From positions 115,322-179,321 of the forward strand of contig RXJH01000004.1 in NCBI GenBank assembly GCA_003987725.1: a DNA stretch of 64,000 nucleotides. The letters run 5' to 3'. The DNA comes from Hyphomicrobium sp. (lineage in GTDB: Bacteria > Pseudomonadota > Alphaproteobacteria > Rhizobiales > Hyphomicrobiaceae). Below the pieces are notes generated by a model. It was not told the origin of the DNA and ran no database searches. It worked only from the letters and a program-made list of their open reading frames with translations. The translations under genes were made by a program, and so were the position numbers. Each line of letters starts with the position of its first letter. The stretch's first letter is position 1. Shown here piece by piece: positions 1-64,000 of this stretch.

Positions 1-426
1 CTGCCGCGCGGAAATATCGCGGGCGAAAGCTGGAACACCTTTGGCGCGACAATCATTCTAGGTTCGCTCGGAGAGGCCGTTGCATTGGCCGATCGCGTTG
101 CTGCCGAGCATTTGGAAATTGCGACGGCGGATGCGGAAGATCTTGCGATGCGCATTCGCAACGCCGGGGCGATTTTCATCGGCGGCATGACGCCCGAGGT
201 CATTGGGGACTATGTTTCCGGTTCCAATCATGTTCTGCCGACGGCGCGCAGCGCGCGGTTCTCATCGGGTCTTGGAGTTCTCGACTTCATGAAGCGCACA
301 TCTCTCCTGAAGCTTGATCATGCGGCGCTCGAAAAGATCGGGCCTGCCGCAATGACGCTTGCGCGCGCCGAAGGCTTGGAAGGTCACCGCCGATCCGTCG
401 AAATCCGGCTCAAAAAGGCAGGCTGA
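1..426 (+). CDS. hisD: Histidinol dehydrogenase, C-terminal part (5' end outside window)
   Basis: The open frame runs in from base 1 and ends at 426, so only about 141 C-terminal residues are present. They match the end of histidinol dehydrogenase, the NAD-dependent zinc enzyme that makes histidine from histidinol. Visible family signatures are AAEHLEI, the glycine-rich GAIFIGG, and SNHVLPT followed by ARFSSGLGVLDFMKR, which hold ligands for the metal and substrate. It is followed five bases later by a UPF0262 gene on the same strand, a pairing common in Rhizobiales. The length and N-terminus cannot be judged here. Confidence 0.95.
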   Translation: MPRGNIAGESWNTFGATIILGSLGEAVALADRVAAEHLEIATADAEDLAMRIRNAGAIFIGGMTPEVIGDYVSGSNHVLPTARSARFSSGLGVLDFMKRTSLLKLDHAALEKIGPAAMTLARAEGLEGHRRSVEIRLKKAG

Positions 427-431
427 TCTTG

Positions 432-929
432 ATGGATCAAACGGTCGCCGCTCAAGAGAAAAGCCGGGATCGCCTTATCGACATCACGCTCGATGTGAAA
501 TCGCTCGGGCGTGCCAATTCCAATATCGAGCATGAGCGCGAAGTCGCGATCTTCGATATTCTCGACGGCAATGCGTTCCGCGTCGAGGGTGCCGACGACG
601 GCCCATATAAACTCAATCTCTCCCTCGCGGAGGACCGGTTGTTGTTTGCGATCAGTCCTTCGAACGGTGGAGACGCCGTCGAGCACACGATTGCGCTCAC
701 GCCGCTGAAGCGTATCGTCAAAGATTATTTCATGATCTGCGAGTCCTACTACGAGGCCGTGCGCACGGCGCCTCCCGCTCGCATTCAGGCGATCGATGTC
801 AGCCGGCGCGGGCTGCACGACGAGGGCAGCGTGCTGCTCAAAGAAAAGCTGCTGCCGAAGATCATCGTCGACGACGATACGGCGCGCCGTCTCTTTACGC
901 TCGTGTGCTCGCTGCACTGGAAGGGCTGA
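432..929 (+). CDS. UPF0262 family protein, function unknown
   Basis: The product has about 165 residues with no signal peptide or membrane segment, so it is probably cytosolic. It matches the UPF0262 family, conserved in alphaproteobacteria next to hisD; recognisable parts are DRLIDITLD near the N-terminus and a C-terminal stretch ending FTLVCSLHWKG. I chose ATG 432; a TTG at 429 directly before it is also in frame. It starts five bases after the hisD stop and is probably cotranscribed. No biochemical role is established for the family, and none is proposed here. Confidence 0.85.
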   Translation: MDQTVAAQEKSRDRLIDITLDVKSLGRANSNIEHEREVAIFDILDGNAFRVEGADDGPYKLNLSLAEDRLLFAISPSNGGDAVEHTIALTPLKRIVKDYFMICESYYEAVRTAPPARIQAIDVSRRGLHDEGSVLLKEKLLPKIIVDDDTARRLFTLVCSLHWKG

Positions 930-933
930 CGGC

Positions 934-2223
934 TCAGCCGGCGGCCTTCGGGCCGATCAAGAACCAGGACTGCTGCGATCCCACGCCCTTTATTTCGATC
1001 AGTCCGCGCGGTTCGATGGCGAACGCATCGCTAAGGGCTGCGTAACACGATGGGCAGATCGCAATGCGCCCGGGTGCGCTCGATTGCTCGAGGCGGCTCG
1101 CGAGATTCACCGGGTCACCCCAGACGTCGTAGCTGAATTTGTTTTTGCCAATGATGCCGGCCATCATCGGGCCGCTCGCCATGCCGACGCGGACATTCAG
1201 AGAAACGTTTTCGGCGTTGCTCACCGCTTTGACGGTGGCGACGAGATCGAGCGCCATCGCAGCCAAAGCGTGCGCGTGATCCTTGCGTGGGACCGGTACG
1301 CCCGATGCCACCATGTAGGCGTCGCCGATGGTTTTGATTTTCTCGACGCCGTGGCGTTCGGCAAGCTCGTCGAAAGCGCTGACGAGCCTGTTCAAGAGCG
1401 CGACCGTTTTTTCGGGCCCAAGTCCGCGCGCCATGCTGACGAACCCAGTGATGTCCGCGAACAGGACCGAGGCTTCCGAAAAGCCATCGGCGATGGTTTC
1501 GCCCGGCGCTGCTTTCAGACGTTCGACCACGCTATCAGGCAGCACGTTGCGCAGGACAGATTCCGTTTCGGCCTTGGCGTGCTCGAAGAGACTGAAGGCG
1601 TAATACACGCAGGCTGCGATCAGGCCGAACGTGGTGACTGCGCCTTGGACGTAAAGCGAGCTTAGGATCTGTTCATCGGCGCTCAGCTGAGCGGCTTCCG
1701 TCGGAAACTGAAACCACGCGATCAGGTGCAGGATCAGCGCGGTGAAGACGATGGCGAGGACGAGCCTGAAGCGGCGCGCTTCGAAAATGACGAAGGGTGC
1801 CGCGGCTGCGACGACGTATTGCAATGGCGCGCCACCGAGCCGGCCGAAGAAGGAGGTGAAGCCGATCAGCGCGACGAATTCCGCAAAAACGAGGAGGAGG
1901 CCGCCCGCAAGCTCGTTGATCCGATGCATGAAGGGAACGAGCGAGACGAGAAACGCGAGCCCGAGGTTGATGTAGACGACGGGCATCATCTCCTTGTTGC
2001 CCGACGCCCAAAGCTGAATGGCGTAGATGAGGGTCGTCACCACGACGAGGGATGAGAAGACGTTGACGATCTTCAGGCGCCGCTGGATTTCCGGCGGATA
2101 GCCTTCGATGCCGAAGCTGGCGAGGCGACGGATGAATGAGCGGATCATACGCAATGCGCCGGCGACCGGGGCCGGGAGAACCGACGGTTGCGCCTGACGT
2201 TTTTGCCGATCGATGATCGTCAT
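934..2223 (-). CDS. Membrane-bound class III adenylate/guanylate cyclase
   Basis: The product has 429 residues. The N-terminal half holds about five to six hydrophobic segments (LVVVTTLIYAI, a long FLVSLV..., VVAAAAPFVIFEA and others). The C-terminal half is a class III nucleotide cyclase domain: SVLFADITGF carries the first metal-binding Asp, KTIGDAYMVASG the second, and VWGDPVNLASRLE the nucleotide-binding region. It probably makes cAMP at the inner membrane. The frame extends upstream to 2307 but would then overlap the crp-like gene; ATG 2223 leaves a 32-bp gap and is preferred. It lies directly downstream of a cNMP-binding regulator on the same strand, so signal maker and receptor are probably cotranscribed. 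Substrate choice (ATP or GTP) is not proven. Confidence 0.9.
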   Translation of the reverse strand: MTIIDRQKRQAQPSVLPAPVAGALRMIRSFIRRLASFGIEGYPPEIQRRLKIVNVFSSLVVVTTLIYAIQLWASGNKEMMPVVYINLGLAFLVSLVPFMHRINELAGGLLLVFAEFVALIGFTSFFGRLGGAPLQYVVAAAAPFVIFEARRFRLVLAIVFTALILHLIAWFQFPTEAAQLSADEQILSSLYVQGAVTTFGLIAACVYYAFSLFEHAKAETESVLRNVLPDSVVERLKAAPGETIADGFSEASVLFADITGFVSMARGLGPEKTVALLNRLVSAFDELAERHGVEKIKTIGDAYMVASGVPVPRKDHAHALAAMALDLVATVKAVSNAENVSLNVRVGMASGPMMAGIIGKNKFSYDVWGDPVNLASRLEQSSAPGRIAICPSCYAALSDAFAIEPRGLIEIKGVGSQQSWFLIGPKAAG

Positions 2224-2255
2224 TTGTGTCGCCCGGCGAATGCCTGCAAAGGCGG

Positions 2256-2963
2256 CTATTCCTTTTCGTCGAGACGGCCAATGCCGCTCAACGCCGCGAT
2301 ATCGCACACGACCTGCTGGCCGCGGCGCTCAATGGCGCCTTCCGATTCGAGCATTCCCAGAGCCGCGTTGACCTTGGGCCGGCTCGCACCGACGAGGAGT
2401 GCAAGCTCGCTCTGCGAAATCGGCAGGGGAAGAGAAATCTTCTCGGCCTTGCCGCTGGGATCCTTCTGGCGCACGGCGGCGAGGAAAAAGCGCGCCAATC
2501 TCGCCTCGATGGGATGCAAGGCGATGGCTTCGAGCTGTTCGTCGGCGTCGCGCAATCGGCCGGCGAGAAAGCGCACCGCTGCTTCGCCGACTGCTGCACG
2601 CGATCCGAGCAATCGGACAAAGGCCGCCTTCGAGAGCATCAGCGTCTCGACCTTGTTGACGGCCGTTGCGTCGGCCGACCGGGGCCTGCCGTCAAAGACC
2701 GCCAGTTCTCCGAATATCGATGGCGCTTCGACATGGGCGAAGGACAGTTCTCGCCCGTCGGAGGTTAGCACCGACAGCCGGACACGGCCCTTTGTTACGA
2801 TATGCAGCTCGGAACCCGCCTGGCCGCGTGAAAAAATGATCTGGCCCGGCTCAAAGGCGGCTTCCCGTAACTCGAGGGCGACGGCCTTGCGGCTCGGTTC
2901 ATCGAGGGTGCCGAAAAGGGGCGTTCGAGCAAGAAGGTCCGCAGGGTCCGGTTTCAGAGCCAT
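2256..2963 (-). CDS. Crp/Fnr-family transcriptional regulator with cNMP-binding domain
   Basis: The product has 235 residues. An N-terminal cyclic-nucleotide-binding barrel spans roughly residues 15-125 and a C-terminal winged helix about 150-220 (PISQSELALLVGASRPKVNAAL reads as the helix-turn-helix). The phosphate-binding cassette is intact: IFGELAVFDG then RPRSADATA keeps the Glu, Arg and Ser that hold cAMP in Crp. There is no N-terminal cysteine cluster, so it is not a classical Fnr oxygen sensor. ATG 2963 is chosen; a GTG two codons upstream (2969) is possible. The next gene downstream is a nucleotide cyclase, which supports a cAMP-responsive role. Confidence 0.88.
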   Translation of the reverse strand: MALKPDPADLLARTPLFGTLDEPSRKAVALELREAAFEPGQIIFSRGQAGSELHIVTKGRVRLSVLTSDGRELSFAHVEAPSIFGELAVFDGRPRSADATAVNKVETLMLSKAAFVRLLGSRAAVGEAAVRFLAGRLRDADEQLEAIALHPIEARLARFFLAAVRQKDPSGKAEKISLPLPISQSELALLVGASRPKVNAALGMLESEGAIERRGQQVVCDIAALSGIGRLDEKE

Positions 2964-3129
2964 TGCCACCGATCAATTTTGCTAAAGAATGCGATATTCA
3001 TGCCCTGTTTCGGTTCCGGCCGCAACGCGGGCACTCTTGCTAAGGCGGCAGGCCTTCAGTCATTGTCCGCCGGCGTCTGGTTCGCCGGACGTTAGTGGTC
3101 TCCTAGTCACGATGATGATAATGGCAATT

Positions 3130-3864
3130 ATGAGCAATTTTCTCCCGTCCTTCGCGCGCTCCGAGGCTCCCGGCCGTGAAACGCTGCGGCGCACGCTGGC
3201 GCGGGAAGCGGCGCAGGCCAAGACCGAGACCGAGCGGCCGCAACTCGTACTGGCGAGTGCCAGCCCGCGGCGCGTCACGCTTCTCGCGCAAGTCGGCGTG
3301 ACGCCCGACGCCTTGCGGCCGGCTTCCATCGACGAGACGCCGAAACGGGGAGAGATGCCGCGTGCGCTCGTTTCTAGGCTCGCCCGGGCCAAGGCGGAGG
3401 TTGCGCGGAACCAGATCGCGAACGACCGGGATCTCGCGGGGGCTTACGTTCTCGCGGCCGATACGGTCGTTGCGATGGGGCGGAAGGTGTTGATGAAGCC
3501 GACGCACATCGAGGAAGCGATGGCGTCTCTACAACTTCTGTCGGGCCGCACGCATAAGGTCCAGACCTGCATCTGCCTGATCACCCCGGACGACCGGGTG
3601 CGTACGAAGATCGTCGATACGCGGGTGCGCTTCCGCTACATCAATAGGTCCGAGCTTGAATCCTATATCGCGTCGCGGGAATGGCGCGGGAAGGCCGGAG
3701 GCTATGCCATTCAGGGCCTGGCCGGATGTTTTGTGCAACGCCTCATCGGCTCCTACACGAATGTGGTCGGCCTGCCGCTGACCGAGGTCGTCAGCCTCCT
3801 CAATTCGGAAAAGTTTCCGATCCAGTACAATTGGCTGAAATACGCCGAGGTCGATCGCGATTGA
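3130..3864 (+). CDS. maf: Maf family nucleoside triphosphate pyrophosphatase
   Basis: Maf proteins hydrolyse non-canonical or modified nucleotides to the monophosphate. The signature LVLASASPRRVTLL is present, followed by VLAADTVV and the C-terminal GYAIQGLAGCFV with GSYTNVVGLPL. The frame is open from 2989, but everything before SASPRR is unlike the family; ATG 3130 gives 244 residues and still leaves about 35 extra N-terminal residues, so the true start may be later. It overlaps or abuts yacG, a usual alphaproteobacterial neighbour. Confidence 0.92.
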   Translation: MSNFLPSFARSEAPGRETLRRTLAREAAQAKTETERPQLVLASASPRRVTLLAQVGVTPDALRPASIDETPKRGEMPRALVSRLARAKAEVARNQIANDRDLAGAYVLAADTVVAMGRKVLMKPTHIEEAMASLQLLSGRTHKVQTCICLITPDDRVRTKIVDTRVRFRYINRSELESYIASREWRGKAGGYAIQGLAGCFVQRLIGSYTNVVGLPLTEVVSLLNSEKFPIQYNWLKYAEVDRD

Positions 3865-3872
3865 GCGCGCCC

Positions 3873-4097
3873 ATGTCTGCGTCCCGTTCCGCCAGCAAGC
3901 CTTTGCGTTGTCCTATCTGCGGAAAGGAGGCCGTCGAGGCCTATCGCCCGTTCTGCTCGAAACGCTGCGCCGACATCGACCTCGCGAAGTGGTTCAGCGG
4001 CAGTTATGCGATTGGCGGCCGGGAGGAAGACGAGGGCGACGATCCGCAGGCGAAAGGCCCGTCCCAGCGACCAAATGGCGAAGATGAAGAAGACTGA
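3873..4097 (+). CDS. yacG: DNA gyrase inhibitor YacG (small zinc protein)
   Basis: The product has 74 residues. YacG is a small zinc-finger protein that binds GyrB and inhibits DNA gyrase. The four zinc-binding cysteines are seen as LRCPICGKE and RPFCSKRCADIDLAKWF, spaced as in the family, followed by an acidic, disordered tail. ATG 3873 is chosen; a TTG at 3861 overlapping the maf stop codon is an alternative start. It directly follows maf and is probably translated from the same transcript. Confidence 0.92.
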   Translation: MSASRSASKPLRCPICGKEAVEAYRPFCSKRCADIDLAKWFSGSYAIGGREEDEGDDPQAKGPSQRPNGEDEED

Positions 4098-4118
4098 AAT
4101 TCTGTTCTCTTGAGGCGC

Positions 4119-4147
4119 TTGCATCCTGCGGATCACGCCCCTATAAG
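4119..4147 (+). promoter_or_regulatory. Sigma-70-type promoter of tRNA-Phe
   Basis: TTGCAT and TATAAG are separated by exactly 17 bases, and the -10 ends 40 bases before the mature tRNA 5' end. This is a good housekeeping promoter in the right place for the tRNA gene. It is a motif call only. Confidence 0.6.
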
Positions 4148-4187
4148 ACGCGTCTACTTCGCTCGGGGCTCAGCGCCGCGGAGGCAG

Positions 4188-4263
4188 GCCCAGGTAGCTC
4201 AGTTGGTAGAGCATGCGACTGAAAATCGCAGTGTCGCTGGTTCAATTCCGGCCCTGGGCACCA
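4188..4263 (+). tRNA. tRNA-Phe (anticodon GAA)
   Basis: The 76-nt cloverleaf has acceptor arms GCCCAGG and CCTGGGC, D-arm GCTCAGTTGGTAGAGC, an anticodon loop CTGAAAA with GAA at 4221-4223, and the T-arm GGTTCAATTCC. The CCA end is encoded (4261-4263). No strong terminator is seen directly after it. Confidence 0.98.
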
Positions 4264-4326
4264 TTGCCCAAAACCCGCACTGATTTCTCATTATAAATTT
4301 CGCGACCGAGGCATCCCGATCGTCGA

Positions 4327-4836
4327 TCAGGGCGAGGCTCCCATTCGCTTCAAGCCATCAGACGCGGCAGCGAGCGTCGGCTCGAGCGTCAATGCGGCGC
4401 GGAAGTCGGCGATGCTCGCATCGCGTTCGCCAATCATTTCTTTGGCCAGCGCCCGGTTGAGGAGCGCGGGTGACATATCCGGCGCGAGTTCGAGCGCTTT
4501 AGTGTAGTCAGCTATCGCCTGTCGCGGTTTCCGCATGTCGAGGTAGACGTTGCCGCGATTGTAATACGCAAAGTTGTTGTTCGAGTCGGCGCGTATGGAT
4601 GCGGTGAAGTCTGCGAGGGCTTTCGCATTCTCGCGGCGCTGCGCATAGGCGATGGCTCTATTCATGTAAGCGGTCGAGAGCGCGTCGGTCAGTATCGTAT
4701 GCTGAATGACCTGGGTGCATCCCCGAATCTGCGTGGCCAGATCGGTTCCGTCGTTACAGTCTGCGACGGCGTCCGCGCGCGCGTTTCCCGATGCAAGAAT
4801 GAAAATGGCCGTCGCTACTCGAATTACGCGGTTCAC
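4327..4836 (-). CDS. Exported tetratricopeptide-repeat protein
   Basis: The product has 169 residues. The first 21 or so look like a cleavable signal peptide (MNRVIRVATAIFILASGNARA), so it is probably periplasmic. The rest holds about three TPR units, for example TAYMNRAIAYAQRRENAKAL, FAYYNRGNVYLDMRKPRQAI and PALLNRALAKEMIGERDASI. TPRs mediate protein-protein contacts; no partner is evident. It stands alone between the tRNA and a gene-poor stretch. A Cys pair early in the mature part (VADCND, IRGCTQ) may form a disulfide. Confidence 0.75.
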   Translation of the reverse strand: MNRVIRVATAIFILASGNARADAVADCNDGTDLATQIRGCTQVIQHTILTDALSTAYMNRAIAYAQRRENAKALADFTASIRADSNNNFAYYNRGNVYLDMRKPRQAIADYTKALELAPDMSPALLNRALAKEMIGERDASIADFRAALTLEPTLAAASDGLKRMGASP

Positions 4837-5246
4837 AATGTGAGAGCCTTGTCACTTGAGATCGGCCATCTGGAAAGCGACCGACCATTTCTTCGTCGTC
4901 TATACTACTGCGCCACGGGCCAGACGGTTTCGCACCAACTCAGAAGCCAGTCTCTTCGGAGCGAGATTAAATTTTCATGACCCAGATCGTGGTGCGTCTT
5001 TCTCGGACCGCCGGCCAGGAAGCGCACACCGTCATAGTGGGCGCGACGTCATCGATAGTCCAGCCAAGAGAGGAGCGCGGCGAAATTTTATTTTGCTGCA
5101 AAATTGGTGAACCGCAGGACACCGCGCGCTTCGGACAAAAATTGCGGGCGAGCTTCTAAGGGGCCCGGGGGAGGCAGCCACAGGATGAGCGCAATCAGTT
5201 CGCAAATCTCCGCTCTCAATTTGCGATTCTCCGAGGGGAAAGATCG
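4837..5246. other. Gene-poor stretch of 410 bp
   Basis: I see no convincing gene, RNA or repeat here. Short open frames on both strands lack good start sites and family resemblance. The left edge must hold the promoter of the TPR gene (minus strand); the right edge holds the ribosome binding site of the small gene that follows. Confidence 0.5.
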
Positions 5247-5432
5247 ATGGGTATTCTAGACTGGATGGGGAAGCGCCCGCCGCAGGCCGTTGACGAGGAA
5301 GCAAAGGCGACGCAGGCGAAGGGGCGGCCAAAGCTCGACAAGGCCGCTGCGGCGGAACGCGCACGCAAAAACAGCCCGTGGCGCTTCGATGACGGCCCGT
5401 CGCGGCGTCCTGTCAGTGAAAATAAAAAATAA
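5247..5432 (+). CDS. Small basic hypothetical protein
   Basis: This frame encodes 61 residues, rich in Lys, Arg and Ala, starting MGILDWMGKRPPQAVDEE and ending in PSRRPVSENKK. A good ribosome binding site (GAGGGGAAA) lies about six bases before the ATG, the main reason to believe it. There is no signal peptide, membrane segment or cysteine. I do not recognise the family. The charged, Pro/Gly/Ser-containing composition suggests it is largely disordered. The next gene downstream is a ParA-type ATPase, about 220 bp away. Confidence 0.5.
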   Translation: MGILDWMGKRPPQAVDEEAKATQAKGRPKLDKAAAAERARKNSPWRFDDGPSRRPVSENKK

Positions 5433-5651
5433 GGCTTCGGGTGGTCCCGCGGAATTTGGACGCTAGCATTTGAGCGAGCTCCCACGTAGTGTCCGCGGGT
5501 CTGGGTGGGACCGTGTTCGCATGCTCGAATGTTATCTTTACGAGCCTGTTTTTGCATATCGTGTATGCGGTTACCCTGGCTGGCCGGTGCGGCTGCTAGG
5601 AGATGATTTTCATAGCGAGGCAAAAACGCTGGCCGCCGCGGATGCGCGTCG

Positions 5652-6527
5652 ATGAGCGTTATGATCGCGATCGCCAACCCGAAGGGTGGCGTGGGCAAGT
5701 CGCTGACCACCATGATGCTCGCGGATGGCCTGGCGCTTTCCTACGGAGCGCGGGTGCTGGTTGTTGACGCCGATCCGCAAGCCGGGGTTACGAAGGCGCT
5801 TCTGGGCATCGACGCCGAACAGCAATTGCGCCAGCGTCAGATCGGCTTGGCGGCCATGCTGCAAGCCTTCGCCCGTGGACGGAGCATGCGGCTTGCGTCG
5901 CACCGGGTGGCGGCCGGTGATCTGATCGAGCTTCGCGATCGGCAAGAGGGCTTCATCGACATTTTACCGTCGAACCACGAGCTCCTCAAAGAGATGGCGG
6001 ATTTCGAGCATGAGGCCCGGCGAAAGAAACGCAAGGACCGCCTCGATGTTCTGCTGTCCGATGCGCTTCGAGCCGAGCTTGCGAAAATCGCCGCGAATTA
6101 CGACGCCATCCTGATCGATTGTCCGGCCGGTCCGGGCGTGCTCGGTCTTTCCGCCATGAGGCTCGCCGAGCACATCGTGGCGCCGACGAGCTTGGAGACG
6201 AATGCGTACTCGACGCTCACGGATTTCTTGAAATTCATTCTTGCCGACGATCTCGATCTCGCGTCGCAGGTGAAGGTTCATCCGCTGATCACGCAGTATC
6301 AGTCGACGAACACGGTGCAGCGCGAGATGCTGCAACACATCAAGCAGGGGCTGCATCATCTCAACGCGATAGCCCGGCCCGTTCCGTATACGAGTGCTTT
6401 GCAGAATGCGGCCACGCATCCGGGGCTTGGCGTGTTTCGTTCGGCGCGTGAGAAATACGGAAGCGCGCTTCCCGAGGTCATTGCGCTGACGAAAGCCGTG
6501 GTCGAGAGAATTAGTCCGGGCGGCTGA
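5652..6527 (+). CDS. ParA/MinD-family ATPase, no partner gene adjacent
   Basis: The product has 291 residues. The deviant Walker A motif NPKGGVGKS is at the N-terminus, followed by VLVVDADPQA (A') and AILIDCPAG (Walker B), all typical of ParA ATPases that position DNA or protein cargo. No parB-like gene or parS-like repeat is seen nearby, so it is not an obvious replicon partition system; a role in positioning a protein cluster or polysaccharide machinery is only a guess from the adjacent glycosyltransferases. A charged linker (HEARRKKRKDR) interrupts the fold around residues 115-125. Confidence 0.85.
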   Translation: MSVMIAIANPKGGVGKSLTTMMLADGLALSYGARVLVVDADPQAGVTKALLGIDAEQQLRQRQIGLAAMLQAFARGRSMRLASHRVAAGDLIELRDRQEGFIDILPSNHELLKEMADFEHEARRKKRKDRLDVLLSDALRAELAKIAANYDAILIDCPAGPGVLGLSAMRLAEHIVAPTSLETNAYSTLTDFLKFILADDLDLASQVKVHPLITQYQSTNTVQREMLQHIKQGLHHLNAIARPVPYTSALQNAATHPGLGVFRSAREKYGSALPEVIALTKAVVERISPGG

Positions 6528-6593
6528 TCGTGTGGTAGGGCCGATCAGCGCGGCAGGCATCGCCGCAGCACAGTGTGATGCGGACGACGAGAC

Positions 6594-7754
6594 TCAGACG
6601 CGGCTGCTGGCGCTCGCCGAGCTTTGGGATTTCATCGGGTGCGGAGGGGCGATGCCGCTCGCGCGGTGGTCAACGGCGAAATCGTAGAAATCATCGGCTT
6701 CGCGAGCAACTTCGGAAAGCGCAAATTTTTTGGCGCAGTGCTCGTGCCCGCTGTGCGCCAAACGAATACGCAGGTCACGATCAAGGATGAGCGTGCGCAG
6801 GTGTTCGGCAATATGGGCGAAGGTGAACTCCGGAGGGAGCATCAGCGTGTGCTCGGGAGCAATCTCGGATAATCCTCCGGTGCCTGAGCTGATGACCGCA
6901 CATCCTGCTGCGTGCGCTTCCAGCGCCGTGCGGCCGAAGGGTTCTTGCCATTTGGACGGAATGATCGCGATGGCCGCATCCTGGTAGCGTTCCTTCACTG
7001 CGGCGAAGGGCAGGCTGAACTCCACGCTGATCCGGTCTCCCAAGGGCCGGACGGCGGACAGCACTTCCTCCAGGTAGGCCGGAAAGCGGCCGGGCTCGCT
7101 CAGAATGAATCGTCCGCGCCAACCGGGCTGTTCTTTCAGGACGCTTGCGATTGCCTCCGCGGCTTCTTTGATGCCCTTTTCGGGAGCCGCCCGGCCGACA
7201 CATATGATTTCGTCGAGCTTCGTCGCCGCTGGTCGCCACTGCGAAAAATCCAGCCCGTTATAGACGATGGCGGATGGCAGGCGCACCTCAGGCCAATCCT
7301 CCGCGAACATTTTCCGGCAGACGTCGCTCACGAAGATCATGCCGGCAAGCGACCGATACTGGTTCAGCTTGAACCGCCGCCGGATCGAACTCCACAAATT
7401 GCGGCCTGGAATAGCCTTGATCATGTTGTGCTTATGGAGAACCACCGGCACCCGGGTGCGCGATGCCAGCGCCGCAGCGGTCGGCAGATGTTGTTGCACC
7501 ACGATCAAATCGGGCGACGTGCGCGAGACTTGATCCACGGCAAAGGCGACCTTGCGCCGCCGGGAGTCGTCGACCGCACGCGAATAGGTCATCACGTCGA
7601 CTTCGGAAAAAAGCGTTTCATTCTCGCAGCAGACAACCGTCGTCGTGTCGCGATAGCGGCTCGCCGCGACGAGATCGCGAACGCAGAGGTCGATCGACGA
7701 TGCGTTGCTTGGGCCGAAACGCATGTGCCGCGGCAGAAACATCAATATGCGCAT
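6594..7754 (-). CDS. Glycosyltransferase family 4 (GT-B fold)
   Basis: The product has 386 residues. It has the two-domain GT-B layout: N-terminal acceptor domain beginning MRILMFLPRHM, and a C-terminal donor domain with ICVGRAAPEKGIKEA and the EPFGRTALEAHAAGCAVI stretch, whose E-x7-E pattern marks retaining GT4 enzymes. It probably adds a sugar to an envelope polysaccharide or lipid carrier on the cytoplasmic side. It converges on parA and has a second glycosyltransferase gene upstream on the same strand (78-bp gap). Donor and acceptor cannot be read from the sequence; the rhamnose genes nearby suggest surface polysaccharide. Confidence 0.88.
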   Translation of the reverse strand: MRILMFLPRHMRFGPSNASSIDLCVRDLVAASRYRDTTTVVCCENETLFSEVDVMTYSRAVDDSRRRKVAFAVDQVSRTSPDLIVVQQHLPTAAALASRTRVPVVLHKHNMIKAIPGRNLWSSIRRRFKLNQYRSLAGMIFVSDVCRKMFAEDWPEVRLPSAIVYNGLDFSQWRPAATKLDEIICVGRAAPEKGIKEAAEAIASVLKEQPGWRGRFILSEPGRFPAYLEEVLSAVRPLGDRISVEFSLPFAAVKERYQDAAIAIIPSKWQEPFGRTALEAHAAGCAVISSGTGGLSEIAPEHTLMLPPEFTFAHIAEHLRTLILDRDLRIRLAHSGHEHCAKKFALSEVAREADDFYDFAVDHRASGIAPPHPMKSQSSASASSRV

Positions 7755-7832
7755 GATATCGATCTCAAGCCGAAGTCCTGCGTTCTATTGAGCGGAGTGT
7801 TTGTCCGAAAATGAGGTCAACGTTTCAGCGCA

Positions 7833-8768
7833 TCAATATACACGCCGGTCTGCCGGGATGTAGCCAGCATACGTTTCGGCTGCACTGTCAAGATAGTACT
7901 CCCACTGCGTGGGATTGGATACGAGCAACGTCGTGTAAAGATACAGAAGCCGTGCATACAGCTGCGGAGCCTTGGTGATGAGTTTTTCTCGCCGCATCCA
8001 TTTCAGAGCTCGCGAAACGATCTTTCTTGCGGCCATGTAGCGGTAATTCTCATCAAACTTAGAAGCGCCGAACTCCTTGATAATCTGGATTGTCTGAAAG
8101 TAGGTGAGGGCTTCGTTGGCAGACAATCTCTTGTGGCTATGAACGAGTTGATGACAGACCGCGGCGTCGATACGTGCGACGCGCGCCTGTTCGAAAACGG
8201 GGAGCGCGAGGGCGAGATCCTGACACGAGATCAGATCTTCGTTGAGACGAAGTGCTGACGGAACGCTGAGGCGCCGCATCAACGCAGCGGTTGGAATGTG
8301 GTTATAGTCTCTGATGGCATATCGAAGCGGATCGGACACTATCGTCACGGCAGACGGATGCTGCTGACGGACTTGGCTCTGCTCGGCAGTGAGCGGCGCG
8401 GGGCCATACATCAAGGTTGTGCCGAAAATGTAATCGGCATCATTTTCTTCAGCCAGTTTCACCATCAACGCGGTCGATCCGCTGATAGGAGGATCATCGC
8501 AGTCGATGATGCGCAGCCACTTCTTGGTTGCAAAATCGATGAGCTGATTGGTGACGTTGAAAATGCCGCGATTTTCCTGGCGGCGGCAGCTGATGCGTCG
8601 ATCGCTTTTGGAGAATTTTTGGATGATGGACCACGAGGAATCTTTCGACCCATCGTCGATAATGAATACTTCGCCACCAGTCGCAGCGAGCTCGGCGGCG
8701 ACGCTCTCCAGGACCGCGGCGAGATATTCGGCCTTGTTATATGAGCTGATCAGATAGCTAACGGACAT
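7833..8768 (-). CDS. Glycosyltransferase family 2 (GT-A fold)
   Basis: The product has 311 residues. The N-terminal nucleotide-sugar domain has VSYLISSYNKAEYL, FIIDDGSKDSS and the metal-binding RIIDCDD motif of family 2 inverting enzymes. There are no clear membrane segments, so it probably acts at the cytoplasmic face of the inner membrane on a lipid-linked saccharide. It is transcribed toward the GT4 gene and away from the rhamnose operon. Base composition is lower in G+C than the flanking rhamnose genes, which hints at exchange of this part of the polysaccharide locus. Substrate unknown. Confidence 0.88.
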   Translation of the reverse strand: MSVSYLISSYNKAEYLAAVLESVAAELAATGGEVFIIDDGSKDSSWSIIQKFSKSDRRISCRRQENRGIFNVTNQLIDFATKKWLRIIDCDDPPISGSTALMVKLAEENDADYIFGTTLMYGPAPLTAEQSQVRQQHPSAVTIVSDPLRYAIRDYNHIPTAALMRRLSVPSALRLNEDLISCQDLALALPVFEQARVARIDAAVCHQLVHSHKRLSANEALTYFQTIQIIKEFGASKFDENYRYMAARKIVSRALKWMRREKLITKAPQLYARLLYLYTTLLVSNPTQWEYYLDSAAETYAGYIPADRRVY

Positions 8769-9190
8769 TTATAAAATTGATTTTCCCGTAGCTACTGAAC
8801 CGGTAGTCGCCGCGCGCGCCCTTTGGTTGGCCGCCCGAAACATCGATGCATCACCTTCGCCGATACCTTTTGGCTAGCTTCGGCAGAAGACCAGAAATTT
8901 GCGACGTGAGCACACGAAGTCAAGTGCGTTATCCAATGTTCGATTTAATGCTGTGGAGATCATCTTCCGCGACGGAAAGTCGCCTGTGATTCGTTCGGCG
9001 GCGCGCACCTGATTTTGCCGAAGCCCATCTATGTATGGCCTGCATCAGCCCGTTGCGCGATGACAACACGTCGACGAACGTTGCGGGTGGCTTCGGTCGG
9101 TCGGGGGTTGTCTCCGTAGCGTCTGCCATGCGAACGAAACTCTTTCTCGGCTCATCGGAATGGGCGCAGCGATTACTTGGAATTTTTGTA
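8769..9190. other. Divergent intergenic region of 422 bp, glycosyltransferases / rhamnose operon
   Basis: This stretch must carry the divergent promoters of the GT2 gene and rfbC. Apart from a short imperfect hairpin (CTACTG...CGGTAG) near 8800 I see no recognisable operator. An in-frame extension of rfbC reaches back to 9035 but is not family-like. Confidence 0.45.
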
Positions 9191-9742
9191 GTGCAAATTA
9201 TTGAACTCGAACTACCGGGCGTTTTTCTCATCACGCCAAAGCGCTTCCACGACGATCGAGGGTTTTTCACCGAGCTTTACAACGCGAAGGCGCTCGCCGA
9301 CGCCGGGATCAGGGACGTGTTCGTCCAGGATAACTTTTCGCTCTCGTCGAAGGTTGGAACGGTTCGAGGTTTGCACTTTCAGGTTCCGCCCTATTCGCAG
9401 GTCAAGCTCGTACGCGTGAGCCGTGGCCGCATATTCGACGTCGCCGTCGACCTCCGGCCAACCTCGCCTACCTACAAACGGTATGTTTCAGCGGAACTAT
9501 CGGCAGAAAACGGTATCCAAATATATATACCCGACGGTTTTGCGCACGGATTCTGCACGCTGGAACCCGACACTGAGCTCGTTTACAAAGTGTCGAGTCA
9601 CTATGCGCCGGGCGCCGAAGCTGGCGTCTTGTGGTCTGATCCCGAGCTTGGGATTGCGTGGCCGGTCAGCGAGAGGGATGCGATCCTATCGGAAAAGGAT
9701 GCGAAGCTTCCGCTGCTGAAAGACATCGCGGGGCTGGTCTGA
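9191..9742 (+). CDS. rfbC: dTDP-4-dehydrorhamnose 3,5-epimerase
   Basis: This enzyme carries out the third step of dTDP-L-rhamnose synthesis, epimerising C3 and C5 of dTDP-4-keto-6-deoxyglucose in the cytosol. Family marks: [33 protein letters not shown] with the catalytic His, VFDVAVDLR-like DVAVDLRP, and [13 protein letters not shown]. The frame is open from 9035, but family members begin just before the [16 protein letters not shown] segment; GTG 9191 gives the usual 183 residues. An ATG at 9128 is possible but would add an atypical extension. First gene of rfbC-B-D-A. Confidence 0.95.
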
Positions 9743-9770
9743 TCGTCATTTGAACGCGGGGGGCGGGAAG

Positions 9771-10862
9771 ATGAGAGTCGTCGTCACGGGAGGCGCCGGT
9801 TTTATCGGCTCGGCACTCGTGCGCCATCTCGTGCTGGATCGCGGCTGGGACGTGCTCAATGTCGACAAGCTCACGTATGCCGCCAACGTGCAGTCGCTTG
9901 CCTCGGTATCCGACAGGACGAATTACCGGTTTGTCCTGGCGGATATTTGCGACGCCGACGCGATGGCTCGCACATTCGCGGAATTCCAGCCTGATGCGGT
10001 GATGCACCTCGCCGCCGAGAGCCACGTGGACCGATCCATCACGTCTTCGGCTGAATTCATCAAAACGAACATTCTTGGAACTCACGTTCTTCTCGAGGCG
10101 AGCCGCTATTACTGGGAAGGCTTGCCGGCTGAGCGCCGCAAGAGCTTCAGGTTTCTGCACGTTTCGACAGATGAAGTTTACGGCAGCCTCGACGAGGGGG
10201 GCTTCTTCGTCGAAAGCACGGCCTACGATCCGAGGTCACCCTATTCGGCGAGCAAGGCTTCGTCGGACCATCTCGTGAGCGCGTGGCGTGAAACCTACGG
10301 ACTGCCGGCGCTGATAACGAATTGTTCGAACAATTACGGTCCCTATCATTTTCCCGAGAAGCTCATCCCGCTCATTCTTCTGAACGCACTGGAGAGGCGG
10401 CCGCTGCCCGTTTACGGGGACGGACGGAATGTTCGGGATTGGCTCTACGTCGAGGACCACGTGAAGGCTTTGACGATGGTTCTCGAACGGGGCCGCGTCG
10501 GCGAGACATACAACATTGGTGGGCGGGCGCCGATGGAGAACATCTCGGTGGTCGAGCGCATTTGCGATGTTCTCGATGCTCTTAGGCCGACCGGCGAGCC
10601 GCGCCGAAAGCTCATTACATTCGTTCCCGATCGCCCTGGTCACGACCGCCGCTATGCGATCGATCCCGGCAAGGTCGAGACGGAACTTGGCTGGCGGGCA
10701 CAGAACACTTTCGATACCGGCATCGCGGCGACCGTCGAGTGGTATTTGGCCAATGAGTGGTGGTGGCGGCCGCTGCGCGAGAAAGTTTATTCGGGCACGC
10801 GGCTTGGGTTGCTGCAAACTCGGGCACCGGAAGATGGCGCATTGGCGGAGCAGGTCGTGTGA
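9771..10862 (+). CDS. rfbB: dTDP-glucose 4,6-dehydratase
   Basis: An extended short-chain dehydrogenase of 363 residues that turns dTDP-glucose into the 4-keto-6-deoxy sugar with bound NAD. Seen: the Rossmann motif [36 protein letters not shown] and the [12 protein letters not shown] motif with the catalytic Tyr-xxx-Lys, then [19 protein letters not shown] 9771 is preferred over TTG 9750 because the Rossmann strand follows at once. It lies 28 bp after rfbC and overlaps rfbD by four bases. Confidence 0.96.
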
Positions 10863-11809
10863 CCAGCGACGCATGCAGCACGCTCATCATCGGTAAAAGC
10901 GGTCAGGTCAGCAGCTCTCTTCTCGGATTGTTGGGAGGCGACGGCAATCGCGCTCTGGCCTTCGGGCGGCCGGAGATCGATCTTTGTGATCCGCAATCCG
11001 TAAGGCGCGCCATTCTCGCGGCCCGTCCCAAGGTTGTCGTGAACGCCGCCGCCTATACGGCCGTCGATAAGGCGGAGGACGAACCCGATGTCGCTTACGC
11101 GGTCAACGCGACGGGCGCGGAAGCGGCAGCGAAGGCTGCCGCCGAGATCGGTGCTGTCATCATTCATTTCTCGACGGACTACGTGTTCGACGGGTGCAAG
11201 CGTACGCCTTACGTCGAGACGGATGCCGTGTCGCCGATTGGCGTATACGGGCGAAGCAAGCAGGAGGGCGAGGAGCGCGTCGCCGCGGCCAACCCGAAGC
11301 ATATCATTCTTCGCACGGCCTGGGTTTTCAGCCCGTTCGGAAACAACTTCGCGAAGACAATGCTGCGTTTGGGCAGTGAGCGCCGCGAAATCAAAGTTGT
11401 TGACGACCAGCGGGGAAATCCGACGTATGCGCCGGATCTGGCGGAACTCGTCCGCAAGCTTCTGCCGCTTGCGAGCGCGCCCGCGCCGGATCCTCGGATT
11501 TTCGGTACCTTCCATGCCGTGAACCAGGGTGAAACGACATGGTTCGGATTCGCCAAGGCCATTCTCGAAGGTGCGGCGCGGCGGGGCGGACGCGAGGTCA
11601 CGGTGCTGCCGATCAGCACGCGGGAATATCCGACGAAGGCTGAGCGGCCCGCCTATTCCGTGCTCTCGACGGAGAAGCTTCGCGCCGTCACTGGTTTAGA
11701 GCTTCGGCCTTGGGCGGAGGCACTCTCCGATTGCCTCGACCAGCTCGCCGGTTCTCCCGTTCGAGAAGCGGACGCCCGATCGCAACAGACTGACGGAAAA
11801 TTCGCATGA
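10859..11809 (+). CDS. rfbD: dTDP-4-dehydrorhamnose reductase
   Basis: The last enzyme of dTDP-L-rhamnose synthesis; it reduces the 4-keto group with NAD(P)H. The N-terminal [15 protein letters not shown] is a slightly unusual Rossmann loop (the family norm is GxxGQLG). [25 protein letters not shown] and YGRSKQEGE with the catalytic Tyr/Lys are clear. The start is GTG 10859, which overlaps the rfbB stop (GTGA); the longer frame to 10757 lies inside rfbB. It has 316 residues and ends in a four-base ATGA overlap with rfbA, indicating translational coupling. Confidence 0.95.
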
Positions 11810-12684
11810 GCACGCTCAAGGGGATCATTCTTGCAGGCGGAAGCGGAACGCGGCTTTACCCGCTGACGCTCACCATCTCGAAGCAACTGCTTCCCGTCTA
11901 CGACAAGCCGATGATCTATTATCCGCTGTCGACGCTGATGCTGGCGGGAATTCGAGACATCCTGATCATCACGACACCGCATGACCAACCTCTGTTCGAA
12001 AACCTTCTCGGCACCGGCGAGCAGTTCGGCCTGCGCCTGAGTTATGCGGTGCAGCCGGAACCCGAAGGTCTCGCACAGGCGTTCATTATCGGCCGCGATT
12101 TCATCGGCGGAGATCGATGCGCGCTCGTGCTCGGCGACAATATCTTTTACGGCCATGGCTTCGGCGAGCTTCTGCGCAATGCGGCCAGCCGCGAGCACGG
12201 CGCAACGGTTTTCGCTTACGAAGTCGCGGACCCCGAGCGCTACGGTGTCGTGACTTTCGATCAGAGCGGCCGAGCGAAAGCAATCGATGAGAAGCCGCAA
12301 AAGCCAAGCTCGAATTGGGCCGTCACGGGACTTTATTTTTACGACGAGCGGGTCGTGGAATTGGCGTCGCAAGTCAAGCCGTCGGCGCGAGGCGAGCTTG
12401 AGATCACGACACTGAATGAAATGTACCTCAACCTTCAATCTCTCCACGTCGAGAAAATGGGGCGCGGTTTCGCTTGGCTCGATACCGGCACGTTCGACAG
12501 CCTCAGAGACGCGAGCGATTACATCGCGACGATCGAGCGGCGTCAGGGACTTAAAATTTCATGCCCTGAGGAAATCGCGGTGCGGATGGGGTTCATCTCC
12601 CCCGCCGCTCTCGGCCCCTGGCTCGGCCGCTTGGGGAAGAGCCCCTATGCCGAGTACGTTCGGCGCGTCGTCGCTGGCTTCTGA
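11806..12684 (+). CDS. rfbA: Glucose-1-phosphate thymidylyltransferase
   Basis: The first enzyme of the rhamnose pathway, joining glucose-1-phosphate and dTTP. The 292-residue protein shows [16 protein letters not shown] (nucleotide-binding loop), [30 protein letters not shown] with the metal-binding Asp, and [12 protein letters not shown] near the C-terminus. With rfbC, rfbB and rfbD it completes a full dTDP-L-rhamnose set in one operon, presumably feeding the envelope polysaccharide made with the nearby glycosyltransferases. Confidence 0.96.
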
Positions 12685-12842
12685 AGGTGGGGGCACCCGC
12701 CGGTAACCCTCCGCGTTAAGCCAAGTTGCCGCGTCTTGCCCTTCCGGGGGCCAGAACGTATTGAAGCGGGCATGGACGCTTAATCGCGGCGGACAGCCGA
12801 CGATTTGTCCGTTCCTGGTCAATTTATGAAAGTCACACGCGC

Positions 12843-13661
12843 GTGACGGTGAAAGTCGCTGCTTTCTACAAATTCGTTTCGATAGACGATCCGGCGGAGC
12901 TCCAGGCGAGCCTGCGCGAGCTTTGTGCGGCGCGCGGAATCCTGGGCACGATTCTGATCGCGGACGAGGGTATCAACTCGACCGTATCGGGCGCGAGCGA
13001 AGACATCGATGCCCTGATCGCGGCGATCGTATCGGAAGCGCGGTTTTCCGGTCTCGAGGTCAAATATTCGGAAGCGGCCGAGCATCCGTTTCAGCGCCTC
13101 AAGGTGAAGATTAAGAAAGAGATCGTCACGTTCGGCGTTCCCGATGCGAAGCCATCGGTGGCGACGGGCACGTTTGTCGAACCCGACGCGTGGAATGCGC
13201 TGATTGCCGATCCGGATGTTCTCGTCATCGATACGCGCAACGATTACGAATTTCAGGTTGGGACGTTCGCTGGCGCGCATAATCCCGAAACCCGTGCCTT
13301 CAACGAGTTTCCCAATTACGTGAAGCGGACGCTTGCGGGTGATCCGAAGCGCAAGATCGCCATGTTCTGCACGGGTGGCATCCGCTGCGAAAAGGCGAGC
13401 GCCTTCATGCTTCGCGAGGGCTTTCCGAACGTGTATCAGCTCAACGGCGGCATTCTGCGCTATCTCGAAACGGTTCCGCCGGAAGAAAGCCTGTGGCGGG
13501 GAGAGTGCTTCGTTTTCGACGAACGGGTTGCGCTGGAGCACGGCGTTCGGCAGGGGCATCACACGCTCTGCTCGGAGTGCGGATTTCCGGTCAGGCTGGG
13601 CGACGAGAGCGTAGCCGCCCTCTGTGATGGTTGCCGCGAACCACAGGCCAGCACGGACTGA
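12843..13661 (+). CDS. trhO: Rhodanese-domain tRNA uridine hydroxylase TrhO
   Basis: TrhO (formerly YceA/UPF0176) hydroxylates wobble uridine 34 of certain tRNAs on the way to 5-alkoxyuridines. The 272-residue protein has the N-terminal UPF0176 domain (GTILIADEGINSTVSG), a rhodanese domain with VIDTRNDYEFQVGTF and the active-site loop MFCTGGIRCEKASA, and a C-terminal CSECG...CDGC pair typical of the longer forms. The start is GTG 12843. It stands alone between the rhamnose and cobalamin genes; no operon partner is evident. Confidence 0.93.
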   Translation: MTVKVAAFYKFVSIDDPAELQASLRELCAARGILGTILIADEGINSTVSGASEDIDALIAAIVSEARFSGLEVKYSEAAEHPFQRLKVKIKKEIVTFGVPDAKPSVATGTFVEPDAWNALIADPDVLVIDTRNDYEFQVGTFAGAHNPETRAFNEFPNYVKRTLAGDPKRKIAMFCTGGIRCEKASAFMLREGFPNVYQLNGGILRYLETVPPEESLWRGECFVFDERVALEHGVRQGHHTLCSECGFPVRLGDESVAALCDGCREPQASTD

Positions 13662-13821
13662 AGGCGCGGTAAGGCGGCCGGATGGCCCGAAAGGCGCGGT
13701 TTCTTAACGTCTTGATACCTCAGCCGCGGCAGAACTGGCGCTTGCTCGCCAAGCACCGAATGATGATATAGACGCTAGTGTTTCCGCCGTTCCGGCATTC
13801 TGACCGATCCAGTTTTCGCAA

Positions 13822-15318
13822 ATGACTGTTCGCAACCCCGACGATGACAATCCGAACGCGGATCGGCGCGCGACGCTGGAGCAGCTCGTCCGCTGGCGGC
13901 GGGATGTGCGGCGGTTCAAGCGGGATGCCGTTCCCGATGCCCTGGTGGAGCGGCTTTTGCGGCTTGCGGACCTGGCTCCGTCGGTCGGCAACAGTCAGCC
14001 GTGGCGCATCGTCAACGTGCAATCGCCAGAATTGCGGACCGGGGTCGAAGAAAGCTTCGAAGCGGCCCGGACCCGCGCCGGCGGCGGCTATAACGGCGAG
14101 CAGGCGGATCTCTACTTTCGACTGAAGCTCGCAGGATTGGACGCTGCGCCCGTGCATCTCGCGATTTTTTGCGACCACGGCGTGCTGCAGGGCCACGGGC
14201 TCGGACGGCACACGATGCCGGAGACGCTCGATTATTCCTGCGCGTGCATGGTGACGGTGCTTTGGCTTGCCGCCCGGGAAGCGGGTCTCGGCCTCGGTTG
14301 GGTGTCGATCGTCGATCCTGCGGAGGTCGCGAAGATGCTTGGTGCGCCGCCCGATTGGAGGCTCGTCGGGTATCTCTTGCTCGGCTGGCCCGAAGAAGAA
14401 CATCTCGATCCCGAGCTCGAGAGACATGGATGGCAGCCGCGCACGGATTTCGAGACACGCTATTTTACGGCGGGCGCTGCGCCGCTTCTGAACGAAGCAA
14501 AGGGCACGCGGCCTGCCGAGGCAACACGTCGGGGCTCAGTCACGCTCGTTGGAGCGGGGCCGGGCGATCCGGAGCTTTTGACGCTCAAGGCGCTTTATGC
14601 GTTGCAAGCCGCGGATGCGGTGCTCTTCGACGATCTCGTCGCCAAACCGATCCTCGATCTCGTCCGTCCCGGCGCGCGCCTGATCGATGTCGGCAAGCGC
14701 GGATATCGCAAGTCGTGCAAGCAACCCGACATCAATGCGCAAATGGTGTCGTTGGCGCGCGAGGGGCTCAACGTCGTGCGTCTCAAGTCGGGCGATCCTT
14801 TGATCTTCGGGCGCGCCGGGGAGGAGATCGCAGCGTGCGAGGAGGCGGGCATCGCGATCAGCGTCGTGCCGGGCGTGACCTCGGCGCAGGGTGCGGCGGC
14901 AAATCTCAAGGTATCGCTGACCAACCGCGATCATGCACGCCGTCTGCAGTTCATTACGGCGCATGACCGGCACGGGACGTTGCCTAAGGACATCGACTGG
15001 AGCGCCGTTGCCGACAGCGCCGCGACGACCGTCATCTACATGCCGAAGCGGACGCTCGCGGAACTGGCCGAGATTGCGCTCGTGCATGGACTCGATCCGA
15101 AAACGCCGGCGATCGCAGTTGCGAATGCGACGCGGCCGGACGAGCGGGTTTTCGTCTCGACCATCGGGGCTATCGCCGCGGCGCTCGATGCGGCGCATCC
15201 GGAGGGGCCGGTGCTTGTCATGCTCGGGGAGGCTTTGCGTTATGCAACAGCGCGAGATGCGGCAAAGCAGGCGGAAGATATCGCGGCGGCGCACGGCGTC
15301 TTGCCGGAACAGTCCTGA
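13822..15318 (+). CDS. Fusion of BluB (dimethylbenzimidazole synthase) and CobA (uroporphyrinogen-III methyltransferase)
   Basis: A 498-residue protein joins two cobalamin enzymes. Residues about 15-225 match BluB, the flavin-destructase that converts FMNH2 and O2 to 5,6-dimethylbenzimidazole (RWRRDVRRFKRDAVP, LAPSVGNSQPWRIVNV, GLGLGWVSI, LLGWPEEEHLDPELER). Residues about 235-480 match SUMT/CobA, which methylates uroporphyrinogen III to precorrin-2 (LVGAGPGDPELLTLKALYAL, DLVRPGARLIDVGKR, RLKSGDPLIFGRAGEE, VVPGVTSAQGAAA). The join is a short Ala/Arg/Thr-rich linker around 'TRPAEATRRGS'. The reading frame is unbroken, so this is a real fusion, not adjacent genes. cobD follows after 48 bp. Confidence 0.95.
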   Translation: MTVRNPDDDNPNADRRATLEQLVRWRRDVRRFKRDAVPDALVERLLRLADLAPSVGNSQPWRIVNVQSPELRTGVEESFEAARTRAGGGYNGEQADLYFRLKLAGLDAAPVHLAIFCDHGVLQGHGLGRHTMPETLDYSCACMVTVLWLAAREAGLGLGWVSIVDPAEVAKMLGAPPDWRLVGYLLLGWPEEEHLDPELERHGWQPRTDFETRYFTAGAAPLLNEAKGTRPAEATRRGSVTLVGAGPGDPELLTLKALYALQAADAVLFDDLVAKPILDLVRPGARLIDVGKRGYRKSCKQPDINAQMVSLAREGLNVVRLKSGDPLIFGRAGEEIAACEEAGIAISVVPGVTSAQGAAANLKVSLTNRDHARRLQFITAHDRHGTLPKDIDWSAVADSAATTVIYMPKRTLAELAEIALVHGLDPKTPAIAVANATRPDERVFVSTIGAIAAALDAAHPEGPVLVMLGEALRYATARDAAKQAEDIAAAHGVLPEQS

Positions 15319-15366
15319 TACCGGCTGCAGTGCTCCTCTTGCTCCCCTCCATTTCGTGCAATTTCC

Positions 15367-16341
15367 GTGAGTGAGGCCGCCACACTGCTGGTGCTCGTCG
15401 CGGCGCTCGCGTTCGAAGCTGCATTTGGATATCCGGCTTGGATTTATCAGCGCATTGGCCATCCGGTGTCTTGGATCGGATCGCTCATTGCAGCACTCGA
15501 TCGCCGCTTCAACCGGGAGAGCGAGAGTGACGACAAGCGGCGCGTCGCGGGCATTTTGTCTTTGGCATTTGTCCTCGTCACGGTTGGCGCCATTGCGTGG
15601 ATGCTCGAGCGGTTGGCCGCGCAGATCCCGAATGGCGGGATTTTCATTGCGATACTCGCTTCGACGTTGATTGCGAGCCGGAGCCTTTATGACCACGTCG
15701 CCGCTGTTGCGCGCGCGCTTGACGAAGACGGGCTCGCAGGCGCGCGAGTCGCAGTCGGCCGCATTGTCGGGCGTAATCCGCTGACGTTGGACGAACATGG
15801 AGTCGCCCGAGCCGCGATCGAAAGCCTTGCGGAGAATGCGTCGGATGGCGTCGTTGCGCCAGTGTTCTGGTTCGCCTTTTTCGGGCTGCCGGGCCTTGCC
15901 GTTTATAAGGCGATCAATACGGCCGATAGCATGATCGGCCATCGGACGAAGCGGCATGAGGCGTTCGGGTGGGCGGCGGCACGTCTCGACGATCTCGTCA
16001 ATCTGCCGGCGTCACGGCTCACGGGATTGATGTTTGCGGCAGCGGCTCTCTTCGCGCGGGGTGCGTCGCCGGCTGGCGCGCTCGAGGCGATGTCCCGCGA
16101 TGCTTCGAAACATCGATCACCCAATGCCGGTTGGGCGGAAAGCGCGATGGCAGGAGCGCTGGGGTTCAAGCTCAACGGGCCAAAAGTTTACGGCAATGTG
16201 CGCGTCGAAGATGCGTACATGGGCAACGGGCGCCGGGACTTGGCCGCGGAGGATATCGAGGCGGCGCTTCGGCTGGCGGTGTTCGCATGGGGCCTCATGA
16301 TCGCGACGCTCTTGTTCTTCGCCGTCATTTTGCGAGGCTGA
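15367..16341 (+). CDS. cobD: Adenosylcobinamide-phosphate synthase (CobD/CbiB), inner-membrane
   Basis: This enzyme joins the aminopropanol arm to adenosylcobyric acid. The 324-residue protein has several hydrophobic segments and the family motifs [20 protein letters not shown] near the start, [31 protein letters not shown] and [16 protein letters not shown]. The start is GTG 15367. Its last 17 bases overlap the convergent cobQ gene. (CobD here uses the Pseudomonas denitrificans name; the enteric name is CbiB.). Confidence 0.94.
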
Positions 16342-17797
16342 GAAGGTCGTCGATGGCAATGTGGCGCGCGAGGTGCTCGGCGAAGCCGTCGAGGATGTCG
16401 TCGATTTCCGCTTCGTAGCTGTTCCCGGAGGCTTCGACGCCGAAGGTGGAGAGGATTGCCGCGCGCGCGGCGTCGGACGAGAAAATGCCGTGGACGTAGC
16501 ATCCCGCGACGCGGCCGTTCGGTGACGTCGCGCCATCGCTTCGGCCGTCGGCAAATGTCAGCATCGCTCGCGCCGTGTCGGGTCCGGAGGTGTTGCCGAC
16601 GTGCATTTCGTAACCTTGAAAGGACGCGGCGTTCACGTTGAGCGTTCCCCCGACCGCAGCGAGTGTTTTCTCCGTGCCGAATTCCGTCTCGACATCGAGC
16701 AGGCCCAGGCCTTCGACGGTTCTTGGCGAGCCTTCGATGCCGCTTGGATCGGAAATGCGTTTGCCCAGCATTTGATAGCCGCCGCAAAGACCGAGAACGC
16801 GGCCGCCGCGGCGAACGTGGGCCTTGATGTCGATATCCCAGCCTTCGGCGCGCAGCGCGGCAAGATCGTCGATCGTTGCCTTCGAGCCGGGCAGGAGAAT
16901 GAGGTCAGCATCGGCCGGAATGGGGCGACCGGCTTCAATCATGGCGACGGCGACGCCCGGCTCGCTGCGCAGCGGATCGAGGTCGTCGAAATTCGAAATG
17001 CGCGGCAGAACGGGAACCGCGATGCGAAGCTGCACATTCGTGTCCGGCCTTGATGTTTTCGCGAGATCGTGAAGGGCAAGCGCATCCTCGGCGGGAAGCT
17101 TCCGCGCGTCGTTGTAGAACGGGACGAGGCCGAGGGATGCCCATCCCGTCATTTTCGCGATCGCCGTCATGCCGTCGGCGAAAAGAGCAGGATCGCCGCG
17201 CATCTTGTTGACGATGAAGCCGCGGATCATCGCTGCATCGTCCCGTTCAAGGACTCGCTCGGTTCCGACCAGACTGGCAATTACGCCGCCGCGATCGATG
17301 TCGCCGATCAGAACGACCGGCACGCCTGCCGCGCGCGCGAAGCCCAGGTTCGCAATGTCGTTCTTGCGGAGATTGATTTCCGAGGCGCTGCCTGCGCCTT
17401 CGACGAGGACAAAGTCGGCTTCGGCCTTCAGGTGGCTGAAGCTGTCGAGCACGGCGGGGAGAAGCTCGCGTTTTTTGGTTTGAAACTCGCGGGCCTTGGC
17501 GGAGCCGATCATGCGGCCTTGGACGACGATCTGGGCGCCTGTCTCGCTTTCGGGTTTCAGAAGAACCGGGTTCATGTGAACCGATGGCGCGACGCGGGCT
17601 GCGCGTGCCTGAAGCGCCTGCGCGCGGCCGATCTCGCCGCCGTCAGCCGTCACTGCGGCGTTGTTCGACATGTTCTGCGGCTTGAACGGCATGACGCGGA
17701 TGCCGCGGTTCGCGAGGAGGCGACAGAGGCCCGCGACCATCAGAGATTTGCCGACATCCGAGCCGGTACCTGAAAACATCAGGGAGCGGGCTGGCAT
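16325..17797 (-). CDS. cobQ: Cobyric acid synthase
   Basis: CobQ amidates four side chains of adenosylcobyrinic acid a,c-diamide using glutamine and ATP. The 490-residue protein has an N-terminal dethiobiotin-synthase-like ATPase part ([44 protein letters not shown]) and a C-terminal class I glutamine amidotransferase part with the nucleophile motif [12 protein letters not shown] and a late GYEMHVG. It shares one base with the cobO stop codon, so cobP-cobO-cobQ form a tight minus-strand operon. Confidence 0.96.
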
Positions 17798-18414
17798 TAG
17801 AACTCGATGCCTTCCTGCGCTTTGATGCCAGCCGCGAAGTGATGCTTCACGGCGGCCATCTCGGTCACGCCGTCGGCGAGCGCGATCAGTTCCGGCTTGG
17901 CGTTGCGGCCCGTCGCGACGACGTGGAGATCAGGTCGGCGGGAACGTAGCGTTTTGATGACATCGTCGAGTGGAAGGTAATCGTAGCGTAGAGCGATGTT
18001 GATTTCGTCGAGGATGAGAAGGCGGATGGACGGATCGGCCATCAACTCTTTCGCCTTTGTCCATGCGCGTTCGGCTGCCGCAATGTCGCGCGCCTTGTCC
18101 TGAGTTTCCCAGGTGAAGCCTTCGCCCATCGTGTGCCACGAGACCTGATCGCCGAACATGCGCAGCGCATCGCGTTCTCCAGTCGTCCATGCGCCCTTGA
18201 TGAACTGCACGACGCCGACGCGCCAGCCATGTCCGAGCGCGCGCAAAACCAGTCCAAAGGCGGCGGTCGACTTGCCTTTGCCGGGTCCTGTGTGAACGAG
18301 GAGGACACCCTTTTCGATCGCCTTGGAGGCGACCTCGGCGTCTTGCACGGCCTTGCGCTTCGCCATCTTGGCCCTGTGGCGTTCGGCCTCGCTGTCTGTC
18401 GGTTCGCTGGTCAC
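17797..18414 (-). CDS. cobO: Cob(I)yrinic acid a,c-diamide adenosyltransferase
   Basis: CobO transfers the adenosyl group of ATP to the reduced corrinoid. The 205-residue protein has the P-loop [16 protein letters not shown], the VVQFIKGAW strand and [13 protein letters not shown], all as in the CobA/CobO family. It sits between cobP (6-bp gap) and cobQ (1-base overlap), the usual order for these late steps. The Lys-rich N-terminal 30 residues precede the conserved fold and are normal for alphaproteobacterial CobO. Confidence 0.96.
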
Positions 18415-18420
18415 GTTGCT

Positions 18421-18945
18421 TCAGCCTTTCAGAGTCAGGGGCAGGCCCGCGGCGACAAAGACGACTTTGTCCGCGACGGCCGCGATTTTCTGATTGAGCC
18501 GTCCGGCCTCGTCGCGGAAGGCACGCGCCAGCGCGTTCTCCGGCACGATTCCGAGGCCAACTTCGTTTGAAACGATGACGCAGGGCGCTATGCGCTTGGA
18601 AAGTGCTGCGATCAATTCCTCGGTCGCATCCGGGACGGGACGTTCCGCGTGCATCAAATTTGAAACCCACAAGGTCAAGCAATCGACGAGGGACGGCAGC
18701 TCAGACGTCCGGTTTTCCAAAGTGCCGGCGATATCGAGCGGCGTTTCGTGCTGAACCCAGCCGGTGCTTCGGCGGCTTTTATGCAGCCTGATCCGCTCAT
18801 TCATCTCGCCGTCGAAAGCCTCAGCCGTGGCAATGTAGGCCCAAGGTCCGGGCAGGCTTGTCACAAGGCGTTCGGCGTACAGGCTTTTGCCCGAGCGGGC
18901 GCCCCCGAGAACCAATGTCAGCTGTGGCAGGGGCGGCGTCGGCAT
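18421..18945 (-). CDS. cobP: Adenosylcobinamide kinase / guanylyltransferase
   Basis: This bifunctional enzyme phosphorylates adenosylcobinamide and attaches GMP, ready for nucleotide-loop assembly. The 174-residue protein has the P-loop LVLGGARSGKSLYAERL, the MNERIRLHKSRR segment with the guanylylated His, LVDCLTLWVSNLM and VSNEVGLGIVPENALAR. It is the first gene of the minus-strand cobP-cobO-cobQ operon and is divergent from the riboswitch-controlled cobW operon. Confidence 0.95.
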   Translation of the reverse strand: MPTPPLPQLTLVLGGARSGKSLYAERLVTSLPGPWAYIATAEAFDGEMNERIRLHKSRRSTGWVQHETPLDIAGTLENRTSELPSLVDCLTLWVSNLMHAERPVPDATEELIAALSKRIAPCVIVSNEVGLGIVPENALARAFRDEAGRLNQKIAAVADKVVFVAAGLPLTLKG

Positions 18946-18972
18946 GGGCTACTTTCGGGGCGTTTTCGGCGA

Positions 18973-19001
18973 TTGACGAAGCATAGTCGCTCACTTATCG
19001 A
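18973..19001 (+). promoter_or_regulatory. Sigma-70-type promoter of the cobW operon
   Basis: TTGACG (18973-18978) and TATCGA (18996-19001) are separated by 17 bases. Transcription would start near 19008, just before the riboswitch, which fits well. Confidence 0.55.
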
Positions 19002-19008
19002 TGGTGAG

Positions 19009-19165
19009 GACGGTCCCTCGCAAGAGGGTTCAAAGGGAATGCGGTATCAACTCCGCAGCTGCCCCCGCAACTGTTAGCGGTGAGCGCTGGCGATATGACC
19101 ACTGGGCGATACCCGGGAAGGTCGCCAGCCGCCGAGACCCGTGAGCCAGGAGACCTGCCGTCTCA
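19009..19165 (+). promoter_or_regulatory. Cobalamin (B12) riboswitch
   Basis: The leader carries the conserved blocks of the cobalamin riboswitch in order: AGGGAATGCGGT, the B12-box core CCGCAGCTGCCCCCGCAACTG, the GACCACTGG stem with GGGAAGG, then GTGAGCCAGGAGACCTGCC closing the pattern. It reads toward cobW, 127 bases downstream. Binding of adenosylcobalamin is expected to turn the operon off, by hiding the cobW ribosome binding site or by termination; no clear intrinsic terminator is seen, so translational control is more likely. Confidence 0.93.
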
Positions 19166-19291
19166 GATCGTTTTTCCAACCGTCGCCGGTGGGGCGAGAA
19201 AGGTTAACATGCACTTCAGCATCCTTCGCGCACTTCATTGCGCGCCAATCCAACGTGCGCCCGATTTCCACGGAACCTCGGAGTTCTTCCA

Positions 19292-20329
19292 ATGAGCGCG
19301 CGCAAAGTTCCTGTCACCATTGTCACTGGTTTTCTCGGTGCCGGTAAGACGACGCTCGTGCGGCACGCCATCGAGAACGCTGAAGGCCGACGCTTAGCGT
19401 TGATCGTCAACGAATTCGGTGACGTCGGCGTCGACGGCGCTATTCTTCGTTCGTGCGGCATCGCGAATTGCCCCGAGGAAAACATCGTCGAGCTGACGAA
19501 CGGGTGCCTTTGCTGCACGGTTGCGGATGATTTCGTGCCGACGCTCGAGGCGCTGCTATCGCGTAATCCGCCGCCCGAGCACATCATCGTCGAAACGTCG
19601 GGGCTCGCGCTCCCGAAGCCGCTGGTCAAAGCCTTCGAATGGCCGGACATCCGCAATCGCGTGACGGTCGATGGCGTCGTCACCGTCGTCGACGGGCCGG
19701 CGGTGAAGGCCGGACGGTTTGCCGACGATCCCGTGAAGGTCGCGGCGCAACGCGCGGCCGATCCGTCCGTCGATCACGAAAATCCGCTCGAGGAAGTCTA
19801 CGAGGATCAGCTTCTTTGCGCCGATCTCGTCGTGTTGAACAAGACTGATCTCATGTCGGCCGAAGAGGCGGATCAAATCACGGAAGAAATTCGGAACGGC
19901 GTTCCGCGCGCCATCAAGATCGTCGCGACCCGCGAGGGTCGTGTTCCCGCGAGTGTGCTGCTGGGGTTGTCGGCGGCTGCCGAGAATGATCTCGCTGCCC
20001 GCCCATCGCATCACGACAACGAGCCGGATCACGATCACGACGATTTCGAGACATTCATTGTCGAAGTGCCGTCGCTCGCGTCGCCTGCCGATCTCGCGTC
20101 GCGCGCCAAGGCCATCGCCAATGCCCATGACGTGCTACGTATCAAAGGCTTTGCAGCAATCGACGGTAAGCCAATGCGGCTCTTACTGCAGGGCGTCGGC
20201 GAACGCGTCGATACGCGGTACGAGCGCGCCTGGCGAGACGATGAGCCGCGACTCGGCAAGCTCGTCGTCATCGGTCAGAAGGGGCTCGACCGCGAAGGCA
20301 TCACCAGGACTCTGACAGGCGCGGCCTAA
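19292..20329 (+). CDS. cobW: CobW family GTP-binding metallochaperone
   Basis: CobW is a G3E-family GTPase thought to deliver cobalt to the CobNST chelatase. The 345-residue protein has Walker A TGFLGAGKTTLV, the metal-site motif CLCC inside LTNGCLCCTVADDF, the guanine motif NKTD (VVLNKTDLM), and a histidine/aspartate-rich loop (SHHDNEPDHDHDDFE) near residue 240 suited to metal binding. ATG 19292 is chosen; an upstream in-frame start at 19238 is weaker. It is the first gene behind the riboswitch and overlaps cobN by one base (TAATG). Confidence 0.94.
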   Translation: MSARKVPVTIVTGFLGAGKTTLVRHAIENAEGRRLALIVNEFGDVGVDGAILRSCGIANCPEENIVELTNGCLCCTVADDFVPTLEALLSRNPPPEHIIVETSGLALPKPLVKAFEWPDIRNRVTVDGVVTVVDGPAVKAGRFADDPVKVAAQRAADPSVDHENPLEEVYEDQLLCADLVVLNKTDLMSAEEADQITEEIRNGVPRAIKIVATREGRVPASVLLGLSAAAENDLAARPSHHDNEPDHDHDDFETFIVEVPSLASPADLASRAKAIANAHDVLRIKGFAAIDGKPMRLLLQGVGERVDTRYERAWRDDEPRLGKLVVIGQKGLDREGITRTLTGAA

Positions 20330-23300
20330 TGCATATCGTCGTTCGCGAGAGCCGGGATCTCGATGAGGCCGCCGTGCCTCAGGATCTCGGACTTGCGCCC
20401 GCCGATATCGTGTTCCTTTCATTTTCCGATTCCGACCTGGCGATGGCGGCGGCGGCGTTCCGTTCGGTTGCCGCCGATGAGCGCCCCAGCCTTCGCGTCG
20501 CCAATCTCAATGCGCTCAGGCATCCGATGTCGGTCGATCTCTTCGCCGATACGACGCTTGCCGAGACGAAAGCGGTGCTCGTTCGACTGCTCGGCGGCCT
20601 CGATTACTGGCGCTATGGTGGCGAGCAGATCGGCAGGCGCTGCCGCGAGCTCGGAATTGCTTTGGCCATCGTGCCGGGCGACGGCCGCCCCGACATTCGG
20701 CTTGCCGCGCTTTCCACGGTCGAGGCGCAAGAGCTGACACGTCTCGGCGCGCTTCTCGATCAAGGCGGCGTCGAGAATACGCGAGCAGCGCTCCAGGGGG
20801 TGCTGGCGCGGGCCGAGCGGCATGACGGGTCCATCCCAGAGCCATCCGTCATTCCGGGTTTCGGAATCTATCGGGAGAGAACGGCGACACCCGGCGACAT
20901 CGGAACGGCGGCTGTCGTTTTCTATCGCTCGCATTTGCTTGCGGGCGACGTTCAACCCATCGACGCGCTCGTCGATGCTCTCGATCATCGCGGCCTTGCG
21001 ACGACGGCTCTCTATGTTCCGAGTCTGAAGGCGCCTGACGCGGGGGCGTGGCTCGGAACCGAGCTTGACCTGTTACGGCCGAGCGTCATCATCAACGCAA
21101 CGGCGTTTGCCGCGCGTGATGGTGCCGACGGATCTCCACTCGACCAGTGCGATTGTCCGGTTCTGCAAGTCGCGCTCGCAAATTCGTCGCGGGCGGCGTG
21201 GGAGACTTCGCAGCGCGGGCTCGGCGCATCCGATCTCGCGATGCATGTCGTTCTACCGGAACTCGACGGCCGGTTATTTGCGGGCGTGGTGTCGTTCAAG
21301 GAAGAAGACGATCTCGGCAGCGATCTCGGGATGTCGCTTTTCCGGCATGCGTCTTATGAGACGGGTGTCGAACACGTTGCGGATCTTGCCGCTGGCTGGG
21401 GGCGATTGCGTGCGTCGCCACGAAATACGCGTCGTGTCGCGTTGCTTTTATCGACCTATCCCGGGCGGCCGGATCAGATCGCGCATGCTGTCGGTCTCGA
21501 CGGGCTTGCGAGCGCGTGCAAGCTCGCCGAGCGATTGCGCGACGAAGGCTATGCGATTTCCAGCGCGCCAGAGGATGGGAAAGATCTTGTTTCGTGTCTC
21601 GACGCCGGCGCGCGGAGCATACGGTGGTCCATTCAAGATTATCGTGCTGCGTTCGATCAGCTATCCGAAGCTTTTCGCGAGAGTGTCTCGGCGGCATGGG
21701 GAGAACCCGAAGCCGACAGCTTTGCCGCGGACGGCGCGTTTTCGTTCCGTGCTGCGGAGTTCGGCAATTTCCTGATCGGATTGCAGCCGGAGCGCGGGCA
21801 GGTTCAGGACCGGAAAGCGCAATATCACGATCCATCGACGCCGCCGCGGCATAGCTATGTCGCGTTTTATCTGTGGCTCAGGCATGTCGGAAAAATCGAT
21901 GCGCTGATCCATCTCGGCGCGCACGGCACGCTCGAATGGCTGCCGGGCAAGGCGATTGCCGGAAGCGAAGCGTGTGCGCCTCGCGCGTTGCTCGGGCCGG
22001 TGCCGATGATCTATCCGTTCATCGTCAACGATCCGGGTGAGGCCGCGCAGGCCAAGCGCAGGCTGGCTGCCGTGACGCTCGGCCATCGTCCGCCGCCGAT
22101 GGTCGAAGCAGGGCTTTCTGGCCCATTGAGCGATCTCGAACAGCTCGTCGATGAATTCTCGTCTGCGGATGGACTGGATCCGCGGCGGCGAAAGGCTTTG
22201 TCGGGACAGATCGTCGACGCCGCTTTTCGTGCGGGAATCGCGGAACGCTGCGGTCTCGAAGCCGGCATGTCGCCAAGCGACGCACTGATGCGCATCGATG
22301 CATTTCTCTGCGACGTGAAAGAGCTGGCGATCCGTGACGGCCTGCATGTGATCGACGATACCGAGCTCGATGCCATCGTTCGTGCGCTCGATGGAAAGTT
22401 TATCGAGCCGGGACCGGCGGGCGCGCCAAGCCGCGGCCGATCCGATGTTCTGCCCACGGGCCGCAATCTCTATAGCGTCGATCCGCGCAGCGTTCCGACG
22501 CCGACCGCCTGGACGAACGGAAGGCGTGCCGCCAAGGCCATCCTCGATCGTTACGTTGGCGATCACGGCGATTGGCCGCGCGCGATCGTTCTCGACCTTT
22601 GGGGCAGCGCGACGCTGCGCACGGGCGGGGAAGAGCTTGCGACGGCGCTGGCTCTGCTCGGCGTCCGGCCGGTGTGGGATCATCGGTCCTACCGCGTCAC
22701 GGGTATCGAGACGGAAGCGTTGGCCGAACTCGGGCGGCCGCGCGTCGACGTGACGTTGCGCATTTCCGGGCTTTTCCGGGATATGTTCGGCGCGCAGCTT
22801 GCGCTTTTCGACAGTGCCGTTTCTCTCGTTGCTGGTTTATCGGAGAACGAGGCCGACAATCCGCTGCGTGCGGCGCATGACGGAAACGGGAGGATCGATC
22901 GCATTTTCGGACCGGCCGATGGCAGCTACGGTTCGGGCGTGATGCAGCACATCGATCGCGGCGACTGGTCGAAGCGCGAGGACCTCGGCGGGGCTTACCT
23001 CGAAAGTTCAGCGCACAGTTATCGCAATGATGTTGCCGGTCACGAGGCGGGCGAAGTTTTTAAAGATCGTGTGAAATCCGCGGATGCGTTCGTTCACGTG
23101 CAAGACCACAGCGAGATCGATCTGCTGACCGGCGGCGATTTCGCGGCTCACGAAGGCGGGTTTGCCGCCGCTGCTGCTGCCGTCGGCAACAGCGGCGTCG
23201 CGCTTTATCATGGCGATACGGCTGCGCCGGAAACGCCGCGTGTCCGGACGCTGCAAGAAGAATGCGCGCGGGTCATCCACGGGCGCGCCGCCAATTCGCG

Positions 23301-23598
23301 CTGGATCGAAGGGCAGATGCGGCACGGTTATCGCGGAGCCGCGGAGATGGCGCAAAGCGTCGATGCGGCGTTCGCGTTTGCGGCGACGGCATCGGCGGTC
23401 GACACCGGTGGCTTCGAGCGGCTCTACAATGCGTATCTCGGCGATCCCGCAGTCGCGGCATTCATCGAACGGGAGAATCCGGCCGCGATGGAAGCGATGG
23501 GCCGGCGTTTCGCAGAGGCGATTTCGCGGGGGCTTTGGCAGCCGCGCCGCAACGATTTGGATACAGGAACAGGCAAGCCGCGCGAGGCCGCCGAATGA
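20329..23598 (+). CDS. cobN: Cobaltochelatase subunit CobN
   Basis: CobN is the large subunit that, with CobS and CobT, inserts cobalt into hydrogenobyrinic acid a,c-diamide using ATP. It is 1089 residues long; this is somewhat short for CobN (about 1250 is usual), the N-terminal third being the more divergent part. The core motif IHLGAHGTLEWLPGKAIAGS and MIYPFIVNDPGEAAQAKRR are intact, as are C-terminal QDHSEIDLLTGGDF and HGYRGAAEM segments. It overlaps cobG by four bases. cobS and cobT are not in this window. Confidence 0.95.
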   Translation: MHIVVRESRDLDEAAVPQDLGLAPADIVFLSFSDSDLAMAAAAFRSVAADERPSLRVANLNALRHPMSVDLFADTTLAETKAVLVRLLGGLDYWRYGGEQIGRRCRELGIALAIVPGDGRPDIRLAALSTVEAQELTRLGALLDQGGVENTRAALQGVLARAERHDGSIPEPSVIPGFGIYRERTATPGDIGTAAVVFYRSHLLAGDVQPIDALVDALDHRGLATTALYVPSLKAPDAGAWLGTELDLLRPSVIINATAFAARDGADGSPLDQCDCPVLQVALANSSRAAWETSQRGLGASDLAMHVVLPELDGRLFAGVVSFKEEDDLGSDLGMSLFRHASYETGVEHVADLAAGWGRLRASPRNTRRVALLLSTYPGRPDQIAHAVGLDGLASACKLAERLRDEGYAISSAPEDGKDLVSCLDAGARSIRWSIQDYRAAFDQLSEAFRESVSAAWGEPEADSFAADGAFSFRAAEFGNFLIGLQPERGQVQDRKAQYHDPSTPPRHSYVAFYLWLRHVGKIDALIHLGAHGTLEWLPGKAIAGSEACAPRALLGPVPMIYPFIVNDPGEAAQAKRRLAAVTLGHRPPPMVEAGLSGPLSDLEQLVDEFSSADGLDPRRRKALSGQIVDAAFRAGIAERCGLEAGMSPSDALMRIDAFLCDVKELAIRDGLHVIDDTELDAIVRALDGKFIEPGPAGAPSRGRSDVLPTGRNLYSVDPRSVPTPTAWTNGRRAAKAILDRYVGDHGDWPRAIVLDLWGSATLRTGGEELATALALLGVRPVWDHRSYRVTGIETEALAELGRPRVDVTLRISGLFRDMFGAQLALFDSAVSLVAGLSENEADNPLRAAHDGNGRIDRIFGPADGSYGSGVMQHIDRGDWSKREDLGGAYLESSAHSYRNDVAGHEAGEVFKDRVKSADAFVHVQDHSEIDLLTGGDFAAHEGGFAAAAAAVGNSGVALYHGDTAAPETPRVRTLQEECARVIHGRAANSRWIEGQMRHGYRGAAEMAQSVDAAFAFAATASAVDTGGFERLYNAYLGDPAVAAFIERENPAAMEAMGRRFAEAISRGLWQPRRNDLDTGTGKPREAAE

Positions 23599-24863
23599 CT
23601 GTGCCGGCTCACTTGATCAAGGGATGGTGTCCGGGCGCGCTTCGGCCGATGCGCTCGGGCGACGGGCTGATCGTGCGCATAAAACCGCGTGCGGGGGCGT
23701 TCTCGATTTCCGCGCTAGCTGCAATTGCCGATGCGGCCGCGCGTTTCGGTTCGGGCGAAATCGATCTCACCAATCGCGGCAATCTGCAACTGCGTGGCGT
23801 GTCGGACGATAGCTACGATGATGCGATCACTGCGCTTCGCGCGGCAGACTTGATAGATCGTTCGGCGGCCGTCGAGGCCGTGCGCAATGTCGTCGTCGAT
23901 CCGCTGAGCGGCATCGATCCAGAGCGTCCAAATGTGTGCGATGTCGCTGCACGGATTGAAGACGCGCTCGCTGACGATGCACGGCTTTGGGCGCTTCCAG
24001 GAAAATTCGGTTTCAGCTTTTCGGGAAGCTCCGAGCCGATGGTCGGGGGGCGGGCCGCCGATATCATGATTGCGGCGGCGGGTGACGGCTTTGATATTTG
24101 CCTCGATGGCGCGACCGATCTCCGGTGCGAGGTAACGGCAGGCGACGTGATTGACTCCGTGCGGCGGCTGGCGATGGCGTTCTTGGATCTTGCCGCGAAA
24201 GATCATGAACTTCGGAGAATGAAAGCCGTCGTTGCGCGCTTTGGTGCCGCGCGCATTTTCGAATTGGCCGGATTGCAGGTAACTTCTCGATCGGTGGACG
24301 TGACCGTCGCTTCGGTATCTGCCGGATTGCTTTCGCGCGGGGATCTCGTGTTCGGAGTTGGCATCGGTCTTCCGTTCGGACGAATTACAGCCGATCAGCT
24401 GGGGCGGCTCTGCCAATCCGCGGAGGCGGCGAAACTCAAGGACGTATTTACAAGTCCGCAGCGCATTCTCGTATTTCCGGTCGCGGAGCGTGCGAAAGCC
24501 GAGCTGGTTCTCCAAGCGGCTGCGAGCACCGGCTTGATCGTTGTGCCCGAGGATGCCCGGCTGCAGATGGACGTGTGCCCCGGTTCGTCAGGATGCCGAA
24601 ACGCCACCACCGACACGCGCGCCGATGCGCGGCATTTGGTTGACGTCTTGAACGGTTCGTTGAGCGGTTATTCGGTTCACGTTTCCGGTTGCGAAAAAGG
24701 CTGCGCCCGGCAGTCTGCGGCCGATTTCACGCTTATTGCGCGGGCGGGGCGCTACGATCTCATCCGCAACGGCGTCGCGGGCGATCCGATCGCGTTGGCA
24801 AATGTCGACGCGGATGATATCGGCAACACCGTTTCGCGCTTCATTCTGGACTCCGCATCATGA
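23595..24863 (+). CDS. cobG: Precorrin-3B synthase (oxygen-dependent ring contraction)
   Basis: CobG is an iron-sulfur monooxygenase that uses O2 to make precorrin-3B, the step that defines the aerobic pathway. The 422-residue protein resembles sulfite/nitrite reductases: LTNRGNLQLRGV near residue 55 and a C-terminal 4Fe-4S motif CPGSSGCRNA with SGCEKGCARQ. ATG 23595 overlaps the cobN stop (ATGA); the longer frame back to 23262 lies inside cobN. Confidence 0.94.
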   Translation: MTVPAHLIKGWCPGALRPMRSGDGLIVRIKPRAGAFSISALAAIADAAARFGSGEIDLTNRGNLQLRGVSDDSYDDAITALRAADLIDRSAAVEAVRNVVVDPLSGIDPERPNVCDVAARIEDALADDARLWALPGKFGFSFSGSSEPMVGGRAADIMIAAAGDGFDICLDGATDLRCEVTAGDVIDSVRRLAMAFLDLAAKDHELRRMKAVVARFGAARIFELAGLQVTSRSVDVTVASVSAGLLSRGDLVFGVGIGLPFGRITADQLGRLCQSAEAAKLKDVFTSPQRILVFPVAERAKAELVLQAAASTGLIVVPEDARLQMDVCPGSSGCRNATTDTRADARHLVDVLNGSLSGYSVHVSGCEKGCARQSAADFTLIARAGRYDLIRNGVAGDPIALANVDADDIGNTVSRFILDSAS

Positions 24864-25489
24864 CGGTTCAAGACTACATCCGCGACGGCGCGGCGATTTA
24901 CGCGCGCTCCTTTGCAATCATCCGCGCCGAGGCGGATCTCGCGCGGTTTTCGCCGGAGGAAGAGCGTGTGGCCGTGCGGATCATCCATGCCTGCGGCATG
25001 GTCGAGATCGCGCGCGACATCATCATGTCGCTGACATTTGCGCGGAGCGCCATGTCGGCCTTGGCTGCGGGTGCGCCGATCCTCTGCGACTCGATGATGG
25101 TCGCTGACGGGATTACGCGGGCGCGGCTCGCTGCGAAAAATCCGGTCAGCTGTACGCTTCGCGATCCACGCGTGCCGGAAATCGCCGCGGAAATCGGCAA
25201 TACGCGGACGGCGGCTGCGATGGAGCTATGGAAGCCGCATCTTGCGGGTTCCGTCGTCGTCGTCGGCAATGCGCCAACGGCTCTTTTCCGTCTTCTCGAG
25301 TTGATGGACGCGGGAGCATCGAAGCCGGCGGCTGTTATCGGCATGCCGGTTGGCTTCGTCGGTGCAATTGAATCGAAAGAGGCGCTGGCCGCCGACGGAC
25401 GCGTTCCTTTCGCGATCGTGCGCGGCCGCAAGGGTGGCAGCGCGATGGCCGCAGCAGCCGTCAATGCGCTTGCGAGTGAGGCCGAATGA
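24860..25489 (+). CDS. cobH: Precorrin-8X methylmutase
   Basis: CobH moves the C11 methyl group to C12, giving hydrogenobyrinic acid. The 209-residue protein has RIIHACGMVEIARDI with the catalytic His, the PILCDSMMVADGITRARL segment, and the C-terminal GMPVGFVGAIESKEAL motif with PFAIVRGRKGGSAMAAAAVNAL. It has four-base ATGA overlaps with cobG before and cobI after, typical of coupled translation. Confidence 0.96.
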   Translation: MTVQDYIRDGAAIYARSFAIIRAEADLARFSPEEERVAVRIIHACGMVEIARDIIMSLTFARSAMSALAAGAPILCDSMMVADGITRARLAAKNPVSCTLRDPRVPEIAAEIGNTRTAAAMELWKPHLAGSVVVVGNAPTALFRLLELMDAGASKPAAVIGMPVGFVGAIESKEALAADGRVPFAIVRGRKGGSAMAAAAVNALASEAE

Positions 25490-26229
25490 ACGAGGTGAAG
25501 TCCGGGACGTTGTTCGGTGTCGGTCTTGGGCCGGGAGATCCGGAGCTCATGACGCTGAAGGCGGTGCGCGTGCTTGGCGCAGCGCCCGTCGTCGCGCATT
25601 TTCGCAAGAGCGGCAGACCGGGTCACGCGCGTACGATTGCGAGCGCGTACATTTCCGGAGCCGTCATCGAGACGGCGTTCGATTATCCGGTGACGACCGA
25701 GATCGATTTTCGTGAAGACGGTTATGTCTCGGCAATCCGCGAGTTTTATGCGGAGTGTGCGGAGGCAATCGCGGGGCATCTCGGCGCGGGGCGCGACGTG
25801 GCGCTTCTCTGCGAAGGCGATCCGTTCTTCTATGGATCGTTTCTGCACATGTACGATCGTATCAAGGCGGCGCATCCCGTCACGGTAATACCGGGCATCA
25901 CGGGCATGTCCGGATGCTGGACAGCGGCGCGGGCGCCGATCACCTACGGCGATGACATATTGACGGTGTTGCCAGGCACGCTGGATCGCGTCGTTCTGGC
26001 GAAGCATCTCGAGAGCGCGGATGCCGCCGTCATCATGAAAGTTGGACACAACCTGCAGAAGATCAAGGAAGCGCTGAGAGACGCGGGGCGCTTTCAAGAT
26101 GCCATTTATGTCGAGCGGGGAACGATGCCGGGCGAACGGATCGTGCCGCTGGCCGACCTCGGCGATTGCGCAGTTCCCTATTTCTCGATCGTGCTGCTGC
26201 CGGGCGGCCGTGGGCGGCGCATCGCATGA
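25486..26229 (+). CDS. cobI: Precorrin-2 C(20)-methyltransferase
   Basis: CobI uses S-adenosylmethionine to methylate C20 of precorrin-2. The 247-residue protein has the corrin methyltransferase signatures GVGLGPGDPELMTLKAVRVL, VALLCEGDPFFYGSFLHM and VIPGITGMSGCWTAA, then IMKVGHNLQKIKEAL. It overlaps cobH and cobJ by four bases each, part of one compact reading unit. Confidence 0.96.
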   Translation: MNEVKSGTLFGVGLGPGDPELMTLKAVRVLGAAPVVAHFRKSGRPGHARTIASAYISGAVIETAFDYPVTTEIDFREDGYVSAIREFYAECAEAIAGHLGAGRDVALLCEGDPFFYGSFLHMYDRIKAAHPVTVIPGITGMSGCWTAARAPITYGDDILTVLPGTLDRVVLAKHLESADAAVIMKVGHNLQKIKEALRDAGRFQDAIYVERGTMPGERIVPLADLGDCAVPYFSIVLLPGGRGRRIA

Positions 26230-26981
26230 AGGGTGAGCTCGTCATCGCCGGTCTTGGGCCGGGCCCGGAAGGCTGGGTTACGCCGGCGGCAACCGAGGCC
26301 GTCGCGGCTGCGGATATCATCCTCGGCTATACGCCTTACGTGAACCGGATCACGGCGCGGCCGGGACAGGTTCTCGAAGCGTCCGATAATCGCGAAGAAC
26401 TGGCGCGAGCCGAGCGGGCGCTGGCGCTCGCAGCGGGCGGAAGCCGGGTTGTTATCGTTTCCGGTGGCGATCCGGGTGTCTTCGCGATGGCAGCGGCGGT
26501 GTATGAGGCGGTCGAGAGCAATCCGGCGTCTGCCGAGGGCGTCGACATTCGCGTCGAGCCGGGCGTGACGGCCATGCTTGCGGCGGCGGCGCGCATCGGT
26601 GCACCCTTGGGGCATGACTTTTGCGCCATTTCGCTTTCGGATAATTTGAAGTCGTGGGCGACGATCGAGAAGCGATTGCGGCTCGCGGCCGAGGCGGACT
26701 TCGTTATCGCGCTCTACAACCCGGCTTCGAAGGCGCGTCCGCAGCAGATCCGGAAGGCATTCGAAATACTGAGTGCGGTGCTGCCAGCTGAAACGATTGT
26801 CGCTTTCGCGCGAGCTGTCGGACGGCCGGACGAAGAGATCGATGTGGCGACACTCGCACGTGCGCCGGATATGCCGTGCGATATGCGAACGCTTGTCATC
26901 ATCGGTTCACAGGCGACACGTCAGGTGAAGTCCCCCGATGGGCGCGCGTGGGTTTATACGCCGCGTGCGGAGCGACGATGA
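26226..26981 (+). CDS. cobJ: Precorrin-3B C(17)-methyltransferase
   Basis: CobJ methylates C17 and catalyses the ring contraction of precorrin-3B to precorrin-4. The 251-residue protein has VIAGLGPGPEGWVTPAA, ILGYTPYVNRI, VIVSGGDPGVFAMAAAV and FCAISLSDNLKSW followed by ALYNPASKARPQQIRKA. ATG 26226 overlaps the cobI stop; the longer frame from 26166 is within cobI. Its last 28 bases overlap the convergent cobK gene. Confidence 0.96.
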   Translation: MKGELVIAGLGPGPEGWVTPAATEAVAAADIILGYTPYVNRITARPGQVLEASDNREELARAERALALAAGGSRVVIVSGGDPGVFAMAAAVYEAVESNPASAEGVDIRVEPGVTAMLAAAARIGAPLGHDFCAISLSDNLKSWATIEKRLRLAAEADFVIALYNPASKARPQQIRKAFEILSAVLPAETIVAFARAVGRPDEEIDVATLARAPDMPCDMRTLVIIGSQATRQVKSPDGRAWVYTPRAERR

Positions 26982-27739
26982 CGATGGGTTTCGATCCAGG
27001 CCAGCGCTTCCTCCACCGACGTTACGGTCGGTCGCGAGCCGATCGCGGGACGGCGGACCATATGCACTTTGATGCCGAGTTGGCGCGCGGCTTCGATCTT
27101 GGAGTATGTGGCGTTGCCGCCTGCGTTCTTGGCGAGCACGTGGCGGATGCCGTGGCGGGTGAAAAGCGCGATGTCATCTTCGACGCGAAACGGGCCGCGC
27201 GCCGCGATGATCGTCGCGTGCGAAAGGTTTGCGGGCGGCTCGCTCGCATCGACGACGCGGATTACGTAACGATGCTGCGGCGCTCCACTGAGCGCGGGAA
27301 TTGCCTGCCGTCCGAGACCGGAGAAGACGTTTTGTGGTGTCGAGGGCAGGCCGGCGATGGCGGCTTCGATGCTGTCGTATTCGGTCCAGTCGTCGCCATT
27401 GACCGGCGTCCATGGTGGCCGCTCGACGGCGAGCAGAGGAATGCGCGCCGCGGCGGCCGCGGCAATTGCGTTCCGGCTTATGTTCGCCGCGAACGGATGC
27501 GTTGCGTCGATGAGGAGATCGATATCCTCACGCGTCAGGTATGCGGAGAGACCATCAGCGCCGCCGAATCCGCCGACGCGAACGGGCAACGGGCTCGCGG
27601 CCGGATTGGCCGTACGGCCAGCGAGCGACAGGGTCGCCGCGACGGATCTGTCGTTCGCCAAGCGATGCGCGAGAGACGCCGCCTCGCTAGTTCCGCCGAG
27701 GAGCAGTACACGCAACGGACTGTCGGAATTCGTGATCAT
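26954..27739 (-). CDS. cobK: Precorrin-6A reductase
   Basis: CobK reduces precorrin-6A to precorrin-6B with NADPH. The 261-residue protein has the N-terminal VLLLGGTSEAASLAHRL nucleotide loop, DLLIDATHPFAANISRNA and C-terminal VLAKNAGGNATYSKIEAAR followed by VHMVRRP, as in the family. It is the only gene on the minus strand inside this stretch of the cluster; its start faces cobL 17 bp away, so cobK and cobL have divergent starts in a very short space. Confidence 0.93.
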   Translation of the reverse strand: MITNSDSPLRVLLLGGTSEAASLAHRLANDRSVAATLSLAGRTANPAASPLPVRVGGFGGADGLSAYLTREDIDLLIDATHPFAANISRNAIAAAAAARIPLLAVERPPWTPVNGDDWTEYDSIEAAIAGLPSTPQNVFSGLGRQAIPALSGAPQHRYVIRVVDASEPPANLSHATIIAARGPFRVEDDIALFTRHGIRHVLAKNAGGNATYSKIEAARQLGIKVHMVRRPAIGSRPTVTSVEEALAWIETHRHRRSARGV

Positions 27740-27756
27740 GCCTGGAGCCCAATGCC

Positions 27757-28980
27757 ATGAGCGGGCGCTGGTTGTCCATCATTGGCATCGGTGAAGACGG
27801 CCGAAAGGGGCTGTCTCCGGCGGCCTCTCACTTGATCGACGCGGCCGAGCTTGTGGTCGGCGGGCCTCGTCATCTCGATCTCGTGGGGGATACGCCGGGC
27901 GAGAAGATGGCGTGGGAGAAGCCGCTCGAGGCGACGGCGACGACGATACTGGCGCGGCGGGGAACGCCCGTGGCCGTGCTCGTGTCGGGCGATCCGTTCT
28001 GGTTCGGGGCGGGCGCGACGCTGGCGCGGTCGATACCCGTCGAGGACATGCAGGTTCTGCCCGCGCCTTCGAGCTTTTCGCTTGCCGCTTCGCGGCTCGG
28101 GTGGCCACTTCAGGATGTGACGACGCTTGGGCTGAACATGAAGGGACTGACGCCCTTGATCCGTCGTCACCTGCATCATGGTAGGCGGATACTGGCGCTC
28201 GCGCTCAACGGCGAAACGCCCGGTGAAGTCGCGAGGCTTTTGAGCGAAACAGGATTCGCGGAGAGCGCGGTCACGGTGATGGAAGCGCTTGGCGGTCCGC
28301 GCGAGCGCATCAGAAGCGTGCCCGCAAAGGACTTCGATTTAGGCCCGTTCGACCCGTTGAACATCATCGCGGTCGATGTCGTTGCCGGTTCCGGTGCGAG
28401 GCCCATTCCGTTCACCGCCGGGTTGCCCGATCATTACTTCGAGAACGACGGACAACTGACCAAGCGCGAGATCCGCGCAGTGACGTTGTCGTCGCTGCAG
28501 CCGGGCGCCGGACAGTTGCTTTGGGACGTCGGCGCGGGGAGCGGATCGATCGGCATCGAATGGCTGCTGGCGCATCCGGCGAATAGTGCGATCGGCATCG
28601 AGCGCGACGCCGAACGCGCCGCCAGGGCAGTGCGGAATTCCGTCACCCTTGGCGTACCGCATCTCGACGTTCGTCACGGTGCTGCGCCCGATGCGCTGAG
28701 CGGCCTGCCTCGGCCGGATGCGATTTTCATCGGCTGCGGCACGGCTGACGGGAGCGTCATCGGCGCCTGCTGGGCTGCGTTGAAGCCGGGCGGACGTATC
28801 GTCGTCAACGCGGTAACGCTTGAATCCGAGCAAGCGTTGCTCGCAGCGCATCGGAGCCGTGGCGGAATGCTGACGCGCATGAGCGTCGAACGTGCGGAGC
28901 CAGTCGGGAAACTCACGGCATGGCGTCCGGCAATGCCGGTTCTGCAGTGGGTTGCCGCAAAGCCCGATGGTGACGCATGA
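27757..28980 (+). CDS. cobL: Precorrin-6Y C(5,15)-methyltransferase (decarboxylating)
   Basis: CobL methylates C5 and C15 and removes the C12 acetate carboxyl. The 407-residue protein is a natural two-domain fusion: an N-terminal CbiE-type corrin methylase (SIIGIGEDGRKGLSPAA, VLVSGDPFWFGAGATL, GLNMKGL) and a C-terminal CbiT-type domain with the SAM site LLWDVGAGSGSIGIEWL and GIERDAERAARAVRN. It overlaps cobE by four bases. Confidence 0.95.
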   Translation: MSGRWLSIIGIGEDGRKGLSPAASHLIDAAELVVGGPRHLDLVGDTPGEKMAWEKPLEATATTILARRGTPVAVLVSGDPFWFGAGATLARSIPVEDMQVLPAPSSFSLAASRLGWPLQDVTTLGLNMKGLTPLIRRHLHHGRRILALALNGETPGEVARLLSETGFAESAVTVMEALGGPRERIRSVPAKDFDLGPFDPLNIIAVDVVAGSGARPIPFTAGLPDHYFENDGQLTKREIRAVTLSSLQPGAGQLLWDVGAGSGSIGIEWLLAHPANSAIGIERDAERAARAVRNSVTLGVPHLDVRHGAAPDALSGLPRPDAIFIGCGTADGSVIGACWAALKPGGRIVVNAVTLESEQALLAAHRSRGGMLTRMSVERAEPVGKLTAWRPAMPVLQWVAAKPDGDA

Positions 28981-29363
28981 TTGCAATCGGCATGGGAGCG
29001 AACAGCCTTGCTCAACCGGATGATTTTTCCGCGGCGCTCGCAACGGTGTGGCGCGAGGCGGGCGGCTGCGATGAGGTTGCGACGCTCGCCACGGCAGCGT
29101 TTGCTGCCCACGTTCAAGCGGCAGCATTGAAGGCTGGCGTTTCCTTTCGTCCGTGGATGCTGATTGCGCTGCGCGAAAGAAGCGCGGACTGCGTGACGCG
29201 TTCGGAGCGATCGTTGTCGCTTTTCGGCGTGACATCGATTGCCGAGGCTGCGGCATTGGTCAGCGCGGGACCGCGTTCGCATCTCATCATGCCGAGGCGC
29301 GTCGTTGGCAACATCACGGTCGCGGCAGCGCAATCGGCGGCTCGCGGGGAACGGCGGAAATGA
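28977..29363 (+). CDS. cobE: CobE-like protein (CbiG C-terminal domain family)
   Basis: The product has 128 residues. The position between cobL and cobM and the C-terminal part ([17 protein letters not shown], then [20 protein letters not shown]) identify the CobE/CbiG-C family. The N-terminal glycine motif is GMGANS, where most members have a GIGCR-type sequence, so the loop is altered. CobE is needed for cobalamin synthesis in P. denitrificans, but its exact reaction in the aerobic route is not settled. Four-base overlaps join it to both neighbours. Confidence 0.82.
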
Positions 29364-30115
29364 CGGTCCATTTTATCGGTGCCGGCCCTGGCGCCGCAGA
29401 TCTCATCACGGTGCGCGGGCGCGATCTGATCGCGCGCTGCCCGGTCTGTCTTTATGCCGGCTCTCTCGTTCCGCAGGCTCTGCTGACGCATTGTCCGCCG
29501 GGCGCTGAAATTGTCGATACGGCCCCGATGACGCTCGACGAGATCGTCGAACGCATCGCGCAAGCGACGCGCGACGGCAAGGATGTGGCGCGGCTTCATT
29601 CCGGCGATCTGTCGATCTGGAGTGCGGTCGGCGAGCAGCTTCGCCGTCTCGATCAGCTCGATATTCCTTATACAGTGACGCCGGGCGTACCGGCGTTTGC
29701 TGCTGCGTCAGCGGCGCTGGCGCGCGAGCTGACGCTTCCCGAGGTCGCTCAGTCCGTGGTGCTGACGCGGACATCGGGCCGGGCTTCGGCGATGCCCGAG
29801 CGCGAACAGCTCGAGACGTTTGCCGAGACGCGTGCGACGCTCGCCGTGCATCTTTCGATCCATGCGATCGCGGACGTCGTCAGGCGTCTTTTGCCATTCT
29901 ACGGACCGGAGTGTCCGGCGGTTGTCGTCTATCGCGCCACATGGCCGGAGGAGCAGATCATTCGCGGCACTCTGCAGACTATCGCTGCGCAAACCGCCGA
30001 GGCGGGACCGGAACGCACGGCGCTGATTTTGGTCGGCGAGGCGCTCGGGCGTGACGACTTCCGCGAGAGCGCGCTTTATAGCGTCGATTATCGCCGCCGT
30101 TTTCGCGGTGGCTAG
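29360..30115 (+). CDS. cobM: Precorrin-4 C(11)-methyltransferase
   Basis: CobM methylates C11 of precorrin-4. The 251-residue protein begins [20 protein letters not shown] and has [32 protein letters not shown] and [17 protein letters not shown], all diagnostic for this step. ATG 29360 overlaps the cobE stop; the upstream extension to 29153 falls inside cobE. cobB follows after 18 bp. Confidence 0.96.
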
Positions 30116-30133
30116 AAGAATAGGCGGCTGACC

Positions 30134-31456
30134 ATGCCCGAAGCATTGACGTTGCCGCCAGGATTGATGATCGCGGCGCCGCGCTCGGGTTCGGGGAAGA
30201 CGACCGTCACGCTCGGCCTGCTGCGCGCGCTCGTCCGGCGCGGTCTTGCGGTGCAGCCGTTCAAATGCGGACCGGACTACATCGATCCGGCATTCCACGC
30301 CGTGGCGGCGGCTCGCCCGTCCTACAACATCGACAGCTGGGCGATGAGCTTCGATCGTGCGGCCGATATTTTGTCGCGTTCGTCGAATGGGGCGAATGTC
30401 GTCGTTTGCGAAGCGTTGATGGGTCTCTTCGACGGCGTTTCCAAAGCGGGGGCCTGGGGCAACGGCGCCAGCGCCGATATCGCGGCGAAAACGGGCTGGC
30501 CCGTCATTCTCGTGCTCGATGTTTCCGGCCAATCGCAAACGGCCGCGGCCGCCGCTCGTGGTTTTCAAGGGTTTCGAGACGGCGTGACGATCGCCGGTGT
30601 CATCCTCAATCGGGTGGGCAGTCCGCGCCATGTCCGTTTTGCGTCGGAGGCGCTGGAGGCCGCCGGGCTTCCGGTCGTCGGGGCCTTGCCGCGGGAAAAC
30701 AACGTCGTCCTGCCGGAGCGGCATTTGGGGTTGGTGCAGGCCGAGGAGACGGCGGAGATCAACGCCCGGCTCGAGGCGTTGGCAGATTTCATAGAGACGC
30801 ACGTGGACGTCGGCAGGCTTCTCCAGCTCGCGGTGCCGGGATCGGTGGCGCAAGGAGCGCGTCCGAAGATCAAGCCGCCTGCGCAGCGTATCGCTCTCGC
30901 GAGGGATGCCGCCTTCTCGTTCGTCTATCCGCATCTGCTGGAAGGCTGGCGCGCGGCCGGTGCCGAAATCATTCCGTTCTCACCGCTTGCGGACGAAGCG
31001 CCCGATCGCGAATCCGATCTTGTCTGGTTGCCTGGTGGGTATCCGGAGCTTCACGCGGGTGCATTGGCGAATGCCGGTCGTTTCAGGTCGGCCCTCACCA
31101 CATTTGCGCAGTCGCGGCCGGTTCACGGCGAGTGCGGCGGGTACATGGCGCTTGGTGCCGGCCTCGTCGATGCCGAGGGTCAGCGCCACCAGATGTTGGG
31201 ACTTCTGGGGCTCGAAACATCATTCGCAAACCGGAAAATGAACCTCGGGTACCGGCTGGCGGAGCTGGTCGCGGACTGTCCGTTGGGCGGCGCCGGGGAG
31301 CTTTTGATGGGGCACGAGTTTCATTATGCGAGCGTGCTGGCCGCGCCTGATGAGCCCCTTTTCCGATTGCGGAATTCGGACGGCGAGGCCCTTTCGGGGG
31401 GCGGCAGCCGTCGAGGGCACGTCACGGGGTCGTTTTTTCATTTTATCGATAAATAA
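30134..31456 (+). CDS. cobB: Hydrogenobyrinic acid a,c-diamide synthase
   Basis: CobB amidates the a and c acetate groups before cobalt insertion, with glutamine and ATP. The 440-residue protein has the ATPase loop IAAPRSGSGKTTVTLGLL, FKCGPDYIDPAFH, VVCEALMGLFDGV, and the C-terminal amidotransferase motif VHGECGGYMALGAGLVD with the Cys nucleophile. Last gene of the riboswitch-led operon. cobF and cobS/cobT, needed for the aerobic route, are not in this window. Confidence 0.96.
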   Translation: MPEALTLPPGLMIAAPRSGSGKTTVTLGLLRALVRRGLAVQPFKCGPDYIDPAFHAVAAARPSYNIDSWAMSFDRAADILSRSSNGANVVVCEALMGLFDGVSKAGAWGNGASADIAAKTGWPVILVLDVSGQSQTAAAAARGFQGFRDGVTIAGVILNRVGSPRHVRFASEALEAAGLPVVGALPRENNVVLPERHLGLVQAEETAEINARLEALADFIETHVDVGRLLQLAVPGSVAQGARPKIKPPAQRIALARDAAFSFVYPHLLEGWRAAGAEIIPFSPLADEAPDRESDLVWLPGGYPELHAGALANAGRFRSALTTFAQSRPVHGECGGYMALGAGLVDAEGQRHQMLGLLGLETSFANRKMNLGYRLAELVADCPLGGAGELLMGHEFHYASVLAAPDEPLFRLRNSDGEALSGGGSRRGHVTGSFFHFIDK

Positions 31457-31477
31457 CCGGCGCCTCGGCCGGATTTT
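31457..31477 (+). terminator. Weak rho-independent terminator after cobB
   Basis: CCGGC and GCCGG arms enclose a six-base loop directly after the cobB stop codon, followed by ATTTTC. The T-run is short, so termination may be partial. Confidence 0.4.
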
Positions 31478-31536
31478 CAGGCTACGGTTGAACCTGGGCG
31501 ATCGTTTGCCCGCTCTACAAGTTAACCGGAAGTTCT

Positions 31537-31561
31537 GGAACTTTTTAGAACCCTGCGCATT
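31537..31561 (+). promoter_or_regulatory. EcfG-type promoter of nepR-ecfG
   Basis: GGAAC (31537-31541), 16 bases, CATT (31558-31561). The published alphaproteobacterial stress-sigma consensus is GGAAC, 16-17 bases, CGTT, also written GGAAC-N18/19-TT. It lies about 80 bp before the nepR start, so the sigma factor would control its own operon. Confidence 0.65.
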
Positions 31562-31639
31562 TAGGTCTGGGAAGGTTCGTCCGGAACCCGGTGTGCACAC
31601 ACGAGTACTACGGAATCCGTCAAATAGGGTCTTTGCAAG

Positions 31640-31849
31640 ATGGGCACAGGCAGTGATCCCAAGAGAGGGGATTCAGCGACTATGCAGGCACCGTTACCGG
31701 CCGAGCTTCAGGGGCAGATTGGCCAGCGTTTGAGAGAGGCCTACATCGAACTTATCAACGAGCCAGTCCCCGATCGGTTCGTTGTGCTCCTGCAAAAACT
31801 GAAACAACGCGAGGAGCAGAGTAAGGAGGATGGTCGTGACGAAAAGTGA
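31640..31849 (+). CDS. nepR: NepR-family anti-sigma factor
   Basis: The 69-residue cytosolic protein is the anti-sigma factor of the general stress response; it holds EcfG inactive and is released when phosphorylated PhyR binds it. The NepR core is visible as IGQRLREAYIELINEPVPDRFVVLLQKL in two parts around the invariant Pro, followed by a charged tail. ATG 31640 is taken, but ATG 31682 (55 residues) has a better upstream AGAGGGG and is a real alternative. It overlaps ecfG by 14 bases. Confidence 0.92.
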   Translation: MGTGSDPKRGDSATMQAPLPAELQGQIGQRLREAYIELINEPVPDRFVVLLQKLKQREEQSKEDGRDEK

Positions 31850-32390
31850 CGACGACCTGCAAGCTCTCCTGATCGCGGCCGTTCCCAATTTGCGCGCATT
31901 TGCGAATTCGCTTTGCGGCGACCCGACGCGTGCCGACGATCTGGTGCAGGATACGCTCGTCAAGGCCTGGTCCAATCTGGATGGTTTCGAAAAAGGCTCG
32001 AACCTGAAGGCCTGGCTCTTCACGATCCTGCGCAATACCTACTTTTCCGAACTTCGGAAGCGCCGTCGTGAGGTCGAGGATGCGGACGGGGCGATGGCGG
32101 AGCGCATGTCGGTTCTGCCCGAGCAACATGTTCATATGGATCTCGTCGACTTCAAGAAAGCGTTCGGCGTCTTGAGCGATGATCAGAAGGAAGTTCTGCT
32201 GCTCGTCGGTGCGGAAGGCTTCTCTTACGAAGAGGCAGCCGAGATCACCAACGCTGCAGTCGGTACGGTCAAAAGCCGAGTCAATCGCGCCCGTGTGGCC
32301 TTGAACAAGGCCCTCGGTCTCGAAGCCGGCGAGAGCATCAATCCCAATGGCGAATTCGCCGGAATTACGCGAGCTGTGGGGCGAGGTTAG
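31836..32390 (+). CDS. ecfG: EcfG-type (ECF15) general stress response sigma factor
   Basis: The product has 184 residues. Region 2 is clear (RADDLVQDTLVKAWSNLDGF, then LKAWLFTILRNTYFSELRKRR) and region 4 reads LSDDQKEVLLLVGAEGFSYEE with VGTVKSRVNRAR. The frame also allows ATG 31830, but the AAGGAGG at 31823-31829 is then too close; GTG 31836 is six bases from it and is preferred. Overlap with nepR gives translational coupling of sigma and anti-sigma. It directs stress genes through the GGAAC-N16/17-CGTT promoters found nearby. Confidence 0.95.
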   Translation: MTKSDDDLQALLIAAVPNLRAFANSLCGDPTRADDLVQDTLVKAWSNLDGFEKGSNLKAWLFTILRNTYFSELRKRRREVEDADGAMAERMSVLPEQHVHMDLVDFKKAFGVLSDDQKEVLLLVGAEGFSYEEAAEITNAAVGTVKSRVNRARVALNKALGLEAGESINPNGEFAGITRAVGRG

Positions 32391-32516
32391 CCCCGGTTGC
32401 GCGAAGAGCCGAGACGGATAAGTTCATGGGGTGCACGGACGTAATACCCTATCCGGGATGATCCTGTGTTTCGGTACAGTATCGTCTCGCCATAAAACGA
32501 GATTACGAGGTGTCAA

Positions 32517-33323
32517 ATGTCGATAGCCGAATCCATTGCTCCCCATTTGCCGTATCTGCGCCGCTACGCACGATCGCTGACGGGAAGCCAACAGTCCGGT
32601 GACAATTACGTCGCGGCCGTCCTGGAGGCGTTGATTGCCGATTCCGAGGCGTTCGACAAATCGATTGCTCCGCGAGTCGCGCTCTATCGCACTTTCACCA
32701 AGGTTTGGAATTCGCTGGCCGTAAATCGCATTCCTGACGAGGTTCGACAACTTGATAAGCCGCTTCCGGAGCGGCGGTTGGAGTCGATCACCCCACTTCC
32801 GAGACAGGCATTCCTTCTCGTCTCGGTCGAAGGCTTCTCCACGGCGGAGGCAGCACAGGTTCTTGATGTCACTCCGGCGCACGTGACCGAGCTTCTGCAG
32901 ATGGCGGGCGCAGAAATTGCCGAACAACTTTCGGCGGATGTTCTCATTATCGAGGACGAACCGCTGATCGCGATGGACCTGGAAGCGCTTGTCGTCGATA
33001 TCGGGCATCGCGTGCAGGGCGTCGCCCGGACGCATCAGGAAGCCGTGGCAGAGGTTGCGAAAAAAGCGCCGTCGCTCGTTCTCGCCGATATTCATCTCGC
33101 TGACGGAAGCTCGGGACTCGAGGCGGTGAACGAAATCCTCGAGACGATCAGCGTTCCGGTTATTTTCATCACCGCATTCCCGGAGCGCTTGCTGACGGGG
33201 ACAAAGCCGGAGCCCGTGTTTCTCATCACGAAGCCTTTCGAGCCTGCGGTCGTGAAGGCAATGATCAGCCAGTCGTTGTTCTTCGGTCTCAGATCGAAAA
33301 AATCCGGTCAACGCGCGGCCTGA
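32517..33323 (+). CDS. phyR: PhyR, anti-anti-sigma response regulator
   Basis: The product has 268 residues. The N-terminal half (about 1-130) mimics an ECF sigma factor (PYLRRYARSLTGSQQSGDNYV; LPRQAFLLVSVEGFSTAEAAQVL). The C-terminal half is a receiver with DVLIIEDEPLIAMDL, the phosphoacceptor Asp in SLVLADIHLADGSSG, a Thr in VIFITAFPERLL and the conserved Lys in ITKPFEP. When phosphorylated, the sigma-like half binds NepR and frees EcfG. An RBS-like ACGAGG is seven bases from ATG 32517, just after a small TCTCG...CGAGA hairpin. No GGAAC-type promoter is seen upstream. Confidence 0.97.
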   Translation: MSIAESIAPHLPYLRRYARSLTGSQQSGDNYVAAVLEALIADSEAFDKSIAPRVALYRTFTKVWNSLAVNRIPDEVRQLDKPLPERRLESITPLPRQAFLLVSVEGFSTAEAAQVLDVTPAHVTELLQMAGAEIAEQLSADVLIIEDEPLIAMDLEALVVDIGHRVQGVARTHQEAVAEVAKKAPSLVLADIHLADGSSGLEAVNEILETISVPVIFITAFPERLLTGTKPEPVFLITKPFEPAVVKAMISQSLFFGLRSKKSGQRAA

Positions 33324-33347
33324 CACGTTTCAGCTCCCTGATGAAAG

Positions 33348-33377
33348 AGGCGCGGCTCCTGTTGGCCGCGCCTTTCT
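33348..33377. terminator. Bidirectional terminator between phyR and the PRC-barrel gene
   Basis: Perfect nine-base arms AGGCGCGGC (33348-33356) and GCCGCGCCT (33365-33373) enclose an eight-base loop. T-rich sequence follows on the plus strand (TTTCTC) and, less so, on the minus strand (CTTTCATC). It separates two convergent genes. Confidence 0.75.
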
Positions 33378-33393
33378 CGTTGGAGTAACAGTT

Positions 33394-33864
33394 TTATTGC
33401 GGTTGCGATGGCGTGGAATTTGGAGCGGGCGTCTCGGACGCCTGCTTCGCACTATCGAGTTCCGACTTCTTCGTCGCCGAGCCTTCCGTCCAAACGTAGT
33501 TGGGTGCCGAGGAAAGGTTGTCCTTGCTGGCGTCGAGGACCGCGACCGTGTTGCCGTTTTTTTCTGAGAATTTAATCTCGTTGAATGGGACGCCAACGTT
33601 CTTCTCACCGACGCCTAGAAAGCCGCCGACGCCGATCACGGCAGTGCTGACTTTTCCAGCATTGTCGAGAACGAGATAATTGATGTCGCCGAGCTTATCG
33701 CCAGCAGCGTTCTCCACGCGCAAACCGATGAGGCTTGACGTGCTCTGCTCGCCAATCGCTTGCGTTTTGACGAACGAAAGAGCCTCTGCCGATGAGGTGA
33801 GCAATGCGGGCGCTATCGCAAGTCCGGCGATGATGGCGGCACGGCTCAAGGTCTGTTTGTTCAT
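33394..33864 (-). CDS. Exported PRC-barrel domain protein, EcfG target
   Basis: The product has 156 residues. A signal peptide covers about 1-30 (MNKQTLSRAAIIAGLAIAPA... to AEA). A PRC-barrel-like domain follows (SSLIGLRVENAAGDKLGDINYLV-type start, VIGVGGFLGVGEKNVGVPF), then a Ser/Thr/Pro/Gln-rich tail. Such proteins are common stress-induced envelope proteins in Rhizobiales; the molecular role is unknown. ATG 33864 was chosen because the frame to 34050 would run across the promoter and terminator. Directly upstream is an EcfG-type site. Confidence 0.85.
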   Translation of the reverse strand: MNKQTLSRAAIIAGLAIAPALLTSSAEALSFVKTQAIGEQSTSSLIGLRVENAAGDKLGDINYLVLDNAGKVSTAVIGVGGFLGVGEKNVGVPFNEIKFSEKNGNTVAVLDASKDNLSSAPNYVWTEGSATKKSELDSAKQASETPAPNSTPSQPQ

Positions 33865-33898
33865 TGTCGGTCTTCTCCTGGTGACGTTGCGTTTGGTC

Positions 33899-33923
33899 AA
33901 TCGCACCGCGAATTTTTTGTTCC
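33899..33923 (-). promoter_or_regulatory. EcfG-type promoter of the PRC-barrel gene
   Basis: On the minus strand: GGAAC (33923-33919), 16 bases, GATT (33902-33899), which also fits GGAAC-N18-TT. The ATG is 35 bases downstream, giving a short leader. Confidence 0.6.
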
Positions 33924-33970
33924 ACTTTGATCGGTTCGATTTGAAAGCGATCAATCGTGCATACTCGAAT

Positions 33971-33999
33971 GAAAACGGCCGGGCTGTGGTCCGGCCGTT
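33971..33999 (-). terminator. Rho-independent terminator after the DUF1328 gene
   Basis: AACGGCCGG (33974-33982) and CCGGCCGTT (33991-33999) form a nine-base stem; on the minus strand it is followed by TTTTC. It ends transcription of the DUF1328 gene before the PRC-barrel promoter. Confidence 0.7.
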
Positions 34000-34056
34000 C
34001 TTAAAGGCTTCGCTAGCCTGCGTGGCGATTACACAATTCCGGTCACGCAATCGGAG

Positions 34057-34230
34057 TCAGGCCCGGCGGATGAAACTCGCGACGATGGAGACGATGAAGA
34101 GTACGATTGCGACCCAGAAGATGAGCCGGGCTCCTTCCATCGCGGTGCCGGCGACTCCGCCAAATCCTAAAGCCGCGGCCACAATCGCTACGATCAAGAA
34201 GACGATTGCGTAGTAAAGCAGGTTTCCCAT
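34057..34230 (-). CDS. DUF1328 (YtjA-like) small membrane protein, EcfG target
   Basis: This gene encodes 57 residues, starting [20 protein letters not shown] and ending SFIRRA. It has two hydrophobic helices joined by a [13 protein letters not shown] loop, the pattern of the DUF1328/YtjA family of inner-membrane proteins often induced in stress. Function unknown. A textbook EcfG-type promoter ends 36 bases before the ATG and a terminator follows the stop, so it is a single-gene unit in the stress island. Confidence 0.88.
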
Positions 34231-34266
34231 AGGCTCCGATCCATTTCCAAAAATGCACCTTGGGAG

Positions 34267-34292
34267 AACGTGCGCCGAAACCGCGCGGTTCC
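34267..34292 (-). promoter_or_regulatory. EcfG-type promoter of the DUF1328 gene
   Basis: On the minus strand: GGAAC (34292-34288), 17 bases, CGTT (34270-34267), an exact match to the GGAAC-N16/17-CGTT consensus. The ATG is at 34230. Confidence 0.75.
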
Positions 34293-34335
34293 GAATTACG
34301 GCGAAGGTAGGGCGGGATCAGCCTCGAATGCCGCA

Positions 34336-34383
34336 CAAAAAAATTAGAGTCCGCGCCGCTCGGGGGGAAGCGGTCGCGAACTC
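34336..34383 (-). terminator. Strong rho-independent terminator of the predicted stress small RNA
   Basis: On the minus strand GAGTTCGCGACCGCT pairs with AGCGGCGCGGACTC around a CCCCCC-containing loop: fourteen pairs with one bulged A. TAATTTTTTT follows directly. No coding sequence lies upstream on this strand within the preceding 100 bases, so it must end a non-coding transcript. Confidence 0.85.
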
Positions 34384-34448
34384 TTTTAAGTGACGCCGTA
34401 CCCTGGGCCACGGGGGAGTGGGGAGGGAGTATTTGGGTACGGTCACAG
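34337..34448 (-). ncRNA. Predicted EcfG-dependent small RNA with C-rich anti-Shine-Dalgarno loop
   Basis: No protein gene occupies 34231-34689. A perfect EcfG-type promoter (34479-34455) and the terminator at 34383-34336 face the same way and define a transcript of about 112 nt. Its 5' half folds: GTGACCGTACCC (34446-34435) pairs with GGGTACGGCGTCAC (34403-34390), twelve pairs with a two-base bulge. The 31-base loop contains CTCCCTCCCC and ACTCCCCC, able to pair with GGAGG-type ribosome binding sites. Rhizobial and Rhodobacter stress RNAs with CCUCC-rich loops are known, so this could be a member or an analogue. Exact ends, expression and targets are inferred. Confidence 0.72.
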
Positions 34449-34454
34449 TGGGAC

Positions 34455-34479
34455 AACGTAGCGAGCGTTAGCGGGTTCC
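34455..34479 (-). promoter_or_regulatory. EcfG-type promoter of the predicted small RNA
   Basis: On the minus strand: GGAAC (34479-34475), 16 bases, CGTT (34458-34455), an exact consensus match. The first protein gene downstream is 225 bases away and has its own promoter and an intervening terminator. Confidence 0.75.
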
Positions 34480-34689
34480 AAAGTTTCCTGGGGTATTTTT
34501 TGCCCGCCTTCAGGACACGCGGATGGATTGATTTCGATTCAAAATGCGCCGATATGCGTGGGCGTAGACTCGCTATGTTCGTTGGCCGATAGCTTGGCCA
34601 AATGCATTACGAGTTGGAAAGGTCTGAGCAGTTCAGTCGTGCTATCAATAGAAAAAAATTGCTTTTAGCAGGCGGTTGGCACGACGGTT

Positions 34690-36231
34690 ATGTCGTGGCA
34701 TTGCATACACTTTCCGTCGATCATTCTTAGCTGGGTTATGGGCCGCCAAAACATATCGCGGAGATTTGCAGCGTTCCTGACGTCGAATGCGACGAGAACG
34801 TTGTTGGTCTGGGTTTCAATCGCAGTTCTATCCGGGCTCGCAGCAATCGTTGCTTGGCAATGGACGGTGACGGCTGCAGATCGCGTTGCTCAGACGCTGC
34901 TCTATCAGCAAGGTCTGACGAAGTGGCTGAGTGCCGCACAGGATCTTGAGATCGCGCAACGCGGATATCTGCTTACACGAGATCCAGCCTATCTCGCGTC
35001 CTATGAAGCCGCGAAGAAGTCCGTGGACGGCATTCACACCGATTTCACCCGGATCGGACGCAACAACCATCAGCTGCTGGCTGCGATCGAGGAGGTTCAC
35101 AAGGCGCAGCAGGAACACCTGTCGGCGATCGACAAGAGCATTTCAGCCGCGGCGAAGGATCCAAATCCACCTGGTCAGCTCTCAGAGAACAGTCTCGACA
35201 TCGCGCTGTCGAACAGGTTGCGCGATGAGATCGCCGCCGCCAGCCGGCAGCAACAACTTCTCTTCGAAGAGCGTGTCGCTCAATTTCACAACCAGAGTTT
35301 CTGGCTCCTGATCGCGATGCTCGCGATCTTGCTGGCCTGCGCTGCGTTGGCGATGGTTGCCTTGATCCGCGAGCGACAACGCGTGGAAGCGCTGGAGATT
35401 ACAGCCCTGACGCTGACGTCAACAAACCGGTCGCTGGAAGCGCGAGTCAAGGCGCGCACTGAAGAGCTCGCTATCGAGCGCGATCGGGCGGAAGCGGAAC
35501 GGGAGCGCGCAGAAGCGCTGCTCAGGGATGTTACGCACCGCATCGGCAATACGCTTTCGCTCGTCGTCGGCTTTATCAATCTGCATATCCGTCACACGTC
35601 TGATCCGCGATCCTTGAAAACGCTAACGGGTGCTCGGGATCGCATTCATGCAATCGCGAGCGCGCAGCGGCGGATCAATGTAGTCAACGATCTCGAGCTC
35701 GTGCGCATCGACACGCTCATGCAAGCGGTTCTGGACGATGTGGCGGAAACGGCCGGAGAAAGCCGGATTCATTTGACGATCGAGGTGCCGCCGCTTCTGG
35801 CGCCCGCGCAAGTCGCGACGTCGCTCTGCGTGCTGGCGCAAGAATTCGTCGTCAATTCATTCAAGCATGCTTTCGGCGAGGACGGCGCGGGCGAGGTCAA
35901 TGTCCGGTTGAGGCAAACGGGCGAAACCGGAGCGGAACTGATTATCGAGGATGACGGCTACGGGATCGGTGCCAGTCTTTATGGGGGCATCCCGAGTGAT
36001 GCCGACAAAATGCTGCAGGCCAACGCGAGCAATGGGGGCGAGGGACTGGGAACGAAAATCGCGGCTCTCCTGACGCGGCAGTTTTCGGGAGCCATCACCT
36101 ATGAACCCGTGAGGCAGGGGCATGCGAGACCGGGCACGCGGGTCTCGATCAAATTGCCGGAGTTAGCACTCACGGTGCCGAGCGATGAAGTTTCAACTAC
36201 GGAAAAAGGACTGAAGAGGACGCCCGCGTGA
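34690..36231 (+). CDS. CHASE3-domain sensor histidine kinase (HisKA_2 type)
   Basis: The product has 513 residues (499 if ATG 34738 is used; neither has a good ribosome binding site). A membrane segment near residues 40-62 (VWVSIAVLSGLAAIVAWQW), a periplasmic CHASE3-like helical domain, and a second segment near 205-228 (FWLLIAMLAILLACAALAMV) are followed by a coiled coil and kinase core. The phospho-His lies in RDVTHRIGNTLSLVVGF, the N-box in EFVVNSFKHAFG, and G1 in IIEDDGYGIG. It lacks the WxE motif of HWE kinases, so HisKA_2 fits better. Within the stress island it is a candidate input kinase for PhyR. Confidence 0.9.
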   Translation: MSWHCIHFPSIILSWVMGRQNISRRFAAFLTSNATRTLLVWVSIAVLSGLAAIVAWQWTVTAADRVAQTLLYQQGLTKWLSAAQDLEIAQRGYLLTRDPAYLASYEAAKKSVDGIHTDFTRIGRNNHQLLAAIEEVHKAQQEHLSAIDKSISAAAKDPNPPGQLSENSLDIALSNRLRDEIAAASRQQQLLFEERVAQFHNQSFWLLIAMLAILLACAALAMVALIRERQRVEALEITALTLTSTNRSLEARVKARTEELAIERDRAEAERERAEALLRDVTHRIGNTLSLVVGFINLHIRHTSDPRSLKTLTGARDRIHAIASAQRRINVVNDLELVRIDTLMQAVLDDVAETAGESRIHLTIEVPPLLAPAQVATSLCVLAQEFVVNSFKHAFGEDGAGEVNVRLRQTGETGAELIIEDDGYGIGASLYGGIPSDADKMLQANASNGGEGLGTKIAALLTRQFSGAITYEPVRQGHARPGTRVSIKLPELALTVPSDEVSTTEKGLKRTPA

Positions 36232-36257
36232 TGGAAAGGCCGGCAGGGGAAGCACGA

Positions 36258-36704
36258 CTAAGGCTTGCCGAATGAGCCGACTTTCCAGCGCGCAGCATAG
36301 GCGGGCGAGAGCTCCAAGGCCCGGGGTTTAGGGCGCTGCGAACTTCCCATTTGCATGCAGTCAACGACGAATGTAATCGCCGATTTCACCGAGCGTTCGG
36401 AATAGGGTTTGATGATGATGCCGCAGGCAGACGAGAAGTCTTGCGGTATTTGCTGTGGATTCGATGTCGTGAAAATCACTGTGGCATGGGCGTCTTCACA
36501 GAGGTGCCGCGCGACGGCCGGTCCGGTTATGCCATCGCTCAGATGAACGTCGACGAGTGCCAGATCGCAACTCGTCATCTGTGCGAGTGTAAGTGCCCGA
36601 CGTGACGATCCGGCAATGCCGACGACTTGATGGCCCAAGTCTGTGACGATCGCTTCCAGCTCGTCAGCGACAATCGGTTCGTCTTCGGTGATCAGAATCT
36701 TCAT
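36258..36704 (-). CDS. Single-domain response regulator, EcfG-controlled
   Basis: The product has 148 residues: a receiver domain (MKILITEDEPIVADELEAIV; phosphoacceptor Asp in CDLALVDVHLSDG; VIFTTSN with the switch Thr; IIKPYSE with the Lys) and a short basic tail with no output domain. It resembles the PhyR receiver, so it may compete for or relay phosphate in the stress cascade. ATG 36704 is chosen because the longer frame to 36740 would run into the promoter -10. It converges on the CHASE3 kinase gene (26-bp gap). Confidence 0.9.
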   Translation of the reverse strand: MKILITEDEPIVADELEAIVTDLGHQVVGIAGSSRRALTLAQMTSCDLALVDVHLSDGITGPAVARHLCEDAHATVIFTTSNPQQIPQDFSSACGIIIKPYSERSVKSAITFVVDCMQMGSSQRPKPRALELSPAYAARWKVGSFGKP

Positions 36705-36738
36705 CACGCCCCCGCGTGCCATTGTCCCACTCGGCGAC

Positions 36739-36763
36739 AACGTACGGATGCTGGCGTGGTTCC
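36739..36763 (-). promoter_or_regulatory. EcfG-type promoter of the single-domain response regulator
   Basis: On the minus strand: GGAAC (36763-36759), 16 bases, CGTT (36742-36739), an exact consensus match 34 bases before ATG 36704. The HWE kinase gene ends only 31 bases upstream, so the regulator can be made with or without read-through. Confidence 0.75.
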
Positions 36764-36793
36764 GCGGGCGCTGGAAGTTCCGTGGTGAAAAGC

Positions 36794-38812
36794 TCAGGTT
36801 TTGATGGCGGCTTTCTGGGCGTGACCGACGTTTGCGAGAGGGCCGGTCAAGGTCCAGGTGAACTCTTCGGCGTTGCCATCAGCGCGAGCAGAAAGCTTCA
36901 GGCCTTGAGTCGAAAAGCGTTCCACCACCGACATGCCATAGCCTTTGGGGCCGTCGGTCAGGAACGGTGGACCTCCCGTTTCGCGCCACGAGATCAAAAT
37001 CGTCGTGGGGTCAGGCAATGTCCATTCGAGCTTCACTTCGCCGGTCGCCGCCGACAGCGCGCCGTGCTCGACGGCGTTAAGTGCAAGTTCCGTCAAAACC
37101 ATTCCTAGCGTTTGCGCTGCTTCCGGTGTCAGCATCACGGGCGGCCCCATGATGGCGACGCGGTCGGCGTCGGTTCGTGCAACCGCGCCGATTTCTGCCG
37201 CGGCCAACGTCGCGAAATCCACGCTTTGCCAATCAGACGCGACGATCAAGTCTTGTGATGCAGACAAGCCCGCTACGCGAAGCGTGAAATCCTTGAGGTG
37301 CGATTTGACATCGACGGCGTCGCGGGCCGTAAGCCTTGCCATAGCGAGGATCAGGGCGAGCAGGTTTTTCGAGCGATGGGAAACCTCGCGGAGAAGAGCG
37401 TCTGTGCGCGTGAGGCTGAGCTTCTGGTCAGTCACGTCATAGGCGACGCCGGCGAGTGCCGTGACTTTTCTTCCCACGGTCTCGGTCGGTGCGCCGCGCA
37501 CAGCAATCCAACGGGTATCTCTGTTGCGGCCCCGAATGCGAACTTCGACTGCCAGAGGTTTTTGGCCGGCGATCGCAGCGCCGATGGCCTTCAGCAAACG
37601 ACGGCGGTCGTGGCGTTCAACGCGGCGGAGAAGTTTGCGTGCGGGATGGTTATGCGCGTGATGGAGATCACTAAAAATTTCGGAAATTTCCGAATCCCAA
37701 TGGATGTTGCCGGTTTCGAGGTTCCACTCCCAAACTCCTACGTCCCCTGCGCTTAGAGCTTGACGAAGCCGCTGTTCCCCCAATTCGCGCGATTGGGGCT
37801 CCGCGCTCTGGCTGTTGAACGGCAATGTCATGCCTGCTGTGCGGTTTGCCGCCTGTTTCGTTGGACTTGATGATGGTGCCGGAGTGCCAGCATTGCGATC
37901 TCCTGAAGTGTTCCGCGTCAGCCACGTCGCGCTCGCAAATGATGCGACCGCCAACAATGAGGAAAGCGCTACAAAGGTTATCCAGTTTCCTTCCATATGC
38001 CGTGCAGCCGCTCTTTCTGGAATTTGAGCAGCAACTTTCCAGCCAAGTTGCGCGGTATCGGCGACCGCTTCCACGAGCTGTTCCTGATTCGATTCAATCG
38101 AGTTTGCCGCAAATGCCAGCTTTGGGCGGGCTTTCGCAATTGTATGGCCGCGCGGTCCGACCAGTGAGATCGACCATGGGCCGCCGGACGCAAAATTCTT
38201 GAGCGCCGAGGCGACGTATGTGGAAGGGATCCGCGCTTGCAGTAACACTGGCCGAGATTCATTCGATTGCGCCGCGACCCAAAGGTTAATCCCTTTGTCA
38301 GGTGCGTCGTCATAGGATGTGATTTGCGGCGCCATCGTCGATAGCGCCGTTTCCGCTGCGGAACGCGCCGTGCCGTCTAGGCCAATAATCAGGCTCGCAT
38401 CGAGCCCGCCTACGGGCGACAGCAGGTTGAGATTTTCACCTCTCGTAAAGATTACGATGCCCTTCCGGCCGAGTTCCGAGCGAATGCGATCGTCAATGTT
38501 TTCGGAGGTATTCCCGGCCGATGCGGTTGAAACCGGGGGAAGAGCCTTCAACGTGCGGAGCAGGGCTGCTATTTGATCGTCGAAAAAAGATGCGGCGAGG
38601 GTCGCGCGCGTATGGGCCTCTTCTTGGAGAATAGAAAGCTCGCGAGAATGTGCCGCGCGCATCAGATACGCAGCGAAACCCAGGGACGGGATGAGAATCC
38701 CCAGGCAAAGCAGGTAGGCCGCAATCCTGGTCGAAGGTGCGGGAATATTGATACGGCCTAGGGATTTGGCTTGCCGTGGCTGGCCTGCCGTCCCTGGTTT
38801 CTGAGTATTCAC
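36794..38812 (-). CDS. HWE-family sensor histidine kinase with PAS domain
   Basis: The product has 672 residues. A first membrane segment (AAYLLCLGILIPSLGFAAYLM, about 30-50) and a second near 285-305 (TFVALSSLLAVASFASATW) bracket a Cache-like periplasmic region. A PAS domain with PAC segment follows (about 360-475: LSAGDVGVWEWNLETG; DTRWIAVRGAP; YDVTDQ). The kinase core is HWE: REVSHRSKNLLALILAMARL, TELALNAVEHGAL, and the diagnostic ILISWRETGGPP. This family includes PhyK-type activators of PhyR. An EcfG-type site precedes it. Confidence 0.93.
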   Translation of the reverse strand: MNTQKPGTAGQPRQAKSLGRINIPAPSTRIAAYLLCLGILIPSLGFAAYLMRAAHSRELSILQEEAHTRATLAASFFDDQIAALLRTLKALPPVSTASAGNTSENIDDRIRSELGRKGIVIFTRGENLNLLSPVGGLDASLIIGLDGTARSAAETALSTMAPQITSYDDAPDKGINLWVAAQSNESRPVLLQARIPSTYVASALKNFASGGPWSISLVGPRGHTIAKARPKLAFAANSIESNQEQLVEAVADTAQLGWKVAAQIPERAAARHMEGNWITFVALSSLLAVASFASATWLTRNTSGDRNAGTPAPSSSPTKQAANRTAGMTLPFNSQSAEPQSRELGEQRLRQALSAGDVGVWEWNLETGNIHWDSEISEIFSDLHHAHNHPARKLLRRVERHDRRRLLKAIGAAIAGQKPLAVEVRIRGRNRDTRWIAVRGAPTETVGRKVTALAGVAYDVTDQKLSLTRTDALLREVSHRSKNLLALILAMARLTARDAVDVKSHLKDFTLRVAGLSASQDLIVASDWQSVDFATLAAAEIGAVARTDADRVAIMGPPVMLTPEAAQTLGMVLTELALNAVEHGALSAATGEVKLEWTLPDPTTILISWRETGGPPFLTDGPKGYGMSVVERFSTQGLKLSARADGNAEEFTWTLTGPLANVGHAQKAAIKT

Positions 38813-38863
38813 AATTAAGTCTTATCGTCCCCGAAGGAATGCAGAGAATCTCGCGTCAAATAA

Positions 38864-38888
38864 AATGCATGAGAGCCCGGAAGGTTCC
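38864..38888 (-). promoter_or_regulatory. EcfG-type promoter of the HWE kinase gene
   Basis: On the minus strand: GGAAC (38888-38884), 16 bases, CATT (38867-38864), the same -10 variant as upstream of nepR and also GGAAC-N18-TT. The ATG is at 38812, 51 bases downstream. Confidence 0.6.
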
Positions 38889-39015
38889 AATTTTATGCGG
38901 CTCGGACCATTTGCCGGTGCCTCTTTCTCGGGGATACCTTGCGGCAAGCGGGATTTGCCACGATGATGACACAAGAGCAGTGAAATCCTGATTGCTCAAA
39001 AGACGGCCGGAGGTC

Positions 39016-39387
39016 ATGACCGCTTCGAGACTCCGCATTAGGCTCGTTTGGCTCACGCTGTTTGCTTTCAGCGTGCAATTTTGCGTTGTCGCCTTCCATC
39101 ATCATCCCAGCCGCGAAGTTAACGCGCGGTCTATGGTCTCTTATGCGGGCCATTGCGTTCAAACGCATTCGAAGCCTTGCGCGCCTGCCAATGATGACCA
39201 TCACGACTGTGCGCTGTGCTGGTCCGTTGCAGTGGCCGCGACATCGCTGGTTCCATCGCTTTTCGATTTTCCTGTACCGTCTGAAATTGCCTTTGTTCAG
39301 CTTCAGGCGCCTCTCAGCTCTCAGAGCTGCATAGTTCGCTGCTACGAACTTCGCGCGCGTGGTCCGCCGCCAGTGCAAGCCGTCTGA
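39016..39387 (+). CDS. DUF2946-like membrane protein
   Basis: The product has 123 residues. An N-terminal hydrophobic segment (IRLVWLTLFAFSVQFCVVAF) ends in HHHPS, and the middle has HDCALCWSVAVAA, a His/Cys pattern typical of DUF2946-like proteins that sit beside metal transport genes. It is probably anchored in the inner membrane with the His/Cys part outside. ATG 39016 follows a GGAGG by only two bases; TTG 38992 is an alternative start. It precedes the zinc-type ABC cluster by about 150 bp. The metal and role are inferred. Confidence 0.65.
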   Translation: MTASRLRIRLVWLTLFAFSVQFCVVAFHHHPSREVNARSMVSYAGHCVQTHSKPCAPANDDHHDCALCWSVAVAATSLVPSLFDFPVPSEIAFVQLQAPLSSQSCIVRCYELRARGPPPVQAV

Positions 39388-39538
39388 GTCGCGAAGAGCG
39401 CTTGCGCGTCTTCGTTCAGCAAGAAATCCGCCTTTCGTGATCGGCTCAGTCGTGCGCGCTCCATGATCGCGCTTCGACGCCGCCGAGCTAACGCTGCGCG
39501 ATGTCGCGTGGCAGCACATTTTCCTATTGGAGAAAACG

Positions 39539-40114
39539 ATGTCGAAAGTACTTTCGGGTCTGGCCTCACTGGCGATTTTCGTTACGGTTCCCGCCCTTGC
39601 CGAAGAAGCGGCACACAGGCAACTCGGTCCGCACGTGCACGGGCAAGGCACGCTCGATATTGCCATCGACGGCAAGAAGATCGAGATGGAACTCGTGTCG
39701 CCGGGAATGGATATCGTCGGCTTCGAGCATGTCGCCTCGACCGACGACCAGAAAGCGGCCGTCGAAAAGGCCAAGGCGAAACTCGCCGATGTCCTGACCG
39801 TCTTCAAACTGCCGGCGGCGGCGAAATGCAAGGCGGAAGCGGCTAACGTCGAAAATCGCAAGGAAACGCACAAGCCGGGCGAAAAGGACGATGATGATGA
39901 CGACAAGCCGGGCGCACCGCAGCACTCCGAATTCCATGCCACCTACACGATCAGTTGCGAGGCGCCGGAAAATGTAACGGGACTTGAGACTGTCTATTTC
40001 ACCAACTTTGCGGGTGCGCAGCTTCTCAACGTCAACATCACGTCACCCAAGGGACAAACGCAGGCACAGATGACGCGAGACAAGCCGACGGTCGATCTGA
40101 CAGGCGTAATGTAG
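39539..40114 (+). CDS. DUF2796 / ZrgA-like periplasmic zinc-related protein
   Basis: The product has 191 residues. A signal peptide (MSKVLSGLASLAIFVTVPALA, cut before EEAAHRQ) sends it to the periplasm. The mature start HRQLGPHVHGQGTLDIAIDG is the DUF2796 hallmark, followed by SPGMDIVGFEH, a very acidic linker (EKDDDDDDKPG) and a C-terminal domain with one Cys. ZrgA-type members assist zinc uptake. ATG 39539 is chosen (GGAGAAAA just upstream); TTG 39527 is weaker. Two bases separate it from the ABC ATPase gene. Confidence 0.85.
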   Translation: MSKVLSGLASLAIFVTVPALAEEAAHRQLGPHVHGQGTLDIAIDGKKIEMELVSPGMDIVGFEHVASTDDQKAAVEKAKAKLADVLTVFKLPAAAKCKAEAANVENRKETHKPGEKDDDDDDKPGAPQHSEFHATYTISCEAPENVTGLETVYFTNFAGAQLLNVNITSPKGQTQAQMTRDKPTVDLTGVM

Positions 40115-40116
40115 CC

Positions 40117-40875
40117 ATGAACGAAACCATCGTGGCTCCGAGCCATACGCGGATAGAGGGCGAAAGCCCTCTTGACGCGGTTTCGTTCGAGAACGTGCGT
40201 TACTCCTGGCCTGGGGTCTCGCCGTTCTCCCTTGCGATCGAGAAGTTCTCGCTCGGGCGCGAGGAGAAGCTTTTGCTGCTGGGTCCGTCGGGAAGCGGCA
40301 AGAGTACATTCCTCAGCCTGCTTGCCGGTATCGTCGCGCCGAGCAAAGGGCGGATCGATGTGACCGGCACGGAGATGGCGAAGCTCAGCGGAGCCCGGCG
40401 CGACCGGTTTCGCGTCGATCACTTCGGCATCATCTTTCAGATGTTCAATCTGCTGCCATACGCCTCGCTCATCGACAATGTACTGCTACCGCTCCGGTTT
40501 TCGCGCACGCGGCGCGAGAATGCGCTTAGGGAAGGGCCGATCGACGAGGTGGCGCGAGACATGCTCGTGTCGCTTGGTCTCAACGAGACGGTCATTGACA
40601 CTGTCAAGGCAGCGAGCCTCAGCGTCGGGCAACAGCAGCGCGTTGCTGCTGCTCGTGCTCTGATCGGTGCGCCGCAAATTCTGGTCGCGGACGAGCCGAC
40701 GTCGGCACTCGACCGGAATACGGAAGAAGTGTTCCTGAAGCTCCTGTTTGCGCAAAGCGAGAAGGCCGGCACTAGCGTAATCATGGTCAGCCACGATGAA
40801 GGATTGGCACCGCATTTCGACCGCGTGGTGCGTCTTGACGATATTGCCGTCTCGTCGCGAGGTGCAACGAAATGA
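40117..40875 (+). CDS. ABC transporter ATP-binding protein (MacB/LolD-like)
   Basis: The product has 252 residues. Walker A LLLGPSGSGKSTFLSLL, signature SLSVGQQQRVAAARAL and Walker B ILVADEPTSALD are all complete, so it should hydrolyse ATP. The type is the LolD/MacB class that works with FtsX-like permeases, matching the gene that overlaps its end by four bases. Substrate is not told by the sequence; the ZrgA-like and DUF3299 neighbours point to metal handling at the envelope. Confidence 0.92.
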   Translation: MNETIVAPSHTRIEGESPLDAVSFENVRYSWPGVSPFSLAIEKFSLGREEKLLLLGPSGSGKSTFLSLLAGIVAPSKGRIDVTGTEMAKLSGARRDRFRVDHFGIIFQMFNLLPYASLIDNVLLPLRFSRTRRENALREGPIDEVARDMLVSLGLNETVIDTVKAASLSVGQQQRVAAARALIGAPQILVADEPTSALDRNTEEVFLKLLFAQSEKAGTSVIMVSHDEGLAPHFDRVVRLDDIAVSSRGATK

Positions 40876-42131
40876 TGATCTTTCGACTCGCGTTTCAATC
40901 GCTGCTCAACCGCTGGGTGACGGCGTGCCTCACGGTGCTGGCCATTGCCGTCAGTGTCATGCTGCTGCTCGGCGTCGAGAAAGTTCGTACCGGCGCGCGG
41001 CAGAGTTTTGCCGATACGATTTCGGGCACGGATCTGATCGTTGGCGCGCGCAGCGGCAGCCTTAACCTGCTGCTCTACTCCGTTTTTCGCATCGGTAACG
41101 CGACCAACAACGTGACGTGGAAGAGCTATCAGGACATCGCGAAGATGCCTGAGGTTTCCTGGATCGTGCCGTTGTCGCTCGGCGATAGCCATCACGGCTT
41201 TCGCGTGCTCGGCACGAATGCCGATTACTTCACACATTATAAGTTTCGCCACGGCCAGAGTATGACGTTTGCATCTGGCGGTCCGTTCACGGATCTCTTC
41301 GATGCTGTCATCGGGTCGGACGTTGCGGACGCGCTTGGTTACAAGGTCGGCGATAAGATCGTCGTCGCCCACGGCGTCGGGTCGATCTCGTTTGTCGAGC
41401 ATGGCGACAAGCCGTTCCGCGTTTCCGGCATTCTCGCAAAGACGGGCACGCCGATAGACCGGACCGTGCACGTCAGTCTCGAAGCGATCGAAGCCATCCA
41501 CATCGATTGGCAGAACGGCGCGCCCGTTCCGGGCGAAAGCATTTCGGCGGATCAGGTGCGCAAGATGGATCTCACGCCGCGCGCGATAACGGCGGCAATG
41601 GTCGGCCTCAACTCGAAGCTTGCGACGTTCAAAGTGCAACGGCGGATCAACGATTACCCGGAGGAGCCGCTTTCGGCGATCATGCCGGGTGTTGCCCTCC
41701 AGGAACTCTGGGGGCTCATCGGTACGGCCGAGACGGCTCTCTCCGTCGTTTCGGCGATGGTCGTCGCGACGGCGCTGCTCGGGATGGTGACTATGATCCT
41801 GACGACGCTTAATGAGCGACGGCGCGAGATGGCGATTTTGCGCTCGGTCGGCGCAACTCCGGCAACGGTGCTTGGGTTGCTCGCAGCAGAAGGCGGACTG
41901 TTGACGCTTGCGGGCGTTGTTGCGGGTACGCTTGGCCTCTATGCGGGGCTCGCTTTGCTGCGCCCCTATATCGATCATACGTATGGGCTGAGCCTTGCGA
42001 TCGATCCGCCGCGTGCAGACGAATGGTTGAAGCTCGGTCTGATCGTCGCTGCCGGGTTCGTTGCGGGATTGTTACCGGCGATCCGTGCGTACCGGCTGTC
42101 TCTGGCGGACGGCATGATGGTCAGAGTTTAA
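40872..42131 (+). CDS. FtsX-like ABC transporter permease (MacB type)
   Basis: The product has 419 residues. One N-terminal membrane helix (WVTACLTVLAIAVSVMLLLGV) is followed by a large periplasmic domain (about 50-280) and three C-terminal helices (VVSAMVVATALLGMVTMIL; LAGVVAGTLGLYAGLALL; LIVAAGFVAGLLPAI) in FtsX order, with the REMAILRSVGATPATVLG coupling motif between them. Such permeases often drive mechanical work or lipoprotein/metal-protein handling rather than import. Its start overlaps the ATPase gene (ATGA). Confidence 0.92.
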   Translation: MMIFRLAFQSLLNRWVTACLTVLAIAVSVMLLLGVEKVRTGARQSFADTISGTDLIVGARSGSLNLLLYSVFRIGNATNNVTWKSYQDIAKMPEVSWIVPLSLGDSHHGFRVLGTNADYFTHYKFRHGQSMTFASGGPFTDLFDAVIGSDVADALGYKVGDKIVVAHGVGSISFVEHGDKPFRVSGILAKTGTPIDRTVHVSLEAIEAIHIDWQNGAPVPGESISADQVRKMDLTPRAITAAMVGLNSKLATFKVQRRINDYPEEPLSAIMPGVALQELWGLIGTAETALSVVSAMVVATALLGMVTMILTTLNERRREMAILRSVGATPATVLGLLAAEGGLLTLAGVVAGTLGLYAGLALLRPYIDHTYGLSLAIDPPRADEWLKLGLIVAAGFVAGLLPAIRAYRLSLADGMMVRV

Positions 42132-42160
42132 GCAGTTTCATTTTTCGAAAGGATGCGGCT

Positions 42161-42739
42161 ATGGCATCGAAACGTTTTCTGGGTCTGTTCGTCTTACTCG
42201 CTCTCGCCGTTTCGGCGAGTGCGCCTTCAAACGTCGCTGCAGGTGCACCTCAGCAACTCAAGTGGGCCGATCTCATTCCGAAGAACGTGCCCACGCAGTC
42301 TTCGATGCAGTCGAAGACATTTTTCGGCGGTTCGGTGGCGCCGTCGACGTCGGATGCGGGTCCGCCTCCGCCGCCACTGCCCGAGGGCAACTTCATGTCC
42401 GTGAAGCGGCGACAGCCAGGAAGCGATCGCCCTCCCGCAATCGTGCAGGAACTTGACGGGAAAGACGTCGCTATCGGAGGCTATGTCGTGCCGCTCGACT
42501 TCGATGCGACGACGGTGAAGGAATTTCTTCTCGTTCCGTTCGTCGGTGCGTGCATCCACGTGCCGCCGCCGCCCGCCAATCAGATCATCTATGTGAAGGC
42601 GGAAAAGGGCTTCGACATCGGCGGGCCCTTCGATCCGGTCACGGTGACCGGCAAGATCAACACGAGCGAGGCTTTTACGGGCCTCGCGGATGCCGGGTAC
42701 ACGATCACCGCCGATAGCGTGGAGCCGCGGAAGGAATAG
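42161..42739 (+). CDS. Exported DUF3299 protein
   Basis: The product has 192 residues. A signal peptide (MASKRFLGLFVLLALAVSASA) is followed by LKWADLIPKN, a Pro-rich linker with PPPPPLPEG and the DUF3299 core IGGYVVPLDFDATTVKEFLL with FVGACIHVPPPPANQIIYV, in which a conserved Cys-His pair could bind metal. The family often lies beside ZrgA-like and FtsX genes, as here. ATG 42161 was chosen because the longer frame starts inside the permease gene. Function unknown. Confidence 0.86.
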   Translation: MASKRFLGLFVLLALAVSASAPSNVAAGAPQQLKWADLIPKNVPTQSSMQSKTFFGGSVAPSTSDAGPPPPPLPEGNFMSVKRRQPGSDRPPAIVQELDGKDVAIGGYVVPLDFDATTVKEFLLVPFVGACIHVPPPPANQIIYVKAEKGFDIGGPFDPVTVTGKINTSEAFTGLADAGYTITADSVEPRKE

Positions 42740-42897
42740 CTGCGACGAGGAGGCGTTCTCAACACTCGCCGACGGTGTGCGTCCTCGCATTTCGTGAGGC
42801 GGCGAGGGAAAAATTTCGCGTTATCGAGCCGGCTTGGATTTCCATTTTAACAGATTAGGGTCCCGCAGATTGGGGATTTCGACCGTTAAAACGTCTA

Positions 42898-42922
42898 ATA
42901 AGCTCAGCATTTCTTCTTCGTT
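42898..42922 (+). promoter_or_regulatory. Repeated sulfur-island element, copy A
   Basis: A 25-bp sequence beginning ATAAGCTCAGCATTTCTTCT and ending CGTT; it matches copy B (46635) at 24 of 25 positions. It ends 61 bases before the sbp ATG. Probably the promoter/operator of the sulfate genes, with CysB as the first candidate regulator. Confidence 0.65.
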
Positions 42923-42953
42923 CGTGGAGGCAAGGCCGGTCGATAGGTTTGCG

Positions 42954-42975
42954 CTCAGGTCAATTCCAACCTGAG
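42954..42975 (+). promoter_or_regulatory. Inverted repeat next to the sbp ribosome binding site
   Basis: CTCAGGT (42954-42960) and ACCTGAG (42969-42975) form a perfect seven-base stem around an eight-base loop, ending eight bases before the sbp ATG and partly covering its GAGAGG ribosome binding site. It could modulate translation or stabilise the mRNA end. Confidence 0.45.
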
Positions 42976-42983
42976 AGGTTCCC

Positions 42984-44018
42984 ATGTCGTTCCTTCCCCT
43001 GACGCGCAGATCGGCTATTGGAGCTGCTCTGGGCCTCGGTCTTGCCGGGCTTTCCGGCTATGCGTCGGCTGCAGAGATTACGCTGCTCAATGTTTCCTAC
43101 GATCCGACACGCGAACTCTATCAGGCATACAACGCGGCCTTCACCAAGTACTGGAAGGCGAAGACGGGCGATGACGTAACGATCAAGCAGTCGCACGGCG
43201 GCTCGGGCAAGCAGGCACGCTCGGTGATCGACGGTATTGATGCCGACGTCGTGACGCTGGCACTCGCGGCCGACGTCGATGCACTTCACAAGAATGGCGA
43301 TCTCATCAAGGCGGACTGGATCAAGCGGCTTCCGGATAACTCTGCGCCTTACACGTCGACGATTGTTTTCCTCGTTCGCAAGGGCAACCCGAAGGGAATC
43401 AAGGACTGGCCGGATCTCACGAAGGACGGCGTCGAGGTCGTGACGCCGAACCCGAAGACGTCGGGCGGCGCACGCTGGAACTATCTCGCAGCCTGGGGTT
43501 ATGCGCTAAAGCAGCCCGGCGGTAGCGACGCGACGGCGAAGGATTTCGTCGCCAAGATCTACAAGAACACCAAGGTTCTCGATTCTGGCGCCCGTGGTTC
43601 GACGACGACGTTCGTCGAGCGTGGCATCGGCGACGTGCTGATTGCATGGGAAAATGAAGCCTATCTCTCGCTCAAAGAGCTCGGCCCCGACAAGTTCGAG
43701 ATCGTTACGCCGTCGATTTCCATTCTCGCCGAGCCGAACGTTGCGGTCGTCGACAAGGTCGTCGACAAGCGTGGCACGCGGGCAGTTGCCGAGGAATATC
43801 TGAAGCACCTGTATAGCGAAGAAGGCCAGGAGATCGCGGCCAAGAACTTCTATCGTCCGCGCGACGAGAAGGTCGCTCAAAAGTACGCTGGCCAGTTCGG
43901 ACAGGTGAAGACATTCACCATCGATGATGTGTTCGGCGGCTGGACGAAGGCTCAGGCGGAGCACTTCAAGGACGGTGGCGTGTTCGATCAGATCTACGCG
44001 CCAGGGAACAAGAGCTGA
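42984..44018 (+). CDS. sbp: Periplasmic sulfate-binding protein
   Basis: The product has 344 residues. A signal peptide ([20 protein letters not shown]) is followed by [19 protein letters not shown], the standard start of Sbp/CysP, then [21 protein letters not shown] (the anion-binding loop), [20 protein letters not shown] and [25 protein letters not shown]. It captures sulfate or thiosulfate for the CysT/CysW/CysA transporter encoded 3.5 kb downstream rather than directly beside it. A shared upstream 25-bp element may co-regulate the two units. Confidence 0.95.
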
Positions 44019-44315
44019 ACCACTCGCTAGAAACTGAATTCGTGCGTCGCCCCTCTCTCGGCCGGGAGCTCCTCCTCCAGACCATTTCCGATGAGTAGGG
44101 CGGCGCACGGAGCAAGTTTATCGATCACTTCGTCACGGAATTCGAAACAATGCTGAAGTCAGAACAAGGTCGCGAAAGGTGTAGCGGGCCGTTCCGCTGT
44201 TAGCCGGACCGGGATCCGGAGCACCATCATCGGGTGGGCATTTATCTCCCACCCTTCAGGCCTGAGCAGACCATAGCCTGCGTCGTCGCAAGGCTCAGCA
44301 TCAAGGATGAATTCA

Positions 44316-45035
44316 ATGTCGACAACTCTCATCGTTCCGGGGCTTCGTTCGAGTGGCCCGACGCACTGGCAGACGTGGCTCGAGCGCCGGGTCAGCGGCA
44401 GCATTCGAGTCACACAGCGTGATTGGAACGATCCGCACCTGCCGGAATGGTCGGCGCGCATTCGTCGCGAAATTGCGCAGGCAACCGGACCAATTTTCAT
44501 TGCAGCCCACTCCTTCGGCGCGTTGGCTGCCGTCCAGGCCGCAAGCGATCACGCCGAGCGGATCACTGGCGCGCTTCTGGTTGCGCCGGCAGATCCCGAT
44601 GTCTTCGGTGTCGCTGAATTTCTGCCGGTGAAGCCCTTGGGATTCCCGGTCGTGGTCGTCGCAAGCCGCAACGATCCCTGGATGGCCTTCGACAAGGCGC
44701 GCCACTGGGCCAATTTCTGGCGGGCCGATTTCGTCGATCTCGGCGAAGCGGGACACATCAATGCTGACGCCGGCTTTGGACCGTGGCCCGAAGGCCTTGC
44801 ATTGCTTGAAAGATTGCGCCGCGCGGGAGAGTTCCGTTCTGCAGCGGAGCGGCTCGCGGCTTTGGATCTTTCCCAGGCACGGCCGTTGCAGCGGCATTGG
44901 CTGGCGCGACGACGGCAGGCACTTCGCGGTTCGCAGCCTCTCGATCATCGCGACATCGTTGGCGCGGCGGCGCTGCTCCGGGCAGCTGGTTGGACCGTCG
45001 GCGCGCCCGTTGTACCGGCCCGTGGTACAAGATAG
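44316..45035 (+). CDS. RBBP9/YdeN-family alpha/beta hydrolase
   Basis: The product has 239 residues. The fold begins TLIVPGLRSSGPTHWQTWLE; the nucleophile elbow is IAAHSFGALAAV (Ser), the acid lies in VVASRNDPWMAF and the base in EAGHINADAGFGPWPEGL, exactly as in RBBP9/YdeN serine hydrolases. About 50 residues beyond the usual end are low-complexity and Arg-rich. ATG 44316 has AAGGA eight bases upstream and is preferred over ATG 44307. It sits between the sulfate-binding protein and the porin, so a link to sulfur nutrition is plausible but unproven; the substrate is unknown. Confidence 0.85.
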   Translation: MSTTLIVPGLRSSGPTHWQTWLERRVSGSIRVTQRDWNDPHLPEWSARIRREIAQATGPIFIAAHSFGALAAVQAASDHAERITGALLVAPADPDVFGVAEFLPVKPLGFPVVVVASRNDPWMAFDKARHWANFWRADFVDLGEAGHINADAGFGPWPEGLALLERLRRAGEFRSAAERLAALDLSQARPLQRHWLARRRQALRGSQPLDHRDIVGAAALLRAAGWTVGAPVVPARGTR

Positions 45036-45122
45036 TCACTCTGCTATTGCGGAAATGCTCAGTCGAAGGAACAGTAGGTTGACACCTGGAGCGGATCATA
45101 AAAATATCGATGTAAATCAATG

Positions 45123-45152
45123 AACTAAACAGAAATATTTCTAACTAAACAG
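45123..45152 (+). promoter_or_regulatory. Direct repeats around a palindrome, upstream of the porin gene
   Basis: AACTAAACAG occurs at 45123-45132 and again at 45143-45152, exactly 20 bp apart, and the 12-bp palindrome AGAAATATTTCT (45131-45142) lies between. The arrangement, 19 bases before the porin ATG, looks like an operator, possibly for two dimers on one face of the DNA. Confidence 0.5.
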
Positions 45153-45170
45153 ACGGGGGTCTGAAATCAC

Positions 45171-46493
45171 ATGAAGTTGGTACAGGGAACACGGAGCCCG
45201 TGGGGGCTATGCGTGGCCGCTCTTATGGCCGGTGCATGGGCGATGCCTGCGGCTGCGGCGGATCTTGGGGGCAACTGCTGCGCTGATCTCGAAGAGCGTG
45301 TTGCGGAGCTCGAAGCGACGACAGCTCGCAAAGGCAACCGTAAAGTCAGTCTGACGATTTCGGGCTGGGTGAACGAGAACGTGTTGTGGTGGGACGACGG
45401 CACCGAACGGAATACTTACGTCGGGACGAACCCGGTCGAGCAATCACGTTTCCGCTTCGTCGGCGAAGCCAAGATCAATGCTGATTGGTCGGCGGGTTAC
45501 TTGCTTGAAATCGGCGTGTGGGGCGGCAACGGCAGCAAGTTCGATCAGTTCAGCCCGGACGGGGCAACCGGCGCGAATTCCCTTGTTGTTCGCAAGAGCA
45601 GCTGGTTCGTGAAGAGCAAGACTTTCGGCAAGCTCTCCGTCGGTCAGGACAGCACGGCCACATACCATTTGCTCGACGATGCCGACGCGAGCATGACGCG
45701 TAATTTTTACGACGCCGAAGGTCCGCCTGACTATCTTCAGACCTTCTATCTCCGCGATAAGGCCGGGAACAAGATCGGTAGCGGTAATGGCCTGAAGTGG
45801 GGCGACGCGCTTCGCGGCTTCAACAACTCAACGCCCGGCGACGATGGCCGCCGTAACGTCGTGCGTTACGAGTCGCCGACGTTCGCGGGCTTCAGTGTCG
45901 CGACGGCCTGGGGCGAGGACGACATCTGGGACGCCGCTGTGATCTACAAGGGCGAAGCCGGCGACTTCAACTACAACGCGCGGGCTGGATATGGCCAGTC
46001 CACGGATGGCTTCTCCACTCCGTGCCACGGCTCGAGCACGTCGCCTGATAACGCACTCAACTGCGAGTGGTGGGGCGTTTCGGCGTTCCTGCAGCACGCA
46101 CCGACCGGCCTGTTCGTTTATGGCGGTTATGGCAAGCAGCACGACGGTTCAAACAATCCTGGAATTGATGCAAGCATCGTCGAAAAGGACAGCACGACCT
46201 GGTTCGTTCAGGGTGGCATCGAGAAGAAGTGGATCCCGCTGGGTAAGACCAATATCTTCGGTATGTATCGCAAGGACGACGCAGGTACGAACCCAGGCAA
46301 AACGCTCGACTCCAACATCGATTTCTGGGCGGTCGGTGCAGCGCAGAACATCGAGGCCGCCGAGGCGACGCTCTACCTCGTCTATCAGCATGCTGACGGC
46401 GACGTGACGACGCCCGGAGTTCTGGCGCCGCCGCAAACTCACGATTTGTCGGCGATGCAGCAAGTCATCGGCGGCATGAAGATCAACTTCTAA
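45171..46493 (+). CDS. Outer-membrane porin, alphaproteobacterial Omp2b-like
   Basis: The product has 440 residues. A signal peptide ends near AAAADLGG; a short coiled coil follows (CCADLEERVAELEATTARK), then SLTISGWVNENVLWWDDG and repeated amphipathic strands rich in Gly, Tyr and Trp, ending IGGMKINF with the C-terminal Phe needed for outer-membrane assembly. This is the Porin_2 layout. Placed within the sulfate genes it may widen sulfate or organosulfur entry. A strong terminator follows, so it ends a transcript. Confidence 0.9.
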   Translation: MKLVQGTRSPWGLCVAALMAGAWAMPAAAADLGGNCCADLEERVAELEATTARKGNRKVSLTISGWVNENVLWWDDGTERNTYVGTNPVEQSRFRFVGEAKINADWSAGYLLEIGVWGGNGSKFDQFSPDGATGANSLVVRKSSWFVKSKTFGKLSVGQDSTATYHLLDDADASMTRNFYDAEGPPDYLQTFYLRDKAGNKIGSGNGLKWGDALRGFNNSTPGDDGRRNVVRYESPTFAGFSVATAWGEDDIWDAAVIYKGEAGDFNYNARAGYGQSTDGFSTPCHGSSTSPDNALNCEWWGVSAFLQHAPTGLFVYGGYGKQHDGSNNPGIDASIVEKDSTTWFVQGGIEKKWIPLGKTNIFGMYRKDDAGTNPGKTLDSNIDFWAVGAAQNIEAAEATLYLVYQHADGDVTTPGVLAPPQTHDLSAMQQVIGGMKINF

Positions 46494-46550
46494 GATTCAC
46501 ACTCTTCGTTTCGGGAGTGACGCGTATCTGACGTTCCCGTCAGAGTGCCT

Positions 46551-46594
46551 GCGGGAAGGAGAGCCAAGGGGCTGTCCTTCTCGCTTTTTTTTTA
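46551..46594 (+). terminator. Strong rho-independent terminator after the porin gene
   Basis: GCGGGAAGGA (46551-46560) pairs with TCCTTCTCGC (46575-46584) with one mismatch, followed by nine Ts. It separates the porin from the XRE-cupin regulator. Confidence 0.88.
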
Positions 46595-46634
46595 CCTTGC
46601 GGCTGAGCAATGCTCGTGTCCGCAAATTCCGCTC

Positions 46635-46659
46635 ATAAGCTCAGCATTTCTTCTTTGTT
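46635..46659 (+). promoter_or_regulatory. Repeated sulfur-island element, copy B
   Basis: Same 25-bp sequence as copy A apart from one base (TTTGTT in place of TTCGTT). It ends 63 bases before the XRE-cupin start codon, after the porin terminator. Confidence 0.65.
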
Positions 46660-46722
46660 CTGCCGGTATCGCCGCTCAGCTATCCGTATTTGCAGATGCA
46701 AATATGATGGCGGAAGTCGCAA

Positions 46723-47364
46723 ATGGTGATGGCCAGAAAAGAAGATTTCGAGAATTTTCAGGGTGCGGACAACGGCCCGACGAAGCTTTCGATTATCGTC
46801 GGCGAAAATCTCAGACAGCTCAGACGGAAGAATGGCCTGTCGCTGGAACAGCTGGGGGCCTTGTCGGGCGTCAGCCGCGCGATGCTGGGACAGATCGAGA
46901 CGGGCAAAAGCGCACCGACTATCAATCTTTTAGGCCGCATAGCCGAAGCGTTGAAGGTATCGGTTCCGAGCCTCATTTCCAGTCCGGGGGTGGGGGGAAC
47001 CGTTATCGTTCCGCGCGATCGGGCGACGGTCGTATCGTCGAGTGAAGGCGGGTTCGTCAGTCGCGCGCTGTTTCCGTGGGGCGATCCGCAAAGCATCGAA
47101 ATTTATGAAGTCACCGTAAGCGGCCATCACCGCGAAGGTTTTGCGGCGCAGACGGCGGGCGCGAAGAAAAATCTCGTCGTCATCTCGGGCAGTCTCGAGA
47201 TCCTCGTTGGTGAGGATTCTCCGGCGCGGCTGATCGAGGGCGATGCAATCCTCTTCAATGCGGATACGCCGCATCAATTTTATAATTCTGGTGATGCGGA
47301 CGCAAAAGCATTTCTGGTCGTCACCGGTCTCGACGGCTCGAATGCGCGCGTGCGGCAGGGTTAA
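46723..47364 (+). CDS. XRE-family regulator with C-terminal cupin domain
   Basis: The product has 213 residues (211 from ATG 46729). An N-terminal helix-turn-helix spans about 25-80 (LRQLRRKNGLSLEQLGALSGV; RAMLGQIETGKSAPTINLLGRIAEAL); the rest is a cupin barrel (HHREGFAAQTAGAKKN; IEGDAILFNADTPHQFYNSG) probably sensing a small metabolite. Members often control amino-acid or sulfur use. Its place between porin and cysT, and copy B of the repeated element before it, tie it to the sulfate genes. Ligand unknown. Confidence 0.9.
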   Translation: MVMARKEDFENFQGADNGPTKLSIIVGENLRQLRRKNGLSLEQLGALSGVSRAMLGQIETGKSAPTINLLGRIAEALKVSVPSLISSPGVGGTVIVPRDRATVVSSSEGGFVSRALFPWGDPQSIEIYEVTVSGHHREGFAAQTAGAKKNLVVISGSLEILVGEDSPARLIEGDAILFNADTPHQFYNSGDADAKAFLVVTGLDGSNARVRQG

Positions 47365-47397
47365 GGCGGCCCCTTCCTGGGTAATGCCGATAATCGA

Positions 47398-47422
47398 ATA
47401 TGCTTAGCATCTCTTATTTGTT
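47398..47422 (+). promoter_or_regulatory. Repeated sulfur-island element, copy C
   Basis: Matches copy B at 21 of 25 positions (ATATGCTTAGCATCTCTTAT then TTGTT). It ends 60 bases before the start of the 31-codon gene and 166 bases before cysT. The equal spacing to copies A and B points to the small gene as the first reading frame. Confidence 0.6.
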
Positions 47423-47482
47423 AGCCGGGGGCGGGCTCTCAAATAGTGTCCTGGTTGTTTGCTTTAGCAGAGAGGCGAGCGG

Positions 47483-47578
47483 ATGACCGCCAACCAAGTA
47501 ATCCTCAGCACGGCGCTCTCCTGGGCCGGCGTTTTCGCCGCCGCAGGGTTCGTGATCGTGATCGCAGTGCTGATTTGA
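47483..47578 (+). CDS. 31-residue single-helix membrane peptide upstream of cysT
   Basis: ATG 47483 opens a 31-codon frame ending at TGA 47576-47578, ten bases before cysT. It starts MTANQVILSTALSWAGVFAA and continues as one hydrophobic helix to a C-terminal VLI. A GAGCGG lies just upstream. It begins 60 bases after copy C of the repeated element, the same offset seen for sbp (61) and the XRE gene (63). It could be a small subunit or stabiliser of the sulfate permease, or a leader peptide coupled to cysT translation. I do not recognise a family. Confidence 0.6.
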   Translation: MTANQVILSTALSWAGVFAAAGFVIVIAVLI

Positions 47579-47588
47579 CGGAGGGGAA

Positions 47589-48422
47589 ATGTCTGGGGTG
47601 AATAAGAGGGTCCTGCCGGGCTTCGGGCTGTCGCTCGGATTCACGCTGGTGTACCTGTCGCTGATCGTTCTCATTCCGCTCTCTGCCGTCTTCATCAAAA
47701 CGACGACGATGAGCTGGCATGAGTTCCTGGACGCGGTCGCTTCTCCGCGTGTCATCGCTTCCTACAAGCTGACGTTCGGCGCGTCGTTTCTGGCCGCTCT
47801 GATCAATGCCGTTTTCGGATTGCTGCTCGCTTGGGGTCTGACGCGCTATCCGTTTCCGGGCCGGAAGATCGTCGATGCGCTGATCGATCTTCCCTTTGCA
47901 TTGCCGACGGCCGTCGCGGGCATCGCACTGACTGCGATCTACGCTAAGAACGGATGGGTCGGCAGCCTGCTCGAACCGCTCGGCATCAAGATCGCATTCG
48001 GTCCTCCGGGCGTGCTTGTCGCGCTTACTTTCATCGGCTTGCCATTCGTCGTCAGAACGGTGCAACCCGTTCTTGAGGATCTCGAGACGGAATATGAGGA
48101 AGCCGCGGCTAGCCTCGGAGCGACGCGTTGGCAAGCGTTCCAGCGCGTAGTGTTTCCGACACTCTTTCCGGCCTTGCTCACCGGCTTCGCGCTGGCGTTT
48201 GCGCGTGCCGTCGGAGAATACGGCTCGGTGATCTTCATCGCGGGCAATATTCCGATGGTTTCGGAAATCACGCCGCTGATCATCATCACGAAGCTCGAAC
48301 AGTTTGATTACAAGGGCGCGACGGCGGTTGCCTCGGTCATGCTGGTCATCTCGTTCCTGCTGCTGCTCGTGATCAACGGTCTGCAAGCCTGGACTGCGCG
48401 GCGGACGGGGAGGGCGATCTGA
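47589..48422 (+). CDS. cysT: Sulfate ABC transporter permease CysT (CysU)
   Basis: The product has 277 residues, with about six membrane helices. The cytoplasmic coupling loop reads [20 protein letters not shown], the EAA motif that contacts the ATPase; [29 protein letters not shown] is typical of CysT. A GGAGGGG ribosome binding site precedes ATG 47589. With CysW it forms the channel for sulfate/thiosulfate across the inner membrane. It overlaps cysW by one base. Confidence 0.95.
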
Positions 48423-49315
48423 TGGTTGGCGTTGCTGCAACATTCGACGCGCGGCCCGATACGGCCAGCAAGTTCCAAGCGAATCCTGCCACGCGAGATT
48501 CGTCGTGGGTGAGGTATCTGATTATCGGTGTGGGCCTTACCTATTTCGCGCTGTTCCTTCTGCTGCCCTTGATTGCGGTCTTCGTCGAGGCGTTCCGCAA
48601 AGGAGCGGGCGTCTACTTTTCAGCGCTCGTTGAGCCCGATGCGCTGTCGGCCATTCGCCTGACGCTTCTGGCCGCGGCACTGTCGGTTCCGTTCAATCTC
48701 ATTTTCGGGTTGGCGGCTGCCTGGGCGATCGCGAAGTTCCAGTTCCGCGGCAAGAATTTTCTGATCACGCTCATCGATCTGCCGTTCTCGGTATCGCCGG
48801 TGGTTGCGGGCCTGATCTATGTTCTGGTGTTCGGTCTGCAGGGCTGGTTCGGCCCGTGGCTACGCGAGCACGATATAAAAATCATCTTTGCCGTGCCGGG
48901 CATCATCCTGGCGACAACGTTCGTCACGTTCCCGTTCATTGCCCGCGAACTCATCCCGTTGATGCAGGCGCAAGGCCGCGACGAAGAGGAGGCGGCAATT
49001 TCGCTTGGCGCTTCCGGCTTCCAGACGTTCTGGCGCGTGACCATTCCGAATATCAAATGGGCGCTGCTGTACGGCATCATCCTGTGCAACGCGCGCGCGA
49101 TGGGCGAGTTCGGTGCGGTGTCGGTCGTCTCTGGCCATATCCGTGGCGAGACCAACACGATGCCGCTGCAGGTCGAGATTCTCTACAACGAATATCAGTT
49201 CGCAGCCGCTTTTGCCGTGGCGTCGCTACTGGCGTTACTCGCACTGGTAACGCTGGTCTTGAAAACTTACGTCGAGTGGCGCGCTCACCACCATAATGCG
49301 ATAGCCGAGGAATAG
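48422..49315 (+). CDS. cysW: Sulfate ABC transporter permease CysW
   Basis: The product has 297 residues, with about six membrane helices after a 35-residue polar N-terminus. The EAA loop is [21 protein letters not shown], and [26 protein letters not shown] is characteristic of CysW. Later [25 protein letters not shown] is a strong family signature. It shares one base with the cysT stop and is four bases from cysA. Confidence 0.95.
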
Positions 49316-49319
49316 GTTC

Positions 49320-50417
49320 ATGAGCATCGAGGTCATTGGTGTCAACAAGACGTTCGGCAGCTTCACGGCGCTGAATAACGTCTCTCTCAATTTTCCGGAT
49401 GGTGAGCTCGTCGCGCTTCTTGGCCCGTCGGGCTGCGGAAAGACGACGCTGTTGCGCGTCATAGCCGGCCTCGAGCATCCCGACTCGGGCCGCATCGTGC
49501 TCGACGGCATCGATGCGACCGACAAGGATGTCCGTCAGCGCCGGGTTGGCTTCGTGTTTCAGCATTACGCGCTTTTCCGGCATATGACGGTGTTCGAAAA
49601 CATTGCGTTCGGCTTGCGCGTGCGCCCTCGCCGCGAGCGGCCGAGCGAAAAGGAAATTCGCGCCAAGGTGACGCGTCTGCTTGACCTGGTGCAGCTTGGC
49701 TGGGTGGCGAACCGATTTCCGTCGCAACTTTCCGGCGGGCAAAGACAGCGCATCGCGCTTGCCAGGGCGCTTGCCGTCGAGCCGCGCGTTCTCCTTCTCG
49801 ACGAGCCTTTCGGCGCACTCGACGCGAAGGTCCGCAAGGAGCTTCGGCGCTGGCTGCGGACGCTGCACGACGAACTGCATATCTCGTCGATCTTCGTGAC
49901 GCACGACCAGGAGGAGGCGCTTGAGGTTTCCGACCGGATCGTTCTCGTCAACAAGGGCAACGTCGAGCAGATTGGTTCGCCGAAAGAGATCTATGAGCAA
50001 CCCGCGACAGCTTTCGCATACGGATTCATCGGGGCCGTTAACGAGTTCCGCGGTCGTGTCGATGGCGGCTTCGTGCGCGTCGGCGATGAGCGCTTGCGCT
50101 TCGAGACCGGAAACTTCAAGGACGGCCAGGAAGTCATCGCCTTCAGCCGCCCGCACGATACTGAAATCGTCGCTAATCCGCAGTCTGACGATGGGGTATC
50201 CGCGAGCATCAATCGAATTCTTGGCAGCGGCTCCGTCGCCCGGGTAGAACTTGTTGCCAATGGCGACGCGCGCGAAGGACGAAAAGACTTCTTCGAGGTT
50301 GAGATTCCCGGTACGGAAGTTCAATCGCTCGGATTGTCGACCGGTCAGCATGTGAAACTCAGGGGACGCCGCTTGAGCGTCTTTCCAGTTCAGAACACAA
50401 CAAAGGCAGCTTCGTGA
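49320..50417 (+). CDS. cysA: Sulfate ABC transporter ATP-binding protein CysA
   Basis: The product has 365 residues. Walker [19 protein letters not shown], signature [17 protein letters not shown], Walker [21 protein letters not shown] and the switch His in [11 protein letters not shown] are intact, and the C-terminal third has the TOBE-like CysA regulatory part ([10 protein letters not shown]). It powers CysT/CysW. Its stop overlaps the cysB GTG start, linking transporter and regulator. Confidence 0.96.
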
Positions 50418-51343
50418 ATTTCCAACAACTTCGCATTATCCGCGAAACGCTACGCCGCAATTTCAATCTGACCGAAGTTGCCAATGCGCTCTACACGTCG
50501 CAGTCCGGTGTTTCCAAGCATATCAAAGACCTTGAGGACGAACTGGGTGTCGAACTGTTTGTCCGCCGAGGTAAGCGGCTTCTCGGTCTTACCGAGCCCG
50601 GCAAGGAACTGGCGCTGATCGTCGACCGCATTCTGCTCGACACCGCCAACATCAAACGGCTTGCCGATCAGTTTGCCGGACGTGATCGCGGCGAGCTCGT
50701 CATTGCGACGACGCATACGCAGGCGCGCTATGCGTTGCCGGGGCCGATCGCGGCTTTCCGCAGGGAATTCCCGAACGTGCACCTTGTCTTGCATCAGGGA
50801 ACGCCGAAAGATATCGCCGCGATGCTGAACGACGGTACGGCGGACATCGGCATTGCCACGGAAGCGCTGGACGATACTCCAGAGCACGTGACGTTCCCGT
50901 TCTACTCTTGGCATCACGGCGTCGTTGTGCCGAAGGGGCATCCTCTCGAAAGCGAGACGCCCGTGAGTTTGGAAAAAATCGCGGAATGGCCGATCATCAC
51001 TTATCACGAGGGGTTCACGGGGCGGCCCGCGATCGATGCGACTTTCGCGAGGGCCAATCTGGCGCTCGATATCGTGATGGTTGCGCTCGACGCAGACGTC
51101 ATCAAAACTTACGTCGAAGTCGGGCTTGGAATCGGCATCGTCGGCTCCATGGCGTATGACGCGAACCGCGACACGGGTTTGACGCTGCTCGACACGTCGC
51201 ACCTCTTTCCGAAATCGACGTCACGCATCGCGCTGCGCCGCGGCCGCTTCTTGCGCGGTTTTGCCTACCGGTTTCTCGCGCTCTGCTCGCCGGAGTTGAC
51301 GGAGAAGGTCGTCAAGGAAGGCATTGCCGAGCCGACGGATTGA
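50414..51343 (+). CDS. cysB: CysB-type LysR-family regulator of sulfur assimilation
   Basis: The product has 309 residues. The N-terminal winged helix ([25 protein letters not shown]) is followed by a periplasmic-binding-like effector domain with the CysB hallmark [12 protein letters not shown], which binds sulfate or acetylserine-type ligands. It is the last gene of the cysTWA transcript (GTG start overlapping cysA), an arrangement that lets it control its own operon, and the best candidate to act at the repeated 25-bp element. Confidence 0.93.
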
Positions 51344-51363
51344 ACCTCGACGAGGGCCGATGG

Positions 51364-52158
51364 CTAAGCCGTGTGTGACTTCGATTTCAGGGCTCTGAAC
51401 CAGGCGAGGCTGTCGTAGGTGGAGGCGAGCGGCCTGTATTCGCAGCCTATCCATCCTTTGTAGCCGATGCTGTCGAGATGCCGGAATATGAAGGGATAGT
51501 TGATCTCGCCGGTGCCCGGCTGATGGCGGCCGGGCGTGTCCGCGATTTGGATATGGGCGATGTGGTTCCGGTACTTGTCGATGGTCGGCGTCAGATCGCC
51601 TTCCATGATCTGCATGTGATAGACGTCGTATTGAAGACGCAGGTTTTCCGCTTCGACCGTTTCGATGATGTCGGCGGCCTTGGCCGTTGAATCGAGAAAG
51701 TAGCCGGGAATGTCGCGGGTGTTGATCGGTTCGATCAGCAGCGTCATGCCTTCGCCGGCCAGAACCTTGGCGGCAAAGCGTAAGTTCTCGACATAGGTTT
51801 TTCGCATCGCCCTGTGGTCGGCGCCGGTTGGCGCGATGCCGGCGAGGCAATGGAGCTGCGTGCAGCCCAGAACTTTCGCATATTTTACCGCGCGCTCGAC
51901 GCTATCGCGAAATTCGCCAACGAGGTTCGGATAAATCGCGATGCCGCGGTCGCCCGCTTCCCAATTGCCGGGGGGCAAGTTGAAGAGCACCTGGCGCAGT
52001 CCGTTTGCCTTCAGTCGGGCGGCGATATCGCCGGCGTCGAACTCGTAGGGAAAAAGAAATTCGGCGCCTTCGAAGCCTGCTGCGGCGGCGGCTTCGAAGC
52101 GATCGAGAAACGGCATCTCGTTGAACAGCAGCGATAGATTGGCCGCGAATTTTGGCAT
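51364..52158 (-). CDS. hyi: Hydroxypyruvate isomerase
   Basis: The product has 264 residues. It has the AP-endonuclease-2-like TIM barrel of Hyi/OtnI: MPKFAANLSLLFNEMPFLDRF, LLIEPINTRDIPGYFL with the metal-binding Glu, LQYDVYHMQIMEGDL, HIQIADTPGRHQPGTGEINY and the last Glu in GCEYRPL. It interconverts hydroxypyruvate and tartronate semialdehyde in glyoxylate/glycerate metabolism. It converges on cysB and lies 27 bp downstream of lipA on the same strand. Confidence 0.92.
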   Translation of the reverse strand: MPKFAANLSLLFNEMPFLDRFEAAAAAGFEGAEFLFPYEFDAGDIAARLKANGLRQVLFNLPPGNWEAGDRGIAIYPNLVGEFRDSVERAVKYAKVLGCTQLHCLAGIAPTGADHRAMRKTYVENLRFAAKVLAGEGMTLLIEPINTRDIPGYFLDSTAKAADIIETVEAENLRLQYDVYHMQIMEGDLTPTIDKYRNHIAHIQIADTPGRHQPGTGEINYPFIFRHLDSIGYKGWIGCEYRPLASTYDSLAWFRALKSKSHTA

Positions 52159-52185
52159 GACCGTCCTGCTTGCCGAGGTGACCGA

Positions 52186-53154
52186 TTAAGACGATGCGCG
52201 TTCGCGGTGGGCGGCCCGAAGGCGGCGGAAATCATCGCCTGCATGATACGACGACCGTGTTAAAGGTGACGCCGCGACGAGCAGAAATCCCTTAGCGCGT
52301 GCCGCTTGCGCCAGACCTTCGAATTCTTCCGGCGAAACGTAGCGATCGATGGCGGCGTGCTTTCTCGTCGGTTGGAGATATTGGCCGATCGTCAGGAAGT
52401 CGACGCCGGCGGAGCGGAGATCGTCCATGACTTGCAGGACTTCTTCGCGTGTTTCGCCGAGGCCCACCATAATTCCGGATTTCGTAAAGGTCTGAGCGTC
52501 GAGCTCCTTGGCGCGCTGCAGGAGCCGCAGCGAATGGAAGTAGCGCGCGCCCGGGCGAATGCGCAGATAGAGAGCCGGCACCGTTTCGAGGTTGTGGTTG
52601 AAGACGTCGGGCCTTGCGGCAATCACGGCTTCGAGGGCGCCGTCTTTGCGTAGGAAGTCCGGTGTCAGGACCTCGATCGTCGTGCCGGGAGAAGCAACCC
52701 GAATGGCGCGGATGGTTTCGGCGAAGTGGCGGGCTCCGCCGTCGGCGAGGTCGTCGCGATCGACCGAGGTTACGACGACGTGCTCCAGCGCCAGATGCGC
52801 GACGGCTTCCGCGACGCGTCGCGGCTCGTCAGGGTCGAGGGCTGATGGAAGGCCGGTTGCAACGTTGCAGAAAGCGCAGGCGCGTGTGCATACGTCGCCC
52901 ATGATCATCATCGTGGCGTGCCGCTTTTGCCAGCAATCGCCGATATTGGGGCAGGCCGCTTCCTCGCAGACCGTGTGCAGCTTGTGTTCGCGAACGATGG
53001 CTCGCGTGTGGTCGTAGCCTTGCGAGCCCGGAGCGCGGACCCGCAACCAAGGCGGTTTCGGCAACGACGGTGTTTCGGCGTGCGCGACTTTTTCAGGGTG
53101 GCGCGGGCGTGGCGTCGTGCCGGTTATGTCGAGCAAAGTTACCAATGGCATCAC
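52186..53154 (-). CDS. lipA: Lipoyl synthase
   Basis: LipA is a radical SAM enzyme that inserts two sulfurs into octanoyl groups on the E2/GcvH domains. The 322-residue protein has the auxiliary cluster motif [16 protein letters not shown] and the radical SAM motif [10 protein letters not shown], both complete, and C-terminal [22 protein letters not shown] with an SSYHAGDDF near the end. ATG 53154 and 53151 are both possible. Its sulfur demand suits the neighbouring sulfate genes, but that is probably chance. Confidence 0.97.
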
Positions 53155-53253
53155 CGGGCGGGAGACAAGTCTTGCGGCTATACTAACTGCTGCGGCGCGA
53201 ATGTAACAGACACCTCTTCATGCGGGCCTGTGCGGGCTTTGATGCGGCTTTCC

Positions 53254-53282
53254 AAAAGAAAAGGGCGGCACACGGGCCGCCC
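53254..53282 (-). terminator. Rho-independent terminator after the L,D-transpeptidase gene
   Basis: GGGCGGC (53263-53269) and GCCGCCC (53276-53282) form a seven-base stem; on the minus strand a T-rich TTTTCTTTT follows (53262-53254). It ends the L,D-transpeptidase transcript before lipA. Confidence 0.75.
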
Positions 53283-53314
53283 TCGAACTCACGATAATCA
53301 GATCGGCCGTTCTG

Positions 53315-54565
53315 TTACTGAACCTGAACGACGGCCTTATGAACGGGAAGCGCGTCCGTATCCGACTCCTTGGGGGAGCCCGACACTTCCGACGGCTTGA
53401 CTGGATCCGGAACCGACATCGCGGGGCTCATGATCGGGTCGAGCGGCTCGTGGGTGGAAGCAGAAGCAACCGTTGCCTTCTTCTTCACGCTTGGCGTCTC
53501 CGCCGCTTTCTTTTTCGAAACGGTCTCATCCGAAGCGGACTGTTCCATCTCGGACTTTGCTTCAGATTTTGCTTCGGTGGACTTGCGCTTCGGCGCCTTC
53601 TCGGCGTCCTTCTGCTGAAGCGACTGCTCCGATGCTTGCTTCTTCTCGAACGGCTTCGGCGCTAGGGCCTGATCGTTGTCATCCTTGGTGGCGTCACGGG
53701 ATTCTTGATCCTGCGAATCCGTAGCGGACTGCGATACAGACGCTGTCTTCTTCGGCGTCTCATCCCAGAAGAAGAAACTGTTGTCATTTGACTGGCTGCT
53801 CGCACTCGATGTTTTGCGCGCGTATGCGCCATATTCATAGTTCGACGAACCCGATGACGCGGACGCCGACGACGATGACCGAGATGCCGAGCTTGCTGAA
53901 GCCGGCGTCGCGGAGGCGGCCCGTGGATTGGAATCGGCATCACCGTAGCGCGGATACTTGTCGCCGGAAGAGACCGTCTTCGTCGAGAACTGCTGCCAGG
54001 TGACCGTGACCCGCGTTCCAACCGGTACGCGAGGATAGAGATCCAGAACGTCCTCGTTGGTCATGCGGATGCAACCGTGCGAAACGGCCTGGCCGATGGT
54101 CCAGGGAGCGTCGGTGCCGTGGATGCGGTAAGCGCTGGTGCCGAGATACATGGCACGGATGCCAAGCGGGTTCATCGGATGGCCGCCCGGGACCCAACGC
54201 GGCAGGCGCGGGTTCTTGCTGACCATTTCCGGAGTCGGCGTCCACGGCGGGTTGACGCGCTTGTTCGTTACGGACGTCACGCCCTGCCAGCGGGCTTCGC
54301 CGGTCGGGATAGCGACGGGATAGGTCATTGCCTCACCGGTCTTCGTGATCCAGTAGAGCCGGCGGTCCGAGAACGAGACGATGATCTGGCCCGGCTTATA
54401 CTGCGGATCGAAGGTTACGATGCTGCGGCCGCCGCCGTACTCGGGGCTGCCGCCCCAGAGGAAATCTACGAGGTCTTCGGCTTTCGCCGATGCTGCGGAC
54501 ATCAACCCGCCTGCCATGACGATGGTGGCGATGGTTAATCCGCTCATGAAACGCGGCAGGCTCAT
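53315..54565 (-). CDS. L,D-transpeptidase (YkuD domain) with long charged C-terminal tail
   Basis: The product has 416 residues. A signal peptide (FMSGLTIATIVMAGGLMSAASA) exports it. The YkuD domain (about 60-200) has the catalytic motif SHGCIRMTNEDV with upstream HGTDAPWTIGQ, so it should make 3-3 or protein-peptidoglycan crosslinks. The remaining half is a low-complexity tail: Ser-rich (SASSASRSSSSASASSG), then rich in Lys, Glu, Gln and Ala, probably disordered and perhaps wall-associated. ATG 54565 is chosen; ATG 54598 adds 11 residues. Confidence 0.88.
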   Translation of the reverse strand: MSLPRFMSGLTIATIVMAGGLMSAASAKAEDLVDFLWGGSPEYGGGRSIVTFDPQYKPGQIIVSFSDRRLYWITKTGEAMTYPVAIPTGEARWQGVTSVTNKRVNPPWTPTPEMVSKNPRLPRWVPGGHPMNPLGIRAMYLGTSAYRIHGTDAPWTIGQAVSHGCIRMTNEDVLDLYPRVPVGTRVTVTWQQFSTKTVSSGDKYPRYGDADSNPRAASATPASASSASRSSSSASASSGSSNYEYGAYARKTSSASSQSNDNSFFFWDETPKKTASVSQSATDSQDQESRDATKDDNDQALAPKPFEKKQASEQSLQQKDAEKAPKRKSTEAKSEAKSEMEQSASDETVSKKKAAETPSVKKKATVASASTHEPLDPIMSPAMSVPDPVKPSEVSGSPKESDTDALPVHKAVVQVQ

Positions 54566-54839
54566 CGGGGGGATGCTCCGGGATTTGGTGAACAACAATA
54601 TACCCTAAACGCAGGATGAGGGGGTCATCCTGTGCCTCTAATGGTGAAAGGCCGGTATAATTCAGTCTCGTTTTCGGGGGCAGAGCAGGGAAGTCACAGT
54701 TCCATTGGGATTGCATTCTGCCCCACTGACTTTCCTAGGGTTTTACGAATTTTCGAAACATGTGTTGCGGTTTGATGACTGTAAAATCTGAGTTCGTTCT
54801 TTGTCTGTGCAGTCTTGACGAATTGCAGGCTTGGTATTA

Positions 54840-54854
54840 GAACAAACAAAGAAC
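54840..54854 (+). promoter_or_regulatory. LexA (SOS) box of the imuA-imuB-dnaE2 operon
   Basis: GAAC, seven bases, GAAC: an exact alphaproteobacterial LexA site, 47 bp before imuA. Apart from this box and the two divergent promoters, the 336-bp stretch 54566-54901 shows nothing else I recognise. Confidence 0.85.
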
Positions 54855-54901
54855 ATTATTGGGTTTTCGCTGAAGGCGTTCCCTAAACGGACTTCTTTAC
54901 C

Positions 54902-55849
54902 ATGAGGTTCCTATTGGCCCCCGGAGTTTCCGCTCCTGTTCCGATTTTGCCCGCCGGGAAAGATGCGGTTGTCGAAAATTTGCGTTCGCGCATTCTGCAT
55001 ATCGAGCGGCATGCGCCGCGCCGCGGTGCGGTTGCCCCGGAAAGTGCCTCCTTGCCCCGGACGGGACGGCGCGGGGTCTCTTGGGAGCTTGGCTGCCTAG
55101 CGTGCGACGACCTCCTGCCGAGAGGGCTTGAGACGAATGCCCTCCATGAAATCAAGGGGCAGTCTTCTGTCAGTCGCGGCGCTTCGGCGGCGGATTGGAT
55201 GGCGGGGATCGGTTTTGCGGCGCGTCTTGCTGTCCGCCGGATCGATACCTTCGCGGGGGCGCCAGGCGCGAATGCGTCCGCGCCGCTGGTGAAGCCCTGG
55301 GTGCTCTGGTGCTGGCCGCGGCAGCTTGCGGGCGAATTCGGATCTCCGTCGGCCGCGGGTTTGGCGAGCCTCGGCCTCGATCCGTCGCGCCTCCTGATCG
55401 TCGAGACGGCGCGTGCGGGCGACGCGCTGAATGCGATCGAAGAGAGCCTGCGGGCTCAAAGCCTCGCCGTCGTCATCGGCGTTGTCGAAGAGGCGGAGTT
55501 GACGCCGGCGCGCCGCTTGAGCCTTGCGGCCGGGGAAACGGCGACGCCTTGTCTTCTCGTCACACATCCTGCCTCCGAGCCCGCCGGAGCAACGGCCACA
55601 CGATGGCGCGTGAAGCGGATTGCAAGTGCAGCCCAATCTTTCGAGCCGCGGGCGCCCGGAGCTCCGCGCTTTTCGATCGCGCTAGAGCGCTGCCGGGCGC
55701 GTCCCGAAAGCGTCGCGCGCCCCCCTATGTTTCTGGAGTGGAACGATGAAACGCGTCGTTTCGATTTGGCTTCCGTCGTGGCCGATCTTCCGGCTCAAAC
55801 GCGCGGAGCCGGCAGGCCTCCCGTCGGGGCAGCCGTTCGCTCTTATTGA
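54902..55849 (+). CDS. imuA: ImuA, SOS mutagenesis accessory protein
   Basis: The product has 315 residues. It belongs to the ImuA (SulA/RecA-like) family that pairs with ImuB and DnaE2 in damage tolerance; recognisable parts are VENLRSRILHIERHAP, LHEIKGQSSVSRGASAADWMAGIGFAARL, PWVLWCWPRQLAGEFGSPSAAGL, RLLIVETARAGDALNAIEESL and WRVKRIAS. There is no Walker A motif like RecA's. It is the first gene of the SOS cassette and overlaps imuB by 104 bases. Confidence 0.9.
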   Translation: MRFLLAPGVSAPVPILPAGKDAVVENLRSRILHIERHAPRRGAVAPESASLPRTGRRGVSWELGCLACDDLLPRGLETNALHEIKGQSSVSRGASAADWMAGIGFAARLAVRRIDTFAGAPGANASAPLVKPWVLWCWPRQLAGEFGSPSAAGLASLGLDPSRLLIVETARAGDALNAIEESLRAQSLAVVIGVVEEAELTPARRLSLAAGETATPCLLVTHPASEPAGATATRWRVKRIASAAQSFEPRAPGAPRFSIALERCRARPESVARPPMFLEWNDETRRFDLASVVADLPAQTRGAGRPPVGAAVRSY

Positions 55850-57347
55850 GAGCGGTGCGCACGGTCTGGTCATCGTGGCCGTCAATGACGCCGCCGCACG
55901 TCTCGGGATCGAAACGGGCACGTCGCTTACCGACGCCAGGGCGGCGCATCCGGGTCTCTTGTCGCGTCCCGCCGAGCCCGAGAAGGACCGCATTGCGCTT
56001 TTGAAGCTTGCGCGCTGGGCCGGCCGCTACGGTCCGAACCGGCACGTCGACGGCAGCGATGGCTTGTGGATCGATATTACGGGCGTCGCTCATCTCTTCG
56101 GAGGCGAAGAGAATTTGCTCGATGACATGACGCAGCATCTTTTGTCGTTCGGTGTCGCCGTGCAGGCGGGGCTGGCCGATACGCTTGGCGCCGCGCATGC
56201 GCTCGCCCGTTTCGGCTGTCCGCCCGATGCGGCGTGGGCGATGGCGCCGCCCGGTGAAACGCGTGCGGCGATCCGGTTTCTTCCCGTCGAGGCGCTTCGG
56301 CTCGATGCTCCGCGCATTCTGCTGCTGAAGCGATTGGGCCTTCGTCACATCGGGCAGCTCTACGATATTCCGCGCGATAGCTTGGCGCGCCGGTTTCGTT
56401 CCTCCGATGCCGCCGCCGCCGTTCTCGTGCGGCTCGATCAAGCCCTCGGGATGCTGGAAGAGCCGCGCCGACCGATGCAGTCGCCGCCGGTTCTTTCGGT
56501 CGCGCGAGCTTTCGCGGAGCCGCTGATTTCTTCGGAAGCTCTGGAAGCCTTCACGAACGAGCTTGCGGGTGAACTTGCTCTGGCGCTCGCAGCCAAGGAT
56601 CTCGGCGCGCGGGTTCTTCGGCTAGCGTTCTATCGCGCCGACGGCACGAGCGGGACCATAACGGCTGCCATGAGCACGCCTTGCCATGATGCTCGCCACA
56701 TGATGGTGCTGCTCAGCGAGAAATTTTCGAACATCGATGCCGGCTTCGGGATCGACATTCTCCGTCTCGATGCGGTGCGTGCGGGAAGGTGCGAAGCAAG
56801 CCAGAAAGGTTTTGCGTCACCGCAGGGGGCAGCCTTTCGCGATCCGTCGGAGCTTGTCGATCGTCTCGCCAATCGGTTCGGGCGTGATGCGATCACGGTT
56901 TTGCGTCCGCAGGGAAGCCACATCCCGGAACGCGCGGAAATTCGGCTTTCGGCGCTCGATGTTTTGGCGGCTGAAACCTCCGCCTCGCGCGTCGCGACCT
57001 ACGCACCGCCTTGGCCCTATCCGAAGCGATTGCTTCGCCCGGCCTTCATGCTTTCGCGGCCGGAGCCGATCGAAGTCACGGCCGGTGTGCCGGATGGGCC
57101 GCCCGCGAGCTTCATCTGGCGGCGCGTCGAACGTCGTGTGGCGCGTGCGCAGGGACCTGAGCGGATCGCATCCGAATGGTGGCGGACGCTCTATCTCGAT
57201 GCAGATCAGAAGCGGCCGCGCACGCGCGATTACTACCGGATCGAGGACCAGCAAGGCGCGATGTACTGGGTCTTCCGGCATGGCCTTTACGAAGGCGAAG
57301 AGGCAGCTGAGCGGCCTTCCTGGTTTTTGCATGGGCTCTTTGCGTGA
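55746..57347 (+). CDS. imuB: ImuB, Y-family polymerase-like mutagenesis protein
   Basis: The product has 533 residues. It starts MKRVVSIWLPSWPIFRLKR and has HGLVIVAVNDAAARLGIETG, DGLWIDITGVAHLFGGEENL and PDAAWAMAPPGETRA, all typical of ImuB. Y-family polymerases need acidic metal ligands at these positions; ImuB is a catalytically weak or inactive family member thought to bridge DnaE2 and the beta clamp. Its start lies inside imuA. dnaE2 follows after 7 bp. Confidence 0.93.
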   Translation: MKRVVSIWLPSWPIFRLKRAEPAGLPSGQPFALIESGAHGLVIVAVNDAAARLGIETGTSLTDARAAHPGLLSRPAEPEKDRIALLKLARWAGRYGPNRHVDGSDGLWIDITGVAHLFGGEENLLDDMTQHLLSFGVAVQAGLADTLGAAHALARFGCPPDAAWAMAPPGETRAAIRFLPVEALRLDAPRILLLKRLGLRHIGQLYDIPRDSLARRFRSSDAAAAVLVRLDQALGMLEEPRRPMQSPPVLSVARAFAEPLISSEALEAFTNELAGELALALAAKDLGARVLRLAFYRADGTSGTITAAMSTPCHDARHMMVLLSEKFSNIDAGFGIDILRLDAVRAGRCEASQKGFASPQGAAFRDPSELVDRLANRFGRDAITVLRPQGSHIPERAEIRLSALDVLAAETSASRVATYAPPWPYPKRLLRPAFMLSRPEPIEVTAGVPDGPPASFIWRRVERRVARAQGPERIASEWWRTLYLDADQKRPRTRDYYRIEDQQGAMYWVFRHGLYEGEEAAERPSWFLHGLFA

Positions 57348-57354
57348 GGCGCCC

Positions 57355-60300
57355 ATGACCCTTCGCTACGCTGAGCTTCAGGTGACGACGAACTTCTCGT
57401 TTCTGCGAGGTGCGTCTCATGCCGACGATCTCGTCGAACAGGCGAAGGCGCTCGGTCTTTCGGCGATTGCGGTGACTGATCGCAATTCGCTCGCGGGCGT
57501 CGTGCGGGCGTACGTGGCGGCGAAGGCGGAAGATGACAAGCCTGGGATTCGTCTCGTGATCGGCGTGCGCCTCGATCTCGAAGACGCGCCGAGCTTGCTC
57601 GTTTATCCGACGGATCGCGCGGCCTATGGGCGGCTCTGCCGCTTGCTTTCGCATGGGCAACTCAAGGCGGACAAAGGCAAGTGCGTTCTCCATCTCGCCG
57701 ACGTCGCCGCGCATGCGGAAGGCCAGATCTTTATCGCGCTGCCGCCGGAGGATTGGGATTGGCGGGAGGTGACGCTCAGTGCTGCGCGCAGGCCGGTGCC
57801 CGAAATTCAAACCGGAAAGATCATTCCATTTGAATCCGTGCGTGAGCGTTTGGACAGTTCGGCTCCCCCACCCCTAACCCCTCCCCGCAAGGGGGAGGGG
57901 AATCTTGCTCCCTCTCCCCGTTCTTCACGGGGAGAGGATCAGGGTGAGGGGCAGCCTCATGCACCGAACCAGCAAGCGCCCCTCACCCCAGCCCTCTCCC
58001 CATGCCAAGCGCAGAGGCATGGGGAGAGGGAGGTGCTTGAGATATCGCTCGGGCGGATCATAGCGGCAGTCGGCAATGCGCCGCTTTATCTTGCGGCGTC
58101 GCATACGTATCGCGGGGACGACCGGTCACGCATCGCGGCGCTTGCAGCGCTTGGCGACCGGTGCGGCACGCCGATCGTTGCGACCAACGACGTGCTTTAT
58201 CATCATCCCGACTGCCGTCCGCTGCAGGATGTCGTCACCTGCATTCGCGAGAAGACGACGCTTCGCGAAGCGGGCCTCAGGCTCGAGGCCAACGCCGAGC
58301 GCTACATCAAAAGCCCGGAAGAAATGGCGTATCTCTTCAGAGGCCATGAAGCGGCGCTCGCGCGGACGCTCGATATCGTCGAGGCCTGCCGCTTTTCGCT
58401 TTCCGATCTCAAATACGAATATCCGGACGAGCCTGTGCCTCCGGGCAAAACCCCGCAGGAGCACCTCGTCGCGCTAACGTGGAGGGGCGCCGCAAGTCAT
58501 TTTGCCGAGGGCATTCCGGAAAAGGTGCGGGACGCGATCGAGAAAGAACTCAAGCTGATCGGCGAATTGAAGTTCGCGCCCTATTTTCTGACCGTGCACG
58601 ACATCGTCGCCTTTGCGAGATCGAGGGAGATTCTCTGCCAGGGGCGCGGATCGGCTGCGAACTCGGTCGTTTGCTATTGCCTCGGCATCACTGCGGTGAA
58701 TCCGGTCGAGGTCGATCTGCTTTTCGAGCGCTTCATTTCGTCGGCGCGACTCGAGCCGCCCGACATCGACGTCGATTTCGAACACGAGCGGCGCGAAGAG
58801 GTCATTCAATGGATCTACAAGCGCTATGGCCGCCACCGCGCGGGGCTCACTGCAACGGTCATTTCGTATCGCTCGCGATCGGCCGTGCGCGACGTCGGCA
58901 AGGTCTTCGGTCTCTCGGAAGATTCGATCGCGGCTCTTGCCGGCATGGTGTGGGGAACGCATGCGGGTGGCGTGCCGCCGGAGCAGCATGTTCGCGGCGC
59001 GGGGCTCGATCCTACCGATAGGACGCTCGCGGCGGCGATGAAGCTTGCCCAGGAATTGATGGGATTTCCTCGGCATCTATCGCAGCATGTCGGCGGTTTC
59101 GTGCTGACGCGCGGTCCGCTGGTCGAGGTCGTGCCGGTCGGCAACGCGGCGATGGCGGACCGCACTTTCATCGAATGGGACAAGGACGATATCGCAGCGC
59201 TGGGGCTGATGAAGGTCGACGTTCTGGCGCTCGGGATGCTGACGTGCGTGCGCAAGGCCTTCGATCTGATCGCGCAACATCATGACCGGCCGCTCACACT
59301 CGCGACGTTGCCGCGCGGGGACACGGATACTTACGACATGCTGTGCCGCGCGGATTCCATCGGCGTGTTCCAGGTCGAAAGCCGGGCGCAGATGAACATG
59401 CTGCCTAGGCTGAAGCCGCGAAAGTTTTATGATCTCGTCATCGAAGTTGCGATCGTGCGTCCTGGGCCGATCCAAGGCGATATGGTGCACCCTTATCTCA
59501 GGCGCCGCAGTGGACTTGAGACCGTTGCCTATCCTTATCCCAAGGGCGGCGACGAAGACGAACTCAGGAACATTCTCGGCAAAACATTGGGTGTGCCGCT
59601 CTTTCAAGAGCAGGCGATGCGCATCGCGATGGTTGCCGCCCAGTTCGACGACAAGGAAGTCAATGAACTCAGGCGCGCGATGGCGACGTTTCGCCGTGTC
59701 GGCAAGATCGGTCTTCTTGAAGAGAAGATGGTCTCGCGGATGGTCGGGCGAGGCTATGAGCGGGAATTCGCGGAGCGCTGCTTTTCGCAGATCAAAGGCT
59801 TCGGCGAATACGGCTTTCCAGAGAGCCACGCGGCGAGCTTCGCGCTGCTCGTCTATGTGTCGTCCTGGATCAAATGTCATTATCCGGCGGCGTTCGCGTG
59901 CGCGCTTTTGAATTCTCAGCCCATGGGATTTTACGCGCCCGCGCAGATCGTGCGGGATGCGCGCGAGCATGGTGTCGAGGTCCGGGAGGCCGACGTCAAT
60001 TTCTCCGAGTGGCATTCCACATTGGAGCCATCGCTCGACGGGCGAGGTCCGGCTTTGCGGCTCGGATTGCGCCTCATCGACGGCCTCAGCGAGGCTGATA
60101 TTCATGAGGTTCCGGACACCGCTCCGGAGACGAAGCCGGCTTCGCGCAGAAAGCTTCCGACGCTCATTCCGCCTGTACCCGAGAGGCAGAAGCACGGGAC
60201 GAACAGGAGATTTCAAAGCATCCAGGATGTGGCCAAGCGCGGAAGCGTCAGCACGCTCGAGAAGCTTGCAGCGGCGGATGCGTTTCGTTCGCTGGGGCTC

Positions 60301-61008
60301 GATCGCCGGCAGGCGCTCTGGGAAGTCAAGGCACTCGCCAATGCGCCGCCGCTGCCGCTCTTTTCCTGGAGCGAGACGCAGGACACGGGAAAGGAAGCCG
60401 ACGTTCAATTGCCCGCGATGGCTCTCTCGGAACATGTCGTCAATGACTACCAGACGCTGCGCCTATCGCTCAAAGAGCATCCGATGTCGTTTCTGCGCGA
60501 GGATTTTCGCCGCGAGCGCGTGCTCTCCTGCAAGGATTTGCGAGACGTGAAAAACGGCGCTTTCGTCCGGGTGGCGGGCGTTGTGCTCGTCCGGCAAAGG
60601 CCGGGTGCGGGCAATGTGGTGTTCATGACGATCGAAGACGAGACCGGGGTTACGAACGCCATCATCTGGCCGAATATGCTCGAACGCTTTCGCAAAGTCG
60701 TGATGACGTCGCGGCTCATCCTGATCGAGGGCCGCATTCAAAACCAAGTCGAAGAGCACGCAAATATCATTCACGTGGTTTCGACGAAACTGATCGACAG
60801 AAGCGATTGGCTGCTGCGTCTTTCGGAATGGGCGGCGGACATGGACGTGCCGCATGCGAACGCGGATGAGGTGCTTCACCCCGAGCCCGGCTCCGCGCAT
60901 CCGGCCCGAAAGGAGGACCGGCGGATCCATCCGCGGTTCTCACGCGAGCCGAAACCGCGTCATCCGCGCAATGTTCGCATCATTCCGAAATCGCGGGACT
61001 TCCACTAA
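57355..61008 (+). CDS. dnaE2: Error-prone DNA polymerase III alpha subunit DnaE2 (ImuC)
   Basis: The product has 1217 residues; DnaE2 usually has about 1050-1100. The PHP domain begins YAELQVTTNFSFLRGASHADD. The polymerase core has QGRGSAANSVVCYCLGITAVNPVEVD and PDIDVDFEHERREEVIQWIY with the catalytic Asp residues, and a C-terminal OB-fold (VRVAGVVLVRQRPGAGNVVFM). ATG 57355 is used because the frame back to 56737 lies within imuB. Residues about 168-227 are a palindromic repeat read in frame (see the repeat at 57863), which explains part of the extra length. Confidence 0.95.
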   Translation: MTLRYAELQVTTNFSFLRGASHADDLVEQAKALGLSAIAVTDRNSLAGVVRAYVAAKAEDDKPGIRLVIGVRLDLEDAPSLLVYPTDRAAYGRLCRLLSHGQLKADKGKCVLHLADVAAHAEGQIFIALPPEDWDWREVTLSAARRPVPEIQTGKIIPFESVRERLDSSAPPPLTPPRKGEGNLAPSPRSSRGEDQGEGQPHAPNQQAPLTPALSPCQAQRHGEREVLEISLGRIIAAVGNAPLYLAASHTYRGDDRSRIAALAALGDRCGTPIVATNDVLYHHPDCRPLQDVVTCIREKTTLREAGLRLEANAERYIKSPEEMAYLFRGHEAALARTLDIVEACRFSLSDLKYEYPDEPVPPGKTPQEHLVALTWRGAASHFAEGIPEKVRDAIEKELKLIGELKFAPYFLTVHDIVAFARSREILCQGRGSAANSVVCYCLGITAVNPVEVDLLFERFISSARLEPPDIDVDFEHERREEVIQWIYKRYGRHRAGLTATVISYRSRSAVRDVGKVFGLSEDSIAALAGMVWGTHAGGVPPEQHVRGAGLDPTDRTLAAAMKLAQELMGFPRHLSQHVGGFVLTRGPLVEVVPVGNAAMADRTFIEWDKDDIAALGLMKVDVLALGMLTCVRKAFDLIAQHHDRPLTLATLPRGDTDTYDMLCRADSIGVFQVESRAQMNMLPRLKPRKFYDLVIEVAIVRPGPIQGDMVHPYLRRRSGLETVAYPYPKGGDEDELRNILGKTLGVPLFQEQAMRIAMVAAQFDDKEVNELRRAMATFRRVGKIGLLEEKMVSRMVGRGYEREFAERCFSQIKGFGEYGFPESHAASFALLVYVSSWIKCHYPAAFACALLNSQPMGFYAPAQIVRDAREHGVEVREADVNFSEWHSTLEPSLDGRGPALRLGLRLIDGLSEADIHEVPDTAPETKPASRRKLPTLIPPVPERQKHGTNRRFQSIQDVAKRGSVSTLEKLAAADAFRSLGLDRRQALWEVKALANAPPLPLFSWSETQDTGKEADVQLPAMALSEHVVNDYQTLRLSLKEHPMSFLREDFRRERVLSCKDLRDVKNGAFVRVAGVVLVRQRPGAGNVVFMTIEDETGVTNAIIWPNMLERFRKVVMTSRLILIEGRIQNQVEEHANIIHVVSTKLIDRSDWLLRLSEWAADMDVPHANADEVLHPEPGSAHPARKEDRRIHPRFSREPKPRHPRNVRIIPKSRDFH
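57863..58034. repeat. Palindromic repeat element inserted in frame in dnaE2
   Basis: About 172 bp of inverted repeats: CCCTCCCC/GGGGGAGGG around 57879-57900, CCCTCTCCCC with GGGGAGAGG (57910-57937), GGGTGAGGGG with CCCCTCACCC (57942-57988) and CCCTCTCCCC/GGGGAGAGGG again (57991-58030). This is the pattern of the abundant intergenic palindromes of Rhizobiales genomes. Here it is read as Pro/Arg/Gly-rich protein (PPPLTPPRKGEG, QAPLTPALSP) in a loop of the PHP domain without a stop or frameshift. Confidence 0.85.
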
Positions 61009-61010
61009 AC

Positions 61011-61047
61011 GAAAACATCCCCATGCGGGAAGACCCGCACGGGGATG
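61011..61047 (-). terminator. Rho-independent terminator between dnaE2 and a small secreted-protein gene
   Basis: CATCCCC...GCGGG pairs with CCCGC...GGGGATG (61016-61047), a near-perfect 14-base stem; on the minus strand TTTTCGTTT follows. It ends the small secreted-protein gene. Confidence 0.8.
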
Positions 61048-61075
61048 CCGTTAGCCTTCGAAATCGGAACGTCTG

Positions 61076-61333
61076 TTACTTGCAAGCGATCTGCGACGAC
61101 TGGCACTGCGTGCCGAACGTGCCCGGCTTGCAGGACGTGTGGACGGCGCCCTTCGGTTTGCGACCCTTGGCTTCGATGATGTTGGCCAAGCCGTGCGTCG
61201 ACATGATAACCGCGAGGTCGTGGGTGAGACCGTCGCCGATGGCGCCGACCCGCACGCAGTCACCTGCTTGAGCTGCTGCAGACAGTGCAAGCATCGCTGC
61301 AGCTGCAGCAACACCGAGTTTCAATGAGCGCAT
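61076..61333 (-). CDS. Small secreted cysteine-containing protein
   Basis: The product has 85 residues. A clear signal peptide (LKLGVAAAAAMLALSAAAQA) precedes a 62-residue mature protein with four Cys (GDCVRVGAIGDGLTHDL, HTSCKPG, GTQCQSS, ending IACK), likely forming two disulfides in the periplasm. I do not recognise the family. ATG 61333 is chosen; the frame to 61450 extends across the promoter region. A strong terminator follows it. Confidence 0.75.
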   Translation of the reverse strand: MRSLKLGVAAAAAMLALSAAAQAGDCVRVGAIGDGLTHDLAVIMSTHGLANIIEAKGRKPKGAVHTSCKPGTFGTQCQSSQIACK

Positions 61334-61500
61334 TTTCCCCTCCGAAAAATCAGATCTTCCGCGGCGGAACCTAGTCGAGCGTCCAAGCGAAAAACAGCCG
61401 ATGTTGCTATGGTATGCATAAGGAAGAGCTAGGCGTGCCGGAATTGCCACTCGGCCGCAAACCTTACGAATTGGTGATAATTCGAGCGAGGATTGAGTTC

Positions 61501-61926
61501 ATGGAAGAAAAGACCAAGCAGCCGAGTTTCGGCAGATTCGATATCGGCGAGGTTGCCGCGTCGTTTCCGGATTCGGCGGCGACGCTTCTGGTGGATCGCT
61601 ATCTCACGAACCGCGATGCGGCGAGCGCGCGCGTGTTCAGGGTCTACAAACCGACTCCGCCGCACTATCACGCGACGTGCGATGAATATCTTTACGTGTT
61701 CTCCGGCCGCGGCACGTTCTGGATGAACGATGCCTCGACGATCGGAGAGTTCGGTCCCGGGCAATTGCTGTTCTTCGAGAAGGGAACCGTGCATGCGCTG
61801 CCGGACATACTCGAAGAGCCGGTTGTGTTTTTGTCCGTCGATACGCCCCGGCGCGATCCCAAGGATATTATTTTCGTCAATCCCGAGGACGGCACGCCGG
61901 AGAGCTTCGTTCAGCAGAGCTATTGA
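61501..61926 (+). CDS. Cytosolic single-domain cupin protein
   Basis: The product has 141 residues, with no signal peptide. The cupin barrel is marked by PPHYHATCDEYLYVFSGRGTFWM (metal-binding His/His/Glu) and GPGQLLFFEKGTVHALP (last His). A sugar- or small-molecule isomerase, epimerase or dioxygenase role is typical of such folds, but nothing fixes the substrate. ATG 61501 is used; the frame to 61414 lacks a good start context. It is tail-to-tail with the next cupin gene. Confidence 0.8.
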   Translation: MEEKTKQPSFGRFDIGEVAASFPDSAATLLVDRYLTNRDAASARVFRVYKPTPPHYHATCDEYLYVFSGRGTFWMNDASTIGEFGPGQLLFFEKGTVHALPDILEEPVVFLSVDTPRRDPKDIIFVNPEDGTPESFVQQSY

Positions 61927-61938
61927 TCGGCTGGACGA

Positions 61939-62388
61939 TTATTCCGGCGCTTTTTCCGGCACCGAGGTCGGTAGGCCTTCGGCACCCATATAGACGACGA
62001 AGAGCCGGACCATGTCGGTCCCCGTGTTTGTTCCCTGGTGCGTTTCGTTGATCGCCTCGGCGAACGCTTCGCCCGATTTGAAGGTGCGTTTGCCCTTGGC
62101 TCCGTAGTCGACGGTCATCTCTCCTTCCATGATCATCCCGACCAGGGGAATGCCGTGCTTGTGCCAGCCAGTTGACGCGCCCGGCGAAAGATTGACGAGG
62201 GTCGCGGTGATCTTTGCCGGCGCCGCAGTCGGGTAGACGATGGGCTCGCCGACGACCGTCTTTGTCGTTTCAAGGAGAGGAACGACACTTATCGAGGGTG
62301 CAAGGGCCAGGGCGGTCGCGGCGCCGAGGCCGAAGAGCGCCGGTGCACCCAACGTGATCAGGACTTTTTTTCTTATGGAAATAGGCAT
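61939..62388 (-). CDS. Exported or membrane-anchored cupin protein
   Basis: The product has 149 residues. An N-terminal hydrophobic segment (KVLITLGAPALFGLGAATALALA) exports or anchors it; the rest is a cupin barrel with TGWHKHGIPLVGMIMEGEMTVDYG (His/His, then Glu) and AINETHQGTNTG (His). It would act in the periplasm. Function unknown. ATG 62388 is chosen; ATG 62397 adds three residues. It is divergent from the gamma-glutamyltransferase gene. Confidence 0.8.
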   Translation of the reverse strand: MPISIRKKVLITLGAPALFGLGAATALALAPSISVVPLLETTKTVVGEPIVYPTAAPAKITATLVNLSPGASTGWHKHGIPLVGMIMEGEMTVDYGAKGKRTFKSGEAFAEAINETHQGTNTGTDMVRLFVVYMGAEGLPTSVPEKAPE

Positions 62389-62488
62389 CTTGTGCACCCA
62401 TGTGTTTCGCCACCGATGACCTGACCTTAATCTTGCTTTTTGTGGTCCGGCGAAAGTGTTATTCGCTCGGTTTGCCTACGGGGATTGG

Positions 62489-64000
62489 ATGAGCTTTAGA
62501 ATTCTGTTTGTGATTTTGTGGTCGCTTGCCGCGGGAACAGCGCTGGCGGAGGATCTTCGTCCGGCGCCCGAGGCTGCGTCGGGAAGAAGCGAGAAGGCGC
62601 CCGTCGTCGCCAAGCAGCATATGGTCGTTGCCGCGGAGCCGCCGGCGGTGGAAGCGGGCCGGCAAATGTTGCGGCAAGGCGGATCGGCTGTTGACGCGGC
62701 CATTGCGACCGAACTCGTTCTCGGGCTCGTCGAGCCGCAATCTTCCGGGCTCGGTGGCGGCGCGTTCATCGCGTATTGGGACGCCAAAACGCGCACCGTC
62801 ACGACGTTCGACGGCCGCGAGACGGCGCCAGCCACGGCGAAGCCCGACCGGTTCCTGCGCGATGGCAAGCCGATGCCGTTCGAAGAGGCTGTGAACTCGG
62901 GCCTGAGTGTCGGCGTGCCGGGGCTGCTTCGCGTCCTTTATCAAGCGCACGAGAAGTACGGGAAACTTCCGTGGGCGAAACTCTTCGAGCCCGCGATCAA
63001 ACTCGCCGAAGATGGGTTTCCCGTATCGCCGCGGCTCAGCGAGCTTCTGAAGTCGGAGAAGCCGGAAAAATTCGCGCCCGGCCCGCGCGCCTATTTCTTT
63101 GAGGGCGGCGTTACACCGAGGGCCGCCGGATCGCTCTTAAAAAATCCTGAATACGCGGCAACGCTGCGAACGATCGCAGCGCAAGGGCCTGACGCATTTT
63201 ATAAGGGCGAAATTGCCGATGCGATGGTTCAGGCGGTCAAGGAAGCGCCGACCATTCCGGGTGATCTGAGCACCGCCGATCTCGTGGCCTATACGGCGAA
63301 GGAACGCGAGCCGGTCTGTTTCACCTATCGTGAGCGGCAGATCTGCGGGGTGGGTCCGCCGTCTTCGGGCGCACTGACCGTCGGTCAGACGCTGAAGCTG
63401 ATCGAGCCGTTTCCCGAAATTCAGGGCGCCAAGGCAGCGATGACGGCACCGGCTCTGCATATTATCGCGGAAGCGGAGAAGCTCGCGTTCGCCGATCGCA
63501 ATCGGTACATCGCCGATCCGGACCGCGTTGCCGTTCCATCGGGTTTGCTCGACGATACGTATCTTGCCGAGCGGCGGAAGTTGATCGATCCGAAAAAGGC
63601 GATGGGGAAGGCCGAGCCGGGGTTACCGCCGGGGCTCGCCAAGAAGTCGTTCGGCAAGGATGCAACTTACGAGGTGCCGGGCACGACGCAGGTATCGATC
63701 ATCGACGACGAAGGCAACGCACTGTCGATGACCGCAACGATCGAAAGCGCTTTTGGCTCGCACCTTTGGGCGAAAGGATTTCTCCTCAACAACGAGCTCA
63801 CCGATTTTTCGTTCGTTCCGGTCGATGCGGCCGGCATGACCGCCGCCAACGCGATCGAGGGCGGCAAGCGGCCGCGAAGCTCGATGGCGCCGACGATCGT
63901 TCTCGGCCGGGACGGGACGCCGGAGATCGTTACCGGCTCACCGGGGGGCTCGCAGATCATTCTCTATGTGGTGAAGTCGCTGGTCGCGGTGCTGGATTGG
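62489..64000 (+). CDS. ggt: Gamma-glutamyltransferase, N-terminal part (3' end outside window)
   Basis: The frame is open from ATG 62489 to the last base of the window (504 residues so far). A signal peptide (ILFVILWSLAAGTALAE) exports it. QMLRQGGSAVDAAIATELVLG, SSGLGGGAFIAYWD and the autocleavage/nucleophile site GTTQVSIIDDEGNALSMT, where the Thr becomes the N-terminus of the small subunit, identify Ggt, which splits glutathione and other gamma-glutamyl compounds in the periplasm. PGGSQII near the end is the substrate-binding Gly-Gly-Ser region. Confidence 0.95.
   Translation, partial: MSFRILFVILWSLAAGTALAEDLRPAPEAASGRSEKAPVVAKQHMVVAAEPPAVEAGRQMLRQGGSAVDAAIATELVLGLVEPQSSGLGGGAFIAYWDAKTRTVTTFDGRETAPATAKPDRFLRDGKPMPFEEAVNSGLSVGVPGLLRVLYQAHEKYGKLPWAKLFEPAIKLAEDGFPVSPRLSELLKSEKPEKFAPGPRAYFFEGGVTPRAAGSLLKNPEYAATLRTIAAQGPDAFYKGEIADAMVQAVKEAPTIPGDLSTADLVAYTAKEREPVCFTYRERQICGVGPPSSGALTVGQTLKLIEPFPEIQGAKAAMTAPALHIIAEAEKLAFADRNRYIADPDRVAVPSGLLDDTYLAERRKLIDPKKAMGKAEPGLPPGLAKKSFGKDATYEVPGTTQVSIIDDEGNALSMTATIESAFGSHLWAKGFLLNNELTDFSFVPVDAAGMTAANAIEGGKRPRSSMAPTIVLGRDGTPEIVTGSPGGSQIILYVVKSLVAVLDW

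Follow-up and report, generated by a model that had tools for sequence, protein, structure and literature searches.

The window, i.e., the whole 64,000-nucleotide stretch of DNA analysed, contains a nepR-ecfG-phyR cluster on its plus strand. It comprises nepR (31640..31849), coding for an anti-sigma factor (Pfam NepR, 3e-14), ecfG (31830..32390), coding for the general stress sigma factor (Pfam sigma-70 regions 2 and 4; the name EcfG was assigned from the locus), and phyR (32517..33323), coding for the anti-anti-sigma response regulator (Pfam PhyR_sigma2, PhyR_sigma-like, and Response_reg). About 1 kb from phyR lies a predicted small RNA (34337..34448, minus strand), delimited by its promoter and terminator, its fold, and the conservation of the unit. 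Its downstream neighbor is a 57-aa frame recognized from its translation (34057..34230, minus strand), coding for a small membrane protein that we take to be DUF1328-like. The divergent upstream neighbor is a CHASE3/HisKA_2 histidine kinase gene (34690..36231, plus strand; Pfam), followed by a response regulator gene (36258-36740), before which there is an exact EcfG-type promoter (36739-36763, minus strand), and, further on, by an HWE kinase. Near nepR, a match to the EcfG-type pattern with one mismatch occurs at 31537. Altogether, the window holds four matches to the EcfG-type pattern vs. 1.45 expected, and 5 of 100 shuffled sequences also reached four. A pattern match is by itself weak evidence, and additional evidence was needed. 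Three of the four matches lie at the stress locus within a span of 2.5 kb; the fourth, an exact GGAAC-N17-CGTT (54886-54911, minus strand), is located outside it. Elsewhere in the window we noted a cobalamin riboswitch (18994-19176, plus strand; Rfam RF00174, 123 bits) and, further on, a CobB/CobQ-like protein (30134-31456). The same genome (G000) has a second phyR locus with a divergent ecfG (L058, contig C11 near 717561), alongside which no C-loop RNA was accepted.

The promoter of the RNA (34455..34479, minus strand) is an exact match to GGAAC-N16-CGTT, just as the original prediction had stated. The start of the RNA is taken to lie 6-8 nt past the -10 box and its end was placed at the T tract. 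Folding of 34449-34337 gave a minimum free energy of -47.2 kcal/mol (z = -7.2), and none of 200 shuffled sequences was equally stable. The first hairpin (34390..34446, minus strand) has 12 pairs, a 2-nt bulge and a 31-nt C-rich loop, in agreement with the earlier description; in addition, this large loop holds a further 4-pair hairpin (CCAC / GTGG; 34408-34421, minus strand), whose apex is the second half of the C-rich segment CUCCCUCCCCACUCCCCC. This segment (34412..34429, minus strand), distinguished by its loop identity and by the alignment of the genus, is the proposed seed. The terminator hairpin (34346..34384, minus strand) is formed by 16 pairs about a 1-nt bulge, not by the 14 pairs counted previously, while the T tract that had been reported to follow it, TAATTTTTTT, is present (34337..34345, minus strand). 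The terminator loop, CCCCCC (34362-34367, minus strand), makes a second C-rich loop. The RNA is overlapped by a 137-aa frame with a TTG start (34043-34456). Among 13 members of the genus the hairpin region varies from 57 to 64 nt in length steps other than three, and hence this frame is not conserved as coding.

Searches with Rfam 15 revealed no family above its curated threshold over the window RNA; below the thresholds there were NEAT1_2 (15.1 of 60 bits), Leu_leader (13 of 50) and nothing else. Over copies of the RNA in seven other loci Rfam reported tRNAs only and no family covering the RNA. For the stretches tested, covariance models (see below) now exist where Rfam had none. Two C-rich loops within one short RNA in this genus could point to a cuckoo/CcsR-type alphaproteobacterial RNA with repeated CCUCCUCCC loops. 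We regard this reading as very unlikely, as CCUCCUCCC is absent, the loops being CUCCCUCCCCACUCCCCC and CCCCCC, no Rfam match exceeded its threshold, and the promoter is of the EcfG type. CcsR of Rhodobacter has an RpoH promoter. Rhizobiales RNAs with anti-Shine-Dalgarno loops, SmelA075 and SmelA099, contain CCUCCUCCC in every one of their hairpins, of which there are three and four, respectively (PMC3927594). The window RNA resembles them and CcsR/cuckoo as a short alphaproteobacterial RNA with C-rich hairpin loops, but differs in having none of the CCUCCUCCC motifs of SmelA075/cuckoo-type loops.

The unit was taken as real because it is conserved in relatives. Seventeen of 22 genomes of the genus carry the promoter, hairpin and terminator beside nepR-ecfG-phyR; this number is made up of 16 of the 18 loci read after a pattern search of the 22 genomes (the pattern sites of G152 and G289 proved to be something else), plus G344, which was found with the covariance model R2 and whose RNA adjoins phyR, ecfG and DUF1328-like genes. 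Acceptance of a member was based on its locus and its fold, the pattern count alone being weak since the reversed control also matched many genomes. In the five others, G152, G289, G350, G357, and G360, the RNA was not found; G350 gave a weak R2 match only (E 0.038), and the completeness of G357 and G360 is 84 and 88%, respectively. When 297 genomes of the order were searched by BLASTN with the RNA, eight gave matches; G000 and G177 were the only ones from the genus, and the other six matches were short. The stems drift too fast for BLASTN, and the search was therefore conducted by locus and structure instead. Among named records, the closest is the MAG SZAS-16 (L079), whose PhyR is 99% identical; L079, L196, and G353 are one genome with an identical RNA and were counted once in each of the sets of 17, 27, and 59 members given here and below.

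Alignment of 13 genus members showed a mean pairwise identity of 1.00 for the -35 box and 0.96 for the -10 box, vs. a background of 0.36 in the promoter spacer and 0.32-0.36 in the flanks. Loop 1 reached 0.80, the terminator loop 0.91, and the stems 0.66-0.87. In the same members two-sided changes occurred at 7 of 32 pairs (3 of 12 in the first hairpin and 4 of 16 in the terminator), a number attained by 3 of 500 shuffles, keeping in mind that related sequences may beat shuffles without structure. Pairing was preserved in 90.8% of the cells vs. 33-46% with slid partners, a comparison that favors the true pairing because the scored fold was drawn from the window sequence. "Further pair types" did not rise above shuffles in these 13 members (462/500). 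Selection acts on the promoter boxes, the stems and the C-rich loops.

These data also bear on whether the sequence is an independent RNA at all or a long leader, or a promoter-terminator relic, of the downstream DUF1328-like gene. That gene is adjacent, lies on the same strand and is likewise linked to the stress locus. Yet, a strong conserved terminator precedes it and it has an exact EcfG-type promoter of its own (34267-34292, minus strand). Moreover, G346, G355, and G359 keep the RNA with no DUF1328-like gene detected in the stretch fetched, and no such gene was seen within ~1.5 kb of the copies examined outside the genus. A leader or relic is thus highly improbable, the least probable of the alternatives weighed.

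For relatives outside the genus, phyR loci were collected by a genome scan based on PhyR alignment, in which the best 80 of 579, i.e., the nearest relatives, were kept. An accepted copy, with promoter, C-loop hairpin and terminator, was present in 27 of these 80 named loci. All 27 copies are downstream of phyR and convergent to it, at a distance of 136 to ~6670 bases (18 of them within 2 kb). They include 16 from Bradyrhizobium, one from Afipia and three from Alsobacter; others belong to Bauldia, Pseudolabrys, Denitrobaculum, the Hyphomicrobiales MAGs L085 and L093, a Rhizobiaceae MAG, and SZAS-16. No copy was accepted in the other 53 loci (Bosea, Mesorhizobium, Aurantimonas, Methyloceanibacter, and others), whose RNA could lie elsewhere in the genome, as gsrN of Caulobacter crescentus, the general stress small RNA discussed below, is placed away from the stress locus in the account given in sections of PMC5869019.

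As a scan with a relaxed promoter gave many false matches in coding regions, we added controls with permuted motifs. In a structure-first scan of 121 loci, 9 of 127 candidates had an exact EcfG promoter upstream, whereas none of the five permuted motifs turned up before any of the 127; when one mismatch was tolerated, the numbers were 12 vs. 2, 4, 1, 2, and 6. When an exact promoter, a terminator and an unpaired C-run were sought together in the 121 loci, 12 cases were found vs. 0, 0, 0, 0, and 1 for the permuted motifs, and 20 vs. 3, 7, 3, 3, and 7 with one mismatch.

The Bradyrhizobium-group form of the RNA, represented by 17 sequences, has an invariant loop CCCCCTGCCCC and shows two-sided changes in at least one sequence at 10 of 22 pairs; its -10 box is AGTC or CGTC, and so only near the consensus. 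The covariance model built on this form (R1) does not match the window RNA, which means that common descent across families is unsupported by sequence; its match in G177 is apparently the phyR terminator. R2 matched 38 of 103 genomes of the family at E <=0.1, while R3 matched 27 of 397 genomes of the order at 0.001 and 10 of 385 of the class at 0.01, the genome of the window and some training genomes being included in each count. Many weak matches of the models were missing a promoter or a stress-gene neighbor. Outside the genus, the R2/R3 matches L217, L219, L221, L222, and L224 had the complete layout, including GGAAC at its proper position. No promoter of the form sought was seen at the start of the matches L283, L277, L285-L288, L290-L292, L294, and L295, nor at L223, L225-L229, L231, and L232. 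Of seven class-level matches from beyond the order, a relative of phyR was nearby (1.5-kb flanks) in L324 and L325 only, and L324 has no CGTT-like -10 box. The R2 match at L124:4186 was rejected as a copy, as it precedes a coding start. Two or three R3 matches per genome were observed in G015 (L276, L293), G244, and G846 (family f15), and the exact promoters at L276 and L293 suggest multicopy C-loop small RNAs.

Loss of the RNA is possible without loss of the stress switch, as seen in two genus members and in four loci of the Bradyrhizobium group. G152 and G289 kept the phyR-nepR-ecfG locus, while their phyR is of another type, only 55-56% identical to that of the window vs. 76-98% for the 15 other carriers compared. 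In L125, L140, L142, and L152, which retain phyR and belong to the 53 named loci with no accepted copy, there is a terminator remnant only (minus strand; L125 11591-11697, L142 11247-11343, L152 near 19150, and L140 near 12370), with no promoter or C-loop hairpin, an apparent case of gene decay. L125 was accordingly rejected as a copy despite an R1 match at E 7.7e-8, and the other three likewise. The original prediction had named related genomes that keep phyR-nepR-ecfG and lose both promoter and hairpin as evidence against itself; such genomes exist in part, in the form of G152 and G289 with their different phyR type and of the four Bradyrhizobium-group loci.

In the sections concerned with GsrN, Tien, Fiebig, Crosson 2018 (eLife 7:e33684, PMC5869019) present it as a general stress small RNA of C. 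crescentus with experimental support, which activates KatG and under whose influence other proteins rise or fall. GsrN of Caulobacteraceae is stabilized by Hfq and processed to a stable 5′ isoform. GsrN-like RNAs are predicted there for Rhizobium etli, Sinorhizobium meliloti, and Brucella abortus, and further for Agrobacterium radiobacter, Rhodopseudomonas palustris, and Bradyrhizobium diazoefficiens (PMC5869019), on the basis of a near-consensus EcfG site, proximity to ecfG-nepR-phyR and intergenic transcription. The window RNA has the first two of these three. It also shares with GsrN, as portrayed in those sections, a promoter of the EcfG/sigma-T type, a size of about 100 nt and the usual place near ecfG, nepR, and phyR, and with GsrN-like RNAs an exposed C-rich loop in the 5′ part; a small hairpin beside the C-rich loop is found in the Rhizobiaceae candidates as drawn there as well (PMC5869019). 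On the other hand, its loop segment is CUCCCUCCCCACUCCCCC whereas the corresponding part of the source gives GsrN six tandem C, and the second C-rich loop atop the terminator in this genus is unlike GsrN as far as described there. The likeness rests on promoter, structure and place, not on sequence kinship. A 14-base pattern inferred from the published target sites of GsrN was found in 12 of the 385 class genomes, and in no case was the site preceded by an EcfG-type promoter within 90 bases. By its promoter, its place and its C-rich loop, the window RNA is to be classed as a GsrN-like RNA.

Computation establishes the promoter and the two-hairpin form of the RNA, as well as selection on boxes, stems and loops and its association with the stress locus. 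Promoter, conservation and linkage support the earlier proposal insofar as it assumed a small RNA that is driven by EcfG, bears a C-rich loop and is linked to phyR-nepR-ecfG. From this we consider that the RNA probably acts in trans within the general stress response, in the manner of GsrN. Stress would free EcfG via PhyR and NepR, and EcfG would transcribe an RNA of ~107 nt from the promoter at 34455-34479. The stem would keep the C-rich segments single-stranded so that these could pair with G-rich stretches of mRNAs, and such pairing may alter translation or stability of the mRNA, presumably up or down depending on the target.

The original prediction had also held that descriptions of the EcfG regulon do not usually include such a role. 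As the passages of PMC5869019 cited above already predict RNAs like GsrN next to the stress loci of other Alphaproteobacteria, and the best-studied target is activated, this claim of novelty falls. No publication on such an RNA in this group was found in the openly licensed PubMed Central literature. New relative to the parts of PMC5869019 on GsrN-like RNAs are the covariation, the genus-wide conservation and selection, the presence counts, the arrangement convergent to phyR, and a genus mostly without the link to katG. Predictions of GsrN-like RNAs outside Caulobacteraceae (Bradyrhizobium and others) formerly relied on position and promoter; conservation, covariation and selection on the promoter boxes have now been measured.

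To look at possible targets, duplex energies were calculated for seven local gene starts in 13 genomes (10 for DUF1328), the kinase and regulator starts being approximate in relatives. On average, nepR, ecfG and DUF1328 paired slightly better than shuffled loops, which they beat in 5 of 13, 8 of 13, and 6 of 10 genomes, respectively; the other four starts paired worse. The ecfG start (AAGGAGG in the window) had the lowest mean energy of the seven (-21.9 vs. -20.4 kcal/mol with shuffled loops), with values reaching -27.8. Overall, the energies at these starts reveal no clear target. They would fit a feedback RNA that, by binding of its loop to the G-rich nepR end or ecfG start within the nepR-ecfG mRNA, adjusts how much EcfG or NepR is made. 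Such a function would agree with the linkage to the stress locus and with the co-purification of nepR-sigT mRNA with GsrN in Caulobacter noted in one part of PMC5869019. However, as the ecfG start outperforms shuffled loops in no more than those eight genomes, the effect is mostly one of base composition, and we hold a feedback role to be unlikely.

The same ecfG energies could be invoked for an anti-Shine-Dalgarno repressor, the function originally assigned to this RNA, in which the CUCCCUCC loop, mimicking the 16S tail, would block ribosomes at many mRNAs under stress. Each of the 17 genus members listed does have CCTCC in its hairpin region. Against this, among the 59 listed members of the wider set CCTCC occurs in 31 and is absent from 28, including all 17 Bradyrhizobium-group members; what all 59 share is a run of five or more C. 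This set was hand-picked from several scans and is non-random; many members were chosen by the C-run rule, so that the 59/59 is partly built in, and L070 and other C-run matches in which no clear hairpin and terminator could be made out were excluded on visual inspection. Furthermore, GGGAGGGAG is not enriched: the genome has 11 sites, counting the complement of the RNA itself, vs. 12 for the reversed control, and the studied relative GsrN acts on katG as an activator, as stated in the section on that target (PMC5869019). General lowering of translation thus did not hold up, and we judge this reading to be as improbable as the feedback role. One of the GGGAGGGAG sites is at a plausible start codon, that of a PQQ dehydrogenase gene. 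In L266 a PQQ-dependent dehydrogenase gene starts behind GGGGAGGGAG (1500-1509), a 10-nt complement of the RNA loop. The PQQ dehydrogenase was rejected as a target, as the site is not conserved in the genus; it is absent at the start codons read in G344, which has the sole close orthologue (86%).

Pairing with katG and its activation are traits of GsrN that stand outside the criteria for its relatives in the sections of PMC5869019 on them. No PF00141 match, and hence no katG, was found in the genome of the window, which is 99.98% complete, and katG is therefore probably not regulated here. PF00141 gave no match in 14 of the 22 genomes of the genus, that of the window included; among the 17 carriers of the RNA, 6 have a match and 11 do not. 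In this genus the RNA is now set apart from katG, and with no match in 11 of 17 carriers, what such RNAs do in common must be something other than katG regulation. Tentatively, and with more doubt than attaches to the GsrN-like assignment itself, C-loop small RNAs convergent to phyR may be an old and widespread output of the alphaproteobacterial stress response, preserved despite the turnover of stems, seed and targets; what is selected might then be a generic poly-C pairing device instead of a single target such as katG, with two such devices in this genus, one of them on the terminator. The CCCCCC terminator loop, given its high identity within the genus, is a second possible pairing site.
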